Source: Aeromicrobium yanjiei
GTDB taxonomy: Bacteria > Actinomycetota > Actinomycetes > Propionibacteriales > Nocardioidaceae
DNA length: 64,000 bases
NCBI RefSeq assembly: GCF_009649075.1
Contig: NZ_CP045737.1
Span: 2,604,001 to 2,668,000 of the forward strand
Reading direction: 5' to 3'
Part shown: positions 1-64,000 of the stretch, piece after piece
Layout of the letters: each line of letters starts with the position of its first letter
Position numbering within the stretch: the first letter of the stretch is position 1
Notes under the pieces: generated by a model
Seen by the model: the letters and a program-made list of their open reading frames with translations, nothing else
What the model was told of the DNA's origin: nothing
The model's database searches: none
Program-made: the position numbers and the translations under genes

Positions 1-894
1 GGCGTCGCCGCGATCGCCGGACGCATGCTCGTACGCCGTCAGCTGCAGCCCTTGCGAGAGGTCGCGGAGACCGCCCATCGGGTCACCGCGATGCCCCTCG
101 CGACGGGGCAGGTCGGCGAGATCGTCCGCGTGCCCGACTCGCTGACCGACCCCACGACCGAGGTCGGCCAGGTCGGCGAGGCGCTCAACCAGATGTTGGG
201 GCACGTCGAGGACGCCCTGGACGCCCGGCACGAGAGCGAGCAGCAGGCCCGCCAGTTCCTCGCGGACGCCTCGCACGAGCTGCGTACCCCGCTGTCGACC
301 ATCAAGGGGTATGCCGAGCTGAGCCGGCGTACCGAGCGCGCCGACCCAAAGGAGATCCTCGCCAAGGTCGAGTCGGAGGCCGGGCGCATGTCGACCCTCG
401 TCGAGGACATGCTGCTGCTGGCCCGGCTCGACGCGGGGCGGGAGGTCGAGCGCCGACCGGTGGACCTGACCCGGCTGGTCGTCGAGGCGGTGAACGATGC
501 GCGGGTCGTGGATCCCGAGCGGCAGTGGACGTTCGAGGTCCCGGACGAGCCCGTCACGGTCGAGGGTGACGAGCAGCGACTGCACCAGGCGGTGACCAAC
601 CTGTTGACCAACGCCAGCCGTCACACGCCGCCCCGGACCCGGGTCGACGTCCGCATCCTCGCCGGCGCCCCGGTCCGGGTGGAGGTGCACGACGACGGCC
701 CCGGCATCGAGGCCGACCTGCTGCCCACGGTCTTCGAGCGGTTCACCCGCGGCGACTCCTCGCGCACCCGGGCGTCCGGCGGGGCCGGCCTGGGGATGTC
801 CTTGGTCAAGGCGATCATGCACGCGCACGGCGGCAACGCGTCGGTCACCAGCGTCCCCGGCGACACCACGTTCACCCTGACGTTCCCCACCTGA
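1..894 (+). CDS. Sensor histidine kinase, C-terminal part (5' end outside window)
   Basis: The reading frame is open from the first base, so the gene starts upstream. The visible part begins in a HAMP-like linker, followed by a HisKA domain whose H-box reads ASHELRTPLST, so that His is the phosphorylated residue. The HATPase domain has an N-box (NLLTNASRHTPP), a G1 box (DDGPGI) and a G2 box (GLGMSLVK). This is an OmpR-type membrane sensor kinase that phosphorylates a response regulator presumably encoded just upstream. The signal is unknown. The glycosyltransferase pair downstream is separated by a large inverted repeat and is probably a different transcription unit. Confidence 0.93.
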   Translation, partial: GVAAIAGRMLVRRQLQPLREVAETAHRVTAMPLATGQVGEIVRVPDSLTDPTTEVGQVGEALNQMLGHVEDALDARHESEQQARQFLADASHELRTPLSTIKGYAELSRRTERADPKEILAKVESEAGRMSTLVEDMLLLARLDAGREVERRPVDLTRLVVEAVNDARVVDPERQWTFEVPDEPVTVEGDEQRLHQAVTNLLTNASRHTPPRTRVDVRILAGAPVRVEVHDDGPGIEADLLPTVFERFTRGDSSRTRASGGAGLGMSLVKAIMHAHGGNASVTSVPGDTTFTLTFPT

Positions 895-918
895 CCCCGC
901 TCCGGGCCCGCTGCCCGG

Positions 919-1019
919 GTGGTCGGTTTCCCACGGTCCCGTGGGGTTTTGTCACTCCCCTCGCGTCTCAACACGAGGGGAGTGACGAATTCCCACGGTC
1001 CCGTGGGAAACCGACCACC
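919..1019. repeat. Large nested inverted repeat between kinase and glycosyltransferase genes
   Basis: The outer arms (919-945 and 991-1019) share GGTCGGTTTCCCACGG on the left and its complement on the right. Each outer arm contains its own small palindrome, CCCACGGTCCCGTGGG (arms of 7, spacer TC), present at 930-945 and 992-1007 in the same orientation. Inside lies a perfect 13-bp stem, GTCACTCCCCTCG at 951-963 with its complement at 974-986 and a 10-base loop. It could be a transcription terminator for the kinase gene, but the complexity is greater than a simple terminator. Confidence 0.85.
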
Positions 1020-1083
1020 GGGTCACAGGGCGGGCACAGATGGGGCACACGGGGGTGCCAGCGGTGGGGACGAATCTGGGGGC

Positions 1084-3003
1084 ATGACCCAGACGATTGC
1101 CTCCCCTGCGGCTGCCGCTCCGCAACGCCCAGCGGCCTCCTCGCCCGCCCGCAGACTCTGGCGGGGACGTCCAGACGACTCGCCCATGGTCCGACCCGCG
1201 CTGATCGGACTGCTCCTCGCGACGGCGGTGCTCTACCTGTGGGGCCTCGGGGCCTCCGGGTGGGCCAACTCGTTCTACTCCGCCGCGGTCCAGGCCGGCT
1301 CCGAGTCGTGGAAGGCCTTCTTCTTCGGCTCGTCCGACGCCGCGAACGCCATCACGGTCGACAAGACCCCTCTGTCCCTGTGGCCGATGGTGGTGTCGGT
1401 CAAGATCTTCGGACTCTCCTCGTGGAGCATCCTCGTGCCGCAGGCACTGATGGGCGTCGGCTCCGTCGCCCTGCTGTACGCGACGGTCCGCCGCACGACC
1501 CGCAGCCCTTGGGCCGGTCTCCTGGCCGGGGCGATCCTCGCAGTCACGCCGGTCGCCACGCTGATGTTCCGCTTCAACAACCCCGACGCCCTGCTCACGC
1601 TCCTCCTGATCGGCTCGGTCTACGCCACGATCCGCGCGATCGAGTCCCCCGGACGTGCGGTGCGCTGGCTCGTGCTCGGCGGAGCGCTGGTCGGCCTCGC
1701 GTTCCTGGCCAAGATGCTGCAGGCGTTCTTGGTGCTGCCGCCGCTCGCGCTGGTCTACCTCCTCGCGGCACGACCCTCGATCGGCACACGCGTCAAGCAC
1801 CTCCTCATCGCCTTCGCCGCCATGATCGTCGCCGGCGGCTGGTGGATCGCGATCGTCGAGCTGTGGCCCGCGTCCAGCCGTCCGTACATCGGGGGCTCGC
1901 AGCACAACTCGATCCTCGAGCTGACCCTCGGCTACAACGGCCTGGGTCGTCTCAACGGGGACGAGGCAGGATCCGTCGGCGGTCAGGGCGGCTGGGGCGA
2001 GACCGGTCTGCTCCGGCTGTTCAACGCCGAGATCGGGGGACAGATCGCCTGGCTGCTCCCCGCCGCGATCGCGCTGCTGGCGCTCGGCCTGTGGTTCCGC
2101 CGCGGCGCCGGTCGCAGCGATCTTCAGCGCGCCGGGCTCATCGTCTGGGGCGGCTGGCTGCTCGTCACCGGGCTGACCTTCAGCCTCATGGCCGGCATCT
2201 TCCACGCGTACTACACCGTCGCGCTCGCACCGGCCATCGCCGCGATCGTCGCGAGCGGTGCCAGCATCCTGTGGGAGCGGCGCGAGGACGCCGTCGCGAC
2301 CTTCGGCGCGGCCTTCGTGGTCGCCGTGACCGCGGCCGTCGGCTTCGTCCTGCTCGACCGGGCGTCAGGTTTCGTGCCCTGGCTCAAGTACGTCGTCGTG
2401 ATCGTCGGGTTCGCCACGGCGTTCCTGCTGGTCCTGCACCCATGGCTGACGCGTCGCACCGCTCTCACGGTGGTGACCGCCGCCTTGATGACCATGCTCG
2501 CCGGCCCCACGGCGTACGCGCTGGAGACCGCCGCGACCCCGCACACCGGATCGATTCCGAGCGCCGGTCCCAGCACCGGCGGACCCGGCGGCCCGGGCGG
2601 GCCCGGCGGTCCCCCCGGCGGAGGGACCACCGGCGGCCTGCTGTCCGGCTCGGAGTCGACCGAGGAGATCGACGCTCTGCTCAGCACGGACGCGGACGCC
2701 TTCACCTGGGCGGCAGCCGCGATCGGCTCCAACACCGCGTCGGGCTACCAGCTCGCGACCGGCCTCCCGGTCATGGCCATCGGCGGCTTCAACGGATCGG
2801 ACCCGAGTCCCACGCTCGATCAGTTCAAGCAGCTCGTCGCCGACGGCGAGATCCACTACTTCATCGCCAGCGACGGCGGTCCCGGCGGCATGGGCCCCGG
2901 CGGCGGCACGAGCTCGCAGATCGCCTCGTGGGTGAGCGAGACGTTCGAGGCCCAGACCGTCGACGGCGTCACGATCTACGACCTGTCAGGAGGTGTCCGA
3001 TGA
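1084..3003 (+). CDS. GT39/ArnT-like membrane mannosyltransferase
   Basis: A 639-residue polytopic membrane protein of glycosyltransferase family 39, which transfers a sugar from a polyprenyl-phosphate donor on the outer face of the membrane. The first extracytoplasmic loop carries the typical acidic/DKTPLSLW segment near residue 100, followed by about ten membrane segments. After residue 490 come a glycine/proline-rich linker (GPGGPGGPGGPPGGG) and a soluble outer domain. I chose ATG 1084 because the longer frame upstream runs through the inverted repeat. The stop overlaps the next gene by ATGA, and that gene encodes a GT2/GtrA protein likely to supply the lipid-linked sugar. Acceptor unknown. 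Confidence 0.9.
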   Translation: MTQTIASPAAAAPQRPAASSPARRLWRGRPDDSPMVRPALIGLLLATAVLYLWGLGASGWANSFYSAAVQAGSESWKAFFFGSSDAANAITVDKTPLSLWPMVVSVKIFGLSSWSILVPQALMGVGSVALLYATVRRTTRSPWAGLLAGAILAVTPVATLMFRFNNPDALLTLLLIGSVYATIRAIESPGRAVRWLVLGGALVGLAFLAKMLQAFLVLPPLALVYLLAARPSIGTRVKHLLIAFAAMIVAGGWWIAIVELWPASSRPYIGGSQHNSILELTLGYNGLGRLNGDEAGSVGGQGGWGETGLLRLFNAEIGGQIAWLLPAAIALLALGLWFRRGAGRSDLQRAGLIVWGGWLLVTGLTFSLMAGIFHAYYTVALAPAIAAIVASGASILWERREDAVATFGAAFVVAVTAAVGFVLLDRASGFVPWLKYVVVIVGFATAFLLVLHPWLTRRTALTVVTAALMTMLAGPTAYALETAATPHTGSIPSAGPSTGGPGGPGGPGGPPGGGTTGGLLSGSESTEEIDALLSTDADAFTWAAAAIGSNTASGYQLATGLPVMAIGGFNGSDPSPTLDQFKQLVADGEIHYFIASDGGPGGMGPGGGTSSQIASWVSETFEAQTVDGVTIYDLSGGVR

Positions 3004-4229
3004 CCACGACCACCCTCGCCGCCCAGACGCAGGACCTGCCCCGGCTGGCGCCCGCTCTCGACGTCGTCATCCCGGTCTACAACGAGGAGAACGCGATCGT
3101 GGGCTCGGTCGAGACCGTCCGCGCCCACCTGGCGACCCTGCCGTTCACGCATCGCGTGACGATCGCCGACAACGCGAGCACCGACAAGACGCCCGTGCTC
3201 GCCCAGCAGCTCGCGGACACGTACGACGACGTGCGGCTCGTGAGCCTCGGCCAGAAGGGCCGCGGTCGCGCGCTCAAGCGGGCGTGGATGCAGTCCGACG
3301 CCGAGGTGCTGGTCTACATGGACGTCGACCTGTCCACGGACCTCAACGCACTCCTCCCGCTGGTCGCTCCCCTGCTGACGGGGCACTCCGACCTCGCGAT
3401 CGGCTCCCGGCTGGCACGTACGGCCCGCACGACGCGCGGCCCGAAACGCGAGGTCATCTCGCGGGGCTACAACGTGCTCCTGCGAGGCACCCTCCGCGCG
3501 AAGTTCTCCGACGCCCAGTGCGGCTTCAAGGCGATCCGCCGCGACGTGGCCCACGAGCTGCTGCCGCTGATCGAGGACGACGAGTGGTTCTTCGACACCG
3601 AGCTGCTGATCGTCGCCGAGCGCGCCGGCCTGCGGATCCACGAGGTGCCGGTGGACTGGGTCGACGATCCCGACAGTCGCGTCGACATCGTGCGTACGGC
3701 GCTGGCCGACCTGCGCGGCATGGGTCGCGTCGGCTGGTCGCTCCTGCGCGGTCGGATCCCGCTCGCGGAGGTCGCCCGGCGCCTCGGGCGGGCCACCGCG
3801 AGCAGCGCCGGTGGGCGGCTCAGCTCCCAGATGGTCATCTTCGCGCTCATCGGCATGCTGTCGACCCTCGCGTACGGCGTCCTGTACGTCGCGCTGCGTG
3901 GCGAGCTCGGCGCCCAGCAGGCCAACGTCCTCGCGCTGGGCCTCACCACGGTGGCCAACACCGCGGCCAACCGGCGGTTCACGTTCGGGCTCCGCGGACC
4001 CTCGGGCGCGGTGAAGCACCAGCTCCAGGGGCTGCTCGTGTTCGGCTGCGGCCTGGCCGTCACCAGCGCAACCCTGTGGGCGATGCGGGCAATGGGGACC
4101 GTCGAGCACCCTCTCGTCGAGGTCGTGGTGCTCACCGCGGCCAACCTGCTGGTCACCGTCATGAGGTTCGTCCTGATGCGGGTCTGGATCTTCCGGCGGC
4201 GCCCGGCCGAGACCGGAAGCACGGCCTGA
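3000..4229 (+). CDS. Bifunctional GT2 / GtrA-family glycosyltransferase
   Basis: A 409-residue fusion. Residues 20-250 form a GT-A type glycosyltransferase family 2 domain resembling polyprenyl-phosphate sugar synthases: VVIPVYNEEN start, an acidic YMDVDLSTD metal/nucleotide site, and SDAQCGFKA. Residues 275-400 form a GtrA domain with about four membrane helices, a family thought to flip lipid-linked sugars. The start overlaps the stop of the GT39 gene (ATGA), so the two are probably coupled. Together they would make, translocate and use a polyprenyl-phosphate sugar for envelope glycosylation. The pathway is inferred from family knowledge; the sugar cannot be read from sequence. Confidence 0.9.
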   Translation: MTTTTLAAQTQDLPRLAPALDVVIPVYNEENAIVGSVETVRAHLATLPFTHRVTIADNASTDKTPVLAQQLADTYDDVRLVSLGQKGRGRALKRAWMQSDAEVLVYMDVDLSTDLNALLPLVAPLLTGHSDLAIGSRLARTARTTRGPKREVISRGYNVLLRGTLRAKFSDAQCGFKAIRRDVAHELLPLIEDDEWFFDTELLIVAERAGLRIHEVPVDWVDDPDSRVDIVRTALADLRGMGRVGWSLLRGRIPLAEVARRLGRATASSAGGRLSSQMVIFALIGMLSTLAYGVLYVALRGELGAQQANVLALGLTTVANTAANRRFTFGLRGPSGAVKHQLQGLLVFGCGLAVTSATLWAMRAMGTVEHPLVEVVVLTAANLLVTVMRFVLMRVWIFRRRPAETGSTA

Positions 4230-4332
4230 GGGGGCCGGCGGGGTCACATCGGTTGTACGGACCTGCCGAATGGACCAAGATCGAGGGACGACGGCACGCT
4301 CTCCCACGCCGACCGAACGAAAGTGATTCACC

Positions 4333-5082
4333 ATGGCTCAGAAACAGTCCATCCTCGGGCGCATCGGTCAGCTGACCCGCGCCAACATCAACTCGATCCT
4401 CGACAAGGCCGAGGATCCCGAGAAGATGCTCGACCAGATGGTCCGCGACTACACCAGCTCGATCGCCGAAGCCGAGAACGCGGTGGCCCAGACGATCGGC
4501 AACCTGCGACTGGCCGAGGCCGACCACGCCGAGGACGTCGCAGCGGTCAAGGAGTGGGGCGCGAAGGCCCTCGCCGCCTCGCAGAAGGCCGACTCCCTGC
4601 GCGCTGCCGGCCAGCCCGGCGAGGCCGACCGGTTCGACGCCCTGGCCAAGGTCGCGCTCAGCAAGCAGATCAGCTTCGAGCAGGAGGCCAAGGCGGCCGC
4701 TCCCCAGATCGCCTCTCAGAACGAGACGGTCGAGAAGCTCAAGACCGGCCTGATCGGCATGAAGGCCAAGCTCGGTGAGCTGCAGACCAAGCGTGACCAG
4801 CTCGTCGCCCGGGCCAAGACCGCCGAAGCGCAGTCCAAGGTGCAGGACGCGGTCAGGTCGATCGACATCCTCGACCCGACCAGCGAGCTCTCCCGGTTCG
4901 AGGAGAAGGTGCGTCGCAACGAGGCGCAGGTCGCCGGGCACGCCGAGCTCGCCTCGTCCAGCCTCGACTCGCAGTTCGAGGAGCTCGAGGCCGCCAGCGC
5001 GATGACCGAGGTCGAGGCCCGGCTCGCCGAGCTCAAGGGCATCGGCTCGGGCCAGCCATCGGCCGTCGAGTCCGGCGAATGA
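4333..5082 (+). CDS. PspA/IM30-family membrane-stress protein
   Basis: A 249-residue protein with the PspA/Vipp1 hallmarks: a short amphipathic N-terminal helix (SILGRIGQLTRANINSILDK), then long heptad-rich helices through residue 220, the usual ESCRT-III-like coiled-coil plan. Members bind stressed inner membranes and limit proton leakage. Length is normal for the family. The gene has its own upstream region of about 100 bases. It is followed after 31 bases by a DUF2505 gene in the same direction. Confidence 0.92.
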   Translation: MAQKQSILGRIGQLTRANINSILDKAEDPEKMLDQMVRDYTSSIAEAENAVAQTIGNLRLAEADHAEDVAAVKEWGAKALAASQKADSLRAAGQPGEADRFDALAKVALSKQISFEQEAKAAAPQIASQNETVEKLKTGLIGMKAKLGELQTKRDQLVARAKTAEAQSKVQDAVRSIDILDPTSELSRFEEKVRRNEAQVAGHAELASSSLDSQFEELEAASAMTEVEARLAELKGIGSGQPSAVESGE

Positions 5083-5113
5083 CACCCACCCGCCACGAGC
5101 AGAGGACGGCCGC

Positions 5114-5599
5114 ATGAAGCTCTCCGAGAAGTTCTCCTACAAGGGCGCCGACGTCGAGGCGGTCTACGGGCTGCTCGTCGACCAGGCGTTCCGCACCGAC
5201 TCGTGCGCCAACCAGGGGGCGAGCGACTACGAGGTCACGGTCGAGCCCCAGGGCGACGGCGCCACCGTCACGATCGCGCGTACGCAGCCGGCCGACCTGC
5301 CCGACTTCGTCAAGAAGCTCACCGGCAGCACCGTCAAGGTCAGGCAGACCGAGGTCTGGAGCGGCCCGGACGCTTCCGGCAACCGGACCGCGGACGTCAA
5401 GGTCAGCATCGTCGGTCAGCCGGCCGAGATGATCGGCACGGCCAAGCTGTATGCCAAGGACGACGGCTCCGAGTTCACCGTCGACGGCGACGTCAAGGTC
5501 TCGATCCCGTTCATCGGCAAGAAGATCGAGCCCGAGGTGGCCAAGGCCATCCGCACCTCGCTGCGCGAAGAGGTCGAGTACGGGATGTCCAAGCTCTAG
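5114..5599 (+). CDS. DUF2505 (SRPBCC-like) protein
   Basis: A 161-residue soluble protein matching the actinobacterial DUF2505 family: an initial helix/strand (KFSYKGADVEAVYGLLVDQAFR), alternating beta strands, and a long C-terminal helix (EVAKAIRTSLREEVEYGMSKL). This layout is that of a START/SRPBCC helix-grip fold that could hold a hydrophobic ligand. No catalytic residues are apparent. A purine-rich AGAGGAC precedes the ATG. The gene probably shares a transcript with pspA. The next gene is convergent, 14 bases away. Confidence 0.85.
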   Translation: MKLSEKFSYKGADVEAVYGLLVDQAFRTDSCANQGASDYEVTVEPQGDGATVTIARTQPADLPDFVKKLTGSTVKVRQTEVWSGPDASGNRTADVKVSIVGQPAEMIGTAKLYAKDDGSEFTVDGDVKVSIPFIGKKIEPEVAKAIRTSLREEVEYGMSKL

Positions 5600-5613
5600 A
5601 GCTGGTCGCCCAC

Positions 5614-5919
5614 CTACGACGCCGTGCGCCGCACCTCGCGGAGCACGGCGTCGATCTCTTGCGGGGCGTACCACGCGAGATCGCCGCTGCCGTCGACGTC
5701 GAGGTGGTACGACGCCACGTCGATCGGGCGCACCGGTCCGTCGGGGTCGTCCAGCTCGACCGCGGCCGCCGCGGCACCGTGCTCGGCCGCCTCCTCCAGC
5801 GCGGCCAGCTCGTCCTCCTCGTCGAGCGACGCGGCCAGGAACGCCTCGGCGGGCGTGACGGTCTCGCCCGCCTCGAGGGCGGCGAGGTCGTCGGCCGTCA
5901 GGCTCACGTAGACCCTCAT
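5614..5919 (-). CDS. DUF6912-type small acidic protein
   Basis: A 101-residue acidic protein beginning MRVYVSLTADDLAALEAGE. I chose this start because it overlaps the acyltransferase stop by ATGA and because the upstream extension is Arg-rich out-of-frame noise. No catalytic motif or membrane segment is visible. It resembles small conserved actinobacterial proteins often found next to WS/DGAT genes. Function unknown. Confidence 0.75.
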   Translation of the reverse strand: MRVYVSLTADDLAALEAGETVTPAEAFLAASLDEEDELAALEEAAEHGAAAAAVELDDPDGPVRPIDVASYHLDVDGSGDLAWYAPQEIDAVLREVRRTAS

Positions 5920-7319
5920 CGGCCGGCCGGACGCTGGCGCCCGCGCGGCGCACGTGTGCGCCGCCCCTCGACGGTCTCGACGAGCTCGGCGAGCGCCTCC
6001 TCGATGCACTGCGCCAGGACGTCGACGTCGGGCACGGCATCGCGGTCGGCGACGATGCCGAAGAAGACCTTGTGGTGGTAGGAGGTCACCCCGATCGACA
6101 CGGCCCGCCGCCCGCTGAGCGGGATGCACGGATAGACCTCCGCCAGGGCCTCACCGGCCAGGTAGAGCGGATCTTGCGGCCCGGGGACGTTGGTGATGAC
6201 GATCTGGTGGCCCCGGCCCGTCTCGGAGTCCGCGACGCGGGCGCCCACGGCGTGGAACGTGGAGGTCGCGAAGCCGGGCAGGGCCGCGAGCTTGCTGGCC
6301 GCGACGGCCGAGCCGGTCTCGCGGTGGTCCTTCAGCGCATAGGACACCTGGTGCAGCCGGACGACCGGGTTGGACTCCCCCACCGGCAGGGACAGCAGGT
6401 GCCCGCGCACCTTCGACCCGAGCGACGTCGGCAGACCGTCCTCGGCCACGACCGACATCGGCACCATGGCCCGCAGGCTGGTCTTGGCGGTGACCGGCTC
6501 GGCCCTGGTCAGCATCCACCCGCGGATGCCGCCGGTGATCGCGGCGAGGATCACGTCGTTGACCGTGCCGCCGTGCTCGTGACGGACGCGTCGGAAGTCC
6601 TCGAGGTCGGCGGCGAGCGTCGCGAAGCGGCGGTGCCGGCTCAGGTCGGTCGACAGGGCGCCCTGGGGCGTCTGCCCCTCGCCCCCGATGAGGGGCAGCT
6701 TGCGGGCGAGGCGACCGAGATTGTGCTCGGTGATGCGCAGGGCCTCTCCGGGGCGGCGGAAGTTGCGGCTGAGGGTCTCGGCCACGAGGCCCGTCGCGCG
6801 CGGCTCGGTCCGGGCGTTCCACTCCTCGTGCGGGATGTCCCTCTCGTGCGCTGCCTCCTCCAGCAGCACCTGGGCCAGGTCGACGGTCTCGGAGCCGTCG
6901 ACGAGTGCCTGGTGCGCCTTGAACAACAGGGCGACCTGGCCGCCCGTCAGGCCCTCGATGAGGTAGAGCTCCCACAAGGGCCGGTCGAGGTCGAGGCGCC
7001 GGGCGATCAGGCGTCCAACCAGCTCGTGCAGCGCCTCGACCGTCCCGGGCCGCGGGAGGGCCGAGCGGCGTACGTGCAAGGAGATGTCGAACTGCTCGTC
7101 GTCCACCCACAGCGGGGTGCCGAGGGCGCCCGGCACCGATCGGGGCACCTGGCGGTAGCGGGGCACCAGGTCGATGCGCTCGTTGATGACCTGGATCAGC
7201 CGGTCGTAGTCGAGCGGGTTGTCCACGGCCTCGAGGATCGCCAAGGAGGCGACCTGCCGCGGGACCGTCGGACTGTCCTGCTGCAGGAACATCGCATCCA
7301 GCGGGCTCAACCGTTGCAT
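5916..7319 (-). CDS. WS/DGAT-family O-acyltransferase with altered active-site motif
   Basis: A 467-residue protein of the wax ester synthase/diacylglycerol acyltransferase family, which acylates alcohols or diacylglycerol from acyl-CoA to form storage lipids. It opens with the canonical MQRLSPLDAMFLQQ. I chose that ATG because GGAGGG sits at the right distance and the longer frame lacks a site. The family motif HHxxxDG reads HQALVDG here (codons CAC CAG), so the second, catalytic His is Gln. The C-terminal family signature (VTNVPGPQDPLYLAG) is intact. The protein may be inactive, altered or structural. Confidence 0.88.
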   Translation of the reverse strand: MQRLSPLDAMFLQQDSPTVPRQVASLAILEAVDNPLDYDRLIQVINERIDLVPRYRQVPRSVPGALGTPLWVDDEQFDISLHVRRSALPRPGTVEALHELVGRLIARRLDLDRPLWELYLIEGLTGGQVALLFKAHQALVDGSETVDLAQVLLEEAAHERDIPHEEWNARTEPRATGLVAETLSRNFRRPGEALRITEHNLGRLARKLPLIGGEGQTPQGALSTDLSRHRRFATLAADLEDFRRVRHEHGGTVNDVILAAITGGIRGWMLTRAEPVTAKTSLRAMVPMSVVAEDGLPTSLGSKVRGHLLSLPVGESNPVVRLHQVSYALKDHRETGSAVAASKLAALPGFATSTFHAVGARVADSETGRGHQIVITNVPGPQDPLYLAGEALAEVYPCIPLSGRRAVSIGVTSYHHKVFFGIVADRDAVPDVDVLAQCIEEALAELVETVEGRRTRAPRGRQRPAGR

Positions 7320-7359
7320 GACCCTCCTCGTGACGTCGTCCTGAGAAGTTACCACCGGG

Positions 7360-8511
7360 TCACGACCCGGACGCTGCGAGCGACGCCGTGGACGCGATGC
7401 GGTCGAGCACGAGCCCCGCCAGCACCTCGACCCGCGCCACGAACGGCGAGGACGGGGAGGCCTCGCGGGGCGCCTGCCCGCTCACCGCCGCGAGGTCCAG
7501 ACCCGACAGGTCGAGCGGCAGGTACGCTGCCGGCTCCAGGCCCGTGAGGCGCGAGATCGTCGCGCGGATGTCCCGTTCGCCCCACCCCAGCGTGGTGCGC
7601 ACCAGGTTGATCACGAGCACCGTGTCGAGCCCGGGCGCGATCTCGGACAGGTCGTGCAGCCCACGCACCAGGCGGGCCAGTCCGACCGGCTCGGGCCGTC
7701 CCACCGCGACCGCGAGATCGGCTTGACCGAGGACCTGCAGGGTCGTCTGGTTGCGCCCGCCACCCCCGGGACCCGTGCCCGGCTCGAGCGAGAACCCGCA
7801 GTCGACCACCACGAGCTGCGAGCCCGACCGCAGCTGGGCCAGCACCACGTCCAGGGCGCCCGCACGCACCTGGGCCCACATCTCGGCACGTGGCAGTCCT
7901 GTCAGCAGGCGGAGCCCGGGATCGACCTCGACGAGGTGGTCGACGACCTCGTGCCCACGTCCCTGGTTGGCCGCCCGACACGCGGCGACGAGACCGGACA
8001 CGTCGTCGAGCACGCTCAACATCTGGCTCTGCGCGCCGCCGTGGGTGTCCGCGTCGACCAGGACGGTGTCGACGCCGCGGGCAGCCGTCGCGGACGCCAG
8101 CCCCAGCGCCACGGTGCTGCGCCCGGGAGCACCTGCGGGGCCCCAGACGGCGATCACGGGCGCGGTACGCCCGGGAGGCGACGCGGGGAGCACAGGCTCG
8201 TCCCGGGCGACCTCGTCGAGCGCTCCCAGGCGCAGCCGGCGGGTGATGCCGAGCGCCTCGCAGCGCCCCGAGTCCGCGCCCACCGCTGCGACTCGCACAC
8301 CGGCCCGCTCGAGACGGTGGACCGCGTCCACGTCGAGCCCCGGCAGCTCGGCCGAGACGAGCGCTGCCGCGGCGCGTCCGGTCTGCGCCACGGCGAGCAG
8401 GTCCGCGACGTCCACACAGCGGCGGGCCAGTCGCAACGTCGACGATCCCTCCACCTCACGGATCGCAGCGGACTCCCAGGCCGCGTCGCCGGCCGCGATC
8501 ACGACGTCCAC
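7360..8511 (-). CDS. CpaE-like P-loop ATPase (MinD/ParA superfamily)
   Basis: A 383-residue protein with a degenerate receiver-like N-terminal region (residues 1-105) followed by a MinD-type ATPase domain: a P-loop at GPAGAPGRST, switch I around VDADTHGG, and VVVDCGF. The P-loop has Arg where ParA/MinD proteins have the invariant Lys. CpaE proteins localise Tad/Flp pilus machinery. It lies one base downstream of a CpaB-like gene, but no CpaF ATPase, TadB/C or pilin gene is present nearby. In this lineage the pair may serve another envelope-linked process. The function is inferred only from the family. Confidence 0.8.
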   Translation of the reverse strand: MDVVIAAGDAAWESAAIREVEGSSTLRLARRCVDVADLLAVAQTGRAAAALVSAELPGLDVDAVHRLERAGVRVAAVGADSGRCEALGITRRLRLGALDEVARDEPVLPASPPGRTAPVIAVWGPAGAPGRSTVALGLASATAARGVDTVLVDADTHGGAQSQMLSVLDDVSGLVAACRAANQGRGHEVVDHLVEVDPGLRLLTGLPRAEMWAQVRAGALDVVLAQLRSGSQLVVVDCGFSLEPGTGPGGGGRNQTTLQVLGQADLAVAVGRPEPVGLARLVRGLHDLSEIAPGLDTVLVINLVRTTLGWGERDIRATISRLTGLEPAAYLPLDLSGLDLAAVSGQAPREASPSSPFVARVEVLAGLVLDRIASTASLAASGS

Positions 8512-8512
8512 G

Positions 8513-9172
8513 TCACGACACCCGGACGAGGGTCACGTGGCCGGCCGCCACGGTGCTGATCACGCTCTCCTGCATCCGCTCGCGGGCGACGTCGACGAGC
8601 ACGGTCTGGGCGAGGGAGCCGCTGGCCGCCGCGGCCTCACCACCCGTCTGCAGGACGCGTACCGACTCGAGCACCCGGACGGCCTTGCGCCCCGGCTCGT
8701 CCCCCGGTCCGGGCCCCACCCAGACGTCGACGAGATCACCGCGGGCGAGATCGGCCGGAGCCGCCCCGTCGTTCACGCTGAGAGGAAGCTGGCTGCGCGA
8801 CTGGGTCGAGCGGGCGACCAGCGACGCCTTGCCGACCAACGATCCCGACCGCATCTCGTGGGCCCAGACCAGCTGGTCGAGGGGGGCGGCGAGCTTCTCG
8901 TCCGTCCGCAGGTAGTTGCCCGCCGCCCCTCCCGAGAGCCGCACCCGCGTGGGCTCGAGATCGTCGTCGAGGACCGGGTCCCCGGGCCGGACGTCCTGCC
9001 GCACGGCCCAGTACTCCACGGTGTCGTCGCTGGCTGCGGCGAGCCGCGCGCCCAGCACGGTCGCCCCCAGCACCAGGAGCACGCCGATCACGAGGCGTGG
9101 ATCCCGCCACGGTCGGATGCGCAGTCGCGTCGTCGTCCTGCCTGATCCCCCAGGCCCCCGCCAGCTCGTCAT
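8513..9172 (-). CDS. SAF-domain protein, CpaB-like
   Basis: A 219-residue protein with one N-terminal membrane helix (LVIGVLLVLGATVLGARLAAA, residues 28-48) and an extracytoplasmic SAF domain (residues 52-115) including the DVRPGDPVLDDDL strand. This is the architecture of CpaB/RcpC pilus-assembly proteins. It is the first gene of a two-gene unit with the CpaE-like ATPase. A TAGACC box ends six bases before the ATG and no Shine-Dalgarno site is visible, suggesting a leaderless start. Confidence 0.8.
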   Translation of the reverse strand: MTSWRGPGGSGRTTTRLRIRPWRDPRLVIGVLLVLGATVLGARLAAASDDTVEYWAVRQDVRPGDPVLDDDLEPTRVRLSGGAAGNYLRTDEKLAAPLDQLVWAHEMRSGSLVGKASLVARSTQSRSQLPLSVNDGAAPADLARGDLVDVWVGPGPGDEPGRKAVRVLESVRVLQTGGEAAAASGSLAQTVLVDVARERMQESVISTVAAGHVTLVRVS

Positions 9173-9178
9173 GGACTA

Positions 9179-9184
9179 GGTCTA
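9179..9184 (-). promoter_or_regulatory. Putative -10 box of a leaderless start (CpaB-like gene)
   Basis: TAGACC on the minus strand ends exactly six bases before the ATG at 9172. It lacks the final T of TANNNT, so it is weaker than others in the window. No -35 is apparent. Confidence 0.35.
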
Positions 9185-9281
9185 CCGACCCCGGGCCGGT
9201 CCGTAAAGCCCCTCTCCCCCTTGTCCACAGCGCTGGACGGACCGGAATCCTGGGTGACACCAGTCCGTGGGAAACTGAGGC

Positions 9282-9521
9282 ATGTCCCCTTCCAGCCCGC
9301 GTTTCCTCACGCTGGCTGACGTCGCGGAGATCCTCAACGTCACGGTGCGGCAGGTCTACGCGCTGGTGCGCTCGGGCGATCTGCGCGGCATCCAGATCGG
9401 TGGACGCGGGCAGTGGCGCATCGAGAACGACCAGCTCGAGGACTACATCTCGCGGCAGTACGCGCGCGCGGAGGCAGCCGACCTGGACGAGGTCGACGAC
9501 GACATCAGGACCGACCGCTGA
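9282..9521 (+). CDS. BldC/excisionase-type helix-turn-helix protein
   Basis: A 79-residue MerR-like winged HTH. Residues 8-55 (LTLADVAEILNVTVRQVYALVRSGDLRGIQIGGRGQW, read in two halves) form the helix-turn-helix and wing of the HTH_17/BldC family. Such proteins bind DNA cooperatively and regulate development or metabolism in actinobacteria. The acidic tail (AADLDEVDDD) is the less conserved part. The 3' end overlaps the convergent gene by 17 bases. Confidence 0.85.
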   Translation: MSPSSPRFLTLADVAEILNVTVRQVYALVRSGDLRGIQIGGRGQWRIENDQLEDYISRQYARAEAADLDEVDDDIRTDR

Positions 9522-10008
9522 CGAGCGCCAACGCGCTCCACAGCACGACCTGATCGCGGCCTGACCCGCTCCGCAGCCGGACGAAGTCGCGCCCGACCAC
9601 GTCGACCACGCCCTCGCGGCTCGTGCCGTCGAGCAGACGGATCATCACGGTGTCTCCTGCGTCGCGCAGCGCCCGGAACACCTGACCCCACCCGAGGCGG
9701 GCGCTCACCAGCGTCCCCTCGTCCGCCCTCCGCTGGGCCTCGAGGATCGTGGCCACGGCTGCCACGGCGACGACCTGATCGGTCGTGTCGCCGCGGACCC
9801 GGATGAGGGAGCCGTTGACGAGCACGGCCTCGCCCTCGACCCGGCCCGCACCGCGGACCTCGATCACGACGTGGCCGCCCAGGAGATCGCGCCACGAGGT
9901 CTCGGCCCACTCACCGTCGCTGAGATCGTCGACCAGGGCGTCGCGCTCCTCGAGCTCGAGGTCGGCGGCCTGCCCCTCGAGATCCGCGAACAGTCGGTCC
10001 CAGCGCAC
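9505..10008 (-). CDS. Conserved actinobacterial protein, Sm-like fold suspected
   Basis: A 167-residue protein starting MRWDRLFADLEGQAADLELEERDALVDDLSD, the N-terminus of a conserved actinobacterial family often mislabelled Fis family regulator. After a helical first 35 residues, the rest is short beta strands (HVVIEVRG, GEAVLVNGSLIRVRG, DTVMIRLLDGTSREGVVDVVGRDFVRLR) repeated twice, reminiscent of Sm/SH3-like barrels. Function unknown. The start is GTG; TAGCGT lies six bases before it, fitting a leaderless transcript. Confidence 0.75.
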   Translation of the reverse strand: MRWDRLFADLEGQAADLELEERDALVDDLSDGEWAETSWRDLLGGHVVIEVRGAGRVEGEAVLVNGSLIRVRGDTTDQVVAVAAVATILEAQRRADEGTLVSARLGWGQVFRALRDAGDTVMIRLLDGTSREGVVDVVGRDFVRLRSGSGRDQVVLWSALALVSGRS

Positions 10009-10014
10009 ACCGGC

Positions 10015-10020
10015 ACGCTA
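10015..10020 (-). promoter_or_regulatory. Putative -10 box of a leaderless start (gene ending 9505)
   Basis: TAGCGT on the minus strand, six bases before the GTG at 10008. There is no Shine-Dalgarno site between them. Confidence 0.45.
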
Positions 10021-10069
10021 ACCGATCCGCGGTTGCGCCGACAGTGTCCCCAGCCGGGTCCCGGGACCG

Positions 10070-10120
10070 TTGACAACCCGACACAAACGGTCTTGTGTGA
10101 GGTCAAACGTCATCAAACGT
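10070..10120 (+). promoter_or_regulatory. Promoter/operator region of the LysM gene
   Basis: A perfect TTGACA at 10070-10075 is followed by a dyad ACACAA-N6-TTGTGT (10081-10098) and then two direct copies of TCAAACGT at 10103-10110 and 10113-10120, exactly ten bases apart. The -10 would fall inside the right half of the dyad (TTGTGT, 17-base spacing), which is a weak match. The arrangement suggests regulator binding on one face of the helix. Confidence 0.5.
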
Positions 10121-10136
10121 TACCAAAGGGGTCGAC

Positions 10137-10748
10137 ATGCGACTGTCGGGGTGGGGCTGGGCGATGACCGCGCTCGCCGCCGGCAGCGTGTACGTCCTGG
10201 CCCCCGAGGCGGCGAGCAGCGCCGACGCGCTCGCGGGCCCCTCCTTCGCCGCGGCCCTCCTGGCACTCGGCTCCCTCGTGCAGCTGGCCCTGTCCGGCTG
10301 GGTCCTCGGCGCGGTGCTGCTGACGCTCGCGGCACGCTCCTCCCGTCTCGCCCGCGCCGTCATGCCGGCTGCGATGCGGCGCGCCCTGTTCGTCGGTGCC
10401 GTCGGTGCGATGACGCTGGCACCTGCGCATGCCGAGGAGATCGCCGCGCCGGGCAGCCGGGCTCCCCACTCCGTCAACGGCCTGCGCCTGCCCGACCGAC
10501 CGACCGCGGCCGCACCGTCCGACGTGACCTCCCGGGCACGCGTGACGCCGCGCCCCGTGCTCGTCCGCCCCGGCGACACCCTCTGGGCGATCGCGTCCCG
10601 GTCCCTGCCGCCGGACGCCTCACCGGCGGTCGTCGCGCACGCCGTGGAGCGCTGGCACGCGGCCAACCGCACCGCCATCGGGAGCGATCCCGACCTCATC
10701 TTCCCCGGGCAACACCTCACCTCACCCACCGGGAAGGACCACCCATGA
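10137..10748 (+). CDS. Membrane-anchored LysM-domain protein
   Basis: A 203-residue protein with two or three N-terminal hydrophobic segments (residues 8-28, 38-65, 80-100) and a C-terminal LysM module (VLVRPGDTLWAIASRSL through DPDLIFPGQHL, residues 140-195). LysM binds peptidoglycan N-acetylglucosamine chains. Here it would face the cell wall. The stop overlaps the start of the Rv3235-family gene (ATGA). The upstream control region has a consensus TTGACA, a dyad and a pair of direct repeats. Confidence 0.85.
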   Translation: MRLSGWGWAMTALAAGSVYVLAPEAASSADALAGPSFAAALLALGSLVQLALSGWVLGAVLLTLAARSSRLARAVMPAAMRRALFVGAVGAMTLAPAHAEEIAAPGSRAPHSVNGLRLPDRPTAAAPSDVTSRARVTPRPVLVRPGDTLWAIASRSLPPDASPAVVAHAVERWHAANRTAIGSDPDLIFPGQHLTSPTGKDHP

Positions 10749-11230
10749 AGACCGCCACCGCCCTGCTCGCCCCCTCCGCGGGCCATCCCTCGTTCACCAC
10801 GCCCGTGGTGCCCGCGTCCGGCCAGATCCCGCTGCCGTTCCCGGGCATGACGCCCGTGCTGCCGGTGCCGGTCGAGCGCGGGGACGCTCGACCGATCCGG
10901 GAGCGTTCGGCGCGGTTCATGCAGGCACTGGTCGAGGTGCTCTCGGGCGAGCGGCCCGTCCGCCAGATGGCCGCGTGGATGGCGCCGGACGTCTACGACC
11001 AGCTCACGTCACGCCTCGCGGTGCACGCACGGGTCCCGTTGCGGTCCCGCTCGGGCAGCGGAGCGCGCATCGTCTCCGTCCACGTCGCGATGGTGCACGA
11101 CGAGGCCGCGGAGGTCGCGGGTCGGATGGTCCACCGCGGACGGTCGCGCGCGATCGCCGTACGCCTGGAGCTCCAGACCACCCACCGGGGCGACCGGGTC
11201 TGGCGCTGCACCGCCCTCACCTGGGCCTAG
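10745..11230 (+). CDS. Rv3235-family protein
   Basis: A 161-residue protein with a Pro-rich N-terminal 40 residues and a C-terminal alpha/beta domain of about 100 residues containing RQMAAWMAPDVYDQL and a closing RLELQTTHRGDRVWRCTALTWA. It matches the actinobacterial family named after Rv3235, which sits near secA1 in mycobacteria, and the same neighbourhood is seen here. No enzymatic motif; function unknown. It is translationally coupled to the LysM gene. Confidence 0.82.
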   Translation: MKTATALLAPSAGHPSFTTPVVPASGQIPLPFPGMTPVLPVPVERGDARPIRERSARFMQALVEVLSGERPVRQMAAWMAPDVYDQLTSRLAVHARVPLRSRSGSGARIVSVHVAMVHDEAAEVAGRMVHRGRSRAIAVRLELQTTHRGDRVWRCTALTWA

Positions 11231-11231
11231 T

Positions 11232-11253
11232 CCCCCACCAGTGCTGGTGGGGG
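11232..11253. terminator. Bidirectional terminator between Rv3235-family gene and secA
   Basis: Perfect 10-bp stem CCCCCACCAG with its complement at 11244-11253 and a TG spacer, located two bases after the stop of the plus-strand gene and 13 bases after the convergent secA stop. No T-tract. Confidence 0.7.
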
Positions 11254-11266
11254 GCCAGGCGGTGGG

Positions 11267-14002
<2,736 letters not shown>

Positions 14003-14052
14003 GAAAATGCACTCCTGAAGCGGCGGGTACTCGAGATGAGGTATGAGCCTTC

Positions 14053-15270
14053 TCAGTCTAGTCGAGAGACAAGGGCGGACGTGAGTTCCCCGGCCAGATC
14101 GCCCTTGACCGGAGGCGCGATGGTGTCGAGCCCGAGCCACCGGGCCATGAGACGCAGCTCGTCGGCGAGCTCTGTGGCGGTGTGGGACGGCGCGTGCGAC
14201 TCGGCCCACGCCCCATGGACGAGCAGCGTCGAGGACTGCCGATCTGCCTTGAGGTCCACGCGCGCGACCAGCCTGTCGCCCAGCAGGAACGGCAGGACGT
14301 AGTAGCCGTGCACACGCTTGTCGGCCGGGACGTAGATCTCGATGCGGTAGCGGAAGTCGAAGAGCTGCTCGGTGCGCGTCCGCTCGAACACCAAGGGGTC
14401 GAACGGGCTGAGCAGCGCCCGCGCGGAGACCTTGCGGGGCATGACGGCGTCGCGGTGCAGGTACGCAGGCCGGCGCCATCCGGCGATCGTGGTCGGCACC
14501 AGCTCGCCGCTCGCGACCAGGTCGTCGATCGCCGCCTTGGTCGGCGCGGGCTCCATGCGGAAGTAGTCGCGCAGGCACTGCGCGGTGCCCACGCCGAGCG
14601 CGCGGGCCGCGTGCCCCACCAGCACCCGGTGCGCCTCGGGCGCGTCCAGGGCCGGCGTCTCGAGCTGTGCGCGCGGGATGACCCGTTCGGGCAGGTCGTA
14701 CACCCTCTCGAACGCGGCGTTGCGACGAGCTGCCGTCACTCGACCCTTGTAGAACAGGTACTCCAGCGCGGCCTTGACCTCCGACCAGTTCCAGCCCCAG
14801 CTGTCGCGCTCGCGCGGGACGTCGTGCTCGATCTCGCGTGCGGTGAGTGGGCCGTTCGCTCGCACCTCGTCGAGCACCCACTCCACGAACTCGGGCTTGT
14901 CGCGCGCGATGCGGATCATCCCGCCCCACATGCGGGCGCCGGACTCCATGCGGAACTGGAACGCCTGCCACAGGTCGACGTCGACGAGGGCCGCCTCGTG
15001 GGCCCAGTACTCGAACAGGCGCCGGGGCGCCCGCCCCGACGCTCGGTGCAGGAGGTCCACGTCGTACGCGCCGAGGCGCGAGAACAACGGCATGTAGTGC
15101 GCGCGCTGGAGCACGTTGACCGAGTCGATCTGGAAGAAGCCGAGCCGCTGGATCACCCGCGCCACGTGGCGCGCCGAGACCTCACCGTCCCGGCCAGGCC
15201 GAGGGCGGGTGAACCCCTGCGCGGCCAGCGCGATGCGCCGCGCCTGCAGGACAGTGAGGGTCTGGGTCAC
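14053..15270 (-). CDS. AlkX/YcaQ-type DNA glycosylase (HTH_42 family)
   Basis: A 405-residue member of the AlkZ/YcaQ winged-helix family that excises bulky or cross-linked alkylated bases. The catalytic QxD/QxQ site appears as FFQIDSVNV near residues 50-58, so it is of the QxD (YcaQ/AlkX) type. The rest shows tandem winged helices and a C-terminal beta domain ([29 protein letters not shown], in two parts). The GTG start overlaps the stop of the response regulator (GTGA), so its translation should follow that gene. Confidence 0.85.
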
Positions 15271-15941
15271 GGAACGTCGTCGACGAGCTTGCTGCGCACG
15301 GCGTACATGGCCGCCTCCATGCGCGACTTCATCTGCAGCTTCTCCAAGATGTTGCGGATGTGGTTCTTGACCGTGTTCTCGCTGATGAACAGCTCTTCGG
15401 CGATCTCCCGGTTGCTGAGCCCCCGGGCCACGTGCCGCAGCACGCCGAGCTCGCGGGGCGTCAGATTCGTCGCGGGTGCCGGGCTCCTGGACATCTGCAC
15501 GAACTCGTCGAGCAGCTTGGTGGCCATGCTCGGACTGATCAGCGACTGACCGGAGGCGACGAGCCGCACGGCCTCGGCCACCTGCTCGTACGTCGAACCG
15601 TCCTTGAGCAGGTAGCCTGAGGCACCGCTGCGGATGGACTCGTAGAGATCGGACTCGTCGTCACTGGCCGTCAGCATGATGATGCCGGTGGTCGGCGAGA
15701 TCTCCTTGATCGCGGCGCAGACCTCGACACCACTGCGACCGGGCATGCGGACGTCGAGCAGCACGATGTCGTACGGGTTCTCGCGAACGAGCTCGAGAGC
15801 CTTGTCGCCGTCGTCCACCTCTTCGAGCTCGAGGCTGTCGTCAGCGCCGAGCACCATCTTGACTCCGCGTCGGAAGAGCTCCTGATCGTCGACCAGGAGC
15901 ACGCGGATGCTGTCGCCCCGAGAAGTCACGCGACCGATCAT
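15267..15941 (-). CDS. NarL/LuxR-type response regulator (orphan)
   Basis: A 224-residue regulator with a receiver domain (VLLVDDQELFRRG; phospho-acceptor Asp in YDIVLLDVRMPG; LKDGS with the conserved Lys) and a C-terminal LuxR HTH (LTPRELGVLRHVARGLSNREIAEELFISENTVKNHI, read in two parts). No histidine kinase is adjacent, so its partner is elsewhere. It overlaps the AlkX gene by GTGA, tying a DNA-repair glycosylase to a signalling regulator. The start is the first ATG; a GTG four codons on is also possible. Confidence 0.9.
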   Translation of the reverse strand: MIGRVTSRGDSIRVLLVDDQELFRRGVKMVLGADDSLELEEVDDGDKALELVRENPYDIVLLDVRMPGRSGVEVCAAIKEISPTTGIIMLTASDDESDLYESIRSGASGYLLKDGSTYEQVAEAVRLVASGQSLISPSMATKLLDEFVQMSRSPAPATNLTPRELGVLRHVARGLSNREIAEELFISENTVKNHIRNILEKLQMKSRMEAAMYAVRSKLVDDVP

Positions 15942-15972
15942 GCCACGGACAGGGTGTCGGTGGGTGACAGGC

Positions 15973-16596
15973 TCACTCAGTGACGTCGAGGTGAATGACG
16001 CCGTAGTCGTAGCCCTTGCGCAGGTAGACGACGCTGGGACGCATCGAGTCCTTCTCCATGAACAGGTAGAAGTCGTGCCCGACGAGCTCCATCTCGTACA
16101 TCGCCTGCTCGAGCGTCATGGGCGATCCCTGGTGGGTCTTCTCGCGGACCACGAGCGGGCTGTCGCCCTCGACGTGGATCGGGCCGGCCTGGTTCGTGTC
16201 GTCCTCGGGCTCGTCGCGCAGCAGGTCCTCGTCGAGCGGCAGGCCCGCAGTGGCCTCCGCCACCGAGACTGGGCGCTTCTCGCCGTGATGGATGCGCTTG
16301 CGGTCGACCACGCGGCGCAGACGCGACTCGAGCTTGTCGACGGCGGCGTCGAGCGCCGAGTGCTGATCGGTGGAGGTGGCCTCGGCCCGGACCGCGGGTC
16401 CGCGCGAGCGCAGCGTCATCTCGACCTTGGCGGCGGAGTCGTGCTGGCGGGGGTTCTTCTCGTGCGTGACCTCGACCTCGACGCGGAGGATCTTTTGACG
16501 GGAGTCGAACTTCTCGATGCGGGAGAGCTTCTCGGCTACGTGCTCGCGAAAGCTCTCGGAGATCTCGCTGTTGCGACCGTTGACGACAATTTCCAT
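15973..16596 (-). CDS. hpf: Long-form ribosome hibernation promoting factor
   Basis: A 207-residue protein. Residues 1-100 form the HPF/YfiA ribosome-binding domain (MEIVVNGRNSEISESFREHVAEK), and residues 145-207 the C-terminal dimerisation domain (GSPMTLEQAMYEMELVGHDFYLF). Long HPF dimerises 70S ribosomes into inactive 100S particles under starvation. I chose the ATG at 16596 because AAGGGAGC lies upstream; the longer frame is not supported. Position between comF and secA matches other Actinomycetes. Confidence 0.95.
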   Translation of the reverse strand: MEIVVNGRNSEISESFREHVAEKLSRIEKFDSRQKILRVEVEVTHEKNPRQHDSAAKVEMTLRSRGPAVRAEATSTDQHSALDAAVDKLESRLRRVVDRKRIHHGEKRPVSVAEATAGLPLDEDLLRDEPEDDTNQAGPIHVEGDSPLVVREKTHQGSPMTLEQAMYEMELVGHDFYLFMEKDSMRPSVVYLRKGYDYGVIHLDVTE

Positions 16597-16699
16597 GGGA
16601 GCTCCCTTGTCTCGGATCACGCTCATGAGGCAGCGCGACGACTCATGCCATATCTGTGACGGTAGACCGCCCGGAGGCGTTGTGCCAGTTCGCTGTCCA

Positions 16700-17400
16700 T
16701 CAACGGCGCCTCCTCCCTGGAACCCGAGGGGTGGCCGCCACGAACGACGCGCCGAGGGGTCGCCGACGGGCGTCGGTGAGCACGCGGACCGCCTCGGTGA
16801 GCGTCGCACCGGTCGTCAGGATGTCGTCGACGACCACCACGTCGCGACCTTCCGGGAGACCGTCGCGCGACATCCGGAAGGCGCCCGCGAGGTTGACCTG
16901 CCGCTCGGCGGCATCGAGCCCTGCCTGGTCGCGCGTCGATCGGGCGTACGTCAGCGCGGGCGCGACGGACACGTCGGCGCCGATCCGTCCGAGGCGGCTC
17001 GCCGCCGCCTGGGCGAGGTCGCCGACCACATCGGCCCCCCGCCGGCGACGGCTCCGTCTCGACGTGGGGACCGGCACCAGCACGAGCGGTCGCCCCGCGC
17101 CGAGGTGCGGCACCACGGCGCTGGCGAGGTGCAGATCCAGGACTCCGGTGAGCCGTGTCGCGCCCTCCTCCTTCCAGGCCACGAGCACCCGCCGCAGCAC
17201 GTCGGCGTTGACGCCCGCCGCGACGGGGACCACTGCCGTGGGCCTGCGCAGTCCCGGCGGCGCGGGGTCGGCCAGACCGTCCGCGGGTCGGGGCACATCG
17301 CCAGGCCGCACGCCCGGCACAGCAGGAGCGCGGCCCGGCCGCAGCCCGCGCAGCGCGCACCCAGCACCAGGTCGGCGACCGGGACCACGATGTCGTGCAC
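16700..17400 (-). pseudogene. comF: comF, split by a single-base frameshift
   Basis: Two frames together make one ComF protein. From 17400 one frame encodes the N-terminal zinc ribbon (CAGCGRAALLLCRACG, C-x2-C-x8-C-x2-C). After codon 43 near 17272 the homologous sequence continues in another frame (TAVVPVAAGVNADVLRRVLVAWK) down to the phosphoribosyltransferase loop VVVVDDILTTGAT and the stop at 16700. The span is 701 bases; one more would give exactly 234 codons. Restoring one base in the short C-run at 17270-17273 reconnects the frames. ComF is involved in DNA uptake or nucleotide salvage. It is either a real mutation or a sequencing error. Confidence 0.85.
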
Positions 17401-17460
17401 ACGCCCAGCGTGCGCCTCGAGGCGACGACGCCGACAGGGGGCGGGGCGGCCCTGTGGACG

Positions 17461-19218
17461 TCAGCGGCCGAAGGTCAGGCCTGTGACACCTTGGGCCTTC
17501 ATGGCACGCCAGGACCCGTCGGACGAGCGGTACCACAACCGTCCGCGGGTGTCCGTCACGTAGAGGCGCGGGACATCGCCCGGTCCGATCGCCAAGGCGT
17601 TGACGCCGGTCGCCGGCAGCGTCCCGGCGCCGCGGTCCAGTGCCTCAGGGGTGTCGGCGCCGTCGATCCCCACCTCGTCGACCCCCACGCCGGTGGCGGT
17701 GTCCGCGAGGAACCCGATCGTCGTGGTGGACGCCCACGAGGCCGATCGGACGTTGCGTGCCGAGATCGCGAGCCGTCGAGCCGTCCCCAGCCCGAGCAGC
17801 CTGTCCTTGGCATCGCGCAGCACCATCCCGACCAGGACCCGGTCGCCACGACCGGCCCGCGTCGTCACCGCGTAGCGCGTGCCGTCGGGCGACAGATAGA
17901 AGGAGGTGACGTCCAGCCCGCGCAGCGCCCGCGCGTCGATGCGCCGCGGACGGTCGCCGTCGACGACGCGCACCCGGGCACCGGCTGCAGCAGCGTCGAC
18001 CAGCCAGAGCAGGCCGTCGTCGTCCCACCGGGGGGCGAGGAAGCCGTTGCCGTCGATCTCCCGGGCGCCCGTGCCCTTGCGGTTGGTGACGCGGACCCGG
18101 TCCCGTCCCGCCAGGACTCCGGCCACGCCCGCAGCGGAGACGCCGATGAGCTCGGAGCCCAGCGCGTCGCGCCCCCACGCCCCGCTCAGTCGTGACACCG
18201 AGCCGTCGTCGATCTCGACGACCCGGTCACCGCTGAGCGCATAGCCGTGGCCCCGGGCGAGGCTCGGGCCGTAGCCGCCCCACGCGCTCATCGGCTGGAC
18301 CTCGCGGCCCCCGGCCGTCAGGGGCGTTGACCCGCCGATGATCTGCACGGCGGTGATGTCGGGAACCTGCCGGAGCGTCCAGACCACCTGGGCCGACAGG
18401 TGGTCACGCGCCGAGTCGCTCAGCTCGCCGAGGTCGTCCGTGAGCTCGACGTCCGCCACACCCTCGTCCGTCAGCGGCACGGACGGTCGCAGGTCGGGCA
18501 GCGGCGGGAGGTACGTGCGCGTGGCCTGGGCGATCGCACGCCCGGGTCCGCGCGCCAGGCTGGTCATGAGATTGGTCGCGAGCTGATCACCCACGACGAG
18601 GTGCACGGGATCGGCCACGAGACGTCTGCCGGGGCGGTCGAAGAAGAACAGGTTGAAGGGCCGGAAGTAGTCGCTGAAGAACTTGCTGTTGACCAGCGCG
18701 CCGGGCTGCGGGTTCGAGATCCGCCACTGCCCGTCGACCTCCTCCAGGGTGTACGTCACGGAGCCGCGACCCGAGCGCGGCGTGTAGTGACCCTGACGGT
18801 CCAGCACCGCCTCGTCGGAGAAGGCGAGACGTACGTCCACGGCTCCCGTCGAGACACCGCGCGGATCCTCCAGGCCCATCGTGGTCGGCACCCGCCCGGA
18901 CACCGCCGGCTTGGAGTAGACCTCGACGCGGGCCGCCGGATCCCACTTACGGGCCGCGTCGGGTGTCAGGAACGCCGCCGCCGTCCGTGGCGAGGCCGGG
19001 AAGGCCAGCATCGCGTCGAGGTAGCCGCGCACGATCTGCTCGGGTGGGGCGTCCTGGACCGGCTTGGCCGGCAGGTAGCGCACGGTGCTCTCGCCGAGCC
19101 CTGTGTCGTCCTCGACCCGGGTGACCGGCCCACCGTTCGGGATGCCCGCGCACGCCGACACCGCGAGCGCGAGGACCGTCAGGAGCGCGACCCACGGTGA
19201 ACGCCGGCGGGTGATCAC
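17461..19218 (-). CDS. lpqB: LpqB-family lipoprotein of the MtrAB system
   Basis: A 585-residue lipoprotein with a signal peptide and lipobox LAVSACAG, a GerMN-like domain in the middle, and a C-terminal beta-propeller (residues 330-585). In mycobacteria LpqB interacts with the sensor kinase MtrB and affects its signalling. The GTG start at 19218 overlaps the mtrB stop (GTGA). The longer frame upstream of 19218 lies inside mtrB and is not used. Confidence 0.94.
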   Translation of the reverse strand: MITRRRSPWVALLTVLALAVSACAGIPNGGPVTRVEDDTGLGESTVRYLPAKPVQDAPPEQIVRGYLDAMLAFPASPRTAAAFLTPDAARKWDPAARVEVYSKPAVSGRVPTTMGLEDPRGVSTGAVDVRLAFSDEAVLDRQGHYTPRSGRGSVTYTLEEVDGQWRISNPQPGALVNSKFFSDYFRPFNLFFFDRPGRRLVADPVHLVVGDQLATNLMTSLARGPGRAIAQATRTYLPPLPDLRPSVPLTDEGVADVELTDDLGELSDSARDHLSAQVVWTLRQVPDITAVQIIGGSTPLTAGGREVQPMSAWGGYGPSLARGHGYALSGDRVVEIDDGSVSRLSGAWGRDALGSELIGVSAAGVAGVLAGRDRVRVTNRKGTGAREIDGNGFLAPRWDDDGLLWLVDAAAAGARVRVVDGDRPRRIDARALRGLDVTSFYLSPDGTRYAVTTRAGRGDRVLVGMVLRDAKDRLLGLGTARRLAISARNVRSASWASTTTIGFLADTATGVGVDEVGIDGADTPEALDRGAGTLPATGVNALAIGPGDVPRLYVTDTRGRLWYRSSDGSWRAMKAQGVTGLTFGR

Positions 19219-20759
19219 AGGTACACCGAGACGAGGGGCGGGTTCTTGGCGGAGCCGCCGGGCTTGGGGATCGTGAGGATGAACTCGCTCCCCTCGCCGG
19301 GCCTCCCCCATGCCTGCAGGGTCCCGCCGTGCAGCACGGCGTCCTCGCGCGAGATGGCCAGACCGAGGCCCGTGCCGCCCTGCGCGCGGGCGGGATCTGC
19401 TCGCCAGAAGCGGTCGAACACCCGCACGTTCTCGTCGCCGGACAGTCCGATCCCGAAGTCGCGCACCGCGATCGAGACCGCCTCGTCGTTCTGGGCGACC
19501 TCGACCTCGATGACGTCCGATCCGCTGTACTTGACGGCATTGGCCATCAGGTTGCGGATGATGCGGTCGATGCGGCGGATGTCGGCCTCGACGATCGCCG
19601 GCTGGTCGACGCCGATCAGGCGCACCTTGATGCCCGCCCGGGCCGCCAAGGGGTCGTCGGCGGCCTGGCGCGCCACCTGCGTCAGGTCGATCGTGTCGAG
19701 CTCGAGCTGGGCCGCGCTGGCGTCGAACCGGCTGAGGTCGAGCAGGTCGGCGAGCAGCGACTCGAACCGATCGAGCTCGCGCTTGAGCAGCTCGGCGGAT
19801 CGTGCAGACTGCGGATCCATCTGATCGCGTGCGGAGTAGATGACCTCGCTGGCCATCTGGACGGTCGTCAGCGGCGTCCGCAGCTCGTGGGAGACGTCCG
19901 AGACGAACCGCTGCTGCACGCGGGACAGCTTCTCCAGGCGCCGGATCTGGCTCTGCAGGCTCGCGGCCATCTGGTTGAACGACGTGCTGAGCCGGGCGAT
20001 GTCGTCCTCGCCGCTGACGTGCATGCGCTGCTCCAGGCTGCCGCTGGCGTAGCGCTCGGCGATCCGGCGGGCCATGCGCACCGGATCGAGCACCTGCCGC
20101 GACACGAGCCAGGCGACACCGCCGACCATCAGCACCATCGCGAGCCCGCCGAGCAGCAGCGCGCGCCGCACGAGGTCGAGAGTCTCCTGCTGGTCCTCCA
20201 GCGAGAACAGATAGAACAAGGCATAGGTGTCGTCGCTGCCGGGAGCCCGCAGCTGGCTGCCCACGACCACCGCCGGCTCGGCATCGGAGGAGCCCAGCAG
20301 GCTGAGGTCGGCGTAGCGCCAGTAGGTGCCCGGGCCCGACCGCACGGACTCCACGAGGTCCTCCGGCAACGAGCCGGGGGCGATCGCGGCGGACGACCGC
20401 ACCGGCACCTGGCCGTCGGAGGTGGCGAGGGGGCCCTCCAGGACCAGCTCGTACGTGCGCGCGGCCCCGCGCGAGCGCGTCAGGGAGTCGACCATCTGGG
20501 TCAGCGTCTGCGCCTGCGTCGCGGGCTCGGTCTCGAGCGAGACGTCGAGCTGGGTCTGGGCGTACTCGAAGCCCGAGCGGGCCTCGGACACCGCGGCCGT
20601 GCGGCGATCCTCCGCGAGGCCGTTCGCGACATCACGCAGCAGCGCCCAGCCGGTCAGCCCCACGACGAGGGCGCTGAGCAGGATCGTGCTGGTGACGACC
20701 CGGGCCTGGATCGAGCGACGCCACATCCGCGCGAGGTTGACCCGCGCGAGGCTGCGCAT
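19215..20759 (-). CDS. mtrB: MtrB sensor histidine kinase
   Basis: A 514-residue membrane kinase: N-terminal helix (VVTSTILLSALVVGLTGWALL), extracellular domain of about 150 residues, second helix (ALLLGGLAMVLMVGGVAWLV), HAMP, HisKA with VSDVSHELRTPLTTVQ, and a HATPase domain with DFGIGL and GGTGLGLAIS. MtrB phosphorylates MtrA and links division and cell-wall state to transcription. I prefer the ATG at 20759, ten bases after the mtrA stop; the alternative at 20801 would overlap mtrA. Confidence 0.95.
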   Translation of the reverse strand: MRSLARVNLARMWRRSIQARVVTSTILLSALVVGLTGWALLRDVANGLAEDRRTAAVSEARSGFEYAQTQLDVSLETEPATQAQTLTQMVDSLTRSRGAARTYELVLEGPLATSDGQVPVRSSAAIAPGSLPEDLVESVRSGPGTYWRYADLSLLGSSDAEPAVVVGSQLRAPGSDDTYALFYLFSLEDQQETLDLVRRALLLGGLAMVLMVGGVAWLVSRQVLDPVRMARRIAERYASGSLEQRMHVSGEDDIARLSTSFNQMAASLQSQIRRLEKLSRVQQRFVSDVSHELRTPLTTVQMASEVIYSARDQMDPQSARSAELLKRELDRFESLLADLLDLSRFDASAAQLELDTIDLTQVARQAADDPLAARAGIKVRLIGVDQPAIVEADIRRIDRIIRNLMANAVKYSGSDVIEVEVAQNDEAVSIAVRDFGIGLSGDENVRVFDRFWRADPARAQGGTGLGLAISREDAVLHGGTLQAWGRPGEGSEFILTIPKPGGSAKNPPLVSVYL

Positions 20760-20769
20760 CAGCTGCTCA

Positions 20770-21468
20770 TCACGGGGTCGGGCTGATCGCCTGGTAGCCA
20801 ACTCCGCGCACGGTGCGGATGACCTCGGGATTCTCGGCGTCGTCCTCGATCTTCGACCGCAGCCGGGTCATGTGGACGTTGACGAGCTTGGTGTCCCCCG
20901 GGTGGTGATAGCCCCAGACCTTCTGCAGCAGCGTCTCGCGCGTGAACACCTGCGAGGGATTGCCGAGCAGGCACGCGAGGAGGTCGAACTCCAGCGGCGT
21001 GAGCTCGAGCGGCTCACCCTTGCGCGTCACGGTGTGGCCGGCGGGGTCGAGCACGATGTCACCGAAGACGAGCGGCTCCGCGAGCTGCTCGGAGCGACGG
21101 AGCCGAGCGCGGATGCGGGCGACCAGCTCGGTGTTCTTGAACGGCTTGGTGATGTAGTCGTCGGCACCGGCCTCGAGCCCGGCGACCACGTCGGGGGTGT
21201 CGGACTTGGCGGTGAGCATGATGATCGGGACGGCCGACTTCTCCCGGATCTGCCGGCACACGCTCATGCCGTCCAGACCGGGCAGCATCAGGTCCAACAG
21301 GACCACGTCGGGCTTGAACTGGGTGAACGCCGCCATGACCCGGTCGCCGGACCGGCACACCGCTGCGGTCAGGCCCTCACCCTCCAGGACGATCGTGAGC
21401 ATCTCCGCCAGGGAGGCGTCGTCGTCCACGACGAGCACCCGGTCACGCTTCGTTCTTCGGTAGCTCAC
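20770..21468 (-). CDS. mtrA: MtrA response regulator
   Basis: A 232-residue OmpR/PhoB-type regulator, essential in several Actinomycetes. The receiver carries VLVVDDD, the phospho-acceptor in DVVLLDLMLPGLDG, and Lys in TKPFKN. The C-terminal winged helix ends with the recognition helix and wing (TKLVNVHMTRLRSKIEDD, VIRTVRGVGYQ). It controls cell-wall, division and osmotic genes. The GTG start has no Shine-Dalgarno site; a TACTAT box lies exactly six bases upstream, suggesting leaderless translation. Confidence 0.96.
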   Translation of the reverse strand: MSYRRTKRDRVLVVDDDASLAEMLTIVLEGEGLTAAVCRSGDRVMAAFTQFKPDVVLLDLMLPGLDGMSVCRQIREKSAVPIIMLTAKSDTPDVVAGLEAGADDYITKPFKNTELVARIRARLRRSEQLAEPLVFGDIVLDPAGHTVTRKGEPLELTPLEFDLLACLLGNPSQVFTRETLLQKVWGYHHPGDTKLVNVHMTRLRSKIEDDAENPEVIRTVRGVGYQAISPTP

Positions 21469-21474
21469 GAGGCA

Positions 21475-21480
21475 ATAGTA
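21475..21480 (-). promoter_or_regulatory. Putative -10 box of leaderless mtrA
   Basis: TACTAT on the minus strand, followed by six bases and the GTG start of mtrA. The -35 would fall inside the ahcY terminator hairpin and shows no consensus. Confidence 0.5.
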
Positions 21481-21495
21481 CGGAGGCCCGCACGC

Positions 21496-21531
21496 GAACG
21501 AGCGCCAGATGCGAACACCTGGCGCTCGTTC
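21496..21531. terminator. Hairpin terminator between ahcY and mtrA
   Basis: Perfect 13-bp stem GAACGAGCGCCAG with its complement at 21519-21531 and a 10-base loop. It lies 17 bases after the ahcY stop, so it probably ends the ahcY transcript. No T-tract. Confidence 0.75.
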
Positions 21532-21547
21532 ATGCTGCTACGTGGGC

Positions 21548-22975
<1,428 letters not shown>

Positions 22976-22981
22976 TGCGCC

Positions 22982-22987
22982 AGCCTA
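22982..22987 (-). promoter_or_regulatory. Putative -10 box of leaderless ahcY
   Basis: TAGGCT on the minus strand, then six bases, then the ATG at 22975. The same hexamer and spacing recur at 30050 and 31834. Confidence 0.55.
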
Positions 22988-23079
22988 CCGGCGCACCCCC
23001 ACTACCACCCAATCAAACGCCGTCGTCACACCCCGGAGATCTGTGCGGGCCGCTTGTCGAGGCGGCACTGCGAAAGGTT

Positions 23080-23108
23080 GTGACAGATGTCATGCTCAGG
23101 GCTAGGCT
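23080..23108 (+). promoter_or_regulatory. Promoter with palindrome over the -35, propeller/lipoprotein locus
   Basis: GTGACA (23080-23085), a 17-base spacer and TAGGCT (23103-23108) form a good sigma70-type promoter. A 12-base dyad, TGACA-GA-TGTCA (23081-23092), overlaps the -35, the place for a repressor. It lies about 45 bases before the ATG at 23153. Confidence 0.55.
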
Positions 23109-23152
23109 GTGCCGACCACCAGCAGGAGCGCGGTCACCGGGGAGGCGGCACC

Positions 23153-24832
23153 ATGGGGGACGGACCTGAGCAGCTCTATGCCGACATCACCTCCGGGCAG
23201 CCGGCCGCGCTCGACGCCGCGATCGACACCTGCCGCACGACGATGCGCCAGCTCGCCGACGCGATCGACCTGATCGGCCTCGCGACCGACACGCCGGAGT
23301 GGGACAGCTCGGAGGCGTACGAGGAATACAACCTCCGCGCCTGGGCGACCCGGGCCGCGGCGGAGGTCGCGTTCATCCGGGTCAACCGGACCTCCCTCGC
23401 CGTGAAGATGGCCGCGAGCTCGTACGCCGCGGCGGTCGACTCGGCCACCGACGTCATCGAGTGGTGGCGCACCACCAAACGGTCCGACGTGAGCGGCGAC
23501 GCGCTGACCCTGGCCCGCACGATCGCATCGCTGCGGCTGTACGCGGTGCGGATCGCGCTCAACGGCCAGCTGGCCGAGGCGACCGACTTCTTGAAGACCA
23601 ACCCACTGACGGGTGATCAGGAGCAGTGGCGCACCACAGGCCTGATCAAGTCCATGCTCCACGACCTGAACTCCCCGACGGACTCCGGGCCGGCCATCCC
23701 CAACACGCTGGCGACCGGCGACGACGACCGCGGCTGGACCCCTCAGGGACTGGGCTACGACCCGGACGGCCGCCCGCCGGCCTTGCTCCAGGCGTCGTAC
23801 TCAGGTGGCAAGGCCCAGCTGGCACAGATCGATCCCGAGACGGGCGAGCAGCTGGGCTTCGTCGATCTGGGGGGTTACAAGGGAGGCACACCGCCCGACC
23901 ATGCCGGCGGGGTCACCGTGCACGACGGCTCGGTCAACGTCATGTCATCAGGCGACCCCGCGCGCATGTACACGTACTCCCTCAAGGCGGTCCGCGACGC
24001 TTCCCCGGGACAGACCGTCACGCCCCTGCCTGAACCGGTCTCGATGAGGGCCGGCGCGTACTCCACGATCGACGGTGACACCCTCTATGTCGGCACCCAC
24101 GTCAAGGATGGGCCAGGAAATCTCTTCACGTACACGAAGGACGAGTCCGGCCAATGGGTCGAGCAGTCCGGCCCGCACCCTACGCCGCCCCAGACCCAGG
24201 GCGCTGCCGTCGTCGACGGGCAGATCGTGTTCTCGACGTCCTACGGCCGAGGCAACACGAGCGCCCTGGAGGGCTACAGGCTCAGTGACGTGCTCGCCGG
24301 CCACGGAAACAACGAAGATCACCGCCTCGGCGAGGTCAGCCTGCCGAGCATGTCCCAGGGCGTCGTGGCGCTCGATGGACACGGGCTGGTCACGACGTTC
24401 GAGTCCGGGGCCGAGCCGTACTCCAAACCGGACGATGACGTCAGCCTGGACGAGCTGTGGGGGGCACAATCCATGACGATCACCCCCTTCTCCGCGCTCG
24501 GCATGACCGGAGGGATCGAGGTCGTGCCTGTGACGCTCAACCAGGCGTCGGTCGACTTCGAGGCCGGTGGACGCCGCCTGCAGAGCGCGGGGACGTCCGT
24601 CGACGGGGTCGCTCTTCCCGCCGGTTGCCTGGGCAAGAACGCGCAGGGAGATGCCTTCGCCACCGAGGTCACGTCCTCCTGCGACCTGACCTCGAAGTGG
24701 ATCTCGCAGGGCCGCATCTCGGCCAAGGTGACCGCGGAGGGGCTCGTGACGTCCGCGACCTCCTACGTCAAGACCGACCAGGGCATTCGCGACGCCTTCG
24801 CGAGGATGTCCGCGTGGATGGCAGGATCCTGA
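23153..24832 (+). CDS. Large protein with helical WXG-like head, beta-propeller and EspC-like tail
   Basis: A 559-residue protein without signal peptide. Residues 1-165 are helical, with features of WXG100-type hairpins (EWDSSEAYEEYN, VIEWWRTTK). Residues 185-460 are strand-rich repeats with DG and GG turns typical of a beta-propeller. Residues 465-559 resemble the EspC-like type VII secretion target domain (LQSAGTSVDG, GDAFATEV, LVTSATSYVKTDQGIRDAF). This suggests export by an ESX system, but no ESX genes occur here. GGGGAGG precedes ATG 23153. It leads an operon with three tandem lipoproteins. No toxin motif is recognised; exact function unknown. Confidence 0.75.
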   Translation: MGDGPEQLYADITSGQPAALDAAIDTCRTTMRQLADAIDLIGLATDTPEWDSSEAYEEYNLRAWATRAAAEVAFIRVNRTSLAVKMAASSYAAAVDSATDVIEWWRTTKRSDVSGDALTLARTIASLRLYAVRIALNGQLAEATDFLKTNPLTGDQEQWRTTGLIKSMLHDLNSPTDSGPAIPNTLATGDDDRGWTPQGLGYDPDGRPPALLQASYSGGKAQLAQIDPETGEQLGFVDLGGYKGGTPPDHAGGVTVHDGSVNVMSSGDPARMYTYSLKAVRDASPGQTVTPLPEPVSMRAGAYSTIDGDTLYVGTHVKDGPGNLFTYTKDESGQWVEQSGPHPTPPQTQGAAVVDGQIVFSTSYGRGNTSALEGYRLSDVLAGHGNNEDHRLGEVSLPSMSQGVVALDGHGLVTTFESGAEPYSKPDDDVSLDELWGAQSMTITPFSALGMTGGIEVVPVTLNQASVDFEAGGRRLQSAGTSVDGVALPAGCLGKNAQGDAFATEVTSSCDLTSKWISQGRISAKVTAEGLVTSATSYVKTDQGIRDAFARMSAWMAGS

Positions 24833-24833
24833 C

Positions 24834-25841
24834 ATGCGCCGAACCCTGACCTTGTTGATCGCTGCGCTCGCACTCGCCGCCTGCGGCTCGTCCGACGACA
24901 GTGAGGCCCTTGACTGGACGGCAGCCAAGGATCCCGCCGGCGCGAACGGTGGCCTGGCCTGGGCGGACGCGCAGACCGGTGAGGTCCACCTGCCCGACGG
25001 AGTCACCCTCGCCGCGGATCGTGCGATCCGCTCGTTCGTGGTCGCCGGCGCAGGCGCATACGTGGTCGACAAGGACAGCGAGTCGCTCGTCGAAGTGACC
25101 GCCGACGGCGCCCGTGCGACCGGCGCGTACGTGAACAAGGGGGCGAAGGCGTCCCCCAACGGTCGCTACCTCGCCTTCATCGACCCGAAAGCGGGGCCGA
25201 AGTTCGAAGGAACCACCCACCAGCTCACCTCGGTCGTGGTCGACCTCAAGACCGGCAAGGAAGTCCTCCGGTCGACCCGCGGTATGGGTGACCCCGAGGA
25301 GGACGACCTCACCAACCTCTACGAGAGCGCGGCCTACGGCGTGCTCGCCGTGAGCGACGAGACCGCGTGGTTCAGCGTCCCCGACGGCGGCGTCCTGTCC
25401 GTCGATCTCGCATCGGGAAAGGTGTCTTCGATCCGGTCCTCGGACCTCTCGGACGAGAACAATCCTTGGGCCACCCCCCGGTTGTCTCCCCCCACGCCCG
25501 GAGGGCCCGCCAACTCGGACCGGTCGTGGGCCATCTACCACGTCGTCAAGCCAGACCCGGCCCAGTCGACCGACCCCGCGGTCACCTTCCCGCACGACGA
25601 GCTGGAGTCGGCCGACGGATCCCGCCTCGTCCCGCGAGCCGACGCCGAGAACTGGTATCTCAAACAGTGGGTCGACGACACCACCGTGGCCGGATTCGCC
25701 AACACCGGCCTCGATGATCCCGAAATGGTCAAGAACACCAGGTCCAGCTCGCTGCTGACCTGCACCGTCCCGGGCGGCGCCTGCGACAGTGTGCCCGACT
25801 CCGAGTACGCCATCTTGCCCGAGCCGAACCTCCTCGAATAA
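24834..25841 (+). CDS. Tandem lipoprotein, copy 1
   Basis: A 335-residue lipoprotein: signal peptide MRRTLTLLIAALALAACGSS with lipidated Cys17, then a beta-strand-rich body like a TolB/PD40 propeller (ASPNGRYLAFID, VVVDLKTGKEVLRSTRGMGD). Near the C-terminus is CTVPGGAC, a possible disulfide, followed by ILPEPNLLE. The ATG lies one base after the preceding stop, so translation is coupled. It is one of three paralogues spaced exactly 1009 bp. It shares nearly identical signal-peptide DNA with copy 2. Role unknown; it could bind or sense the larger propeller protein encoded upstream. Confidence 0.85.
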   Translation: MRRTLTLLIAALALAACGSSDDSEALDWTAAKDPAGANGGLAWADAQTGEVHLPDGVTLAADRAIRSFVVAGAGAYVVDKDSESLVEVTADGARATGAYVNKGAKASPNGRYLAFIDPKAGPKFEGTTHQLTSVVVDLKTGKEVLRSTRGMGDPEEDDLTNLYESAAYGVLAVSDETAWFSVPDGGVLSVDLASGKVSSIRSSDLSDENNPWATPRLSPPTPGGPANSDRSWAIYHVVKPDPAQSTDPAVTFPHDELESADGSRLVPRADAENWYLKQWVDDTTVAGFANTGLDDPEMVKNTRSSSLLTCTVPGGACDSVPDSEYAILPEPNLLE

Positions 25842-25842
25842 C

Positions 25843-26850
25843 ATGCACCGGACGCTGACCCTGCTGATCGCTGCGCTCGCACTCGCCGCCTGCGGCTCGT
25901 CCGACGACAGTGAAGCCCTTGACTGGACGGCAGCCAAGGATCCCGCCGGCGCGACCGGCGGCTTGGCCTGGGCCGACGCTCAGACCGGCGAGATCCACCT
26001 GTCCGACGGCCGGACGCTCGACGCCGAGCGGGCCATCAGCTCGTTCGTCATCGCCGGCGACGGCGCCTATGTGGTCGACAAGGGCGGGGACGCACTCATC
26101 CAGGTCACCGCCGACGGCGCCCGGCCGACTGGCGCACACACGGCCCAGGTGAGGGCCTCGCCCAACGGTCGCTACCTGGCGTTCATCGACAGCCTGGCGG
26201 GCCCGACGTTCGAGGGGTCCGTGCACCAGCTGACGTCGGTCGTGGTCGACCTCAAGACCGGCAAGGAGATCTTTCGCTCCACACGCGGCATGGGCGACCT
26301 CAAGAACGACGACCTCACCGACCTCTACGAAGATGCCGATCACTTCGTGCTCGGCATCGACAACAAGACCGCGTGGATCCAGGCCGCCGAGGGTGACGTC
26401 CTGACGATCGATCTCAGCTCGTCCAGGGTCAAGGCCCTCCAGGATGTCGACCTGTCGGATGAGAAGAACCCGTGGGTCGGTCCCCGCTTCGGCGGGGAGC
26501 CGGCCCGGGGCCCTGCGAGCCCCGATCGGGCGTGGGGCATCAGGCGGGTCAACCGGACGGTCCCCCAGCTGGCCAGCGATCCAAACATGTACTTCGCCCG
26601 TGACGAGCTGGAGTCCGACACGGGCGGGGCTCGACTGGTCCCCCGGACGGCCGCCGTCAGCTGGAGCCTGGACTCATGGCTCGGCCCCACGAGGGTGGTC
26701 GGATACGCCAATGTGGGCCTCGAGAACGCCGATCGCCTCAACAACCCCGAGGACCGTACGCTGATGACCTGCACCGTGCCCGATGGCCGATGCACCTTGG
26801 TGCCGGGCTCGGAGCGCGCGATCCTCCCCGAACCGAGCTCCTACCTCTGA
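25843..26850 (+). CDS. Tandem lipoprotein, copy 2
   Basis: A 335-residue paralogue of its neighbours. The signal peptide and first 20 mature residues (MHRTLTLLIAALALAACGSS, DDSEALDWTAAKDPAGA) are almost identical to copy 1 even at DNA level. The segment around VHQLTSVVVDLKTGKEIFR and the C-terminal third instead match copy 3. It keeps the paired cysteines (CTVPDGRC). There is no Shine-Dalgarno site before the ATG, which follows the TAA of copy 1 after one C; termination-reinitiation is likely. Propeller-like lipoprotein exposed outside the membrane; ligand unknown. Confidence 0.85.
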   Translation: MHRTLTLLIAALALAACGSSDDSEALDWTAAKDPAGATGGLAWADAQTGEIHLSDGRTLDAERAISSFVIAGDGAYVVDKGGDALIQVTADGARPTGAHTAQVRASPNGRYLAFIDSLAGPTFEGSVHQLTSVVVDLKTGKEIFRSTRGMGDLKNDDLTDLYEDADHFVLGIDNKTAWIQAAEGDVLTIDLSSSRVKALQDVDLSDEKNPWVGPRFGGEPARGPASPDRAWGIRRVNRTVPQLASDPNMYFARDELESDTGGARLVPRTAAVSWSLDSWLGPTRVVGYANVGLENADRLNNPEDRTLMTCTVPDGRCTLVPGSERAILPEPSSYL

Positions 26851-26851
26851 C

Positions 26852-27856
26852 ATGCGCCGAACACTGACGATGTTCACCGCCACACTGCTGCTTGCCGCTT
26901 GCGGGTCCTCGGACGACCAGGCAGCGCTCGCCTGGACGGCAGCGAAGGATCCCGCCGGCGCGAACGGTGGCCTGGCCTGGGCCGACGCACAGACCGGTGA
27001 GGTCCATCTGCCCGACGGCAGCTCGCTCGACGCCGATCGGGCCATCAGCTCGTTCGTCGTCGCCGGCGACGGCGCCTACGTGGTCGATGAGGACGACGCA
27101 CTCGTCGAGGTCACCACTGAGGGCGCCCGGCCGACGGGTGCCCACGTCGCCCAGAACGTGAAGGCCTCCCCTGATGGACGCTATCTGGCCTTCATCGACG
27201 CCCTGGCGGGCCCGACGTTCGAGGGGTCGGTGCACCAGCTGACGTCGGTCGTGGTCGACCTCAAGACCGGCAAGGAGATCTTTCGCTCCACCCGGGGCAT
27301 GGGTGACCTCGAGGATGACGACCTCACCGACCTCTACGAGGACGCTTCCTACGGCGTGCTCGGTGTGAGCGACAAGACCGCGTGGATCGATGTCGCGACG
27401 GGAGACGATCTGTCGATCGACCTGGAGTCGGGCAAGGTCACCGCCCTGCCGGACGTGAGCTCGTCGGACCAGAAGAACCCTTGGGACGCTCCCCGCCTCC
27501 GCGGGGACCCGTCAGAGGGGCCGGCAAACCCGGACGGATCCTGGGGCATCAGGCCGGTCAACCGGACGGTTCCGGAGCTGGCCAGCGATCCAGACGTGGA
27601 CTTCGCCCGTGGCGAGCTGGAGTCCAGCGACGGAACTGTGCTCGTCCCCCGGACGGGCGCAGCCAGCTGGAGCCTCGACTCGTGGCTGGACCCGACGACG
27701 GTGGTCGGGTACGCGAACGTCAACCTCCAGAAGGCCGATCTCCTCAAGGAGCCTGAGGACAGGTCCCTGATGACCTGCACCGTCCCGGACGGAGCCTGCA
27801 CCCTGGTGCCGGACTCCGAGAACGCGATCCTGCCCGAGTCGAGCTCCTATCTCTGA
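26852..27856 (+). CDS. Tandem lipoprotein, copy 3
   Basis: A 334-residue paralogue with a more divergent signal peptide (MRRTLTMFTATLLLAACGSS) but a body close to copy 2. It has the same VHQLTSVVVDLKTGKEIF block, the RPVNRTVPELASDPDVDFARGEL region seen in copy 2, and the terminal CTVPDGAC pair. Its ATG follows the copy 2 stop after one C without a ribosome site. It closes the four-gene unit beginning at 23153. About 80 bases further on, a separate permease operon begins. Confidence 0.85.
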   Translation: MRRTLTMFTATLLLAACGSSDDQAALAWTAAKDPAGANGGLAWADAQTGEVHLPDGSSLDADRAISSFVVAGDGAYVVDEDDALVEVTTEGARPTGAHVAQNVKASPDGRYLAFIDALAGPTFEGSVHQLTSVVVDLKTGKEIFRSTRGMGDLEDDDLTDLYEDASYGVLGVSDKTAWIDVATGDDLSIDLESGKVTALPDVSSSDQKNPWDAPRLRGDPSEGPANPDGSWGIRPVNRTVPELASDPDVDFARGELESSDGTVLVPRTGAASWSLDSWLDPTTVVGYANVNLQKADLLKEPEDRSLMTCTVPDGACTLVPDSENAILPESSSYL

Positions 27857-27934
27857 CCCTTGCGCCGCGCGCTGCAACGATTAGGTTGGATCCTGGCGTG
27901 ACGTGGGTCACGTCGCCGGCGATCGGGGGATCCC

Positions 27935-28204
27935 ATGTCAGAGCACGCACCGCCCGGCAAGGGCCCGCTGTACGCAGCCGGGGTCGCGCTGGCCGTCGCC
28001 ATCGCGCTGCCGCTTCTCGTCTCGACGTACGCCCGGCAGGACCCTGAGCTCGCCGGCATCCCGTTCTTCTTCTGGTACCAGTTCGTGCTCGTCCTGGTGT
28101 CGGTCGTCCTGACCTCGGTCGCCTACCGCCTGGTCCGCGGCCACGAGAAGCGACGGCGTGCGGCCGAGGGCCTCTCGGTCGACGGGAAGGGTGACGAGCG
28201 ATGA
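27935..28204 (+). CDS. DUF3311 small membrane subunit
   Basis: An 89-residue protein with two membrane helices (GVALAVAIALPLLVSTYA and FWYQFVLVLVSVVLTSVAY) and charged termini. DUF3311 proteins usually accompany a sodium:solute symporter and are thought to act as its small partner. The stop overlaps the permease start (ATGA). A weak TTGCGC/TAGGTT promoter is possible at 27860-27887. Confidence 0.85.
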   Translation: MSEHAPPGKGPLYAAGVALAVAIALPLLVSTYARQDPELAGIPFFFWYQFVLVLVSVVLTSVAYRLVRGHEKRRRAAEGLSVDGKGDER

Positions 28205-29868
28205 ACGGCGTCGATCCGGTCGCCCTCGTCGTCTTCTTGTTCTTCTTCCTGCTCGTCACCGTGCTGGGATTCCTCGCCGCCCGCTGGCGCAAGGTCGGCG
28301 AGCTCGACAACCTCGACCAGTGGGGCCTCGGCGGCCGCAGCTTCGGCACGTTCGTGGCGTGGTTCCTGATCGGGGGCGACATCTACACCGCGTACACGTT
28401 CATCGCGGTTCCGGCCACGCTGTACGCGGGAAGCGTCACCGGCTTCTTCGCGGTGCCCTACACGATCATCCTGTACCCGATCATCTTCATCTTCCTGCCG
28501 CGACTCTGGTCGGTCTCGCACCGGCGGTCGTACGTCACGCCCGCCGACTTCGTCCAGGGCCGGTTCGACTCCCGCGCCCTCGCGCTGGTCATCGCGTTCA
28601 CCGGCATCCTGGCGACGCTGCCCTACATCGCGCTGCAGCTCGTGGGCATCCAGGCAGTGCTCGACGTGATGGGGCTCGGCGGCGGCGAGGACGCAGGCTG
28701 GTTCCGCAAGGACCTGCCGCTGTTCATCGCATTCGCCCTGCTCGCGGCCTACACGTACTCGTCGGGGCTCCGGGCGCCTGCGCTGATCGCGTTCGTCAAG
28801 GACACGCTGATCTATCTCGTCATCATCGTCGCGGTCATCTACCTGCCGACACAGCTGGGCGGCTGGAGTGGCATCTTCGACTCCGCCGAGAAGGCCTTCA
28901 GCTCGTTCAACACCGACAACGCCGACGCGATCGCGAGCGGCGAGGCGACCCCCAAGGGCCTCATCCCCGGCATGGGCGTCTCCCAGTGGGCGTACGCCTC
29001 GCTGTCGCTCGGCTCGGCACTCGCGCTGTTCATGTATCCGCACTCGGTGACCGCGGTGCTGTCGACCAAGAACCGCAACATCATCCGGCGCAACGCCGCG
29101 CTGCTGCCGGCGTACTCCTTCCTGTTGGGCCTGCTGGCACTGCTCGGCATCGCCGCGATCGCCGCCGGCATCCAGGTCAAGAACCCGCAGCTCGCGATCC
29201 CCCAGCTGTTCGAGCAGGAGTTCAGCCCGTGGTTCGCCGGCGTCGCGTTCGCGGCCATCGCGATCGGCGCGTTCGTGCCTGCGGCGATCATGTCGATCGC
29301 CGCGGCCAACCTCTGGACCCGCAACGTCTACAAGGCGTTCATCAACCCCGACGCCACCGATGCGCAGGAGGCCAAGCAGAGCAAGCTCGCGTCCCTGCTG
29401 GTCAAGTTCGGCGCCCTCGTCTTCGTTCTTGCTCTGCCCAACGAGTTCGCGATCAACCTGCAGCTCCTCGGCGGCATCTGGATCCTGCAGACGCTGCCGT
29501 CGATCGTCGTCGGTCTCTACACCCGCTGGCTCCACCGCTACGCGCTCCTGGCAGGGTGGGCGGTCGGGATGATCTGGGGCACCTTCGCGGCCTACAACAA
29601 GCCGGTCGTGGGCAAGCCCGACTCGCACTTCGGCGGCTCGGTCGGTCCGCTCGAGGTCTTCGGCATCGAGATCAGCGAGAACCTGATCTACTTCGGCGTC
29701 ACCGCGCTCGTGCTCAACCTGCTGGTCGCAGTGCTCGGCACGTTCGTGTGTCGTGCGCTGCATGTCGGTGCGGGCACCGACGAGACGCGCCCGCGTGACT
29801 ACCTCGTGGACGCCGGTGATCCCCACGTCGCCGACGTGCTCGACCCGATCGCGACGCCGAAGCGCTGA
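28201..29868 (+). CDS. mctP: Monocarboxylate uptake permease MctP (SSS family)
   Basis: A 555-residue sodium:solute symporter with about 13 membrane helices. The early NLDQWGLGGRSFGTFVAWFL, the GGDIYTAYTFIAVPA and the SRTVYKAFINPDAT-like loop (NLWTRNVYKAFINPDAT) are typical of MctP, which imports lactate, pyruvate and related monocarboxylates. Coupled by ATGA to its DUF3311 partner. The next gene is convergent, five bases away. Confidence 0.88.
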   Translation: MNGVDPVALVVFLFFFLLVTVLGFLAARWRKVGELDNLDQWGLGGRSFGTFVAWFLIGGDIYTAYTFIAVPATLYAGSVTGFFAVPYTIILYPIIFIFLPRLWSVSHRRSYVTPADFVQGRFDSRALALVIAFTGILATLPYIALQLVGIQAVLDVMGLGGGEDAGWFRKDLPLFIAFALLAAYTYSSGLRAPALIAFVKDTLIYLVIIVAVIYLPTQLGGWSGIFDSAEKAFSSFNTDNADAIASGEATPKGLIPGMGVSQWAYASLSLGSALALFMYPHSVTAVLSTKNRNIIRRNAALLPAYSFLLGLLALLGIAAIAAGIQVKNPQLAIPQLFEQEFSPWFAGVAFAAIAIGAFVPAAIMSIAAANLWTRNVYKAFINPDATDAQEAKQSKLASLLVKFGALVFVLALPNEFAINLQLLGGIWILQTLPSIVVGLYTRWLHRYALLAGWAVGMIWGTFAAYNKPVVGKPDSHFGGSVGPLEVFGIEISENLIYFGVTALVLNLLVAVLGTFVCRALHVGAGTDETRPRDYLVDAGDPHVADVLDPIATPKR

Positions 29869-29872
29869 GAGG

Positions 29873-30043
29873 TCAGCTGATCGGACGGGCCTCGTCGACG
29901 AGCATCACCGGGATGTCCTTGCGGACCGGGTACGCCAGCGCGCAGGCGTTGCACACCAGCTCGCTCGCCTCGTCGTCGACGAACAGCGTCGCGCGGCACT
30001 GCGGGCACACGAGGATCTCGAGCAGGGCGGGATCAAGGTTCAT
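29873..30043 (-). CDS. Trm112-like zinc-ribbon protein
   Basis: A 56-residue protein too short for routine ORF lists. It reads [16 protein letters not shown], then [20 protein letters not shown], giving two CxxC pairs that would bind zinc. Trm112 family proteins partner methyltransferases; in Actinomycetes a copy sits next to manB, as here. TAGGCT lies six bases before the ATG with no Shine-Dalgarno site, so it is probably leaderless. Confidence 0.88.
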
Positions 30044-30049
30044 GGGTGC

Positions 30050-30055
30050 AGCCTA
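30050..30055 (-). promoter_or_regulatory. Putative -10 box of the leaderless Trm112-like gene
   Basis: TAGGCT on the minus strand, six bases before the ATG at 30043. Confidence 0.5.
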
Positions 30056-30106
30056 TGGCCTGGAAGCGTGCCAGGCTCACGAGGCTTCGCGCTGACGTTC
30101 GCCCGC

Positions 30107-31471
30107 TCAGTCTCCGCGGATGACCGCGAGGACGTCATCGCGCACGCGCGCCATCGTCTCCTCGTCGTCACCCTCGACGTTGAGACGCAGGAGCGGCTCG
30201 GTGTTGGAGGCCCGGACGTTGAACCACCAGGTGTCCGCGGTGACCGTCAGGCCGTCCATCGTGTCCTGGTCGTGGTCGGCGTACGCCTTCGTGAGCTCGG
30301 CCAGGATCGCGGGACCGTCCTCGACGGTGCTGTTGATCTCGCCGGACGCGACATAGCGCTCGTACTGCGCCATCAGCTCGGACACCGTGCCCTCGGTCTC
30401 GGCGAGCGCGGCCATGACGTGCAGGGCCGCGATCATGCCGGAGTCGGCGAGGAAGAAGTCCTTGAAGTAGAAGTGCCCCGAGTGCTCGCCACCGAAGACC
30501 GCGCCGGTGCGCGCCATCTCGGCCTTGATCAGCGAGTGCCCCACCGGCGTACGGACCGCGGTGCCGCCGTTCTCGGTGATGATCTCCGGCACGGCCTTGG
30601 ACGTGATGACGTTGTGCAGGATCGTCGCGCCAGGCGTGGTCAGGAGCGCCCGGTGGGCGATGAGCGCCGTGATGGCCGAGGGCGAGACGACCTCACCGCG
30701 CTCGTCGATCACGAAGCAGCGGTCGGCGTCGCCGTCGAAGGCCAGACCGATGTCGGCGCTGGTCTCGCGGACCTTGGCCTGCAGGTCGACCAAGGTCGAG
30801 TGGTCCAGCGGGTTGGCGTCGTGGTTCGGGAAGGTGCCGTCGAGCTCGAAGTACATGGGGTGGAGCTGGACGTCGAGCGAGGCGAAGACCGAGGGCACGG
30901 TGTGCCCGGCCATGCCGTTGCCCGCGTCGGCCACGACCTTGAGCCGGCGGCCGGCCGGGACGGGCACGATCTTGTGGAGGTACTCCGCGTAGCGGCTGAG
31001 GGCGTCGCTCTCCTCGTAGGAACCCGTCGGCTCGGGCAGCTCGGTGCGGGTCAGCAGCTCGGTGGCCTTCTCGGCGATGTCCGAGAGCCCGGTGTCGTAG
31101 CCGATCGGCTTGGCGCCCGCGCGGCACAGCTTGATGCCGTTGTACGCCGCCGGGTTGTGGCTCGCGGTGATCATCGCTCCGGGGAGGTCGAGGTCGCCCG
31201 AGGCGAAGTAGAGCAGGTCGGTCGATGCCAGGCCGATGCTGATGACGTTGCCGCCCTGGGCGCGCACGCCGTCGGAGAACGCCTCGACGAGCAGGGGCGA
31301 GGTGTCACGCATGTCGTGACCGATCACCACGGTGCCGCGGCCGCCGTCCACACCGGTCTCGAGCGCGAATGCCTCGCCGAGGGCGCGGGTCAGCACGGGG
31401 TCGAGCTGCTCGGGCGAGCGGCCGCGCACGTCGTACGCCTTGACCACCTGCTCCAGACGGGGATCGATCAC
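30107..31471 (-). CDS. manB: Phosphomannomutase/phosphoglucomutase
   Basis: A 454-residue alpha-D-phosphohexomutase. The phosphoserine loop is TASHNPAAYNGIK, the magnesium loop DGDADRCF, the sugar loop GGEHSGHFYF, and the phosphate-binding loop RASNTEPLLRLN. It interconverts mannose-6-P and mannose-1-P for GDP-mannose, needed for the mannosyl lipids and glycoproteins implied by the glycosyltransferases of this window. Start overlaps the DUF3499 stop by four bases. Confidence 0.95.
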   Translation of the reverse strand: MIDPRLEQVVKAYDVRGRSPEQLDPVLTRALGEAFALETGVDGGRGTVVIGHDMRDTSPLLVEAFSDGVRAQGGNVISIGLASTDLLYFASGDLDLPGAMITASHNPAAYNGIKLCRAGAKPIGYDTGLSDIAEKATELLTRTELPEPTGSYEESDALSRYAEYLHKIVPVPAGRRLKVVADAGNGMAGHTVPSVFASLDVQLHPMYFELDGTFPNHDANPLDHSTLVDLQAKVRETSADIGLAFDGDADRCFVIDERGEVVSPSAITALIAHRALLTTPGATILHNVITSKAVPEIITENGGTAVRTPVGHSLIKAEMARTGAVFGGEHSGHFYFKDFFLADSGMIAALHVMAALAETEGTVSELMAQYERYVASGEINSTVEDGPAILAELTKAYADHDQDTMDGLTVTADTWWFNVRASNTEPLLRLNVEGDDEETMARVRDDVLAVIRGD

Positions 31472-31797
31472 GAATCAGGCCTCACGAGTCGAAGGGACGG
31501 CGGACCGTCAGAGATGGTGGTGGGCGTGCGCCCCGCCTCGCGGACCGCATCGGCCAGCGCGAGCAGGTCGTCGTGCGACGGCGCGGACGCCGTCGGGTCC
31601 GGAGCCAGGCGAAGGACGTTCCACCCCTGCGGGGCGGACATCCTCTGCGAGTGCTCGGCGCACAGGTCGTACGTGTGCGGCTCGGCGTAGGTCGCGAGCG
31701 GGCCCAGCACGGCGGTCTGGTCCGCGTAGACGTACGTCAGCGTCGCCACTGCTGTCTGGGAGCACGCAGATCGCGTGCAGCGTCGAACGGTTGCCAC
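31468..31797 (-). CDS. DUF3499-family zinc-ribbon-like protein
   Basis: A 109-residue protein with RRCTRSACSQTAVATLTYVYADQTAVLGPL and DLCAEHSQRM; the cysteines and His could bind a metal. In mycobacteria the homologue lies between manB and a metallopeptidase-family gene, as here. Function unknown. The start is GTG, with TAACCT six bases before it; manB probably depends on this leaderless transcript. Confidence 0.88.
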   Translation of the reverse strand: MATVRRCTRSACSQTAVATLTYVYADQTAVLGPLATYAEPHTYDLCAEHSQRMSAPQGWNVLRLAPDPTASAPSHDDLLALADAVREAGRTPTTISDGPPSLRLVRPDS

Positions 31798-31803
31798 GAG
31801 GTG

Positions 31804-31809
31804 AGGTTA
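31804..31809 (-). promoter_or_regulatory. Putative -10 box of the leaderless DUF3499-manB operon
   Basis: TAACCT on the minus strand followed by six bases and the GTG at 31797. Confidence 0.5.
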
Positions 31810-31833
31810 GTCCCCGGGCGGCGCGGATCGCGT

Positions 31834-31839
31834 TAGGCT
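31834..31839 (+). promoter_or_regulatory. Putative -10 box of the leaderless metallopeptidase-family gene
   Basis: TAGGCT, six bases before the ATG at 31846. It is divergent from the DUF3499 promoter, only 24 bases away. Confidence 0.5.
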
Positions 31840-31845
31840 CACCGC

Positions 31846-32292
31846 ATGGATCATCTCGGCGGCATCGTGACGGGTCCGCGACCCGGCCGCATGCGGGATC
31901 GACGCGGTCGTGGGCCGCGCGGCCCGATGGCGCTCCCGGGGCCGTTGTCGCCGCGCAGCGTCCCGGCCCACCGCTCGCCGCGTGAGGCGTTCCACCTGCT
32001 GGTCAGCGACATCGTCGAGGCACTCGAGCCCCACTTCACGGTCGAGCCCGACCACGTCGAGATCCGGTTCGACGAGGCTCCGCTCCTGCCGCCGGAATGG
32101 ACCGACGAGGTGCCGTTGGGCATCGTCGTGACCATCCCCGAGGGGCACCGGGTCGTGCTGTTCCGCATCCCGATCGCGCAGCGGTGCGGGACGACCGAGG
32201 AGCTCGAGGAGCTCACCTGGTCGGTCGTGCTCGATCGCCTCGCCGAGGTCTGGCACATGTCCCCCGACGATCTCGACCCGCGACCGCGCTGA
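31846..32292 (+). CDS. Metallopeptidase-family (minimal zincin-like) protein lacking HExxH
   Basis: A 148-residue protein with an Arg/Pro-rich 45-residue head and a conserved body (VEIRFDEAPLLPPEWTDEVPLG, GHRVVLFRIPIAQRCGTTEELEELTWSVVLDRLAEVW, read in parts). The position divergent from DUF3499-manB and the FRxPI/RC-EL pattern fit the actinobacterial metallopeptidase family. Where relatives have HExxH, this protein has LDRLA, so no zinc-protease chemistry is expected. Function unknown. Confidence 0.7.
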   Translation: MDHLGGIVTGPRPGRMRDRRGRGPRGPMALPGPLSPRSVPAHRSPREAFHLLVSDIVEALEPHFTVEPDHVEIRFDEAPLLPPEWTDEVPLGIVVTIPEGHRVVLFRIPIAQRCGTTEELEELTWSVVLDRLAEVWHMSPDDLDPRPR

Positions 32293-32293
32293 G

Positions 32294-33637
32294 TCAGCCG
32301 ACCGGTCGCACCTGCGGCGCCGGCGTGGTGACGGGGGCCGGCCGCAGCGCCAACGAGCTGATGCCGTCACCGTCGACGTACGTGGCCGCCGCGACGATGC
32401 GGCCCGTGGGCCTCAGCACGGCGTACGCCACCCCTCTGGTCGCGACCGTGACCCCGCGGGTCGTGCCACCTGTGACCTTGGCGCGGCGGGACCCGACCGG
32501 GCGCATCGCGGCGTCGAACGTCTCGATGACCACAGACGCGTCCTTGTCCGGCGCGGTCAGCAGCAGACGCGGGGGCTCGACATCGGTGCCGACGTCGACC
32601 GGGACCACGGTGGGCCCGGTCAGGACCGAGCCCGCCTCGGCGTACGCGTAGTCCTCCTCGCCCGGCGACATGCGCACGGTCGCGGCCACGGGCTTGTCGG
32701 ACGTCACCCGCAACGCCTGCTCCCCCTCCCCGGCCGACGCCGGCACGGTGACGAGGCGCAGGGCGCCGGGTGCGACCCGCAGCTGCTCGAGACCGGCGGG
32801 GGTGAACGTCGAGCGTCGGCCGATGACCTTCACGTCGACGCGGGCGGTGGAGCTGCCCGGGTTGAGCAGCAGGAGGGTCCGTCCCCCCGATGCCTTCACC
32901 AGGCCTGCGACGACCTGGTCGCGGCCCGGCGGGCGGGTGGCGGTGACCGGCTCGGTCCCGCTCGAGGACGCCGTGGAGGTGTCGTTCGCGACGACCGCCA
33001 CCGAGCCCCTCGTCCGGCGCACGTGGACCGCGAGCTCGGGCTCGGCCGCCGCGAGCGTGTCGACCCGGATGCGTCGCACCGAGAACGGCTCGATGACGAC
33101 CCCCTGGGTGTCGACCGCGTCGATCCGGCCCTTGGGGCCCCACAGCGTCAGGTCGATCGAGGCGGTCGAGTCGGCCAGGTTGGTCAGGATCAGGGTCGAG
33201 AAGTGCTCATCGCCCGAGCCGAGCCCGAGCAGCCAGGCGTCGTCGACGATGCCGGGGCACGAGCCGACGACGAGACCACCGCCTCCGCTCGCGGGCGCGG
33301 TGCCGGCGAAGTAGCCGACGGCCCCCGATCGGCGTCCGTCCTGCTGCACGATCACGCCGGGACCGTCGACCACGTCGCTCTGCCAGGCGCCGGCGTCACC
33401 CAGGGCGTCGACCGCCTCACGGCCGGGCAGGACCCTGGCGGTGCGTGACGAGCCCGCCGAGACCTGTCCCGCGGTGACGTCGATGACCGAGCCGGCCGGG
33501 CACGCGTACGTCGTCTGGCTGACCGGGACCGAGCTGGGCGGACGGGTCTGCTCGTCGTCGTCCGACGGGACCACGGCCGCCAGGACGACGAGCAGGACCG
33601 CGACCAGGGGCAGCGAGAGGGCCTTGAGATGGCTCAT
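32294..33637 (-). CDS. DUF5719-family membrane-anchored protein
   Basis: A 447-residue protein with one N-terminal membrane segment (ALSLPLVAVLLVVLAAVVPS) and an extracytoplasmic, all-beta, Ser/Thr/Val-rich body of repeated domains. It matches DUF5719, found beside a large GT2 in Nocardioidaceae-like genomes. I chose the ATG at 33637 because it overlaps the glycosyltransferase stop (ATGA) and directly precedes the hydrophobic helix. It may be a partner or a glycosylation target of that enzyme. Confidence 0.8.
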   Translation of the reverse strand: MSHLKALSLPLVAVLLVVLAAVVPSDDDEQTRPPSSVPVSQTTYACPAGSVIDVTAGQVSAGSSRTARVLPGREAVDALGDAGAWQSDVVDGPGVIVQQDGRRSGAVGYFAGTAPASGGGGLVVGSCPGIVDDAWLLGLGSGDEHFSTLILTNLADSTASIDLTLWGPKGRIDAVDTQGVVIEPFSVRRIRVDTLAAAEPELAVHVRRTRGSVAVVANDTSTASSSGTEPVTATRPPGRDQVVAGLVKASGGRTLLLLNPGSSTARVDVKVIGRRSTFTPAGLEQLRVAPGALRLVTVPASAGEGEQALRVTSDKPVAATVRMSPGEEDYAYAEAGSVLTGPTVVPVDVGTDVEPPRLLLTAPDKDASVVIETFDAAMRPVGSRRAKVTGGTTRGVTVATRGVAYAVLRPTGRIVAAATYVDGDGISSLALRPAPVTTPAPQVRPVG

Positions 33638-36420
33638 GCTGTCGTGTCCTCCTCGGTCGTCACTGACGCGGGCCCGGTCCGCCGGCGCACCGGGAGGGTC
33701 AGCACGATCGCGATCAGCCAGGCGAGCACCTGCAGGCCCGTCAGCAGCACGTGCCACAGCGGCGCCGACACCTGCTCGCGCTCCGGGTCGCCCGTCACGG
33801 TCCAGACCCGGGAGCCTGGCTCGTCGCTGCCGGACGGGGAGAGGTACGCCGCGGCGTCGATGCGTCGCGCCAGCTCGTCGTCGGCCCGCGGGGCGTAGAT
33901 CGCGTCGATCCCGAACGAGCTGAGCGCCTGGACGTCCTCGCCCGCCGACTGGGCGAGCAGGCGGCGCACCGTCGCGCTCAGCCGGCTCGTGTCCGAGGCG
34001 GAGGGGGTCAGGGCCTCCTGGCCGAGGAACGGCCCCTCACCGGTCACGACGCGGTAGTCGACGCCGTCCTGGACGCTGCCGGTCAGCACCAGGGTGCTGC
34101 CCGGGCGCTCGGCGAGGTAGACCGGCACCGTGTCCGGGCGCTCGTCGTCGAGCGGGTCGCCGGAGCCCTGGACGACCCAGACCACTCCCGCGCCGACCGG
34201 CAGCAGGAGGGCCGCCACGACGCCCGCCGCGAGCGCCGGTCGCGGCCACGACGACGCGGCCGGGACGGCGAGGAGGACCGCGGTGGCCAGGCCGCCGAGC
34301 CACAGCGCGGTCGGCACGCCCACCCAGGGAACGATGTCCGCGGGGCCTGCGGGGGTCGAGTAGGTCACGAGGGTCCCGGCCAGGGCGACGCCGAGACCGA
34401 GGAGGGCTCCGATCCAGGCGAGCTGGACGCCCGTACGGGTGCTGCGCGGCACGAGCGCGAGGACCGCGAGCACGATGAGGCCGACCGAGAGCCAGCCCGG
34501 CACGTGGCCCTCGCCGGTGCGGCCCAGCACGACGTCCTGGATCGTGGCGGCTCCCGGGAGGGGATAGCCGGCCTCCCACCACATGCGCCACGGCCGGGCG
34601 GCACGCTGCACCAACCACGGGCCGAGCAGGACGATCGCCGCGCCGAGCGCGATCACGAGCGCACGACCGGCACGCCGCCCCGTCAGCGCGAGGACGACGA
34701 GGGCACCCAGGCCGAGCACGAGGGAGATCGGGGCGAAGGCTGCGGCGAGAGCGATCCAGATGCCGAGCCGCAGACCGAGCTGCCAGCCGGGCCGGACCGC
34801 GAGCTGCCACGCGGTGTTGACCACGATCGGCAGGATGATCAGCGCGACCACGGTGCCGATGCGTCCGTCCGAGACTGCACCCGTGGCCAGCACGATCAGC
34901 CCGTACGACACGGCCCACACGATGCGGGGACCACGGTGCGGGCTGAGCAGACGGCCGAGGCGGTGGGCGGTCAGCGCCGCGAGCGGCACCGCGAACACCA
35001 TGAACGCCGTGACGACGAGCCCGGGGGCGAACCAGACCGGCGTCGACACGACCGCTAGCGGCAGCGCGAACAACGGCGGCAGGGACGTGCTCGGGAGCCC
35101 GACGTCGTGGCTCCGCTCGAACAGCAGCTGCCACCAGCCGCCTGCGGTGTCGGGTGCGGGCGGCAGCGCACCACCGTTGAGGCCGCCGCTGAGCAGTCCC
35201 CGGCCGGCCAGCACCGACAGCACCACGAGCACCAGGACGACCGTGAACCACGGCCTGCGCACGAGCAGCGACGGCCCGTCGTCGAGGTCGACCGCATCGT
35301 CGGGCGCCTGCTCGACCACCGTCGAGCGTCGGCCCACCGTGGCGACCGCCTCAGGCTTGACCAGGCTGGTCACGGTGTGGCGCACCACGTCCAGGCCGTG
35401 CTGGTAGGGCAACCAGAAGGGAGCGAAGAGATCGCGGATCTCGCGCTGGGGCCGGCGTGCCGTGCGGGCGCGGCGTCGACGGGCGCGGGCCAGCCGCACG
35501 GGATGCACGTACGCCGAGCGCACCGCGAGGAGCTCGTCGCTCGCGGCCTCGGGGTCCTTGCCGATGATCAGTCCGATGACGCGGAGCAGCGATCCGAAGA
35601 ACAGCCGGACGTACTGCCACAGGAAACGCGGCATCGGGGTGTTGGCGAGCTGGGTGTGGAGCGCGGCCCTGCGCCGCTCCCACGGCGGGACGTCGCCGGC
35701 GGTGCGGGGCCGGGTGCCGCGGCGGGTGGACTCGGCGTGGAAGATCACGGCCGCGGGCGCCGTGACCGTGCGGTAGCCGGCCCGCGCGAGGCGCCAGCCG
35801 AAGTCGATGTCGTCGAAGTACATCGGGAGCTCGGGGTCCAGGCCGTCCAGCTCGAGCCACACGTCGCGACGCACCAGCATGCCGGCGGTGTTGACCGCGA
35901 GGACGTCGCGCGGCCGGTCGTGCTGGCCCGCATCGGGCTCACCCGTCTCCAGGCCCGTCTCCCGCGCACCCGTGCCCGTGACGGTCAGCCCCACCTCGAG
36001 GAGCCGGCGCAGCGAGGGCCACTCGCGGATCTTGGGACCCACCGCCCCGATGTCGGGGGCGGACGTCGCAGTGTCGAGCAGGCCCGACAGCGTCCCCGGC
36101 AGCACCGAGGCGTCATCGTGCAGGAGCCAGATCCAGTCGGTCTCGGGCATGTCGCGCAGAGCGAGGCGCACGGCGTCGCCGAAGCCCGTGCCGGAGGGGG
36201 CGTACGTGATGCGGTCCGCGCCGAAGGAGTCCCGCAGCAGATCGGCGCTGCCGTCGGTCGAGGCGACGTCGACGACGCGCCAGTGCGACGGCGCATAGGT
36301 CATGTCGCTGAAGGAGGCCAGCACCTGGGGCAGCCACCGGGCGCCGTTGTGGGACACGAGCACCGCGCCGACCGAGGGCGGATCGTCGTGCCAAGGGCGC
36401 GTCGCTTCAGTCCCGTCCAC
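33634..36420 (-). CDS. Large GT2 glycosyltransferase with membrane C-terminus
   Basis: A 928-residue protein. Residues 15-250 form a cytoplasmic GT2 domain (AVLVSHNGARWLPQVL; LLHDDASVLPG as the metal/nucleotide site; MYFDDIDFGWRLARAGYR). Residues 330-928 contain about 12 membrane segments and an outer loop, similar to actinobacterial envelope mannosyl- or galactofuranosyltransferases. The start is GTG, with TAGAGT eight bases upstream. Likely role: extension of a wall or lipoglycan polymer; the sugar is not readable from the sequence. Confidence 0.85.
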   Translation of the reverse strand: MDGTEATRPWHDDPPSVGAVLVSHNGARWLPQVLASFSDMTYAPSHWRVVDVASTDGSADLLRDSFGADRITYAPSGTGFGDAVRLALRDMPETDWIWLLHDDASVLPGTLSGLLDTATSAPDIGAVGPKIREWPSLRRLLEVGLTVTGTGARETGLETGEPDAGQHDRPRDVLAVNTAGMLVRRDVWLELDGLDPELPMYFDDIDFGWRLARAGYRTVTAPAAVIFHAESTRRGTRPRTAGDVPPWERRRAALHTQLANTPMPRFLWQYVRLFFGSLLRVIGLIIGKDPEAASDELLAVRSAYVHPVRLARARRRRARTARRPQREIRDLFAPFWLPYQHGLDVVRHTVTSLVKPEAVATVGRRSTVVEQAPDDAVDLDDGPSLLVRRPWFTVVLVLVVLSVLAGRGLLSGGLNGGALPPAPDTAGGWWQLLFERSHDVGLPSTSLPPLFALPLAVVSTPVWFAPGLVVTAFMVFAVPLAALTAHRLGRLLSPHRGPRIVWAVSYGLIVLATGAVSDGRIGTVVALIILPIVVNTAWQLAVRPGWQLGLRLGIWIALAAAFAPISLVLGLGALVVLALTGRRAGRALVIALGAAIVLLGPWLVQRAARPWRMWWEAGYPLPGAATIQDVVLGRTGEGHVPGWLSVGLIVLAVLALVPRSTRTGVQLAWIGALLGLGVALAGTLVTYSTPAGPADIVPWVGVPTALWLGGLATAVLLAVPAASSWPRPALAAGVVAALLLPVGAGVVWVVQGSGDPLDDERPDTVPVYLAERPGSTLVLTGSVQDGVDYRVVTGEGPFLGQEALTPSASDTSRLSATVRRLLAQSAGEDVQALSSFGIDAIYAPRADDELARRIDAAAYLSPSGSDEPGSRVWTVTGDPEREQVSAPLWHVLLTGLQVLAWLIAIVLTLPVRRRTGPASVTTEEDTTA

Positions 36421-36455
36421 GTAGATCGACTCTAGAGGACGGTGGAAGGGCGCGC

Positions 36456-36710
36456 TTAGGCCCGCTTCTTGAGCTTGCGCCGTTCACGCTCGGACAGACC
36501 GCCCCAGATGCCGAACCGCTCGTCGTGAGCCAGGGCGTACTCGAGGCACTCTCCTCGGACGTCGCACGTCAGGCAGACTCTCTTGGCCTCACGCGTCGAA
36601 CCGCCCTTCTCGGGGAAGAACGCCTCTGGGTCCGTCTGAGCGCAGAGCGCACGCTCCTGCCACATGAGTTCCTCATCGAGCTCTTGCAGCAGACCCAGAT
36701 CGAATGACAT
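36456..36710 (-). CDS. whiB2: WhiB-family iron-sulfur regulator, WhiB2 type
   Basis: An 84-residue WhiB protein with four cysteines for a [4Fe-4S] cluster (ALCAQTD, then CLTCDVRGEC) and the turn GIWGGLSERERRKLKKR. WhiB2/WhmD controls septation and division and acts with sigma A. I chose the ATG beginning MSFDLGLL. Its place divergent from an FbiA-like gene is the same as whiB2-fbiA in mycobacteria. Confidence 0.92.
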   Translation of the reverse strand: MSFDLGLLQELDEELMWQERALCAQTDPEAFFPEKGGSTREAKRVCLTCDVRGECLEYALAHDERFGIWGGLSERERRKLKKRA

Positions 36711-36814
36711 ACGTGGAATTACAGTCCTGTGGCCTCTCACATGTCAAGCCGAATGGCAAGATTCTCGGAATCCCCGGCGTGTCGCCCCCGTGCGGGACGC
36801 CCTCGGGAGCACGA

Positions 36815-36820
36815 CACAAT
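36815..36820 (+). promoter_or_regulatory. Putative -10 box of the FbiA-like gene
   Basis: CACAAT, six bases before the ATG at 36827, in the same position as the TANNNT boxes of other leaderless genes in the window. No -35 and no Shine-Dalgarno site. Confidence 0.35.
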
Positions 36821-36826
36821 GGTCGG

Positions 36827-37597
36827 ATGCGGATCACGATCGTCAGCGGCGCCGATGGCGCCCCCTTCGTCCACGACCTGGCGGCCCGCCTCGGACCCGC
36901 CGACCAGCTGACGGTCATCGCCCCGACCGTCCGCGACCACTGGTCGGCCTGGCTCAAGGCCTCCCCCGACCTGGACGCGCTGCTGCTCGTGCCGGGCACC
37001 CCCACGACGTACGCGGTGGCCGATCAGCTGCGCACGATCGAGTACTCGCCCACGTGGCAGCGGACCAGCGATCAGGACGTCGCGACGCGCCTCGTGCGCA
37101 CCGAGCTCATCGGCACGGGGTTCTCCCTCACCGAGGCGACCCTGGCCGCGGCCACCCGCAGCGGCCTCCCGTACGCCCTGCTGCCGGCGTGCGAGCAGCG
37201 CGCCGAGCTGCACGTCGTGGTCGGTGGCGACGAGCCGCGCGCGGTCCACGTCGAGGAGTACCTCGCCGATCCCGCCGTGCACTCCCCCACCGAGACCGTC
37301 CTGGTCGCCGAGTCGTTGTCGGTGTCGCCGGCCGTGACCACCACGCTGCAGCAGACCGACGTGCTCGTCCTGGCCCCGTCCAGCCGCACGCTCGCGATCG
37401 ATCCCGTGCTCCGCGTCCCGGGCTTCCTGGACCTCGTGCCCGCTGACCTGCCGGTCGTCGTCGTCGACCACGAGGACCCCGCCCCGGCCGATCTCGTACG
37501 CGTCGCGGGCCTGCGCGAGCCTGATCCGGGTGCCGTCCGGACCTCGCCCGCGGACGCCGCGGCCGTTGTCGACCTGGCCCGGAGGATCACCGCATGA
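36827..37597 (+). CDS. Divergent FbiA/CofD-like protein, probably not catalytic
   Basis: A 256-residue protein whose whole length follows FbiA (2-phospho-L-lactate transferase of F420 synthesis) but with key sites lost. It starts MRITIVSGADGAPF where FbiA has a GGVGGA loop, has IAPTVRDHW where FbiA has the NVGDD site, and PSSRTLAI for PSNPVVSI. The structural core stays: SDQDVATRLVRTELIGTGFSL, LLPACEQRAELHVVV, VHVEEYL. It is about 75 residues shorter than FbiA and no fbiB follows. Position beside whiB2 is conserved. Coupled by ATGA to the next gene. Confidence 0.7.
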   Translation: MRITIVSGADGAPFVHDLAARLGPADQLTVIAPTVRDHWSAWLKASPDLDALLLVPGTPTTYAVADQLRTIEYSPTWQRTSDQDVATRLVRTELIGTGFSLTEATLAAATRSGLPYALLPACEQRAELHVVVGGDEPRAVHVEEYLADPAVHSPTETVLVAESLSVSPAVTTTLQQTDVLVLAPSSRTLAIDPVLRVPGFLDLVPADLPVVVVDHEDPAPADLVRVAGLREPDPGAVRTSPADAAAVVDLARRITA

Positions 37598-38259
37598 GAA
37601 CCCTCGACCAGCTGCTGCGCGCCAGCGCCGATCCGACGCAGCCGCTGCTGACCTACTACGACATGGCCACGGGCGAGCGGGTCGAGCTCAGCACGGTCAC
37701 CACGGCCAACTGGGTGGCCAAGACCAGCAACTTCCTGGTGGACGAGCTCGAGGTCGAGCCGGGTGCGCGCATCCGCATCGGGCTGCCCAGCCACTGGCTG
37801 ACGGCCGTGTGGATCCTCTCGGCGTGGAACGTGGGCGCCGCGGTCGTCGACTCGCACGCCGACATCGGCCTCAGCGGTCCCGACCTCGTCGCGGACGAAC
37901 CGGTCCGCGTCGCTGCGTCGCTGCGTCCGCTCGGGGGCAGGTTCGCGACCCCGCCCGAGGGATTCCTGGACCTCGGCGCGGAGGTGCCGGGGCACGGGGA
38001 CCACTTCGTCGCGCTGGACCCTCCGGAGCCGTCCTCGCTCGCGCTCGAGCTCGACGGCGTCGCGCGTACGCATGCCGAGCTGCTCGCCCAGGTCGCACCC
38101 GACGCCTCGCGCAGGGTCGTGGAGCCGGGACCGATCGCGCGCGATGCCGAGATGCTCGTCGCGGCGTGCCTGGGCGGCGGCTCCCTCGTCGTCGTGGCGT
38201 CCGCCACGCCGGAACAGATCTCCCGCGTGGCGGCCCAAGAGGGCGGCCGTCAGGACTAG
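37594..38259 (+). CDS. TIGR03089-family protein
   Basis: A 221-residue protein resembling the N-terminal part of an AMP-binding acyl ligase (DPTQPLLTYYDMATGERVELS, WVAKTSNFLVDEL, GARIRIGLPSHW) but without the P-loop and catalytic C-terminal domain of ligases. This truncated family is conserved in Actinomycetes beside the LytR-CpsA-Psr and rhamnosyl genes (Rv3268 in M. tuberculosis). Function unknown. Confidence 0.88.
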   Translation: MRTLDQLLRASADPTQPLLTYYDMATGERVELSTVTTANWVAKTSNFLVDELEVEPGARIRIGLPSHWLTAVWILSAWNVGAAVVDSHADIGLSGPDLVADEPVRVAASLRPLGGRFATPPEGFLDLGAEVPGHGDHFVALDPPEPSSLALELDGVARTHAELLAQVAPDASRRVVEPGPIARDAEMLVAACLGGGSLVVVASATPEQISRVAAQEGGRQD

Positions 38260-38269
38260 GCGAGTCCAC

Positions 38270-38275
38270 TACACT
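38270..38275 (+). promoter_or_regulatory. Putative -10 of the exporter operon
   Basis: TACACT, a good -10 hexamer, lies about 65 bases before the permease start in the gap after the TIGR03089 gene. A -35 is not obvious. Confidence 0.35.
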
Positions 38276-38338
38276 CGACGAGGCCGCGGCACGAGCCCCC
38301 GCCGGTCTCGCCGTCTGAACAGTAGGGACACCACACGA

Positions 38339-39202
38339 ATGACAACCGCCGAGGATGCGGCGCGCGCGGGCCTGATCAAGGTCGGTGGACGCCCCCCGCT
38401 CAAGACCTACGTCGCCGAAGTCTGGCGGCGCCGGATCTTCATCTTCTCGATGGCGCGGTTCAAGATCGAGTCCGAGAACCAGCAGAACTCGCTCGGCATG
38501 TTCTGGGTGATCCTCAAGCCCCTGCTCAACGCCTTGGTGTACGGAGCCATCTTCGGCTTCCTCATCGGCACCGAGGGACGCCCCGACCACTTCGTCGAGT
38601 TCCTCATCATCGGCGTCTTCCTCTTCGAGTTCTTCGCCCAGTCCTGGACCAGTGGCGGCAAGGCGATCACCAGCAACGCCGCCCTGCTGCAGAGCCTGGC
38701 GTTCCCCCGCATGGCGCTGCCCCTGGCCGCGGTCACGCAGCGCTTCCTGCAGTTCCTGCCCACGATCGCAATCATGCTGGTCTTCCTCGTGATCAGCGGT
38801 GGTTTCGGCGCGATCGAGGTCCAGTGGCTGCTGATCGTCCCCCTGCTGGCGCTGTACTACCTGTTCAACTGCGGCCTGGCGCTCATCACGGCCCGGCTGT
38901 CGGTGCACTGGCGTGACCTCAACAACTTCCTGCCGTTCCTGACCCGGTTCTTCTTCTACACGACCGGCATCTTCTTCAGCATCGAGAAGCGGTTCGCCGA
39001 TCACCCGACGCTGGTCAAGATCACCGACGCCCAGCCCATCCACGAGTTCTTGAGCATCGCGCGCTCGCTCCTGCTGCAGGGCCCCGACTACCACGTCGAC
39101 AACCGCTACTGGCTGTTCGTGACGCTGTGGTCACTCGGCCTGTTCGCCTTCGGGGTTTGGTTCTTCTGGCGCGCCGAGGAGAGGTACGGCCGTGTCGACT
39201 GA
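38339..39202 (+). CDS. ABC-2 type polysaccharide export permease (TagG/Wzm type)
   Basis: A 287-residue permease with about six membrane helices. The N-terminal amphipathic segment (FKIESENQQNSLGMFWVILKPLLNALVYGAIFGF, in two parts) is typical of TagG/Wzm exporters of teichoic acid, O-antigen or galactan. The ATPase gene overlaps its end by 11 bases. I chose the ATG at 38339 (MTTAEDAARAG), after the spacer that follows the upstream gene. Likely exports a lipid-linked wall polymer. Confidence 0.9.
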   Translation: MTTAEDAARAGLIKVGGRPPLKTYVAEVWRRRIFIFSMARFKIESENQQNSLGMFWVILKPLLNALVYGAIFGFLIGTEGRPDHFVEFLIIGVFLFEFFAQSWTSGGKAITSNAALLQSLAFPRMALPLAAVTQRFLQFLPTIAIMLVFLVISGGFGAIEVQWLLIVPLLALYYLFNCGLALITARLSVHWRDLNNFLPFLTRFFFYTTGIFFSIEKRFADHPTLVKITDAQPIHEFLSIARSLLLQGPDYHVDNRYWLFVTLWSLGLFAFGVWFFWRAEERYGRVD

Positions 39203-39977
39203 GCCCACCCCCACCCAGAGCACCGCCCCGACGGGGCGACGCCCGGTCGTCATCGTGGACGACGTCCACGTCGAGTACAAGGTCTTCGCGACCGGCAAGC
39301 GGCCCACCGCCGCAGACCGCCGTTCGCTCAACCTGCGCGGACGCGGCAAGCAGATGCGGACGGTCCACGCGCTCAAGGGCGTGTCCTTCACGGCGTACGA
39401 GAACGACAGCATCGGCGTGATCGGCACCAACGGCTCGGGCAAGTCCACGCTGATGCGCGCGATCGTCGGTCTCACCAGCACGAGCCAGGGCGCGATCTAC
39501 GCGCACTCGCGCCCCAGCCTCCTCGGCGTGGGCGCAGCGCTCATGAAGGACCTGTCGGGCGACCGCAACATCATCCTGGGCGGCCTGGCGATGGGCTTCA
39601 CGATGGAGGAGATCGAGGCGAACTACGACGAGATCGTGTCGTTCGCAGGCCTGGAGAAGTTCATCGACCTGCCCATGCGCGCCTACTCCTCGGGCATGAC
39701 CGCGCGCCTGAAGTTCGCGATCGCCAGCGTCAAGACCCACGAGATCCTCATCGTGGACGAGGCACTCGCCGTCGGCGACCGGACGTTCCGCCAGCGCAGC
39801 GAGGCGCGCATCCGCGAGATCCGCGACAACGCCGGCACGGTGTTCCTCGTCAGCCACTCGATGAAGTCCATCGTCGACACCTGCAGCCGGGTCATCTGGC
39901 TGGACCAGGGCACGCTCGTCATGGACGGTGACCCCGACGAGGTCATCTCGGCGTACCACAAGGCCCAGGACAAGTAA
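39192..39977 (+). CDS. ABC exporter ATPase (TagH/Wzt type)
   Basis: A 261-residue ATPase with Walker A GTNGSGKST, signature YSSGMTARLKFAIA, Walker B ILIVDEALAVGD, and the switch His in LVSHSMKS. The inserted stretch VFATGKRPTAADRRSL before RTVHALKGVSF is typical for polysaccharide exporters. Starts with GTG inside the permease gene. There is no carbohydrate-binding C-terminal domain as in some Wzt. The convergent LCP ligase nearby could attach the exported polymer to the wall. Confidence 0.92.
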   Translation: MSTEPTPTQSTAPTGRRPVVIVDDVHVEYKVFATGKRPTAADRRSLNLRGRGKQMRTVHALKGVSFTAYENDSIGVIGTNGSGKSTLMRAIVGLTSTSQGAIYAHSRPSLLGVGAALMKDLSGDRNIILGGLAMGFTMEEIEANYDEIVSFAGLEKFIDLPMRAYSSGMTARLKFAIASVKTHEILIVDEALAVGDRTFRQRSEARIREIRDNAGTVFLVSHSMKSIVDTCSRVIWLDQGTLVMDGDPDEVISAYHKAQDK

Positions 39978-39995
39978 CGCAACGAGCCGTTCGGC

Positions 39996-41408
39996 CTAGC
40001 AGTCGGCCTCGAGGTCGTCGGAGTTGTTGGCCTTGCGCGCACTCGGGTCCTTGGGGGCGCCGGTGGACGGCTTCTTGCGAACGCCCTCGGACGTGTCGAT
40101 CGCCTTCTGGATCGCGGCGTGGATCGCGGGGAAGTCCGGCGTCACGGTGTTGAACTCCGGCGGGACGACCGACACCGTGCGGATCTTGGAGCCGCGTGAC
40201 TTCAGTGCGAGGTCGGCGAACTGGCCGAGCTCCTTGCGCGGGATGTTGGTGCTGAGCAGCTCGCGGCCCGAGCTCGCGATCTTGGTCGCGTTGGTGAGGA
40301 CCTTGGTGGGACTGAGCTGGTCCGCCATCGCCGCCATGAGGCACTTCTGGCGTCCCATGCGCGTGTAGTCGTCGGACTGGATCCGGCTGCGGGCGTACCA
40401 GAGCGCCTCCTGGCCGTCGAGCGTGCGCCGGCCGGGCTGGATGAACGTCTGCTTGTAGGCGTCGGCCTGCCCGAACATCGCGATCGGGGTCTTGACGTCC
40501 ATCTCCACGCCGCCGACCGCGTCCACGAGGCCCTTGAACCCGTTGAGGTTGACCATCACGAAGTAGTTGACCTTGAGGTCGGTGGCGCCCTCGACCGCGT
40601 CGATCGTGGCGTCCAGCCCCGGGTCGTCGCTGCCCGGGTAGAGGTCCTTGCGGTCCTGCGCCGTCGTGTGCACCGCGTTCAGCAGGCACTCGGACCCGCA
40701 GTTGTAGCCGTTGGGATAGAGCTGGCGCATGGGGCTGCCCTCGGAGAACGGCACGTTCTGCAGGTTGCGCGGCAGGGAGACGAGGACGACCTTGCCGGTG
40801 TCGGCGTCCACGCTCGCCACGGTCAGCGAGTCAGGCCGTACGCCCGTGCGGTCCTCGCGGGCGTCCGAGCCGACCAGCAGGATGTTGTAGCGGCCCTTCA
40901 GCGGCTCGGACGTCGGCACGTTCTCCGGGAAGACCGTCTTCACGGTCTCGCGCGAGACCTTCATGACCTGCGAGGCGTACGCCGTGGACCCCGCGACACC
41001 GCCGATGATCGCGAGATTGAGCACCGTGATGAGGGCTGCGCGCAGGAAGGTCAGCCGGAACGGCGAGGCAAGGCGCCACGCGTCGACGAACAGCACGGCC
41101 CACAGCAGCGCGACCGCCACGAGGCTGACCCGCGCCGCGAGCAGGATGTCGGGATCGGTGAACCAGTCGAGCACCTGGGCGCGGTCGGTGCGGTACGTCA
41201 CGAGCAGCCAGCCGCCCGCGACGAGCACCGCGAGCCACAGGGTCACGGCGATCCAGCCCACGATCTTCTTGCCGACCGCGATGTGCCCCGAGCCCGGGAC
41301 CACGACCGTCATCAGGCACAGCAGCAGGGCGCGGCGGAAGCGGACACGCGGCGAGTCCAGGTGCTGGTCCTGGTAGCCGCGGCCCAGGAGACTCGCGCGA
41401 TGCGACAT
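39996..41408 (-). CDS. LytR-CpsA-Psr (LCP) ligase 1
   Basis: A 470-residue protein with four N-terminal membrane segments (residues 30-165) and an LCP catalytic domain: LLVGSDAREDRTGVRPDSLTVASVD and VSLPRNL contain the conserved Asp and Arg residues that bind the polyprenyl-pyrophosphate. LCP enzymes transfer lipid-linked wall polymers to peptidoglycan. Paralogous to the gene at 41520, including the conserved MGRQKCLMAAM motif. It is convergent with the exporter ATPase, whose substrate it may attach. Confidence 0.9.
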   Translation of the reverse strand: MSHRASLLGRGYQDQHLDSPRVRFRRALLLCLMTVVVPGSGHIAVGKKIVGWIAVTLWLAVLVAGGWLLVTYRTDRAQVLDWFTDPDILLAARVSLVAVALLWAVLFVDAWRLASPFRLTFLRAALITVLNLAIIGGVAGSTAYASQVMKVSRETVKTVFPENVPTSEPLKGRYNILLVGSDAREDRTGVRPDSLTVASVDADTGKVVLVSLPRNLQNVPFSEGSPMRQLYPNGYNCGSECLLNAVHTTAQDRKDLYPGSDDPGLDATIDAVEGATDLKVNYFVMVNLNGFKGLVDAVGGVEMDVKTPIAMFGQADAYKQTFIQPGRRTLDGQEALWYARSRIQSDDYTRMGRQKCLMAAMADQLSPTKVLTNATKIASSGRELLSTNIPRKELGQFADLALKSRGSKIRTVSVVPPEFNTVTPDFPAIHAAIQKAIDTSEGVRKKPSTGAPKDPSARKANNSDDLEADC

Positions 41409-41519
41409 GTTCCCTCACGGTGGTGCGGCCGACGAGGCTCCATTATGGGTGACAGGAGTGTCTCGGCGCGACATGAAATCCGATCCCGGGACGATCGGCC
41501 CTGGTGCTGCGGGTGACGG

Positions 41520-42956
41520 TCAGCAGGAGGCGCCGAGGTCGCTGCTCTGGTTGGCCTTGGTGGGGTCCTTCGCCTTGTCGCCGGCCTTGGGCATCTTCAG
41601 CTTGGCGGTCGAGATGCCGGCCTTGGGCTTCGCGCGGCCCTCGGCCTTCGCGACGGCCTTGTCGACCATGCGCCGCACCTTGGGGTAGTCCGGGTTGCCG
41701 GTGTAGATCACCGGCGGGACCAGCGAGACCGTGGAGACCTTCTGCGTCTTGGCCTTCAGCGCCAGCGCCGCGAAGACGTCGAGGTCCTGCCGCGGGATGC
41801 TCGTGGTGAGCAGTGCCTTGCTGGAGTCGGCGATCTTTTCGACGTTGAGCAGCACCTTCTTGGGGCTGAGCTGCTGCAGCATCGCGTTCATGACGCACTT
41901 CTGCCGGCCCATGCGGGAGAAATCGCTGTTCTGGACGCGGCTGCGGGAGTACCAGAGCGCCTGGTCGCCGGTCAGCTTCTGCTCGCCGGCCTCGATGTAG
42001 CCACGGATCGGTGAGCCGATGCCGCCGATCGCGGTGCGCTCGCGCACGTTCATCTGCACGCCGCCGACCGCGTCGATCAGCTTGGAGAAGCCGTGCATGT
42101 TGACCATCGCGTAGTAGTTGAGCTTGAGACCGGTGATCTCCTCGACGGCGCCCATCGTGGCCTTCATGCCGGGGTTCTTGGTGCCGAACTTGGCCGCGTT
42201 GTCGTTGGCCCACGTGTTGACCGCGTTGAGGTAGCAGCCGTCGCAGTCGAAGCCGTTGGGGAACTCCTTGTCCATGACCGACCCGGCCGGGAACGGGACG
42301 TCCTCGAGGTTGCGGGGCAGGCCGATCAGGATCGTGCGTCCCGAGTCCTTGTCGATGCTCGCGACCGTGAGGGAGTCCGGACGTACACCGCTGCGGTCCG
42401 GTCCGGAGTCGCCGCCGAGCAGCAGGATGTTGTAGCGGCCGGCGTCGGGCTCGGAGGTCGTGCCGGACGCGAAGACCGTGCCGATCGAGGAGTTCGCGGT
42501 GTCGACGAGGTGGGCGGCGAAGAACATCGTGCCCGCCGTGACGAAGCACAGGACGCTGTTGAGGCCCGTCATCGCCAGGCGGTGGTTGCGCGCCATCTCC
42601 AGCGGACGTCCGAGGCGCCACGCGTCGACCATCAGCGCCACCCAGGCCAGCGCGCCCGCCATGAGGACCCAGCGGCCGAGCGTGAGCGGGCCCGAGGAGT
42701 CGAGCGTGAACGAGAGCAGGGTGTCCCGGGAGAACAGGGCCAGGAACAGCACGATGGCCCCGAAGGCGAGGAATCCGAGCCAGACGCGCAGGCAGACGCG
42801 ACCGATGCGCTTGTTGCCCATCACGAGCTGGGCGGATCCGGGCATGACGAGAGTCATCGCCATGAGGGTCAGGGCACGGCGGAACTGGATGCGGGCCGAG
42901 GTGTCGGCCGGGCGGTCGTAGGACCCACCCATCACACTCGAGCGAACGTCAGACAT
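41520..42956 (-). CDS. LytR-CpsA-Psr (LCP) ligase 2
   Basis: A 478-residue paralogue of the neighbouring LCP gene with the same four-helix head and LCP domain (LLLGGDSGPDRSGVRPDSLTVASID; IGLPRNL) and the motif RMGRQKCVMNAML. The two genes lie in the same direction with a 111-base gap. The presence of two closely related plus one distinct LCP suggests several polymers are anchored, or that one is a phosphatase-like paralogue. Confidence 0.9.
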   Translation of the reverse strand: MSDVRSSVMGGSYDRPADTSARIQFRRALTLMAMTLVMPGSAQLVMGNKRIGRVCLRVWLGFLAFGAIVLFLALFSRDTLLSFTLDSSGPLTLGRWVLMAGALAWVALMVDAWRLGRPLEMARNHRLAMTGLNSVLCFVTAGTMFFAAHLVDTANSSIGTVFASGTTSEPDAGRYNILLLGGDSGPDRSGVRPDSLTVASIDKDSGRTILIGLPRNLEDVPFPAGSVMDKEFPNGFDCDGCYLNAVNTWANDNAAKFGTKNPGMKATMGAVEEITGLKLNYYAMVNMHGFSKLIDAVGGVQMNVRERTAIGGIGSPIRGYIEAGEQKLTGDQALWYSRSRVQNSDFSRMGRQKCVMNAMLQQLSPKKVLLNVEKIADSSKALLTTSIPRQDLDVFAALALKAKTQKVSTVSLVPPVIYTGNPDYPKVRRMVDKAVAKAEGRAKPKAGISTAKLKMPKAGDKAKDPTKANQSSDLGASC

Positions 42957-43100
42957 GGAGCCCTCACGTGGGGGAAGAAGCTGGGGCGCTCTCAGTATCC
43001 ACAGAAACTCTCAATCGAAGGTTGAGGGCGCGCCGCGACACGCGAATTGATTTCGGTGGGTCCGGTGTGGCGGGTCCCGGGACCGCGGCCAGGGGTCCGG

Positions 43101-43106
43101 TACGGT
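43101..43106 (+). promoter_or_regulatory. Putative -10 box of the third LCP gene
   Basis: TACGGT seven bases before the ATG at 43114, consistent with a leaderless or near-leaderless start. Confidence 0.35.
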
Positions 43107-43113
43107 CGTCTGC

Positions 43114-44247
43114 ATGTCAGACGAGCGTCCCCAGGGCAACTACGGGTGGCTGTACGGGGACGACGAACCGACCCGTTCCGCGCCGCGGGCGGACGGTCCT
43201 CCCCCTCCCCCGCGCAGCGACCTCCCCCCGCCGAACCTCCCGCCGCCGGGGCAGCGCAACGCCGGGGCGACCCCGCCCGGCAAGCCGCGCAAGAAGCGCT
43301 TCGGCGCGCGACGCATCGTGCTGCTGCTCGTGGTCGCGTGGATCGTCTTCCTCGTCGCGGTCCCCATCTGGGCCTGGGGCAAGATCGCCAAGGTCGACGC
43401 GTCGCCCGCGAGCGGACGCCCCGACGACCAGCCCGGCACGACGTACCTGCTGGTCGGCTCCGACAGCCGCCGCGGACTGACCAAGGAGGAGCAGAAGCAG
43501 CTCTCCACCGGTGGCGACAGCGGCGGACGCGGCCGCACCGACACGATCATGCTCCTGCACACCGGCAGCGGTCCGAGCATCCTGCTGTCGATCCCGCGCG
43601 ACTCCCTCGTCGACATCCCGGGCTACGGCCGCGGCAAGATCAACGCGGCGTACGCGTATGGCGGCGCGAAGCTGCTGGTCCGCACGATCGAGGGCAACAC
43701 CGGCATCAAGGTCGACGACTACATCGAGGTCGGCTTCGGCGGCCTGGTCAAGGTCGTGGACTCCCTCGGAGGAGTCGAGATCTGCCCCAAGGAGGACCTG
43801 AAGGACAAGGACTCGGGCCTCGACGTGAAGAAGGGCTGCCAGACCGCCGACGGCGCGACCGCACTGGCGTACTCGCGCAACCGCCACTCGTACGCGACGC
43901 AGGACATCCAGCGCGTGCAGAGCCAGCGCGAGGTGCTCGGCTCGATCGCGGCCGAGGCCAAGTCGCCGTGGACCGTGCTCAACCCGATCCGCTACGTCCG
44001 CGTCGCGAAGGGGGCCTCGGGATCGCTGACGATCGGCGACGACGTCAGCCCGCTCGCCCTCGGGAAGTTCGCCCTCGCCCTGTCCGCGGCGATGGGCGGC
44101 AAGGGGCTCAGCTGCACCGTGCCGCTGCAGGACTTCGCGGTCAACTGGGACGCGAACCGGGCACCGAAGATGTTCGACTACATCAAGCAGGACCGGACCG
44201 ACCGGATCGGCTCGCTGTGCACCAAGGACGGACTGCCCAAGCGCTGA
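43114..44247 (+). CDS. LytR-CpsA-Psr (LCP) ligase 3
   Basis: A 377-residue LCP protein with a Pro-rich cytoplasmic head of 60 residues, one membrane helix (RRIVLLLVVAWIVFLVAVPIWA) and a complete LCP domain: LLVGSDSRRGLT, GRTDTIMLLH, LSIPRDSLVDIPGYG with its Arg, KINAAYAYGG, and RNRHSYATQDIQRVQSQREV. It is the classical single-helix type, unlike the two four-helix paralogues that lie divergently upstream. Likely in peptidoglycan-polymer ligation. Confidence 0.93.
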   Translation: MSDERPQGNYGWLYGDDEPTRSAPRADGPPPPPRSDLPPPNLPPPGQRNAGATPPGKPRKKRFGARRIVLLLVVAWIVFLVAVPIWAWGKIAKVDASPASGRPDDQPGTTYLLVGSDSRRGLTKEEQKQLSTGGDSGGRGRTDTIMLLHTGSGPSILLSIPRDSLVDIPGYGRGKINAAYAYGGAKLLVRTIEGNTGIKVDDYIEVGFGGLVKVVDSLGGVEICPKEDLKDKDSGLDVKKGCQTADGATALAYSRNRHSYATQDIQRVQSQREVLGSIAAEAKSPWTVLNPIRYVRVAKGASGSLTIGDDVSPLALGKFALALSAAMGGKGLSCTVPLQDFAVNWDANRAPKMFDYIKQDRTDRIGSLCTKDGLPKR

Positions 44248-44251
44248 GCCG

Positions 44252-44902
44252 TCAGTGCGCCCCCGTCGGGTTCGTGCGGCCGGACCACGAGCGGCGGGCG
44301 CCCTGGTCGAGGCCGACAGCGCGCACCTGGCTGACGATCCCGACCACCGCGATCACGAGCGCGAGCACGGCCCACCATCCCTCGTGGTCGACCCGGCTGG
44401 TGACCGCTCGCGACTCGAAGTCCGCGGTGTCGATCGCCCCCGTGAGCAGCATGAGCCCCGTGACGACGGCGGTGGCGCCTGCCGTGCCGCTCACGACGAC
44501 GAGCAGGATCGACGGCAGCTGCACCATGATCGCGAGCGCGGCCACGAGCACCCCGACGACGACGCCGACCGCGATCGGCACCCAGGACCACGAGACGTCC
44601 AGCGCGACCATCGCGGCCGAGCCCAGCACGAAGCCCGCCGAGCCCATCGCGACGACGACGGCCACGGCGTAGTAGACGTAGGCGATCGCCGCGAAGAGGA
44701 CGGCCAGGACCACCGCCACGACCCAGCCGAGCCAGGTCGTCAGGTAGCCGTCGCCGCTGGCGGAGGACTCGATCCCGGCGCCCAGGGAGAACCCGACGAA
44801 CGCGCCCCACATCGACAGGGCGAGGCGCAGCGCCCAGTAGCCGCGAAAGCACAGCAGCGCCCCGGCCAGGACGGCAAGGAGGCCCAGCACGACGTCCTGC
44901 AT
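44252..44902 (-). CDS. DUF4203-family membrane protein
   Basis: A 216-residue protein with seven hydrophobic segments from residue 5 to 205 and no charged domain. It resembles DUF4203/TMEM198-like proteins. I chose the ATG at 44902 (MQDVVLGLLAVLAGALL) because AAGGGTG lies upstream. Converges on the third LCP gene and diverges from dapD. Function unknown. Confidence 0.75.
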   Translation of the reverse strand: MQDVVLGLLAVLAGALLCFRGYWALRLALSMWGAFVGFSLGAGIESSASGDGYLTTWLGWVVAVVLAVLFAAIAYVYYAVAVVVAMGSAGFVLGSAAMVALDVSWSWVPIAVGVVVGVLVAALAIMVQLPSILLVVVSGTAGATAVVTGLMLLTGAIDTADFESRAVTSRVDHEGWWAVLALVIAVVGIVSQVRAVGLDQGARRSWSGRTNPTGAH

Positions 44903-45056
44903 GCGGATCACACCCTTCGAGAACGGCCCGGTCGGCGGTCCGGCCGGTGCGATCGTCTCAGTGCGGCGACAGTCGCGCCAGGGCCGTTCTGCCCGTTCTC
45001 CGACGGGTCCTCGCGGCACGCCGCAGGCGGCGCCCGAGCGGCGATGAGGGACTCGA

Positions 45057-45062
45057 TAGATT
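45057..45062 (+). promoter_or_regulatory. Putative -10 box of leaderless dapD
   Basis: TAGATT, exactly six bases before the ATG at 45069. This spacing supports ATG 45069 over the in-frame GTG at 45063. Confidence 0.45.
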
Positions 45063-45068
45063 GTGAGC

Positions 45069-46013
45069 ATGACTTCTGCGGATCTGGCCGGGGCCCACGC
45101 CTACGGCATCGCGACCCTGACCGACGACGGAACGGTGCTCGACGTCTGGTTTCCCGAGCCCCGCCTCGGCCCGGCCCCCGAGGCCGTGGTGGAGCCGGCC
45201 GAGCTGACCGCGCTGTCCGGCGACGACGAGGTGCGCGGCGTCCGCAGGGCCGTCGTCCTGGTCGAGGTCCCTGACCTGCAGGCTCCGCCCGCCGACGCGT
45301 ACGACGTGTGGCTGCGCCTGCACCTGCTCTCGCACCGTCTCGTGAAGCCGCACGGGCTCAGCCTGGAGGGCCAGTTCGGCCTGCTCGCCAACGTCGTGTG
45401 GACCTCGATCGGCCCGTGCCCGGTCGACGGCTTCGAGGCGATCCGGGCCCGCGCCCGCGCCGCCGGCCTGCACGTCCAGGTCACCAGCGTCGACAAGTTC
45501 CCGCGGATGACCGACTACGTCGTGCCCACCGGCGTGCGCATCGGCGACGCGGACCGCGTACGCCTGGGTGCCCACCTCGCGGAGGGCACGACCGTGATGC
45601 ACGAGGGCTTCGTCAACTTCAACGCCGGCACGCTCGGCACCGCGATGGTCGAGGGCCGCATCTCGGCCGGCGTCACGGTCGGCGACGGCTCCGACATCGG
45701 TGGCGGCGCCTCGATCATGGGCACCCTCTCCGGTGGTGGCAAGGAGGTCATCACCGTCGGCGAGAACAGCCTGATCGGCGCCAACGCCGGCATCGGCATC
45801 TCGCTGGGCGATGACTGCGTCGTCGCCGCGGGCACATACGTCACGGCCGGCTCCAAGGTGCGCATGCCCGACGGCGCGGTCGTCAAGGCGTCCGAGCTGT
45901 CCGGCCAGGACGGCATCCTGTTCCTCACCAACAGCGAGACAGGTGCGCTCGAGGCGCGCCCGCGCGGCGCCCGCACCGGCATCGAGCTCAACGCCGACCT
46001 GCACGCCAACTAG
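45069..46013 (+). CDS. dapD: Tetrahydrodipicolinate N-succinyltransferase, actinobacterial type
   Basis: A 314-residue DapD that succinylates tetrahydrodipicolinate in lysine and meso-diaminopimelate synthesis. The C-terminal half is a left-handed beta-helix with hexapeptide repeats ([35 protein letters not shown]). The [10 protein letters not shown] block is typical of the actinobacterial form. dapC, encoding the next enzyme, lies about 900 bases away on the opposite strand. Confidence 0.94.
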
Positions 46014-46022
46014 CGGCCGCTG

Positions 46023-46847
46023 GTGAGATTCCGCTGGTTCGTCGTCCTCGGACTGGTTGCCTCCGTGGTGCTGGTCGGGTCGACCCTCCGGGACCGCGCT
46101 CCCCTGCGCGCCGAGTACTGCGTCGCGAACGTCAACGGCGTCCGCGCCCAGGTCGATCTCGAGCAGGGCCGCTGGTCGTCGCTGATGGCGGCGATCGCCC
46201 AGCGCCGTGGCCTGCCGCCCCGTGCCACGACGATCGCGATCGCGACGGCGTTCCAGGAGTCCAGGATCCACAACATCGACTACGGCGACCGCGACTCCGT
46301 CGGCCTGTTCCAGCAGCGTCCGTCGCAGGGCTGGGGCTCGATCGCGGAGATCATGGACCCCCACTACTCCACGGGCGCCTTCTACGACGCGCTGGAGAAG
46401 GTCGACGACTACACCGGGATGAAGATCAACGACGCCGCACAGCTCGTGCAGCGGTCGGGGCACCCCGGGGCGTACGCCCAGCACGAGAACTACGCCCGGG
46501 CGCTCGCATCGGCGCTGCGCGGCTACAGTCCCGCTCGCTTCAGCTGCCAGATCAACCCCGGCGGCGTGGGCAGCACGACGAAGGTGGTCCAGGACGTCGA
46601 GAAGTCCTTCGGTGACATCGCGGTGGAGCAGGACGGCGACGACGCGCGCTACCCGCTCACCGGGCGATCAGCGGACGTACGGGCGCGGGGCTGGGCGATC
46701 GCGCACTACCTGGTGGGCAATGCGTCCGAGCTCGGCATCAGCGAGGTCTCGTTCGCGCGGCGCACCTGGAAGGCCTCGTCGTCCGACCGCGGCTGGGTCA
46801 AGGACCCCGACGTGCCCAGGACCGAGGTCCGGGTCTCCACCAACTGA
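46023..46847 (+). CDS. Secreted lysozyme-like (transglycosylase-fold) protein
   Basis: A 274-residue protein with an N-terminal membrane/signal segment (WFVVLGLVASVVLVGST) and a domain containing AIATAFQESRIHNIDYGDRDSVGLFQQRPSQGWGS, read in two parts; the Glu in QES and the GLFQQRP loop are those of SLT-like lysozyme folds. It could cleave or sense peptidoglycan. Such proteins are often mislabelled heavy metal transporters. The GTG start lies nine bases after dapD, so co-transcription is likely. Confidence 0.75.
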   Translation: MRFRWFVVLGLVASVVLVGSTLRDRAPLRAEYCVANVNGVRAQVDLEQGRWSSLMAAIAQRRGLPPRATTIAIATAFQESRIHNIDYGDRDSVGLFQQRPSQGWGSIAEIMDPHYSTGAFYDALEKVDDYTGMKINDAAQLVQRSGHPGAYAQHENYARALASALRGYSPARFSCQINPGGVGSTTKVVQDVEKSFGDIAVEQDGDDARYPLTGRSADVRARGWAIAHYLVGNASELGISEVSFARRTWKASSSDRGWVKDPDVPRTEVRVSTN

Positions 46848-46850
46848 CCC

Positions 46851-46931
46851 CACCCCGCCCAGATTTGCGGACTCCTGCACGTTTCCGCCAGCGGATTGCG
46901 TGCAAAGGTCCGCAGATCTGGGTTGGGGTGG
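46851..46931. terminator. Long imperfect inverted repeat between convergent genes
   Basis: Left arm from about 46851 to 46872 reads CACCCCGCCCAGATTTGCGG and onwards; the right arm from 46910 to 46931 is its complement with few mismatches. The inner parts also pair (CTGCAC at 46875 and GTGCAA at 46900). A stem of over 20 bp between two converging genes fits a bidirectional terminator. Confidence 0.6.
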
Positions 46932-46934
46932 CGG

Positions 46935-48032
46935 TCAGGCGGTGAGGCGGGCGACGGCGGCAGCGATGCGCTCGTCGGTGGCCGTGAACGCGACGCGTAC
47001 GTGGTGGGACCCCGCGGCACCGTAGAAGTCTCCCGGAGCCGCGAGGATGCCGCGCTCGGCCAGCCAGTCGATCGTGTCCCGGCACGGCTCACCACGGGTG
47101 GCCCAGAGGTACAGCGCGCCGTCGGAGTGCTCGATCGTGAAACCGGCCGACTCCAGCGCGGCCCGCAGGTCCGCCCGCCGCGCGGCGTACACCGCGCGCT
47201 GCTGCTCGACGTGCGTGTCGTCGGCCAGCGCTGCGGCCATCGCGGCCTGCACAGGGGTCGGCAGCATGAAGCCGAGGTGCTTGCGGACCGCCAGGAGCTC
47301 GGAGACGACGGCCTGGTCGCCGACCACGAACGCGTCGCGGTAGCCGGCCAGGTTGGACCGCTTCGACAGCGAGTGCACGGCCAGCAGCCCCTCGAAGGAG
47401 CCGCCGCAGATGTCGGGGTGCAGCACCGACATCGGGCTGCCGTCCCACGCGAACTCGAGATAGCACTCGTCAGAGACGAGCAGCGCATTGCGCTCGCGGG
47501 CGAACTGGACGACCTTGCGGAGGTGGTCGGGCCCGAGGATCTGCCCGTGCGGATTGGCCGGGGAGTTGAGGTAGATCAGCGCGGGACGGCGCGGGCCGAT
47601 CGCGACCGTGGAGTCGGCGGCCAGCACCTCGCAGCCGGCGAAGCGGGCCCCCACCTCGTACGTCGGATAGGCCAGCTCGGGGATGACGACCAGGTCGCCG
47701 GCGCCGAGGCCCAGCTGGACCGGGAGGTTGGCGATGAGCTCCTTGGAGCCGATCGTGGGCAGCACCTCCGAGGGGCTGAGACCGGTGACACCGAAGCGCC
47801 GCTCGATCCAGTCGACCGCGGCCTGGCGCAGCGACTCGGGGCCGAACACCGTCGGGTAGCCGGGGGCGTCCGCCGCGTCCACCAGCGCCTCGCGGGCGAC
47901 CGCGGGCGTGGGGTCGACCGGCGTACCGATCGACAGGTCGACGATGCCGTCAGGGTGCGCGGCGGCGCGTGCCTTGGCACCGGCCAGGGTGTCCCACGGG
48001 AACTCGGGGAACCGCTCCGAGACGGAGGGCAT
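46935..48032 (-). CDS. dapC: Succinyldiaminopimelate transaminase
   Basis: A 365-residue fold-type I aminotransferase. The PLP lysine is in LSKRSNLAGYRDAF, the PLP phosphate site around LPTIGSKE, and the conserved Asn/Asp/Tyr in NSPANPHGQ and VSDECYLEFAWDG. In actinobacteria this gene follows fdxA, as here, and makes N-succinyl-diaminopimelate. It lies six bases downstream of fdxA, implying co-transcription. Confidence 0.93.
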   Translation of the reverse strand: MPSVSERFPEFPWDTLAGAKARAAAHPDGIVDLSIGTPVDPTPAVAREALVDAADAPGYPTVFGPESLRQAAVDWIERRFGVTGLSPSEVLPTIGSKELIANLPVQLGLGAGDLVVIPELAYPTYEVGARFAGCEVLAADSTVAIGPRRPALIYLNSPANPHGQILGPDHLRKVVQFARERNALLVSDECYLEFAWDGSPMSVLHPDICGGSFEGLLAVHSLSKRSNLAGYRDAFVVGDQAVVSELLAVRKHLGFMLPTPVQAAMAAALADDTHVEQQRAVYAARRADLRAALESAGFTIEHSDGALYLWATRGEPCRDTIDWLAERGILAAPGDFYGAAGSHHVRVAFTATDERIAAAVARLTA

Positions 48033-48038
48033 CGCGGA

Positions 48039-48362
48039 CTACTCCTGGTTCTGCGGAGGGAGCGCTGCGATGATCGGGTGATCCTTGTCGATCACGCCCA
48101 TCTTCGCTGCACCGCCCGGGGAGCCCAGGTCGTCGAAGAAGTCGACGTTCGCGGTGTAGTAGTCCTTCCACTCCGGCGGCGTGTCGTCTTCGTAGAAGAT
48201 CGCCTCGACGGGGCAGACCGGCTCACATGCACCGCAGTCCACGCACTCGTCCGGGTGGATGTACAGCATGCGCTTGCCCTCGTAGATGCAGTCCACGGGG
48301 CATTCGTCCACACACGCGCGGTCCTTGATGTCCACACACGGCTGGGCGATCACGTACGTCAC
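48039..48362 (-). CDS. fdxA: 7Fe ferredoxin
   Basis: A 107-residue ferredoxin. The first cluster region reads [21 protein letters not shown] and the second [21 protein letters not shown], giving the [3Fe-4S]/[4Fe-4S] pattern of actinobacterial FdxA. It transfers electrons to partners such as cytochromes P450. The GTG start is preceded by AAGGAG. A GATACT -10 box and an IdeR-like palindrome lie upstream. Confidence 0.94.
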
Positions 48363-48417
48363 GGGCAGTTCTCCTTCGGCGAGCTGACTCCAGTATCCCG
48401 TCCACCCGGCGAGCCCC

Positions 48418-48436
48418 TCTAGTAAGGCTCACCTGA
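48418..48436. promoter_or_regulatory. Possible iron-box (IdeR/DmdR-like) upstream of fdxA
   Basis: TCTAGTAAGGCTCACCTGA agrees with the consensus TTAGGTTAGGCTAACCTAA at 13 of 19 positions, best in the right half. It lies just upstream of the putative fdxA -35 on the minus strand, with GATACT at 48392-48397 as the -10. It also precedes the divergent GNAT gene. Confidence 0.3.
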
Positions 48437-48458
48437 GACGACGTGGAAGTCTTGCCCC

Positions 48459-49421
48459 ATGACTCTAGACGCTGCGGTGATCGGTCGGCGCATCGTCGTG
48501 CGCCATGAGACCGGAGGTGTCGGTGTCTCGGGCGGTCCCGAGATGAGCGACGTGATCGGTCACGTGACGGCCGTGGACGCCACGTCCGTCACGCTCGAGC
48601 TGCGCGACGGGCGTACGGCCGACGTCGCGCTGTCCACGATCGTCGCCTGGAAGCCGGTCCCGGAGCGGCCGTTGCGGCGGCGGAGGGCCTTGTCGATCGA
48701 CGCCGACGAGCTGACCCGGATCACGTCCCTCGGCTGGCCAGCGATCGAGTCGGTCGCTCTCGGCGAGTGGGAGCTGCGGGCGTCGGGTCGCTTCACGGGC
48801 CGAGCGAACTCGGTCGCGACGACGGGCTCCCCCGGTGTGCCGTTCGACCAGGCGCTGCAGGAGGTCGAGGGGTTCTACGCCGCCCGGTCGCTGCCCGCAC
48901 AGGCGCAGGTGATCGTGGGATCGTCGCACGAGCGCTCGTTCTCCGACGCCGGCTGGGTGCGGAAGGACGGCTACTACGGCGGTGCGGTCGTGCAGGTCGC
49001 CGATCTCGAGCCCGCGTACGAGGCCGATCCGGAGGCGCGGATCTCACCGAGGGCGGACGACGAGTGGCTCGCGCACTACGGGCGCGTCGACGACCCTGCC
49101 AGCGCCCGCGCGGTGATGGAGGCCCCGTCCCGGGTGGGGTTCGTGTCGATCGGCGGCCCGGTGCTGGCGATCGGCCGGGTCGTGGTGATCGGCGAGTGGG
49201 CCGGGCTGTCGGCCGTCGAGGTCGTCCCGTCGGCCCGGCGGCAGGGCCTGGCCCGTCGCATCGTCGAGACGTCCCTCGCCTGGGGGGTCGAGCACGGGGC
49301 CGACAAGGCGTACCTGCAGACCATGCGCACCAACACCGCGGCCCTCGCGCTCTACGAGCCCTACGGCTTCACCGACCACCACGACTACGTCTACCTCCAG
49401 CCCCCCGCCCCCGTCCGCTGA
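48459..49421 (+). CDS. GNAT-family N-acetyltransferase
   Basis: A 320-residue protein. Residues 1-90 form a small beta-barrel-like N-terminal domain (GHVTAVDATSVTLELRDGRTADV); residues 90-320 a double GNAT fold with the acetyl-CoA loop VVPSARRQGLARRIVET and the terminal TNTAALALYEPYGF. The substrate is unknown. Its last codons enter a 21-bp tandem repeat, which contains the stop. Confidence 0.88.
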   Translation: MTLDAAVIGRRIVVRHETGGVGVSGGPEMSDVIGHVTAVDATSVTLELRDGRTADVALSTIVAWKPVPERPLRRRRALSIDADELTRITSLGWPAIESVALGEWELRASGRFTGRANSVATTGSPGVPFDQALQEVEGFYAARSLPAQAQVIVGSSHERSFSDAGWVRKDGYYGGAVVQVADLEPAYEADPEARISPRADDEWLAHYGRVDDPASARAVMEAPSRVGFVSIGGPVLAIGRVVVIGEWAGLSAVEVVPSARRQGLARRIVETSLAWGVEHGADKAYLQTMRTNTAALALYEPYGFTDHHDYVYLQPPAPVR

Positions 49422-49473
49422 GGCGCGGCTCCCGTCCGCCGAGGCGCGGCTCCCGTCCGCTGAGGCGCGCCCC
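49411..49473. repeat. Three tandem 21-bp repeats at the end of the GNAT gene
   Basis: Units CCGTCCGCTGAGGCGCGGCTC at 49411, 49432 and 49453 differ at one to three bases. The first unit holds the GNAT stop codon, so the repeats extend the 3' untranslated region. They end 25 bases before the convergent VanW-gene stop. Confidence 0.85.
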
Positions 49474-49497
49474 CGCCCACCGACGGGAGCCTCGGCG

Positions 49498-51672
49498 TCA
49501 GTCGTCCTTCGGCTTCTTGCCGCAGACGACGCGGTCCGCGGCCTGGTACTTAGCCGTGTCGGTCTCCGTCTTGACCTTCTTGCCGTCACGGAAGAACGTG
49601 CGGTAGATGTCGATGTCGAATCCCTCGACCGGCCCCTGCGGGACGCAGCGGTCCGTGTCGTCGTACTGGGTCCCGGGGCTGCGTCCGTTGCGCCGCTCGG
49701 ACTTGCCCGCCTCGATCTTGTCCCAGACCTTGGTGCTCCAGAGCTCGACGTGCATCTTGCCCGGTGACGACGGCGTGCTCTTGTCGACGTACGACCGCAC
49801 GAGCACGCCGTACTTGGTCGGGTTCTTCCAGCGCAGGTCGAGGCTGCCGAAGTAGACCGTGGCCTCGCGGCCGACCGGGTAGCGATCGATGTAGAACGCG
49901 TGCGGGTGGTGCTCGACGTCGTCCATGCCGCCGAAGAAGGCGGCGTTGTACATCGTCGTCGCGACCTGCGACACGCCGCCGCCGAGCTCCTCACGGAACA
50001 CGCCACCGTTGATGACCGTGCCGTTGACGAAGCCGTTGGCCTCGGTGCGCTCCCCCACGACGTCGTTGAAGCTGAACGTCTCGCCGGGCTTGATGATCGT
50101 GCCGTCGATGAGCTCGGCGGCGCGGCCCTGGTTGATGTTGCGGTACTCGGCGTACGGGAACTCGGTCGTGAACTCGCCGACCTTCTCAGTGATCTTGAGC
50201 GCCTTGGCGTCCTTGGTCGTGAACAGAGGCTGGACGACCTTCGCCTCGATCTTGACGCGCCGTGCGTCGCCGGTCTTGGTGAGCGCCGGGACCAGCTTGG
50301 TGGCCATTTCCTTGGGCTGCAGGCCGAGGCCCTCCTTGCCCGGCACCACGACGGGCTTGCCGTTCTGGATCCTGACGGTTGCGTCCACGGCCTTCTTGCC
50401 GATGCCGGTCGTCGACGCGGTCAGCGGCTTGGCGAGCTTCTTGGCGTCGATGTGCGGGGTGAGCTGATTCTCCTCGACCCGGATGACGAGCGCTGGGGCG
50501 TACGCCGTGACCGGCAGCTCGACGTCCTTGTCGCCGACCGAGAGGGTCACGGGTCCGCTGACCACGGTCTTCGCGACTGTGCCCATCGCCTCGTCGAGCG
50601 CCTCAGCGTCCACCGATGGCTCGACCTCGACAGTGGGCACCGCGATGGGCTCGTCGCTGACCAGGTACGTCGCGCGGATCGCTTCGGCGGTGTCCGACTT
50701 CGACACGACCAGTCCCGCCTTGGGCTTCCGCGCGACCGGCTTGCCCTCGGGGAAGGTGATCTGCGGCTCGACCACGTCCTTGTCGACCGACTCGCTGATC
50801 GTGCCGATCGCGCTGTCCAACGCGGCGTCGTCCACGTAGAGCACCGGAGCGGTCGCGTGCTCGCCCGCGAACAGAGCCACCATGTCGCGGGGGTCCCAGC
50901 TGCGTCGTCCGCCGGCCACCTCGACCGAACCCTCGACGTCGAGCGTCAAGCCGGCGTCCTTCGGGGCGATCTGGAAGTCCTTCTTGCCGTGCGTCAGCTC
51001 GATCTCGCGGTCCGCGTTGGGCGACAGCTCGCGATCCACGAGCGTACGCGCGGCGGACGGCGACTTGCCGCTGACGTCGACGCCGCCGATCGTCGCGTTC
51101 GCGGGCATGCGGGTGCCGGTCAGGAAGTAGCCAGCGACGTACGCCGCGCCGACCAGGGCCACCAGCAGCAGCAGGGTGTTGCGCAGCCAGTGACGCCTCG
51201 GCTTCTGCGGCGGCGGCGCGGGCGGCTCGGCGTGCTGGTCGGGCTCGTCCACCTCGTTCGGGAAGGCTCCGGCCGGGATGACGACGTCATCCGGCTGGTG
51301 AGCGGGGCGTGGCTCGTACGCCGGCTCGGGCTCGTCCTCGTCCTCCTCGGGACCGACGGGGTCGTCGCCATTGCCGAGGACGTCCTCGACCTCGTCGTCG
51401 GTGAACGCGTCGTCCGGCTCGGGATCCTCGTCATCATCGTCCGCGACGGCTGGCTCGGGGCGCTGGTCCTCCTCCGGGCCCAGGTCGAGCTCATCGTCCT
51501 CGACGACCAGCCCGGGTTCAGCATCCGTACGCGACTCCTCAGCGTCCGTGCGCGACTCGCCAGCGTCCGTGCGCGACTCGTCGGCGCCCGTACGCGACTC
51601 GCCAGCGCCCGTACGCGACTCCTCAGCGTCCGTGCGCGACTCGTCGGGGGTGGGGTCGGGACGGTCGGTCAT
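49498..51672 (-). CDS. VanW-domain membrane protein with variable repeat head
   Basis: A 724-residue membrane protein. Residues 10-52 are six heptads of the type DESRTDA, followed by an acidic cytoplasmic region to 160 and one helix (WLRNTLLLLVALVGAAYVAG). Outside are two peptidoglycan-binding (PG_binding_4, YoaR-like) domains at about 200-480 and a VanW domain near 530-640 (FSFNDVVGERTEANGFVNGTVINGGVFREELGGGVSQVATTMYNA, in parts). Likely wall-associated; the function of VanW is not known. The operon continues with a flavin reductase. Confidence 0.88.
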   Translation of the reverse strand: MTDRPDPTPDESRTDAEESRTGAGESRTGADESRTDAGESRTDAEESRTDAEPGLVVEDDELDLGPEEDQRPEPAVADDDDEDPEPDDAFTDDEVEDVLGNGDDPVGPEEDEDEPEPAYEPRPAHQPDDVVIPAGAFPNEVDEPDQHAEPPAPPPQKPRRHWLRNTLLLLVALVGAAYVAGYFLTGTRMPANATIGGVDVSGKSPSAARTLVDRELSPNADREIELTHGKKDFQIAPKDAGLTLDVEGSVEVAGGRRSWDPRDMVALFAGEHATAPVLYVDDAALDSAIGTISESVDKDVVEPQITFPEGKPVARKPKAGLVVSKSDTAEAIRATYLVSDEPIAVPTVEVEPSVDAEALDEAMGTVAKTVVSGPVTLSVGDKDVELPVTAYAPALVIRVEENQLTPHIDAKKLAKPLTASTTGIGKKAVDATVRIQNGKPVVVPGKEGLGLQPKEMATKLVPALTKTGDARRVKIEAKVVQPLFTTKDAKALKITEKVGEFTTEFPYAEYRNINQGRAAELIDGTIIKPGETFSFNDVVGERTEANGFVNGTVINGGVFREELGGGVSQVATTMYNAAFFGGMDDVEHHPHAFYIDRYPVGREATVYFGSLDLRWKNPTKYGVLVRSYVDKSTPSSPGKMHVELWSTKVWDKIEAGKSERRNGRSPGTQYDDTDRCVPQGPVEGFDIDIYRTFFRDGKKVKTETDTAKYQAADRVVCGKKPKDD
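51521..51646. repeat. Six tandem 21-bp units coding for heptapeptides
   Basis: Units begin at 51521, 51542, 51563, 51584, 51605 and 51626, each close to GCGTCCGTGCGCGACTCGTCG. They encode the ESRT(D/G)A heptads of the VanW-protein head. In-frame length changes here would alter repeat number without breaking the gene. Confidence 0.9.
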
Positions 51673-52202
51673 GCATCTCTCCCGTACACGGTCTTCTCCG
51701 ACTCCGGCAGCCTGACGATCGTTCCGTAGTGGGAACGGTAGTAGAGCAGCGGGTCGTCCAGGTCGTCCTGCACCCCGGCGCCCACGACCGCACCGATGAT
51801 GACGCTGTGGTCACCGCCGTCGACGACGGTCTCGGTGCGGCACTCGAGCCAGGACAGCGACTGGTCCAGCAGCACCACCCCGGACTCGCCACGACGGTGC
51901 GGAACGTCGTCGAACTGCGTCGCGAGCGGGCGACCGCGGTGGGCGAACCACGCAGACGCCGCGATGCCCTCCTCCGCGAGGATCGAGACCCCCCAGATGC
52001 CGCTGGCGAGGACTGCGTCGTGGAAGCGGCTGCTCTTGTGCGAGCACACCAGCACGAGGGGCGGGTCCAGCGAGACCGAGCTGAACGCGCTCGCGGTCAT
52101 CGCGTGGTCCACCCCGTCCAGGACCGTCGTCACGACGGTCACGCCGCTGGCGAACCGGCCCAGAGCCCCTCGGAATGCACTGGGATCGACCGTCACCGTC
52201 AT
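51669..52202 (-). CDS. Flavin reductase-family protein
   Basis: A 177-residue FMN-binding split-barrel reductase: FRGALGRFASGVTVVTT at the start, PPLVLVCSHKSSRFHDAV, and SVIIGAVVGAG. These use NAD(P)H to reduce flavin for a partner monooxygenase, which is not seen nearby. Its ATG overlaps the stop of the upstream membrane gene by ATGA; its stop overlaps the VanW start by four bases. Confidence 0.9.
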   Translation of the reverse strand: MTVTVDPSAFRGALGRFASGVTVVTTVLDGVDHAMTASAFSSVSLDPPLVLVCSHKSSRFHDAVLASGIWGVSILAEEGIAASAWFAHRGRPLATQFDDVPHRRGESGVVLLDQSLSWLECRTETVVDGGDHSVIIGAVVGAGVQDDLDDPLLYYRSHYGTIVRLPESEKTVYGRDA

Positions 52203-52534
52203 GACACCAGCCTAGGAGATTTGAGCACGGCCAGGACGACGACCCCCAAGGACGAGACGGTGAATCCCCAGCCGAGCCAGTCCGCCGCGACGAGGTAGCT
52301 ACCGCCCGGCGACCACTGCAACGCCAGCAGGCCGACGGCCCACCCGAGGGCGAACCACGCCGCACCGAGCCGGACGAGCACCCCCGACGCGACCGCGACG
52401 GCGTACGCCACGAGGACTGCGAGCGCGGCGCCCCACGGCCAGTCGATCCCACCGACAACCCATACGTGCCGGTGCACGACCGCGCCCAGCACGCACACGT
52501 AGAGCCCCAGCAGCACGAGGGCGGCACGACGCAC
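52199..52534 (-). CDS. Small membrane protein, DUF6113-like
   Basis: A 111-residue protein with four hydrophobic segments (ALVLLGLYVCVLGAVVHRHV; ALAVLVAYAVAVASGVLV; AWFALGWAVGLLALQW; GWGFTVSSLGVVVLAVL). This family follows mshB in Actinomycetes, as here after six bases. Start is GTG. Function unknown. Confidence 0.8.
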   Translation of the reverse strand: MRRAALVLLGLYVCVLGAVVHRHVWVVGGIDWPWGAALAVLVAYAVAVASGVLVRLGAAWFALGWAVGLLALQWSPGGSYLVAADWLGWGFTVSSLGVVVLAVLKSPRLVS

Positions 52535-52540
52535 GGCGGT

Positions 52541-53449
52541 CTACAGTCCCGCGAAGAGGTCTTCCTCGAACCCGCTCTCGCCCACCGGCCCGCGGGTCCC
52601 CTTCACCAGCCGGTAGAACTCGCTCCCCCACACCATCGAGGCGACGTCGATCCCGCCGGCGAAGAATGCGCCGTCCTCGGTGATCTGCGTCTTGTGCGCC
52701 TTCATGGCAGCGATCTTGGCCGGCACGTGCTCGGGCCCGACGACCATCGCGTCAAGGTACTCGTCCTCGATCGCGAACGGCGGCAGGTTGTCGGGGTCCA
52801 TGCCCTCGAACGACGTGGTGTCGCCGGACTCGCGGATCTCGCGCAGGCCGTCGCGGAAGCGCGAGGCCGACATCGCGACCCAGTAGACCTTCGCGACGTC
52901 CCACGCGTCGCCGAGCTCGGGCCTGAACGACCGGGCGGCGGCGAGATCGGCCGCGTAGTGCGCGACACGGTGGGCCTGCACGTGGTCGGGATGGCCGTAG
53001 TTGCCGAACTGGTCGTACGTCACGAGCACCTGCGGGCGCACCTCGCGGATGATCTCGACGAGCAGCGAGGCCGCCTCGAGCAGGTCCGCGTGCCAGAACG
53101 CGTTGTCGTGGATCTCGTCGGCGGCGGTCGCGTGACCGTTCTCGTCCCACTTCATCCCTGAGTCGCGGAACCGCCCCTCCCCGCCGAGGAAGCGGTGGTC
53201 GGTGACGCCGAGCGCCTTCATCGCGTCGGCGAGCTCGCCCACGCGGTGCTGGCCCAGCATGTCGTCGCGAGCGGCGGCGAGGTGCTCGAGCTCGGGCACC
53301 AGGACCTCGCCCATCTCGCCCAGGGTGCAGGTGACCAGGGTGACGTGCGCGCCCTCCTGCACGTACTTGGCCATCGTCAGGCCGTTGTTGATCGACTCGT
53401 CGTCGGGATGGGCGTGCACGAGCAGGATCCGACGGTCAGCAAGGGGCAT
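52541..53449 (-). CDS. mshB: Mycothiol deacetylase
   Basis: A 302-residue PIG-L-family zinc enzyme removing acetyl from GlcNAc-inositol in mycothiol synthesis, the actinobacterial thiol. Zinc ligands lie in VHAHPDDESIN and GHPDHVQAHRV. The conserved TLVTCTLGEMGE strand follows. TAGCCT ends six bases before the ATG with no Shine-Dalgarno site, hence leaderless. The small membrane protein, flavin reductase and VanW genes follow it. Confidence 0.95.
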   Translation of the reverse strand: MPLADRRILLVHAHPDDESINNGLTMAKYVQEGAHVTLVTCTLGEMGEVLVPELEHLAAARDDMLGQHRVGELADAMKALGVTDHRFLGGEGRFRDSGMKWDENGHATAADEIHDNAFWHADLLEAASLLVEIIREVRPQVLVTYDQFGNYGHPDHVQAHRVAHYAADLAAARSFRPELGDAWDVAKVYWVAMSASRFRDGLREIRESGDTTSFEGMDPDNLPPFAIEDEYLDAMVVGPEHVPAKIAAMKAHKTQITEDGAFFAGGIDVASMVWGSEFYRLVKGTRGPVGESGFEEDLFAGL

Positions 53450-53455
53450 GCCGCA

Positions 53456-53461
53456 AGGCTA
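53456..53461 (-). promoter_or_regulatory. Putative -10 box of leaderless mshB
   Basis: TAGCCT on the minus strand, six bases before the ATG at 53449. Confidence 0.45.
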
Positions 53462-53476
53462 CTGAAGCGGCCCGAC

Positions 53477-53641
53477 ATGCGTGGATTTGCGCGCCTGGTG
53501 CTGGTCGACCGCGGCACGCTCGACCGCGGCTGGGCGTACGCCGTGCTGCCGGTCGCGATCATCGCCGCCGCGGCGACCCGCGTGCTCACGATGTTCGAGG
53601 CGAAGGCCGAGGACACCCCGTCGGACGACCGCGACCACTGA
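53477..53641 (+). CDS. Possible small single-helix membrane protein
   Basis: A 54-residue frame in the gap between mshB and the S9 peptidase gene: MRGFARLVLVDRGTLDRGWAYAVLPVAIIAAAATRVLTMFEAKAEDTPSDDRDH read in parts shows a basic head, one hydrophobic stretch (YAVLPVAIIAAAA) and an acidic tail. It is plausible as a small membrane protein, but no ribosome site is visible. Confidence is limited. Confidence 0.4.
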   Translation: MRGFARLVLVDRGTLDRGWAYAVLPVAIIAAAATRVLTMFEAKAEDTPSDDRDH

Positions 53642-53675
53642 GCACTCCCGCCGCCAAGGGTGGTTATGTAGGGGC

Positions 53676-55757
53676 ATGACCGTGTCCTATCCCCGTCTGG
53701 CCGCCCGTACGCTCCGCTTCACGCTCGGCATCCCGCGCAACATCACGGTGTCGCCCGACGGCCGGACCGTCCGCTTCATCCGTACGCCCGACGGCGTGAC
53801 CCGCACGGGCCAGCTGTGGGAGCACGACGTCGAGACGGGCACGGAGTCGATCCTGGTCGACCCGGTCGCCCTGCTCGGCGAGGGCGGCGAGGAGCTGTCC
53901 GCGGATGAGCGGTCACGCCGCGAGCGCAGCCGCGAGTCCGCCGCGGGCGTCGTGGCGTACGACGTCGACGACACCGGTCGCTGGGCCTGCTTCACCCTCT
54001 CCGGCCAGCTGTGGGCCGTGGAGCTCGGTGCGCGAGCGGTCACCGCGCTGCCGAGCGTCGGCGCGGTCATCGATCCGCACCTGGACCCGACCGGGTCCCG
54101 CATCGCGTACGCCTCGGGCGGCGCGCTGCGTGTCATCGGCGTCGACGGCCAGGACGAGCGCGCGCTGGTCGAGCCCGAGTCGCCCACCGAGGTCTGGGGG
54201 CAGGCGGAGTTCATCGCCGCCGAGGAGATGGAGCGCTTCCGCGGCTTCTGGTGGGCGCCGGACGGGACGTCGCTGCTGGTCGAGCGGTTCGACGACGCGC
54301 CCGTGCAGATCTGGCACATCGCCGATCCCGAGCATCCCGAGCGCGAGCCCGTGGCCCAGCGCTACCCCTCCGCGGGCACGTCCAACGCCGAGGTGACCCT
54401 GTGGCACGTGGCCCTCGACGGCAGCCGCACCGAGATCCGGTGGGACCGCGCGACGTACGAGTACCTGGGCCGGGTCAGCTGGACCGGGCACGGCGCTCCC
54501 CTGCTGCAGGTCATGAGCCGCGACCAGAAGTCCTCGCAGATCCTGGCGGTCGACGTCGCGACCGGCGCCACCACGGTCGTGCGCGAGCTCCACGACACGT
54601 CCTGGGTCGAGCTGTCGTCCGCCCCGCGACACGCGCCGGGCGGACGACTGGTCACGGTCGAGGACGTCGACGGCTGGCGGCGCGTCATCGTGGACGGCTC
54701 ACCCGTCTCGCCGGACGGCTGGCAGGTTCGCGGGGTCGTCGAGGCCTTCGAGGACTGCGTCGTCGCCACCGCCTCGCAGGACCCGACACAGATCCAGGTC
54801 GTGCGGTTCTCGTACGACGGCACCGCGACCCCCGTGACCGAGGGGCCGGCCGTCCACGGCGCGGTCCTCGGCGGTCCGACCACGGTCATCGTCCGGTCCG
54901 GTCTGGACGTCGTGGGCACGACCGTCGTCGTGCATCGCGAGGACGCCGACCCCAGCGCGATCCGCGTCGTGGCCGAGCCCGCACCGTTCGAGCCCGTGGT
55001 CACGATGATCGAGGCCGGCGAGCGCCGCCTCCGCACCGCGGTCCTGTTCCCACGCGACCACCAGCGCGGCTCGGCCCGCCTGCCCGTCCTGATGGACCCG
55101 TACGGTGGCCCGCACGCCCAGCGCGTGCTGTCCTCGGCTCGCGCATTCATCGAGGCGCAGTGGCTCGCGGACCAGGGATTCGTCGTGGTCGTCGCCGACG
55201 GTCGTGGCACGCCCGGTCGTGGGTACGACTGGGAGCGCGCGGTGCTGCACGAGTTCGCCACCGTCACGCTCGACGACCAGGTCGACGCCCTGCAGGCCGT
55301 CGCGGCGGCGTACCCGGACGACGTCGATCCCTCCCGGGTCGGCATCACCGGCTGGTCGTACGGCGGCTACCTCTCGGCGCTGGCCGTGCTCAAGCGTCCC
55401 GACGTCTTCCACGCCGCGGTCGCGGGCGCGCCGGTGACCGAGTGGCGCCTCTACGACACCTGCTACACCGAGCGCTACCTCGGCGACCCGCGTACGCGGC
55501 CCGAGGTCTACGACCGCAACTCGTTGATCCCCATGGCGCCTGCCCTGGAGCGGCCGCTCATGATCATCCACGGCCTGGCGGACGACAACGTCGTCGCGGC
55601 CCACACGCTGCAGCTCTCGTCCGCCCTCCTCGCGGCGGGCCGCGCCCACACGGTCCTGCCGCTGTCGGGGGTCACGCACATGACGCCCCAGGAGGTCGTC
55701 GCGGAGAACCTCAAGCTGCTCCAGCTCGACTTCCTCAAGGAGCACCTCAGCGCTTGA
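53676..55757 (+). CDS. S9-family prolyl oligopeptidase (DPP IV-like)
   Basis: A 693-residue peptidase with a beta-propeller (residues 25-430) and an alpha/beta-hydrolase domain (residues 440-693). The catalytic triad: Ser in GWSYGGYLS, Asp in HGLADDNV, His in GVTHMTPQE. The double Glu of DPP IV-type enzymes may be the AAEEMERFRGFW segment, binding a free N-terminus. No signal peptide, so probably cytoplasmic. The 3' end overlaps the convergent gene by 11 bases. Confidence 0.93.
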   Translation: MTVSYPRLAARTLRFTLGIPRNITVSPDGRTVRFIRTPDGVTRTGQLWEHDVETGTESILVDPVALLGEGGEELSADERSRRERSRESAAGVVAYDVDDTGRWACFTLSGQLWAVELGARAVTALPSVGAVIDPHLDPTGSRIAYASGGALRVIGVDGQDERALVEPESPTEVWGQAEFIAAEEMERFRGFWWAPDGTSLLVERFDDAPVQIWHIADPEHPEREPVAQRYPSAGTSNAEVTLWHVALDGSRTEIRWDRATYEYLGRVSWTGHGAPLLQVMSRDQKSSQILAVDVATGATTVVRELHDTSWVELSSAPRHAPGGRLVTVEDVDGWRRVIVDGSPVSPDGWQVRGVVEAFEDCVVATASQDPTQIQVVRFSYDGTATPVTEGPAVHGAVLGGPTTVIVRSGLDVVGTTVVVHREDADPSAIRVVAEPAPFEPVVTMIEAGERRLRTAVLFPRDHQRGSARLPVLMDPYGGPHAQRVLSSARAFIEAQWLADQGFVVVVADGRGTPGRGYDWERAVLHEFATVTLDDQVDALQAVAAAYPDDVDPSRVGITGWSYGGYLSALAVLKRPDVFHAAVAGAPVTEWRLYDTCYTERYLGDPRTRPEVYDRNSLIPMAPALERPLMIIHGLADDNVVAAHTLQLSSALLAAGRAHTVLPLSGVTHMTPQEVVAENLKLLQLDFLKEHLSA

Positions 55758-56013
55758 GGCGCTGAGGTCCGTCGGGCAGCGGCGGCGGCTCCGGGGCGGC
55801 GCGATCGTCGCCGGCGAGCCAGCCGCCGTGCTCGTCGACCAGCTCGGCCACCCGGTCGTCGAACGGCTCGACGACCAGCACCCAGGCCCGGTCGTCCCAG
55901 TCCTCCTCGCCCGCGAACGCCTCACGTCGCAGGGTGGTGGCGTAGCCCTCGCGCTCGAGCGCCACGACGAGCTCGTCCGCGTCCTCGCCCTCGTCGAAAT
56001 AGACCGCGTCCAT
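55747..56013 (-). CDS. Small acidic protein of unknown function
   Basis: An 88-residue protein: MDAVYFDEGEDADELVVALEREGYATTLRREAFAGEEDWDDRAW and a Pro-rich tail, read in two parts. The alternating helix-strand pattern with acidic surfaces is loosely like RraB-type proteins, but the match is weak. I chose the ATG at 56013, before which the longer frame lacks support. Divergent from the ABC-F gene. Confidence 0.6.
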   Translation of the reverse strand: MDAVYFDEGEDADELVVALEREGYATTLRREAFAGEEDWDDRAWVLVVEPFDDRVAELVDEHGGWLAGDDRAAPEPPPLPDGPQRLKR

Positions 56014-56023
56014 GACCTGATCG

Positions 56024-56141
56024 TATGATGGCGCGGTACGCATCCCCGAGGACGAGGTCACCGGTCCGTTGAAGCTCTGAGGTCAGATCCCGCGCAGCAG
56101 CCCGCTTCGGCCTGCGCACCCATCGACCTCATGGAGCGCTC
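56024..56141 (+). promoter_or_regulatory. Leader of the ABC-F gene with nested hairpin
   Basis: After a TATGAT box (56024-56029) come an outer stem TGAGGTC (56078-56084) with GACCTCA (56125-56131) and an inner stem GCGCAG (56092-56097) with CTGCGC (56112-56117). The outer stem ends one base before the GGAG ribosome site. An ATG frame of 15 codons at 56025-56072 could be a leader peptide, unless TATGAT is the -10, in which case transcription starts after its ATG. Confidence 0.45.
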
Positions 56142-57761
56142 ATGCGTACCTCGCTCACGACCCACCAGCTGGGGTTCACCTGGCCCGACGGCACCACCGT
56201 CCTGCGCGACCTCGAGCTCACGATCGGCCCGGGTCGCCACGGGCTCGTGGGCCGCAACGGGGCCGGCAAGTCGACCCTGCTCGAGCTGCTCGCCGGCCGC
56301 CTGACCCCCCTCGAGGGCACGGTCACCGTCGACGGCGCCCTCGCCCACCTCCCGCAGGACCCCGGGCTCGATCCCGGCCGCACGGTCTCCGACGTGCTGG
56401 GGGTGACCGGGACGCTCGGCGCGCTGGCGCGCATCGAGGCGGGCGAGGTCAGGCAGGACGACCTCGACCTGGTCGGCGACGACTGGGACGTCGCCGAGCG
56501 CACCACCGCCGAGCTCGGCCGCCTGGGGCTCGCACACGTGGGCCTCGATCGGCCCGTGGGCACGATCTCCGGTGGCGAGCTGGTGCTGCTCTCGCTGGCG
56601 GCACTGCTGCTGGGCCGTCCGGCGGTGCTGCTGCTCGACGAGCCCACCAACAACCTCGACGTCGCCGCACGTCAGCGCCTCATCGACATCATCACGGGCT
56701 GGCGCGGCACCCTTGTGGTCGTCAGCCACGACCGCGAGCTGCTCAACACCATGGACGACATCGGCGAGCTCCGTGACGGTCAGGTCCACTGGTACGGCGG
56801 CAGCTACGACGACTACGAGGCGGCGGTCGCGGCGGAGCAGGAAGCGGCGGAGCGCGCCGTTCGCGCCGCCGAGGCCGACGTCCGCACCCAGAAGCGCGAG
56901 CTCGCGGAGTCGCAGGCCGTGCTGGCGCACCGGCGGCGGTACGGCCAGAAGATGAACGCGCAGAAGCGCGAGCCGAAGATCGTCATGGGCAACCGCAAGC
57001 GGTCCGCGCAGGTGTCCGCCGGCAAGCTCCGCGCGACGCACGAGGACCGTCTCGCCGCAGCCGGTGAGCATCTCGACGTGGCCGAGGCCCGGTTGCGGGG
57101 CGACCGGGAGATCCGCGTCGACCTGCCGGCCACCACCGTGCCGCCTGCTCGTGACGTGCTCCGGCTGCAGGGCGTGCGGCCGCAGCACGGCTGGATCGAG
57201 CTCGACCTCGACGTCCGGGGCCCCGAGCGCATCGCCCTCACCGGTCCGAACGGCTCGGGCAAGACCTCCCTGCTGCGGACGATCACCGGCGAGCTCGAGC
57301 CGGCCGCGGGCACGGTCGACGTCCACGTGCCGTGGCGGATGCTGCCGCAGCGCATGGACCTGATCGACGAGTCGTTGACCGTGGCCGAGAACATCGCGCG
57401 CATCGCACCCGACGCGTCCGAGACCGACCGGAGGTCCCGACTCGCGCGGTTCCTCTTCCGGGGACGGGCGGCCGACCAGCTCGCGTCGACGCTCTCGGGC
57501 GGCGAGCGGCTGCGCGCAACCCTCGCCTGCCTCCTGCTGGCCGAGCCGGCACCCCAGCTGCTCCTGCTGGACGAGCCGACCAACAATCTCGACCTGCCGA
57601 GCGTGCGGCACCTCGTCGAGGCCCTGAGGTCGTACCGAGGGGCGTTGATCGTGGTCAGCCACGACCAGACGTTCCTGGCCGATCTCGACCTGAACCGGCG
57701 CATCGAGGCGGCACCGTCCGGAGGGACAGGTGCCTGCCCAGGGCGCACACTGGACGAGTGA
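56142..57761 (+). CDS. ABC-F family ATPase
   Basis: A 539-residue soluble protein with two ABC domains: Walker A GRNGAGKST and GPNGSGKTS, signatures ISGGELVLLS and LSGGERLRAT, Walker B LLLDEPTNNLDV and LLLDEPTNNLDL. The linker between them (residues 220-320) is charged and helical. There are no membrane helices. ABC-F proteins act on the ribosome, some protecting it from antibiotics. The hairpin leader before it supports regulated expression. The gene stop overlaps the alditol oxidase GTG. Confidence 0.92.
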   Translation: MRTSLTTHQLGFTWPDGTTVLRDLELTIGPGRHGLVGRNGAGKSTLLELLAGRLTPLEGTVTVDGALAHLPQDPGLDPGRTVSDVLGVTGTLGALARIEAGEVRQDDLDLVGDDWDVAERTTAELGRLGLAHVGLDRPVGTISGGELVLLSLAALLLGRPAVLLLDEPTNNLDVAARQRLIDIITGWRGTLVVVSHDRELLNTMDDIGELRDGQVHWYGGSYDDYEAAVAAEQEAAERAVRAAEADVRTQKRELAESQAVLAHRRRYGQKMNAQKREPKIVMGNRKRSAQVSAGKLRATHEDRLAAAGEHLDVAEARLRGDREIRVDLPATTVPPARDVLRLQGVRPQHGWIELDLDVRGPERIALTGPNGSGKTSLLRTITGELEPAAGTVDVHVPWRMLPQRMDLIDESLTVAENIARIAPDASETDRRSRLARFLFRGRAADQLASTLSGGERLRATLACLLLAEPAPQLLLLDEPTNNLDLPSVRHLVEALRSYRGALIVVSHDQTFLADLDLNRRIEAAPSGGTGACPGRTLDE

Positions 57762-59002
57762 CCGGGACCAACTGGGCAGGCAACCTGACGTACAGCGCGA
57801 CCGAGCTCCACGAGCCCCGGTCGATCGACGAGCTGATCGACCTCGTCGCGGGCACACCGCGCCTGCGGGCGCTCGGCTCGCGCCACTCGTTCAACGCGAT
57901 CGCCGACACCGACGCCGCCCAGGTCTCGGTGGCCGGGCTGCCCGTCCTCGTCGACGTCGACGAGTCCGCGCGCACCGTGACGGTGTCGGCCGGCCTCCGT
58001 TACGGCGAGCTGGTCGAACGGCTCGACCTGCAGGGCTGGGCCCTGCCCAACCTCGCGTCCCTGCCCCACATCTCGATCGCCGGTGCGGTCGCGACCGGGA
58101 CGCACGGATCGGGCGACCGCAACGGCAGCCTGGCCCGCGCGGTCGCGGCGGTGGAGATGGTGCGAGCCGACGGCACCCTGCACCAGGTACGCCGCGGGGA
58201 CGCCGACTTCGACGGCTCCGTGGTCTCGCTGGGGCGCCTCGGCATCGTCACCTCGATCGCCCTGGACGTCGTGCCGACGTTCGAGGCGCGCCAGGACATC
58301 TTCGAGCACCTGCCGTGGGCGGAGGTCGAGGACCACTTCGACGAGATCACCTCCGCGGCCTACAGCGTCAGCATGTTCACCGACTGGAGCGACACCGGCC
58401 CGCACCAGGTCTGGCTCAAGTCCCGCTCGGACCAGCCCGCTCCGACCGAGCTCTTCGGCGCGACCCCGGCCGAGGACGAGGTCCACCCGCTGCCCGGCAT
58501 CTCGGCGGAGTTCACGACGCAGCAGCTCGGCCGCTCCGGACCGTGGTGGGACCGGCTGCCGCACTTCCGCCTCGGCTACACCCCGAGCGACGGCGACGAG
58601 CTGCAGACCGAGTACCTGGTGCCGCGCACCCACGCGCTCGAGGCCATCGCCGCGGTGCGGGCGCTCGCGCCCCAGGTGCAGCCGCTGCTGCTCGTGTCGG
58701 AGATCCGCACGATCGCGGGTGACGACCTGTGGCTGAGCCCGGCCCACAGCACCGACTGCATCGCGCTGCACTTCACCTGGCGCCTCGACGTCCCGGCCGT
58801 CACGGCATTCCTGCCGACCCTCGACGACGCGCTCGCGCCGCTCGGCGCCCGTCCCCACTGGGGCAAGGTGTTCGAGACGACACCCGAGCGGCTCCTTGCG
58901 GCGTACCCCCGGCTGCCGGAGTTCCGCGATCTCGTCGACAAGGCGGACCCGGACGGCAAGCTCGCCAACGAGCTGACCGAGTCGTGGCTCAGGTCGTCCT
59001 GA
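57758..59002 (+). CDS. Alditol oxidase (FAD-dependent, AldO type)
   Basis: A 414-residue VAO-family flavoenzyme closely resembling streptomycete alditol oxidase, which oxidises xylitol, sorbitol and other polyols to aldoses with H2O2 release. It has TNWAGNLTYSATELHEP, RALGSRHSFNAIAD with the His that binds FAD covalently, LPHISIAGAVATGTHGSG, and the C-terminal HWGKVF. Its GTG overlaps the ABC-F stop; a CACACT box lies six bases upstream, allowing separate leaderless expression. Confidence 0.88.
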   Translation: MTGTNWAGNLTYSATELHEPRSIDELIDLVAGTPRLRALGSRHSFNAIADTDAAQVSVAGLPVLVDVDESARTVTVSAGLRYGELVERLDLQGWALPNLASLPHISIAGAVATGTHGSGDRNGSLARAVAAVEMVRADGTLHQVRRGDADFDGSVVSLGRLGIVTSIALDVVPTFEARQDIFEHLPWAEVEDHFDEITSAAYSVSMFTDWSDTGPHQVWLKSRSDQPAPTELFGATPAEDEVHPLPGISAEFTTQQLGRSGPWWDRLPHFRLGYTPSDGDELQTEYLVPRTHALEAIAAVRALAPQVQPLLLVSEIRTIAGDDLWLSPAHSTDCIALHFTWRLDVPAVTAFLPTLDDALAPLGARPHWGKVFETTPERLLAAYPRLPEFRDLVDKADPDGKLANELTESWLRSS

Positions 59003-59855
59003 CCGGCGCGCTCCGGCGCGACAGGACGTAGCCCCACGCGCCGGCGAAGACGAACATGAAGATCGAGTAGACCGCGGCGGGCACCGAGATCTCCGTCGTG
59101 TCGAGCACCTCGACCGCGATGTAGATCGCGAGGGTCGCGTTGTGGACGCCGATCTCCATCGACGACGCGATCGCCTGCGACTCGGTCACCCCCAGCGCCT
59201 TGGGCACGACGTAGCCGACGACCAGGCTGATCGCGCAGAACAGGCCGGTCGCGAGACCGACGTCGCCGAAGTAGTCCGCGATCTTGTCGCGCTGGTCCAC
59301 CAGGATGCCCAGCACGAGCACTGCGAGGATCACCGCCGAGCCGATCCGCACGGGCTTGTCGGCCCGCGCCGCGACCCCGGGGTTGCGCGAGCGCACGAGC
59401 ATGCCGAGCAGCACCGGCACCAGCACGACCGCGAACACCTCCACGACCTTGGAGAACTGCAGCGACACCGAGTCCTGCCGCTCGAAGTAGTCGATCGCGA
59501 GATTCGTGATGATCGGCAGCGTGAAGATCGCGATGATCGAGTTGATCGCGGTCAGGGTGACGTTGAGCGCGACGTCTCCGCGGAACAGGTGGCTGAACAG
59601 GTTGGCGCTCGTGCCGCCCGGCGATGCGGCCAGCAGCAGCATGCCGATGCCCAGCAGCGGTGGCAGGTCGAGTGCGACCACGAGCCCGAAGCAGATCGCG
59701 GGCAGCAGCAGGAGCTGGCAGGCCAGGGCGATCACGACCGCGCGCGGGTGCTGCCGGACGCGACGGAAGTCCGCGATCGTGAGCGACAGCCCGAGGCCGA
59801 ACATGATGATGCCGAGCGCCAGCGGCAGCCCGACGGTGGTGAGCGGCGAGTCCAT
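58989..59855 (-). CDS. Bile acid:sodium symporter-family protein
   Basis: A 288-residue membrane protein with nine or ten helices of the BASS/SBF family. The sodium-site motif appears as AASPGGTSANLFSHLFRGDVALNVTLTAINS (two parts) and the crossover near MEIGVHNATLAIYIA. These import organic anions with Na+; the substrate is not readable. The 3' end overlaps the alditol oxidase gene by 14 bases. Confidence 0.9.
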   Translation of the reverse strand: MDSPLTTVGLPLALGIIMFGLGLSLTIADFRRVRQHPRAVVIALACQLLLLPAICFGLVVALDLPPLLGIGMLLLAASPGGTSANLFSHLFRGDVALNVTLTAINSIIAIFTLPIITNLAIDYFERQDSVSLQFSKVVEVFAVVLVPVLLGMLVRSRNPGVAARADKPVRIGSAVILAVLVLGILVDQRDKIADYFGDVGLATGLFCAISLVVGYVVPKALGVTESQAIASSMEIGVHNATLAIYIAVEVLDTTEISVPAAVYSIFMFVFAGAWGYVLSRRSAPVRTT

Positions 59856-59944
59856 CCGGACACCCTAGGGGTGACGCAGGTCACATCGTTGCATCGTGCG
59901 ACCACCGACGCGGCGCTCGTCCGGCGCGATGCGGCGCACGGGCA

Positions 59945-59950
59945 CACACT
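59945..59950 (+). promoter_or_regulatory. Possible -10 of the DUF2071 gene
   Basis: CACACT, six bases before the GTG at 59957. The identical CACACT plus six bases plus GTG occurs at 57746 before the alditol oxidase gene. Weaker than TANNNT but in the same position. Confidence 0.3.
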
Positions 59951-59956
59951 GGATAA

Positions 59957-60694
59957 GTGAACACGTTCAACCCGCGAGCGCCGGAGCTCACCGGGCCGCG
60001 CCTGATGCGCCAGGACTGGACCCGGCTGACCTTCGTCCACTGGGCGGTCGACCCCGACCTGGTCGCCCACCTCGTCCCCCGCGGGACGCGACCGGACACG
60101 CTGGACGGCGCGACGTACGTCGGGCTCATCCCCTTCGAGATGCGGCGCGCAGGTCTCGGCCGAGGCCCCGCCGTCCCGTTCCTCGGCGACTTCCCCGAGA
60201 CCAACGTCCGGCTCTACACCGTGGACGACGACGGACGCCACGGCGTCGTGTTCCGCTCGCTGGAGACCAGCCGCCTGCTGATCGCCGTCGGCGCGCGGCT
60301 CGCCTTCGCGACTCCCTACACCTGGGCCCGGATGCGGATCCGGCAGGACGGTGACCGCATCGAGTACGAGACGTCGCGGCGCTGGCCCGGGCCCCACGGC
60401 GCCGGCGGCCGGGTCGTCGCGACCCTCGGCCCGGCCATCGAGCGCCCCTCCCCCGTCGAGGAGTTCGTGACGGCACGCTTCGGCCTGCACACGCGCCATC
60501 TCGGACGTACCTGGTGGATCCCCAACCACCACGTCCCCTGGTCGCTGCGCACCGCGACCCTCGAGGACCTGCAGGACGATCTCGTGGCGGCCGCAGGAGT
60601 GCCGGGTCTCGCCCGCCGCACCCCGGACTCGGTGGTCCACGCCGACCGCGTGGACACCGTGTTCGGTCTGCCGAGGCCGATCAGGAGCCGTTGA
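59957..60694 (+). CDS. DUF2071 (YqjF-type) protein
   Basis: A 245-residue protein matching DUF2071: RQDWTRLTFVHWAVDPDLVAHLVPRGTRPDTLDGATYVGLIPFEM (in parts), FPETNVRLYTVDDDGRHGVVFRSLE. The family has an acetoacetate-decarboxylase-like beta barrel, but its reaction is unknown. GTG start. Convergent with the phosphotransferase gene, four bases away. Confidence 0.88.
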   Translation: MNTFNPRAPELTGPRLMRQDWTRLTFVHWAVDPDLVAHLVPRGTRPDTLDGATYVGLIPFEMRRAGLGRGPAVPFLGDFPETNVRLYTVDDDGRHGVVFRSLETSRLLIAVGARLAFATPYTWARMRIRQDGDRIEYETSRRWPGPHGAGGRVVATLGPAIERPSPVEEFVTARFGLHTRHLGRTWWIPNHHVPWSLRTATLEDLQDDLVAAAGVPGLARRTPDSVVHADRVDTVFGLPRPIRSR

Positions 60695-60697
60695 GCG

Positions 60698-61450
60698 TCA
60701 CAGCGCGGCCTCGATCGCCGGGATGCGCTCGCGGAACGCCGCGACCCGGTCACGGGTGCGCTGCGGCTCGCCGACCGCCGCCAGGTTGAGATGGCCCTGG
60801 TCGCCGCGCGCCTGGCCCGCCTCGATGCGGTTCGCGGCCTCGGTCATCCGCTCGACGACGGCGTCGAGGACCGTCATGGGGCCCCACTCGCCGTACGCGT
60901 CGACGAGCAGGTCGAGCCGCCGCGCCACGTCGTCCGCCGGGATCTCGCGGTACAGCGGGATGCCGGTCCAGGCGAGGAACGCGAGATCGTCGATCGGGCG
61001 GCCCGGACCGGCCATGTCCCAGTCGATCATCGCGACGAAGTGCCCGCTCTGGATGATCCAGTTGTACGCCCCGGGGTCGTTGTGGCAGATGATCTGGCCC
61101 GGCTCGAGCTCGGCCTCCCCACCGCGCCACGTGCGGGAACCGTCGGGCTGGAACCCCTCGACGATGTCGTGGAAGTCGCGCAGCCAGGCCACGGCCTCCT
61201 GCAGCACGGTGTCCAGGACGACCTCGCGGTCGATCGGCACACCGCGGCCCTCGACGTACTCGAGCACCTCACGACCCTCGTCGTCGACTCCGTGCAGCGC
61301 AGGGATCCCGCGCAGCCCGCTGTCGTGCAGATACGTCAGCAGCTCGTGGACAGCAGGAGTCCACGGCCCGGTGGGGCGGCGCACGGTCCGTCCGACGCGG
61401 GTGGCCCCGCCGACGGCTCCGGGGAGATGTTCGATGTCGTCCTCTGGCAC
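60698..61450 (-). CDS. Aminoglycoside phosphotransferase-family kinase
   Basis: A 250-residue APH-family protein with the Brenner motif HNDPGAYNWI (catalytic Asp) and the metal motif IDWDMAGPG. The N-terminal lobe is short. The substrate could be a small metabolite or an antibiotic and cannot be read from sequence. I chose the GTG at 61450 (VPEDDIEHLPG), as CACGAT lies six bases upstream; longer starts run into the divergent gene. Confidence 0.83.
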   Translation of the reverse strand: MPEDDIEHLPGAVGGATRVGRTVRRPTGPWTPAVHELLTYLHDSGLRGIPALHGVDDEGREVLEYVEGRGVPIDREVVLDTVLQEAVAWLRDFHDIVEGFQPDGSRTWRGGEAELEPGQIICHNDPGAYNWIIQSGHFVAMIDWDMAGPGRPIDDLAFLAWTGIPLYREIPADDVARRLDLLVDAYGEWGPMTVLDAVVERMTEAANRIEAGQARGDQGHLNLAAVGEPQRTRDRVAAFRERIPAIEAAL

Positions 61451-61462
61451 GCTTTCATCGTG
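61448..61462. promoter_or_regulatory. Interlocked divergent leaderless starts
   Basis: CACGCTTTCATCGTG. CACGCT six bases before GTG 61460 is a possible plus-strand -10, and CACGAT on the minus strand six bases before GTG 61450 a minus-strand -10. Each box shares its CAC with the other gene's start codon. Confidence 0.3.
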
Positions 61463-62728
61463 GCACATTCGCACTCGCACACGATTCCCGACGACGGACC
61501 ACCTCGCCGACGGCTCGCGATCGTCCTCGGGGCCGTCGTCCTGTCGATCGCCGCCGTCGCCCTCGCGGCGATGGTCGCCCTGTGGCCGGACGCCGACGAG
61601 GTGCCGCGCGACCAGAACCCGTACGGCGCCGAGGGCGTCAGCACGGTCGACGCGACCGTGACCGGGGTCAAGCCCTTCAACTGCAACAGCGGCGGCGAGG
61701 GGCCTGACGGGACGATCGAGGTCGCGGGCGACTGCGCCCGCGTCACGGCGAAGGTCGACGGTGAGGGCACCGCGACGTTCGACCTGGACGCCTCGCGCTA
61801 CCGGGCCGGGATCGACCCCGGCGACGACATCCGCCTGATCCGCATCGAGCCCGAGGGCCAGCCCGCGTCGTACGAGTTCCTCGACTTCAGCCGTGGCGTG
61901 CCGCTCACCGCCCTGGCCGTGATCTTCGCGGTCCTCGTCGTCGCGGTCGCCCGTTGGCGTGGCCTGTTCGCCCTGGCCGGCATCGGCGTCACGCTGTTCG
62001 CGCTCACCAAGTTCATGCTGCCCGCGTTCCTCGCCGGCGAGTCACCGCTGGCGGTCGCGATCGTCGGGTCCACGGTCATCATGATCGTCGTGCTCTATCT
62101 CGCGCACGGCATCTCGATCAGGACCACGTCCGCGCTGTTCGGGACGTTCGTGGGCATTGCGCTGACGGCCCTGATCGGCCTCGCCGCGACCGATTGGACC
62201 CAGCTCAGCGGCGTCGGGTCCGAGGACGACCAGCGGCTCATCGCGACCGTCCCGCAGATCTCCCTGTCCAGCATCGTGGCCGGCACGATGGTCATCGCCG
62301 GGCTCGGCGTGCTCAACGACGTCACGGTCACCCAGGCCAGCGCGGTCTGGGAGCTGCGCGCCGTGCAGCCGGCGGCCCGGGGAGCGGCCCTGTTCACCTC
62401 CGCGATGCGCATCGGCCGCGACCACATCGCGTCCAGCGTCTACACGCTCGTGTTCGCGTACGCGGGCTCGGCCATGACGGTCCTCCTGCTGGCCACGGCG
62501 TACCAACGCGGCCTGAACGACATCGCCACGACCGAGGAGATCGGTCAGGAGATCGTCCGTACGCTCGTCGGCGCGATCGGGCTGGTGCTCGCGGTCCCGG
62601 TCACGACCCTGTTCGCGGTCTGGCTGGCACCACCGCGCGTCGCGGACGCGCCGGCCGCGGCGCCGGCGGGCGCACCGCCCACGGAGCCACCGTCGCGGGG
62701 CTCGCACGCCGGACCGCGCGGCGGCTGA
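61460..62728 (+). CDS. YibE/F-family membrane protein
   Basis: A 422-residue membrane protein: a first helix after a His-rich head (HSHSHTIPDDGPP), an extracytoplasmic domain with two cysteines (NCNSGGEGPDGTIEVAGDC), then seven helices including the family block (LGVLNDVTVTQASAVWELR; MRIGRDHIASSVYTLVFAYAG). The family has no assigned function. I chose GTG 61460; an ATG at 61427 is possible. Confidence 0.85.
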   Translation: MAHSHSHTIPDDGPPRRRLAIVLGAVVLSIAAVALAAMVALWPDADEVPRDQNPYGAEGVSTVDATVTGVKPFNCNSGGEGPDGTIEVAGDCARVTAKVDGEGTATFDLDASRYRAGIDPGDDIRLIRIEPEGQPASYEFLDFSRGVPLTALAVIFAVLVVAVARWRGLFALAGIGVTLFALTKFMLPAFLAGESPLAVAIVGSTVIMIVVLYLAHGISIRTTSALFGTFVGIALTALIGLAATDWTQLSGVGSEDDQRLIATVPQISLSSIVAGTMVIAGLGVLNDVTVTQASAVWELRAVQPAARGAALFTSAMRIGRDHIASSVYTLVFAYAGSAMTVLLLATAYQRGLNDIATTEEIGQEIVRTLVGAIGLVLAVPVTTLFAVWLAPPRVADAPAAAPAGAPPTEPPSRGSHAGPRGG

Positions 62729-62971
62729 GCCGACACTTCGCCCGACTTCAGCGACAGCGCGGCCCCGGCAGGGGTATCATGGAGGAAGCACCGAACCGCA
62801 GCACGTCGCTCATCCAGCGACAGGGGCTGCTCAGGACCGTGACGCGACGCCCGTTTCATCAGCGGCTCGCCGTATGACCACCGCTCGCCGCTCCAGCGGC
62901 CACGAGTCCAACGAGCAGATCCGGTGCCGTGACGCGCCGCGCACCCGCTCGGCTCTTCCCAGGAGGAACTC
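62729..62971 (+). other. Gap before the helicase gene, with a possible 32-codon frame
   Basis: A 243-base gap. TATCAT at 62775-62780 is a possible -10. ATG 62779 opens a 32-codon frame to TGA at 62875 (MEEAPNRSTSLIQRQ start, Arg-rich). The last 90 bases hold no clear feature except the AGGAGG ribosome site at 62961-62966. Confidence 0.35.
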
Positions 62972-64000
62972 TTGGCTCGACGAGGCCAGCGCCAGTCCGG
63001 ATCGACCCGGACGGCCACCCGCCAGCGCACTGCCCGACCCCTCGAGAAGGGCGACATCATCCGCGTCCTCGCGCGGGCCGTCCGCGAGGTCGAGGCCAAG
63101 GCCCAGCGGGGGCCGCTGTCGCCGTCCGGCCGCACCAAGTTCCAGGTCGTCGCCGTCCTGGTGCGCGAGGAGCGCAACCGGGTCAAGGCCGACAAGACCA
63201 TGACCGAGGCGCACCGCGCCGAGCAGCTCAAGCGCCTCGACGGCGTCGCCACGATCCTGGCCCAGACCGTCGCGCTCGACCCGACGGTCTATCCCCTGCT
63301 CGACGAGCACGCCGTCTTCACCGACGCCGCCGACACGTTGCGCACCGAGATGCTGGAGGCCGCCGGCATCGAGCAGGCGCAGACCGAGGCCGCCGACGAC
63401 GCGACCGCCACCCCTGCGGCCGCCGAGCGCCGGATCGTCCCGCAGTCCGTCATCGCGCGCCAGCTCGCGAACCCCTTCCTCGCCCCTGACTTCTCGGCCG
63501 TCGAGCAGCGCCCCGCCGGGCCCAAGCGGCTCGCGACGTGGGAGCTGCTCGGTCCACTCTTCCGCGCATTCGAGTACGGCGGCGCGTCCTCGTGCATGCC
63601 GCTGCCCGAGCCCGGCTTCCTCATGACGCCGGGCGGGCTCGAGCTGATGCCCCACCAGGCGCAGGTCGTCGCGGCCGCAGCCGAGGGCCACCGGACGTTC
63701 TTGCTGGCCGACGAGCCGGGCCTGGGCAAGACCGCCCAGGCGCTGCTGGCCGCACACGCCGCCGACGCGTACCCCCTGCTGGTCGTCGTGCCCAACGTGG
63801 TCAAGACCAACTGGGCCCGTGAGGCCGAGATCTGGACGCCCAACCGCAAGGCCACGGTCATCCAGGGCGACGGCGACTCGATCGACGGCTTCGCCGACAT
63901 CGTGATCGTCAACTACGAGGTGCTCGACCGGCACGTCGGCTGGCTCGGCGACTTCGGCTTCCGCGGCATGGTCGTGGACGAGGCTCACTTCATCAAGAAC
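62972..64000 (+). CDS. SNF2-type DEAD/DEAH helicase, N-terminal part (3' end outside window)
   Basis: The frame is open from TTG 62972 to the window end, 343 codons. The start is TTG because a strong AGGAGG lies five bases before it. An Arg/Thr-rich head (RRGQRQSGSTRTATRQRTAR) is followed by a helical region to about residue 230. The helicase core begins near 240: LMPHQAQVVAAAAEG (Q-like motif), LADEPGLGKTAQALL (Walker A) and VVDEAHFIKN (Walker B/DEAH). SNF2-family ATPases move along DNA to remodel or repair it. The rest of the domain lies downstream. Confidence 0.88.
   Translation, partial: MARRGQRQSGSTRTATRQRTARPLEKGDIIRVLARAVREVEAKAQRGPLSPSGRTKFQVVAVLVREERNRVKADKTMTEAHRAEQLKRLDGVATILAQTVALDPTVYPLLDEHAVFTDAADTLRTEMLEAAGIEQAQTEAADDATATPAAAERRIVPQSVIARQLANPFLAPDFSAVEQRPAGPKRLATWELLGPLFRAFEYGGASSCMPLPEPGFLMTPGGLELMPHQAQVVAAAAEGHRTFLLADEPGLGKTAQALLAAHAADAYPLLVVVPNVVKTNWAREAEIWTPNRKATVIQGDGDSIDGFADIVIVNYEVLDRHVGWLGDFGFRGMVVDEAHFIKN

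Follow-up and report, generated by a model that had tools for sequence, protein, structure and literature searches.

The window analysed here is a stretch of 64,000 nucleotides (2604001–2668000) of the nearly complete, 3.68 Mb genome of the soil-type actinobacterium Aeromicrobium yanjiei. It contains a unit of four genes, all on the plus strand and all separated by one-base gaps. The first gene (23153..24832) encodes a protein of 559 amino acids, here called LP, a predicted ESX substrate made up of a WXG-type hairpin, a propeller with the fold of glutaminyl cyclases (QC) and an EspC-type hairpin. It is followed by the genes for lipoprotein 1 (24834..25841; 335 amino acids, a propeller, with the codon of the lipobox cysteine at 24882), lipoprotein 2 (25843..26850; 335 amino acids) and lipoprotein 3 (26852..27856; 334 amino acids, 75% identical to lipoprotein 2). 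The unit is flanked on one side by an adenosylhomocysteinase-like gene on the minus strand (21548–22975) and on the other by a small membrane protein and solute-symporter pair on the plus strand (27935 on) – the names of these flanking genes are our own reading. A homologue of LP in Knoellia (L022:9641-15009) lies near the same kind of membrane-protein/symporter pair, without the lipoprotein.

The gene for LP has a good Shine-Dalgarno sequence (GGGGAGG, 7 nt before the ATG), and AGGA lies 7 nt ahead of the ATG of lipoprotein 1. No Shine-Dalgarno sequence was seen by eye ahead of lipoproteins 2 and 3, and their translational coupling is therefore likely. A scan of the locus found no sigma-70-like promoter above threshold. 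An earlier note on this DNA had described a four-gene propeller/lipoprotein locus, with one promoter, single-base gaps and no internal ribosome sites. The locus is real, and the gaps and the lack of a ribosome site at lipoproteins 2 and 3 were borne out, but lipoprotein 1 has its AGGA and the promoter did not reappear in the scan.

The AF2 model of LP (mean pLDDT 78, pTM 0.51) has a helical hairpin at the N-terminus (residues 17–46 and 53–110, then 115–148), a central propeller whose strands span residues 196–416, and another hairpin at the C-terminus (459–484 and 497–556). The WXG100-like hairpin (residues 17–110, from AF2 and hhalign) is encoded at 23201..23482, with the tryptophan of the turn, W50, at 23300–23302; the propeller at 23738..24400; and the EspC-like hairpin (residues 459–556) at 24527..24820. 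Within the last of these is the sequence YVKTD (24764..24778), a type VII secretion (T7SS) motif of the YxxxD/E type that is kept in 32 of the 34 rows of a full-length alignment of LP with 33 homologues. Among the best 7999 word-sharing candidates, the only ones scored in the homologue searches, the closest relatives that bear names are from Aeromicrobium.

The ends of LP were compared by hhalign with WXG100 and EspC sequences from other genomes, with reversed and shuffled targets as controls. The C-terminal end matched EspC with an E-value of 3e-7 using the 34-row alignment and 2.2e-9 using a more divergent set of 17 rows. The N-terminal end matched WXG100 with an E-value of 5e-4 (probability 30) using the 34 rows and 4e-6 using 11 of the 17 divergent rows, the window's own LP being among the six that were dropped. 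Controls scored at most 19.7, versus 25–54 for these four matches. In the divergent set the N-terminal end also matched EspC (5e-5) and the C-terminal end also matched WXG100 (6e-6), each less well than its own profile, and the WXG100 and EspC profiles resemble one another (E 1.7e-13); the two halves were therefore assigned by best score. Trp50 is invariant (34/34), with a glycine two residues on in 7 of the 34 rows; the window's LP has WDS rather than a canonical WXG. One member of the family matches the Pfam T7SS_signal model (P0031, residues 9–105, 2.1e-4) and another the EspC model (P0030, residues 449–541, 2.4e-4), both below the curated cut-offs, and the window's LP itself matches neither. 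Searched alone against Pfam and NCBIfam, the window's proteins gave nothing above cut-off. A weak match to SdpC (E 0.011) was taken as chance.

The genome that carries the window encodes EccC (E 1.4e-281), EccD and EccB, all above cut-off, and a WXG100 pair above the Pfam cut-off, together with two proteases that resemble mycosin and score below its cut-off. This ESX locus is about 650 kb from LP. In two related genomes (G239 and G257) the LP–lipoprotein pair is the 3' end of an ESX operon, with the gene order WXG100, WXG100, EccD, EccB, mycosin, LP, lipoprotein; EccC lies at the opposite end and is divergently transcribed. In a third (G190), a lipoprotein without LP is directly behind the mycosin gene of the ESX operon. 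Genes in these loci were called with a home-made finder, as were those in the Knoellia and propeller-only loci, in the loci with the second lipoprotein family and in the solo-lipoprotein loci. NCBIfam scans covered the genes of the G239 locus and, for G257 and G190, the EccB and mycosin genes; some scores are below cut-off. Every one of the 41 genomes that carry a full LP has an EccC match, versus 238 of the 294 genomes searched; as the genomes are related, the small probability of this overlap serves as a guide only. In only two of the 41 is LP within 9 kb of EccC; in 37, including the window's, it is not near, and two have no listed place.

The hairpins, the motif and the operon context in relatives indicate that LP is very probably exported by an ESX system, as the earlier note had proposed from WXG-like and EspC-like ends around a propeller; hhalign and AF2 agree on these ends, and the Pfam matches of family members lie at the expected sites. 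Profile search and structure prediction, which the note had called for, thus found ESX-type ends together with a QC-fold propeller, and its statement that no toxin motif is present agrees with the finding of no toxin family above cut-off. It had seen no ESX machinery in the piece that it described and had suggested a genome-wide search, and EccC, EccD, EccB, two mycosin-like proteases and a WXG100 pair are indeed encoded in the same genome.

Conservation in LP is highest in the propeller, where the mean identity is 0.51 versus 0.37 for each of the two ends. Its fold is the five-bladed one of type I glutaminyl cyclases (plant-type, PF05096). The top five PDB matches of LP are glutaminyl cyclases; a sequence search of the PDB returned nothing useful. 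The PF05096 model does not match LP, matches one of the 34 members at E 0.12, and has no match at E 1e-20 in the window's genome. Compared with a cyclase profile, LP gave a local match in blades 1–2 only (probability 62) and a global probability of 3. The glutamine of the TQGL motif of the cyclases is kept in LP as the PQGL-type Gln198 (34/34). The position of the conserved glutamate, E69 of the papaya enzyme, which PMC5837995 describes as a presumed proton shuttle, aligns with Gly252 of LP, invariant in the 34 rows. E69 was located from its distance of 45 to Q24, a distance that is 44–49 in the six cyclases compared (six loci, L101 and L103 being left out of eight). By eye, the cyclase positions N155 and K225 hold Gln349 and Glu417 in LP; Gln349 is shared by all 34 rows, but not by all 17 of the divergent set. 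LP shares with these enzymes the fold and the PQGL/TQGL motif and differs in the loss of the glutamate, in its other invariant residues and in the fused ESX-type hairpins. The earlier note would have given up its reading for a match to a known enzyme lacking WXG/EspC similarity; the fold is that of glutaminyl cyclases, but the WXG/EspC ends are present and the conserved glutamate is absent.

Eleven distant relatives have the same loose motifs. By our own reading all 11 have signal-like N-termini, so the propeller domain probably works outside the cell in these organisms; the three that are named are all from Bacillota. The same propeller is also found near the C-terminus of lamin-tail-domain proteins (P0060–P0065, of which P0064 and P0065 are named as Bacillota). 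Four homologues (L029, L094, L095 and L096) consist of the propeller only, with no hairpins and, by eye, no signal peptide.

All three lipoproteins of the window have a signal peptide with the lipobox LAAC; their matches to the Pfam lipobox model are below cut-off. Cys17 is invariant in the 24 rows of the lipoprotein alignment, including two that nearly duplicate rows from the window. Comparison of the LP and lipoprotein propellers did not demonstrate homology. The lipoprotein tree joins lipoproteins 2 and 3 as sisters, with lipoprotein 1 on a separate branch, and indicates that the lipoprotein was duplicated within the window's lineage.

LP-like matches were found in 52 of 294 genomes of the family, and lipoprotein matches in 68. 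A lipoprotein gene is adjacent on the same strand (at most 308 bp from the match) to 35 of the 41 full LP genes, downstream in 23 cases and upstream in 12, and adjoins none of 16 propeller-only copies. Five of the other six full LP genes adjoin a lipoprotein gene that is transcribed divergently from them and belongs to a second family (L086, L087, L088, L090, L091 and L092 are of this kind). The profile of this second family matches that of the first only near the signal peptide, and within the second family L086 is only 20–25% identical to the rest. The full LP genes with no counted lipoprotein are that of G194, where the sole lipoprotein nearby is binding-protein-like and about 1 kb off, and that of Knoellia. 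Of 20 named loci, 15 have a full-length LP; the lipoprotein accompanies it in 13, the exceptions being Knoellia L022 and L031.

LP is thus seldom found without the lipoprotein, and the lipoprotein is often found without LP – 49 of its 90 matches in the 294 genomes, many of them weak, are away from any LP match. The company that the earlier note expected is kept. Its proviso, that the lipoproteins should not occur mainly without LP, holds in part only: solo lipoproteins are common and scattered, and LP is rarely alone. Mapped on a tree of 48 lipoproteins, the solo label has to change 12 times, and no fewer than ten of the changes, each of which may be a gain or a loss, are forced by well-supported branches. 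When the label was shuffled, as few changes sufficed in 76 of 500 trials; some loci had been picked because they were solo, so the tree counts do not amount to a survey. Two solo lipoprotein pairs have dN/dS values (NG86) of 0.32–0.35, versus 0.26–0.43 in three linked pairs. Purifying selection on the lipoprotein is similar where LP is absent, and the lipoprotein is therefore, as judged from these sequences, not merely an accessory of LP. The lipoproteins of G245, which has LP, and G067, which does not, are 92% identical. No other WXG cargo was seen by eye beside 16 solo-lipoprotein loci, of which one (L070) is in an ESX operon. In another (L075:4635-4847, minus strand), an open frame of 70 amino acids with only an LP-like start and end lies beside an intact lipoprotein, and has the look of a deletion remnant of LP. 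This remnant and the pattern of solo and linked genes suggest that LP has often been lost while the lipoprotein was kept, with gains also possible. In G266, broken LP copies (L085 and C1:569087-570060) adjoin lipoprotein matches.

The reading we prefer, to which we give a probability of about one in two, is that LP is exported by way of a split signal, acts outside the cell, and is captured or controlled there by a tethered lipoprotein. LP has no Sec signal and would be carried out by the cell's own ESX machine. Its export signal would consist of the WXG-type hairpin at the N-terminus and the EspC-type hairpin, with YxxxD, at the C-terminus, which probably fold on each other or on partner Esx proteins (the pTM of the model is 0.51). 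Outside the membrane the propeller may bind or modify a small ligand or an envelope peptide, by means of invariant residues that appear to lie near its axis. The neighbouring lipoprotein, a propeller anchored on the outside of the cytoplasmic membrane, would bind LP and hold or regulate it there; contact between the two is somewhat favoured. The earlier idea of a secreted or surface propeller recognised by the lipoproteins thus gains ESX-type signals and steady lipoprotein company, with recognition itself still conjectural. The distance from EccC in 37 of the 41 genomes, the weak WXG100 match of the N-terminal end over the 34 rows and the WDS of the window's own protein count against the preferred reading, as do the purifying selection on solo lipoproteins and the two full LP genes with no counted lipoprotein.

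LP and the lipoproteins may instead be a toxin and its immunity proteins, with LP acting on competitors at their envelope and being neutralised from the cell surface by the tandem lipoproteins. The model for this is TslA, a T7SSb lipase of Staphylococcus aureus, and its immunity lipoprotein TilA, which as far as the account in PMC10730906 goes have a similar anatomy: a T7SS substrate beside tandem lipoproteins of variable copy number, in some Enterococcus faecalis embedded in the T7SS locus. According to the same account, the helical domain was N-terminal in all T7SS substrates described before TslA, in which the arrangement is reversed; TslA has a single C-terminal targeting domain, two small partners and a phospholipase, whereas in LP a QC-fold propeller is flanked by two hairpins, one at either end, the lipoproteins being set side by side by description only. 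This alternative gains from that parallel and from the lipoproteins that resemble orphan immunity genes – the solo ones across the tree and those beside the L075 remnant and the broken G266 copies – and it fits the duplication in the window's lineage and the rarity of cargo without a neighbouring partner. It loses because the propeller is conserved, where a polymorphic toxin domain would be expected to vary. No toxin family scored above cut-off, and the distant relatives either stand alone as exported proteins or form the tails of lamin-tail/fibronectin proteins. A toxin–immunity pair is accordingly the lesser possibility, a non-toxic role being favoured by about two to one.

It is improbable that LP and the lipoprotein are accessories of the ESX system itself, assembling on the outer side of its membrane complex or handling substrates. 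Their place directly after mycosin in two genomes, and that of the lipoprotein alone in the third, would suit such a role, as would the propeller protein TsgL, a T7SSg component according to PMC11217815 (a DUF5050 propeller, likened to LP by description only). LP is mostly unlinked to the ESX locus, however, and it occurs in 52 genomes and the lipoprotein in 68, versus 238 of 294 for EccC; neither is therefore needed for ESX. Least probable of all is that LP is an exported cyclase variant that modifies peptide N-termini, with the lipoprotein as substrate or docking protein, for although the PDB matches and Gln198 point that way, the glutamate is replaced by glycine and the N155 and K225 positions hold other residues.

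Under the preferred reading, and more tentatively, the hairpins might be a bipartite signal clasping a folded cargo, and LP might represent a new enzyme-like or receptor-like family on the QC fold, Sec-exported in Bacillota and ESX-exported in Nocardioidaceae, and partnered at the surface by a propeller lipoprotein dedicated to it. EspB holds both signal halves in one chain. LP resembles the mycobacterial ESX-1 proteins EspB and EspC in its EspC-type hairpin with YxxxD, and differs from them in that its halves are parted by a propeller region of about 260 residues or more. With its WXG half at one end and its EspC half at the other, LP could serve to probe how a composite signal is read by a type VII machine, and whether such a machine can carry a folded propeller. 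The Sec-exported relatives suggest that there is an activity outside the cell, with its own invariant residues, that has yet to be described. The locus also offers a concrete cargo and partner for ESX in Nocardioidaceae; a literature search combining Nocardioides and type VII secretion returned papers with neither term in title or abstract.

The ESX locus of the window's own genome encodes, between mycosin and EccD, a protein of 465 amino acids (L009:13839-15233) with a WXG100 match of 5e-4, below cut-off, which is perhaps another ESX substrate.
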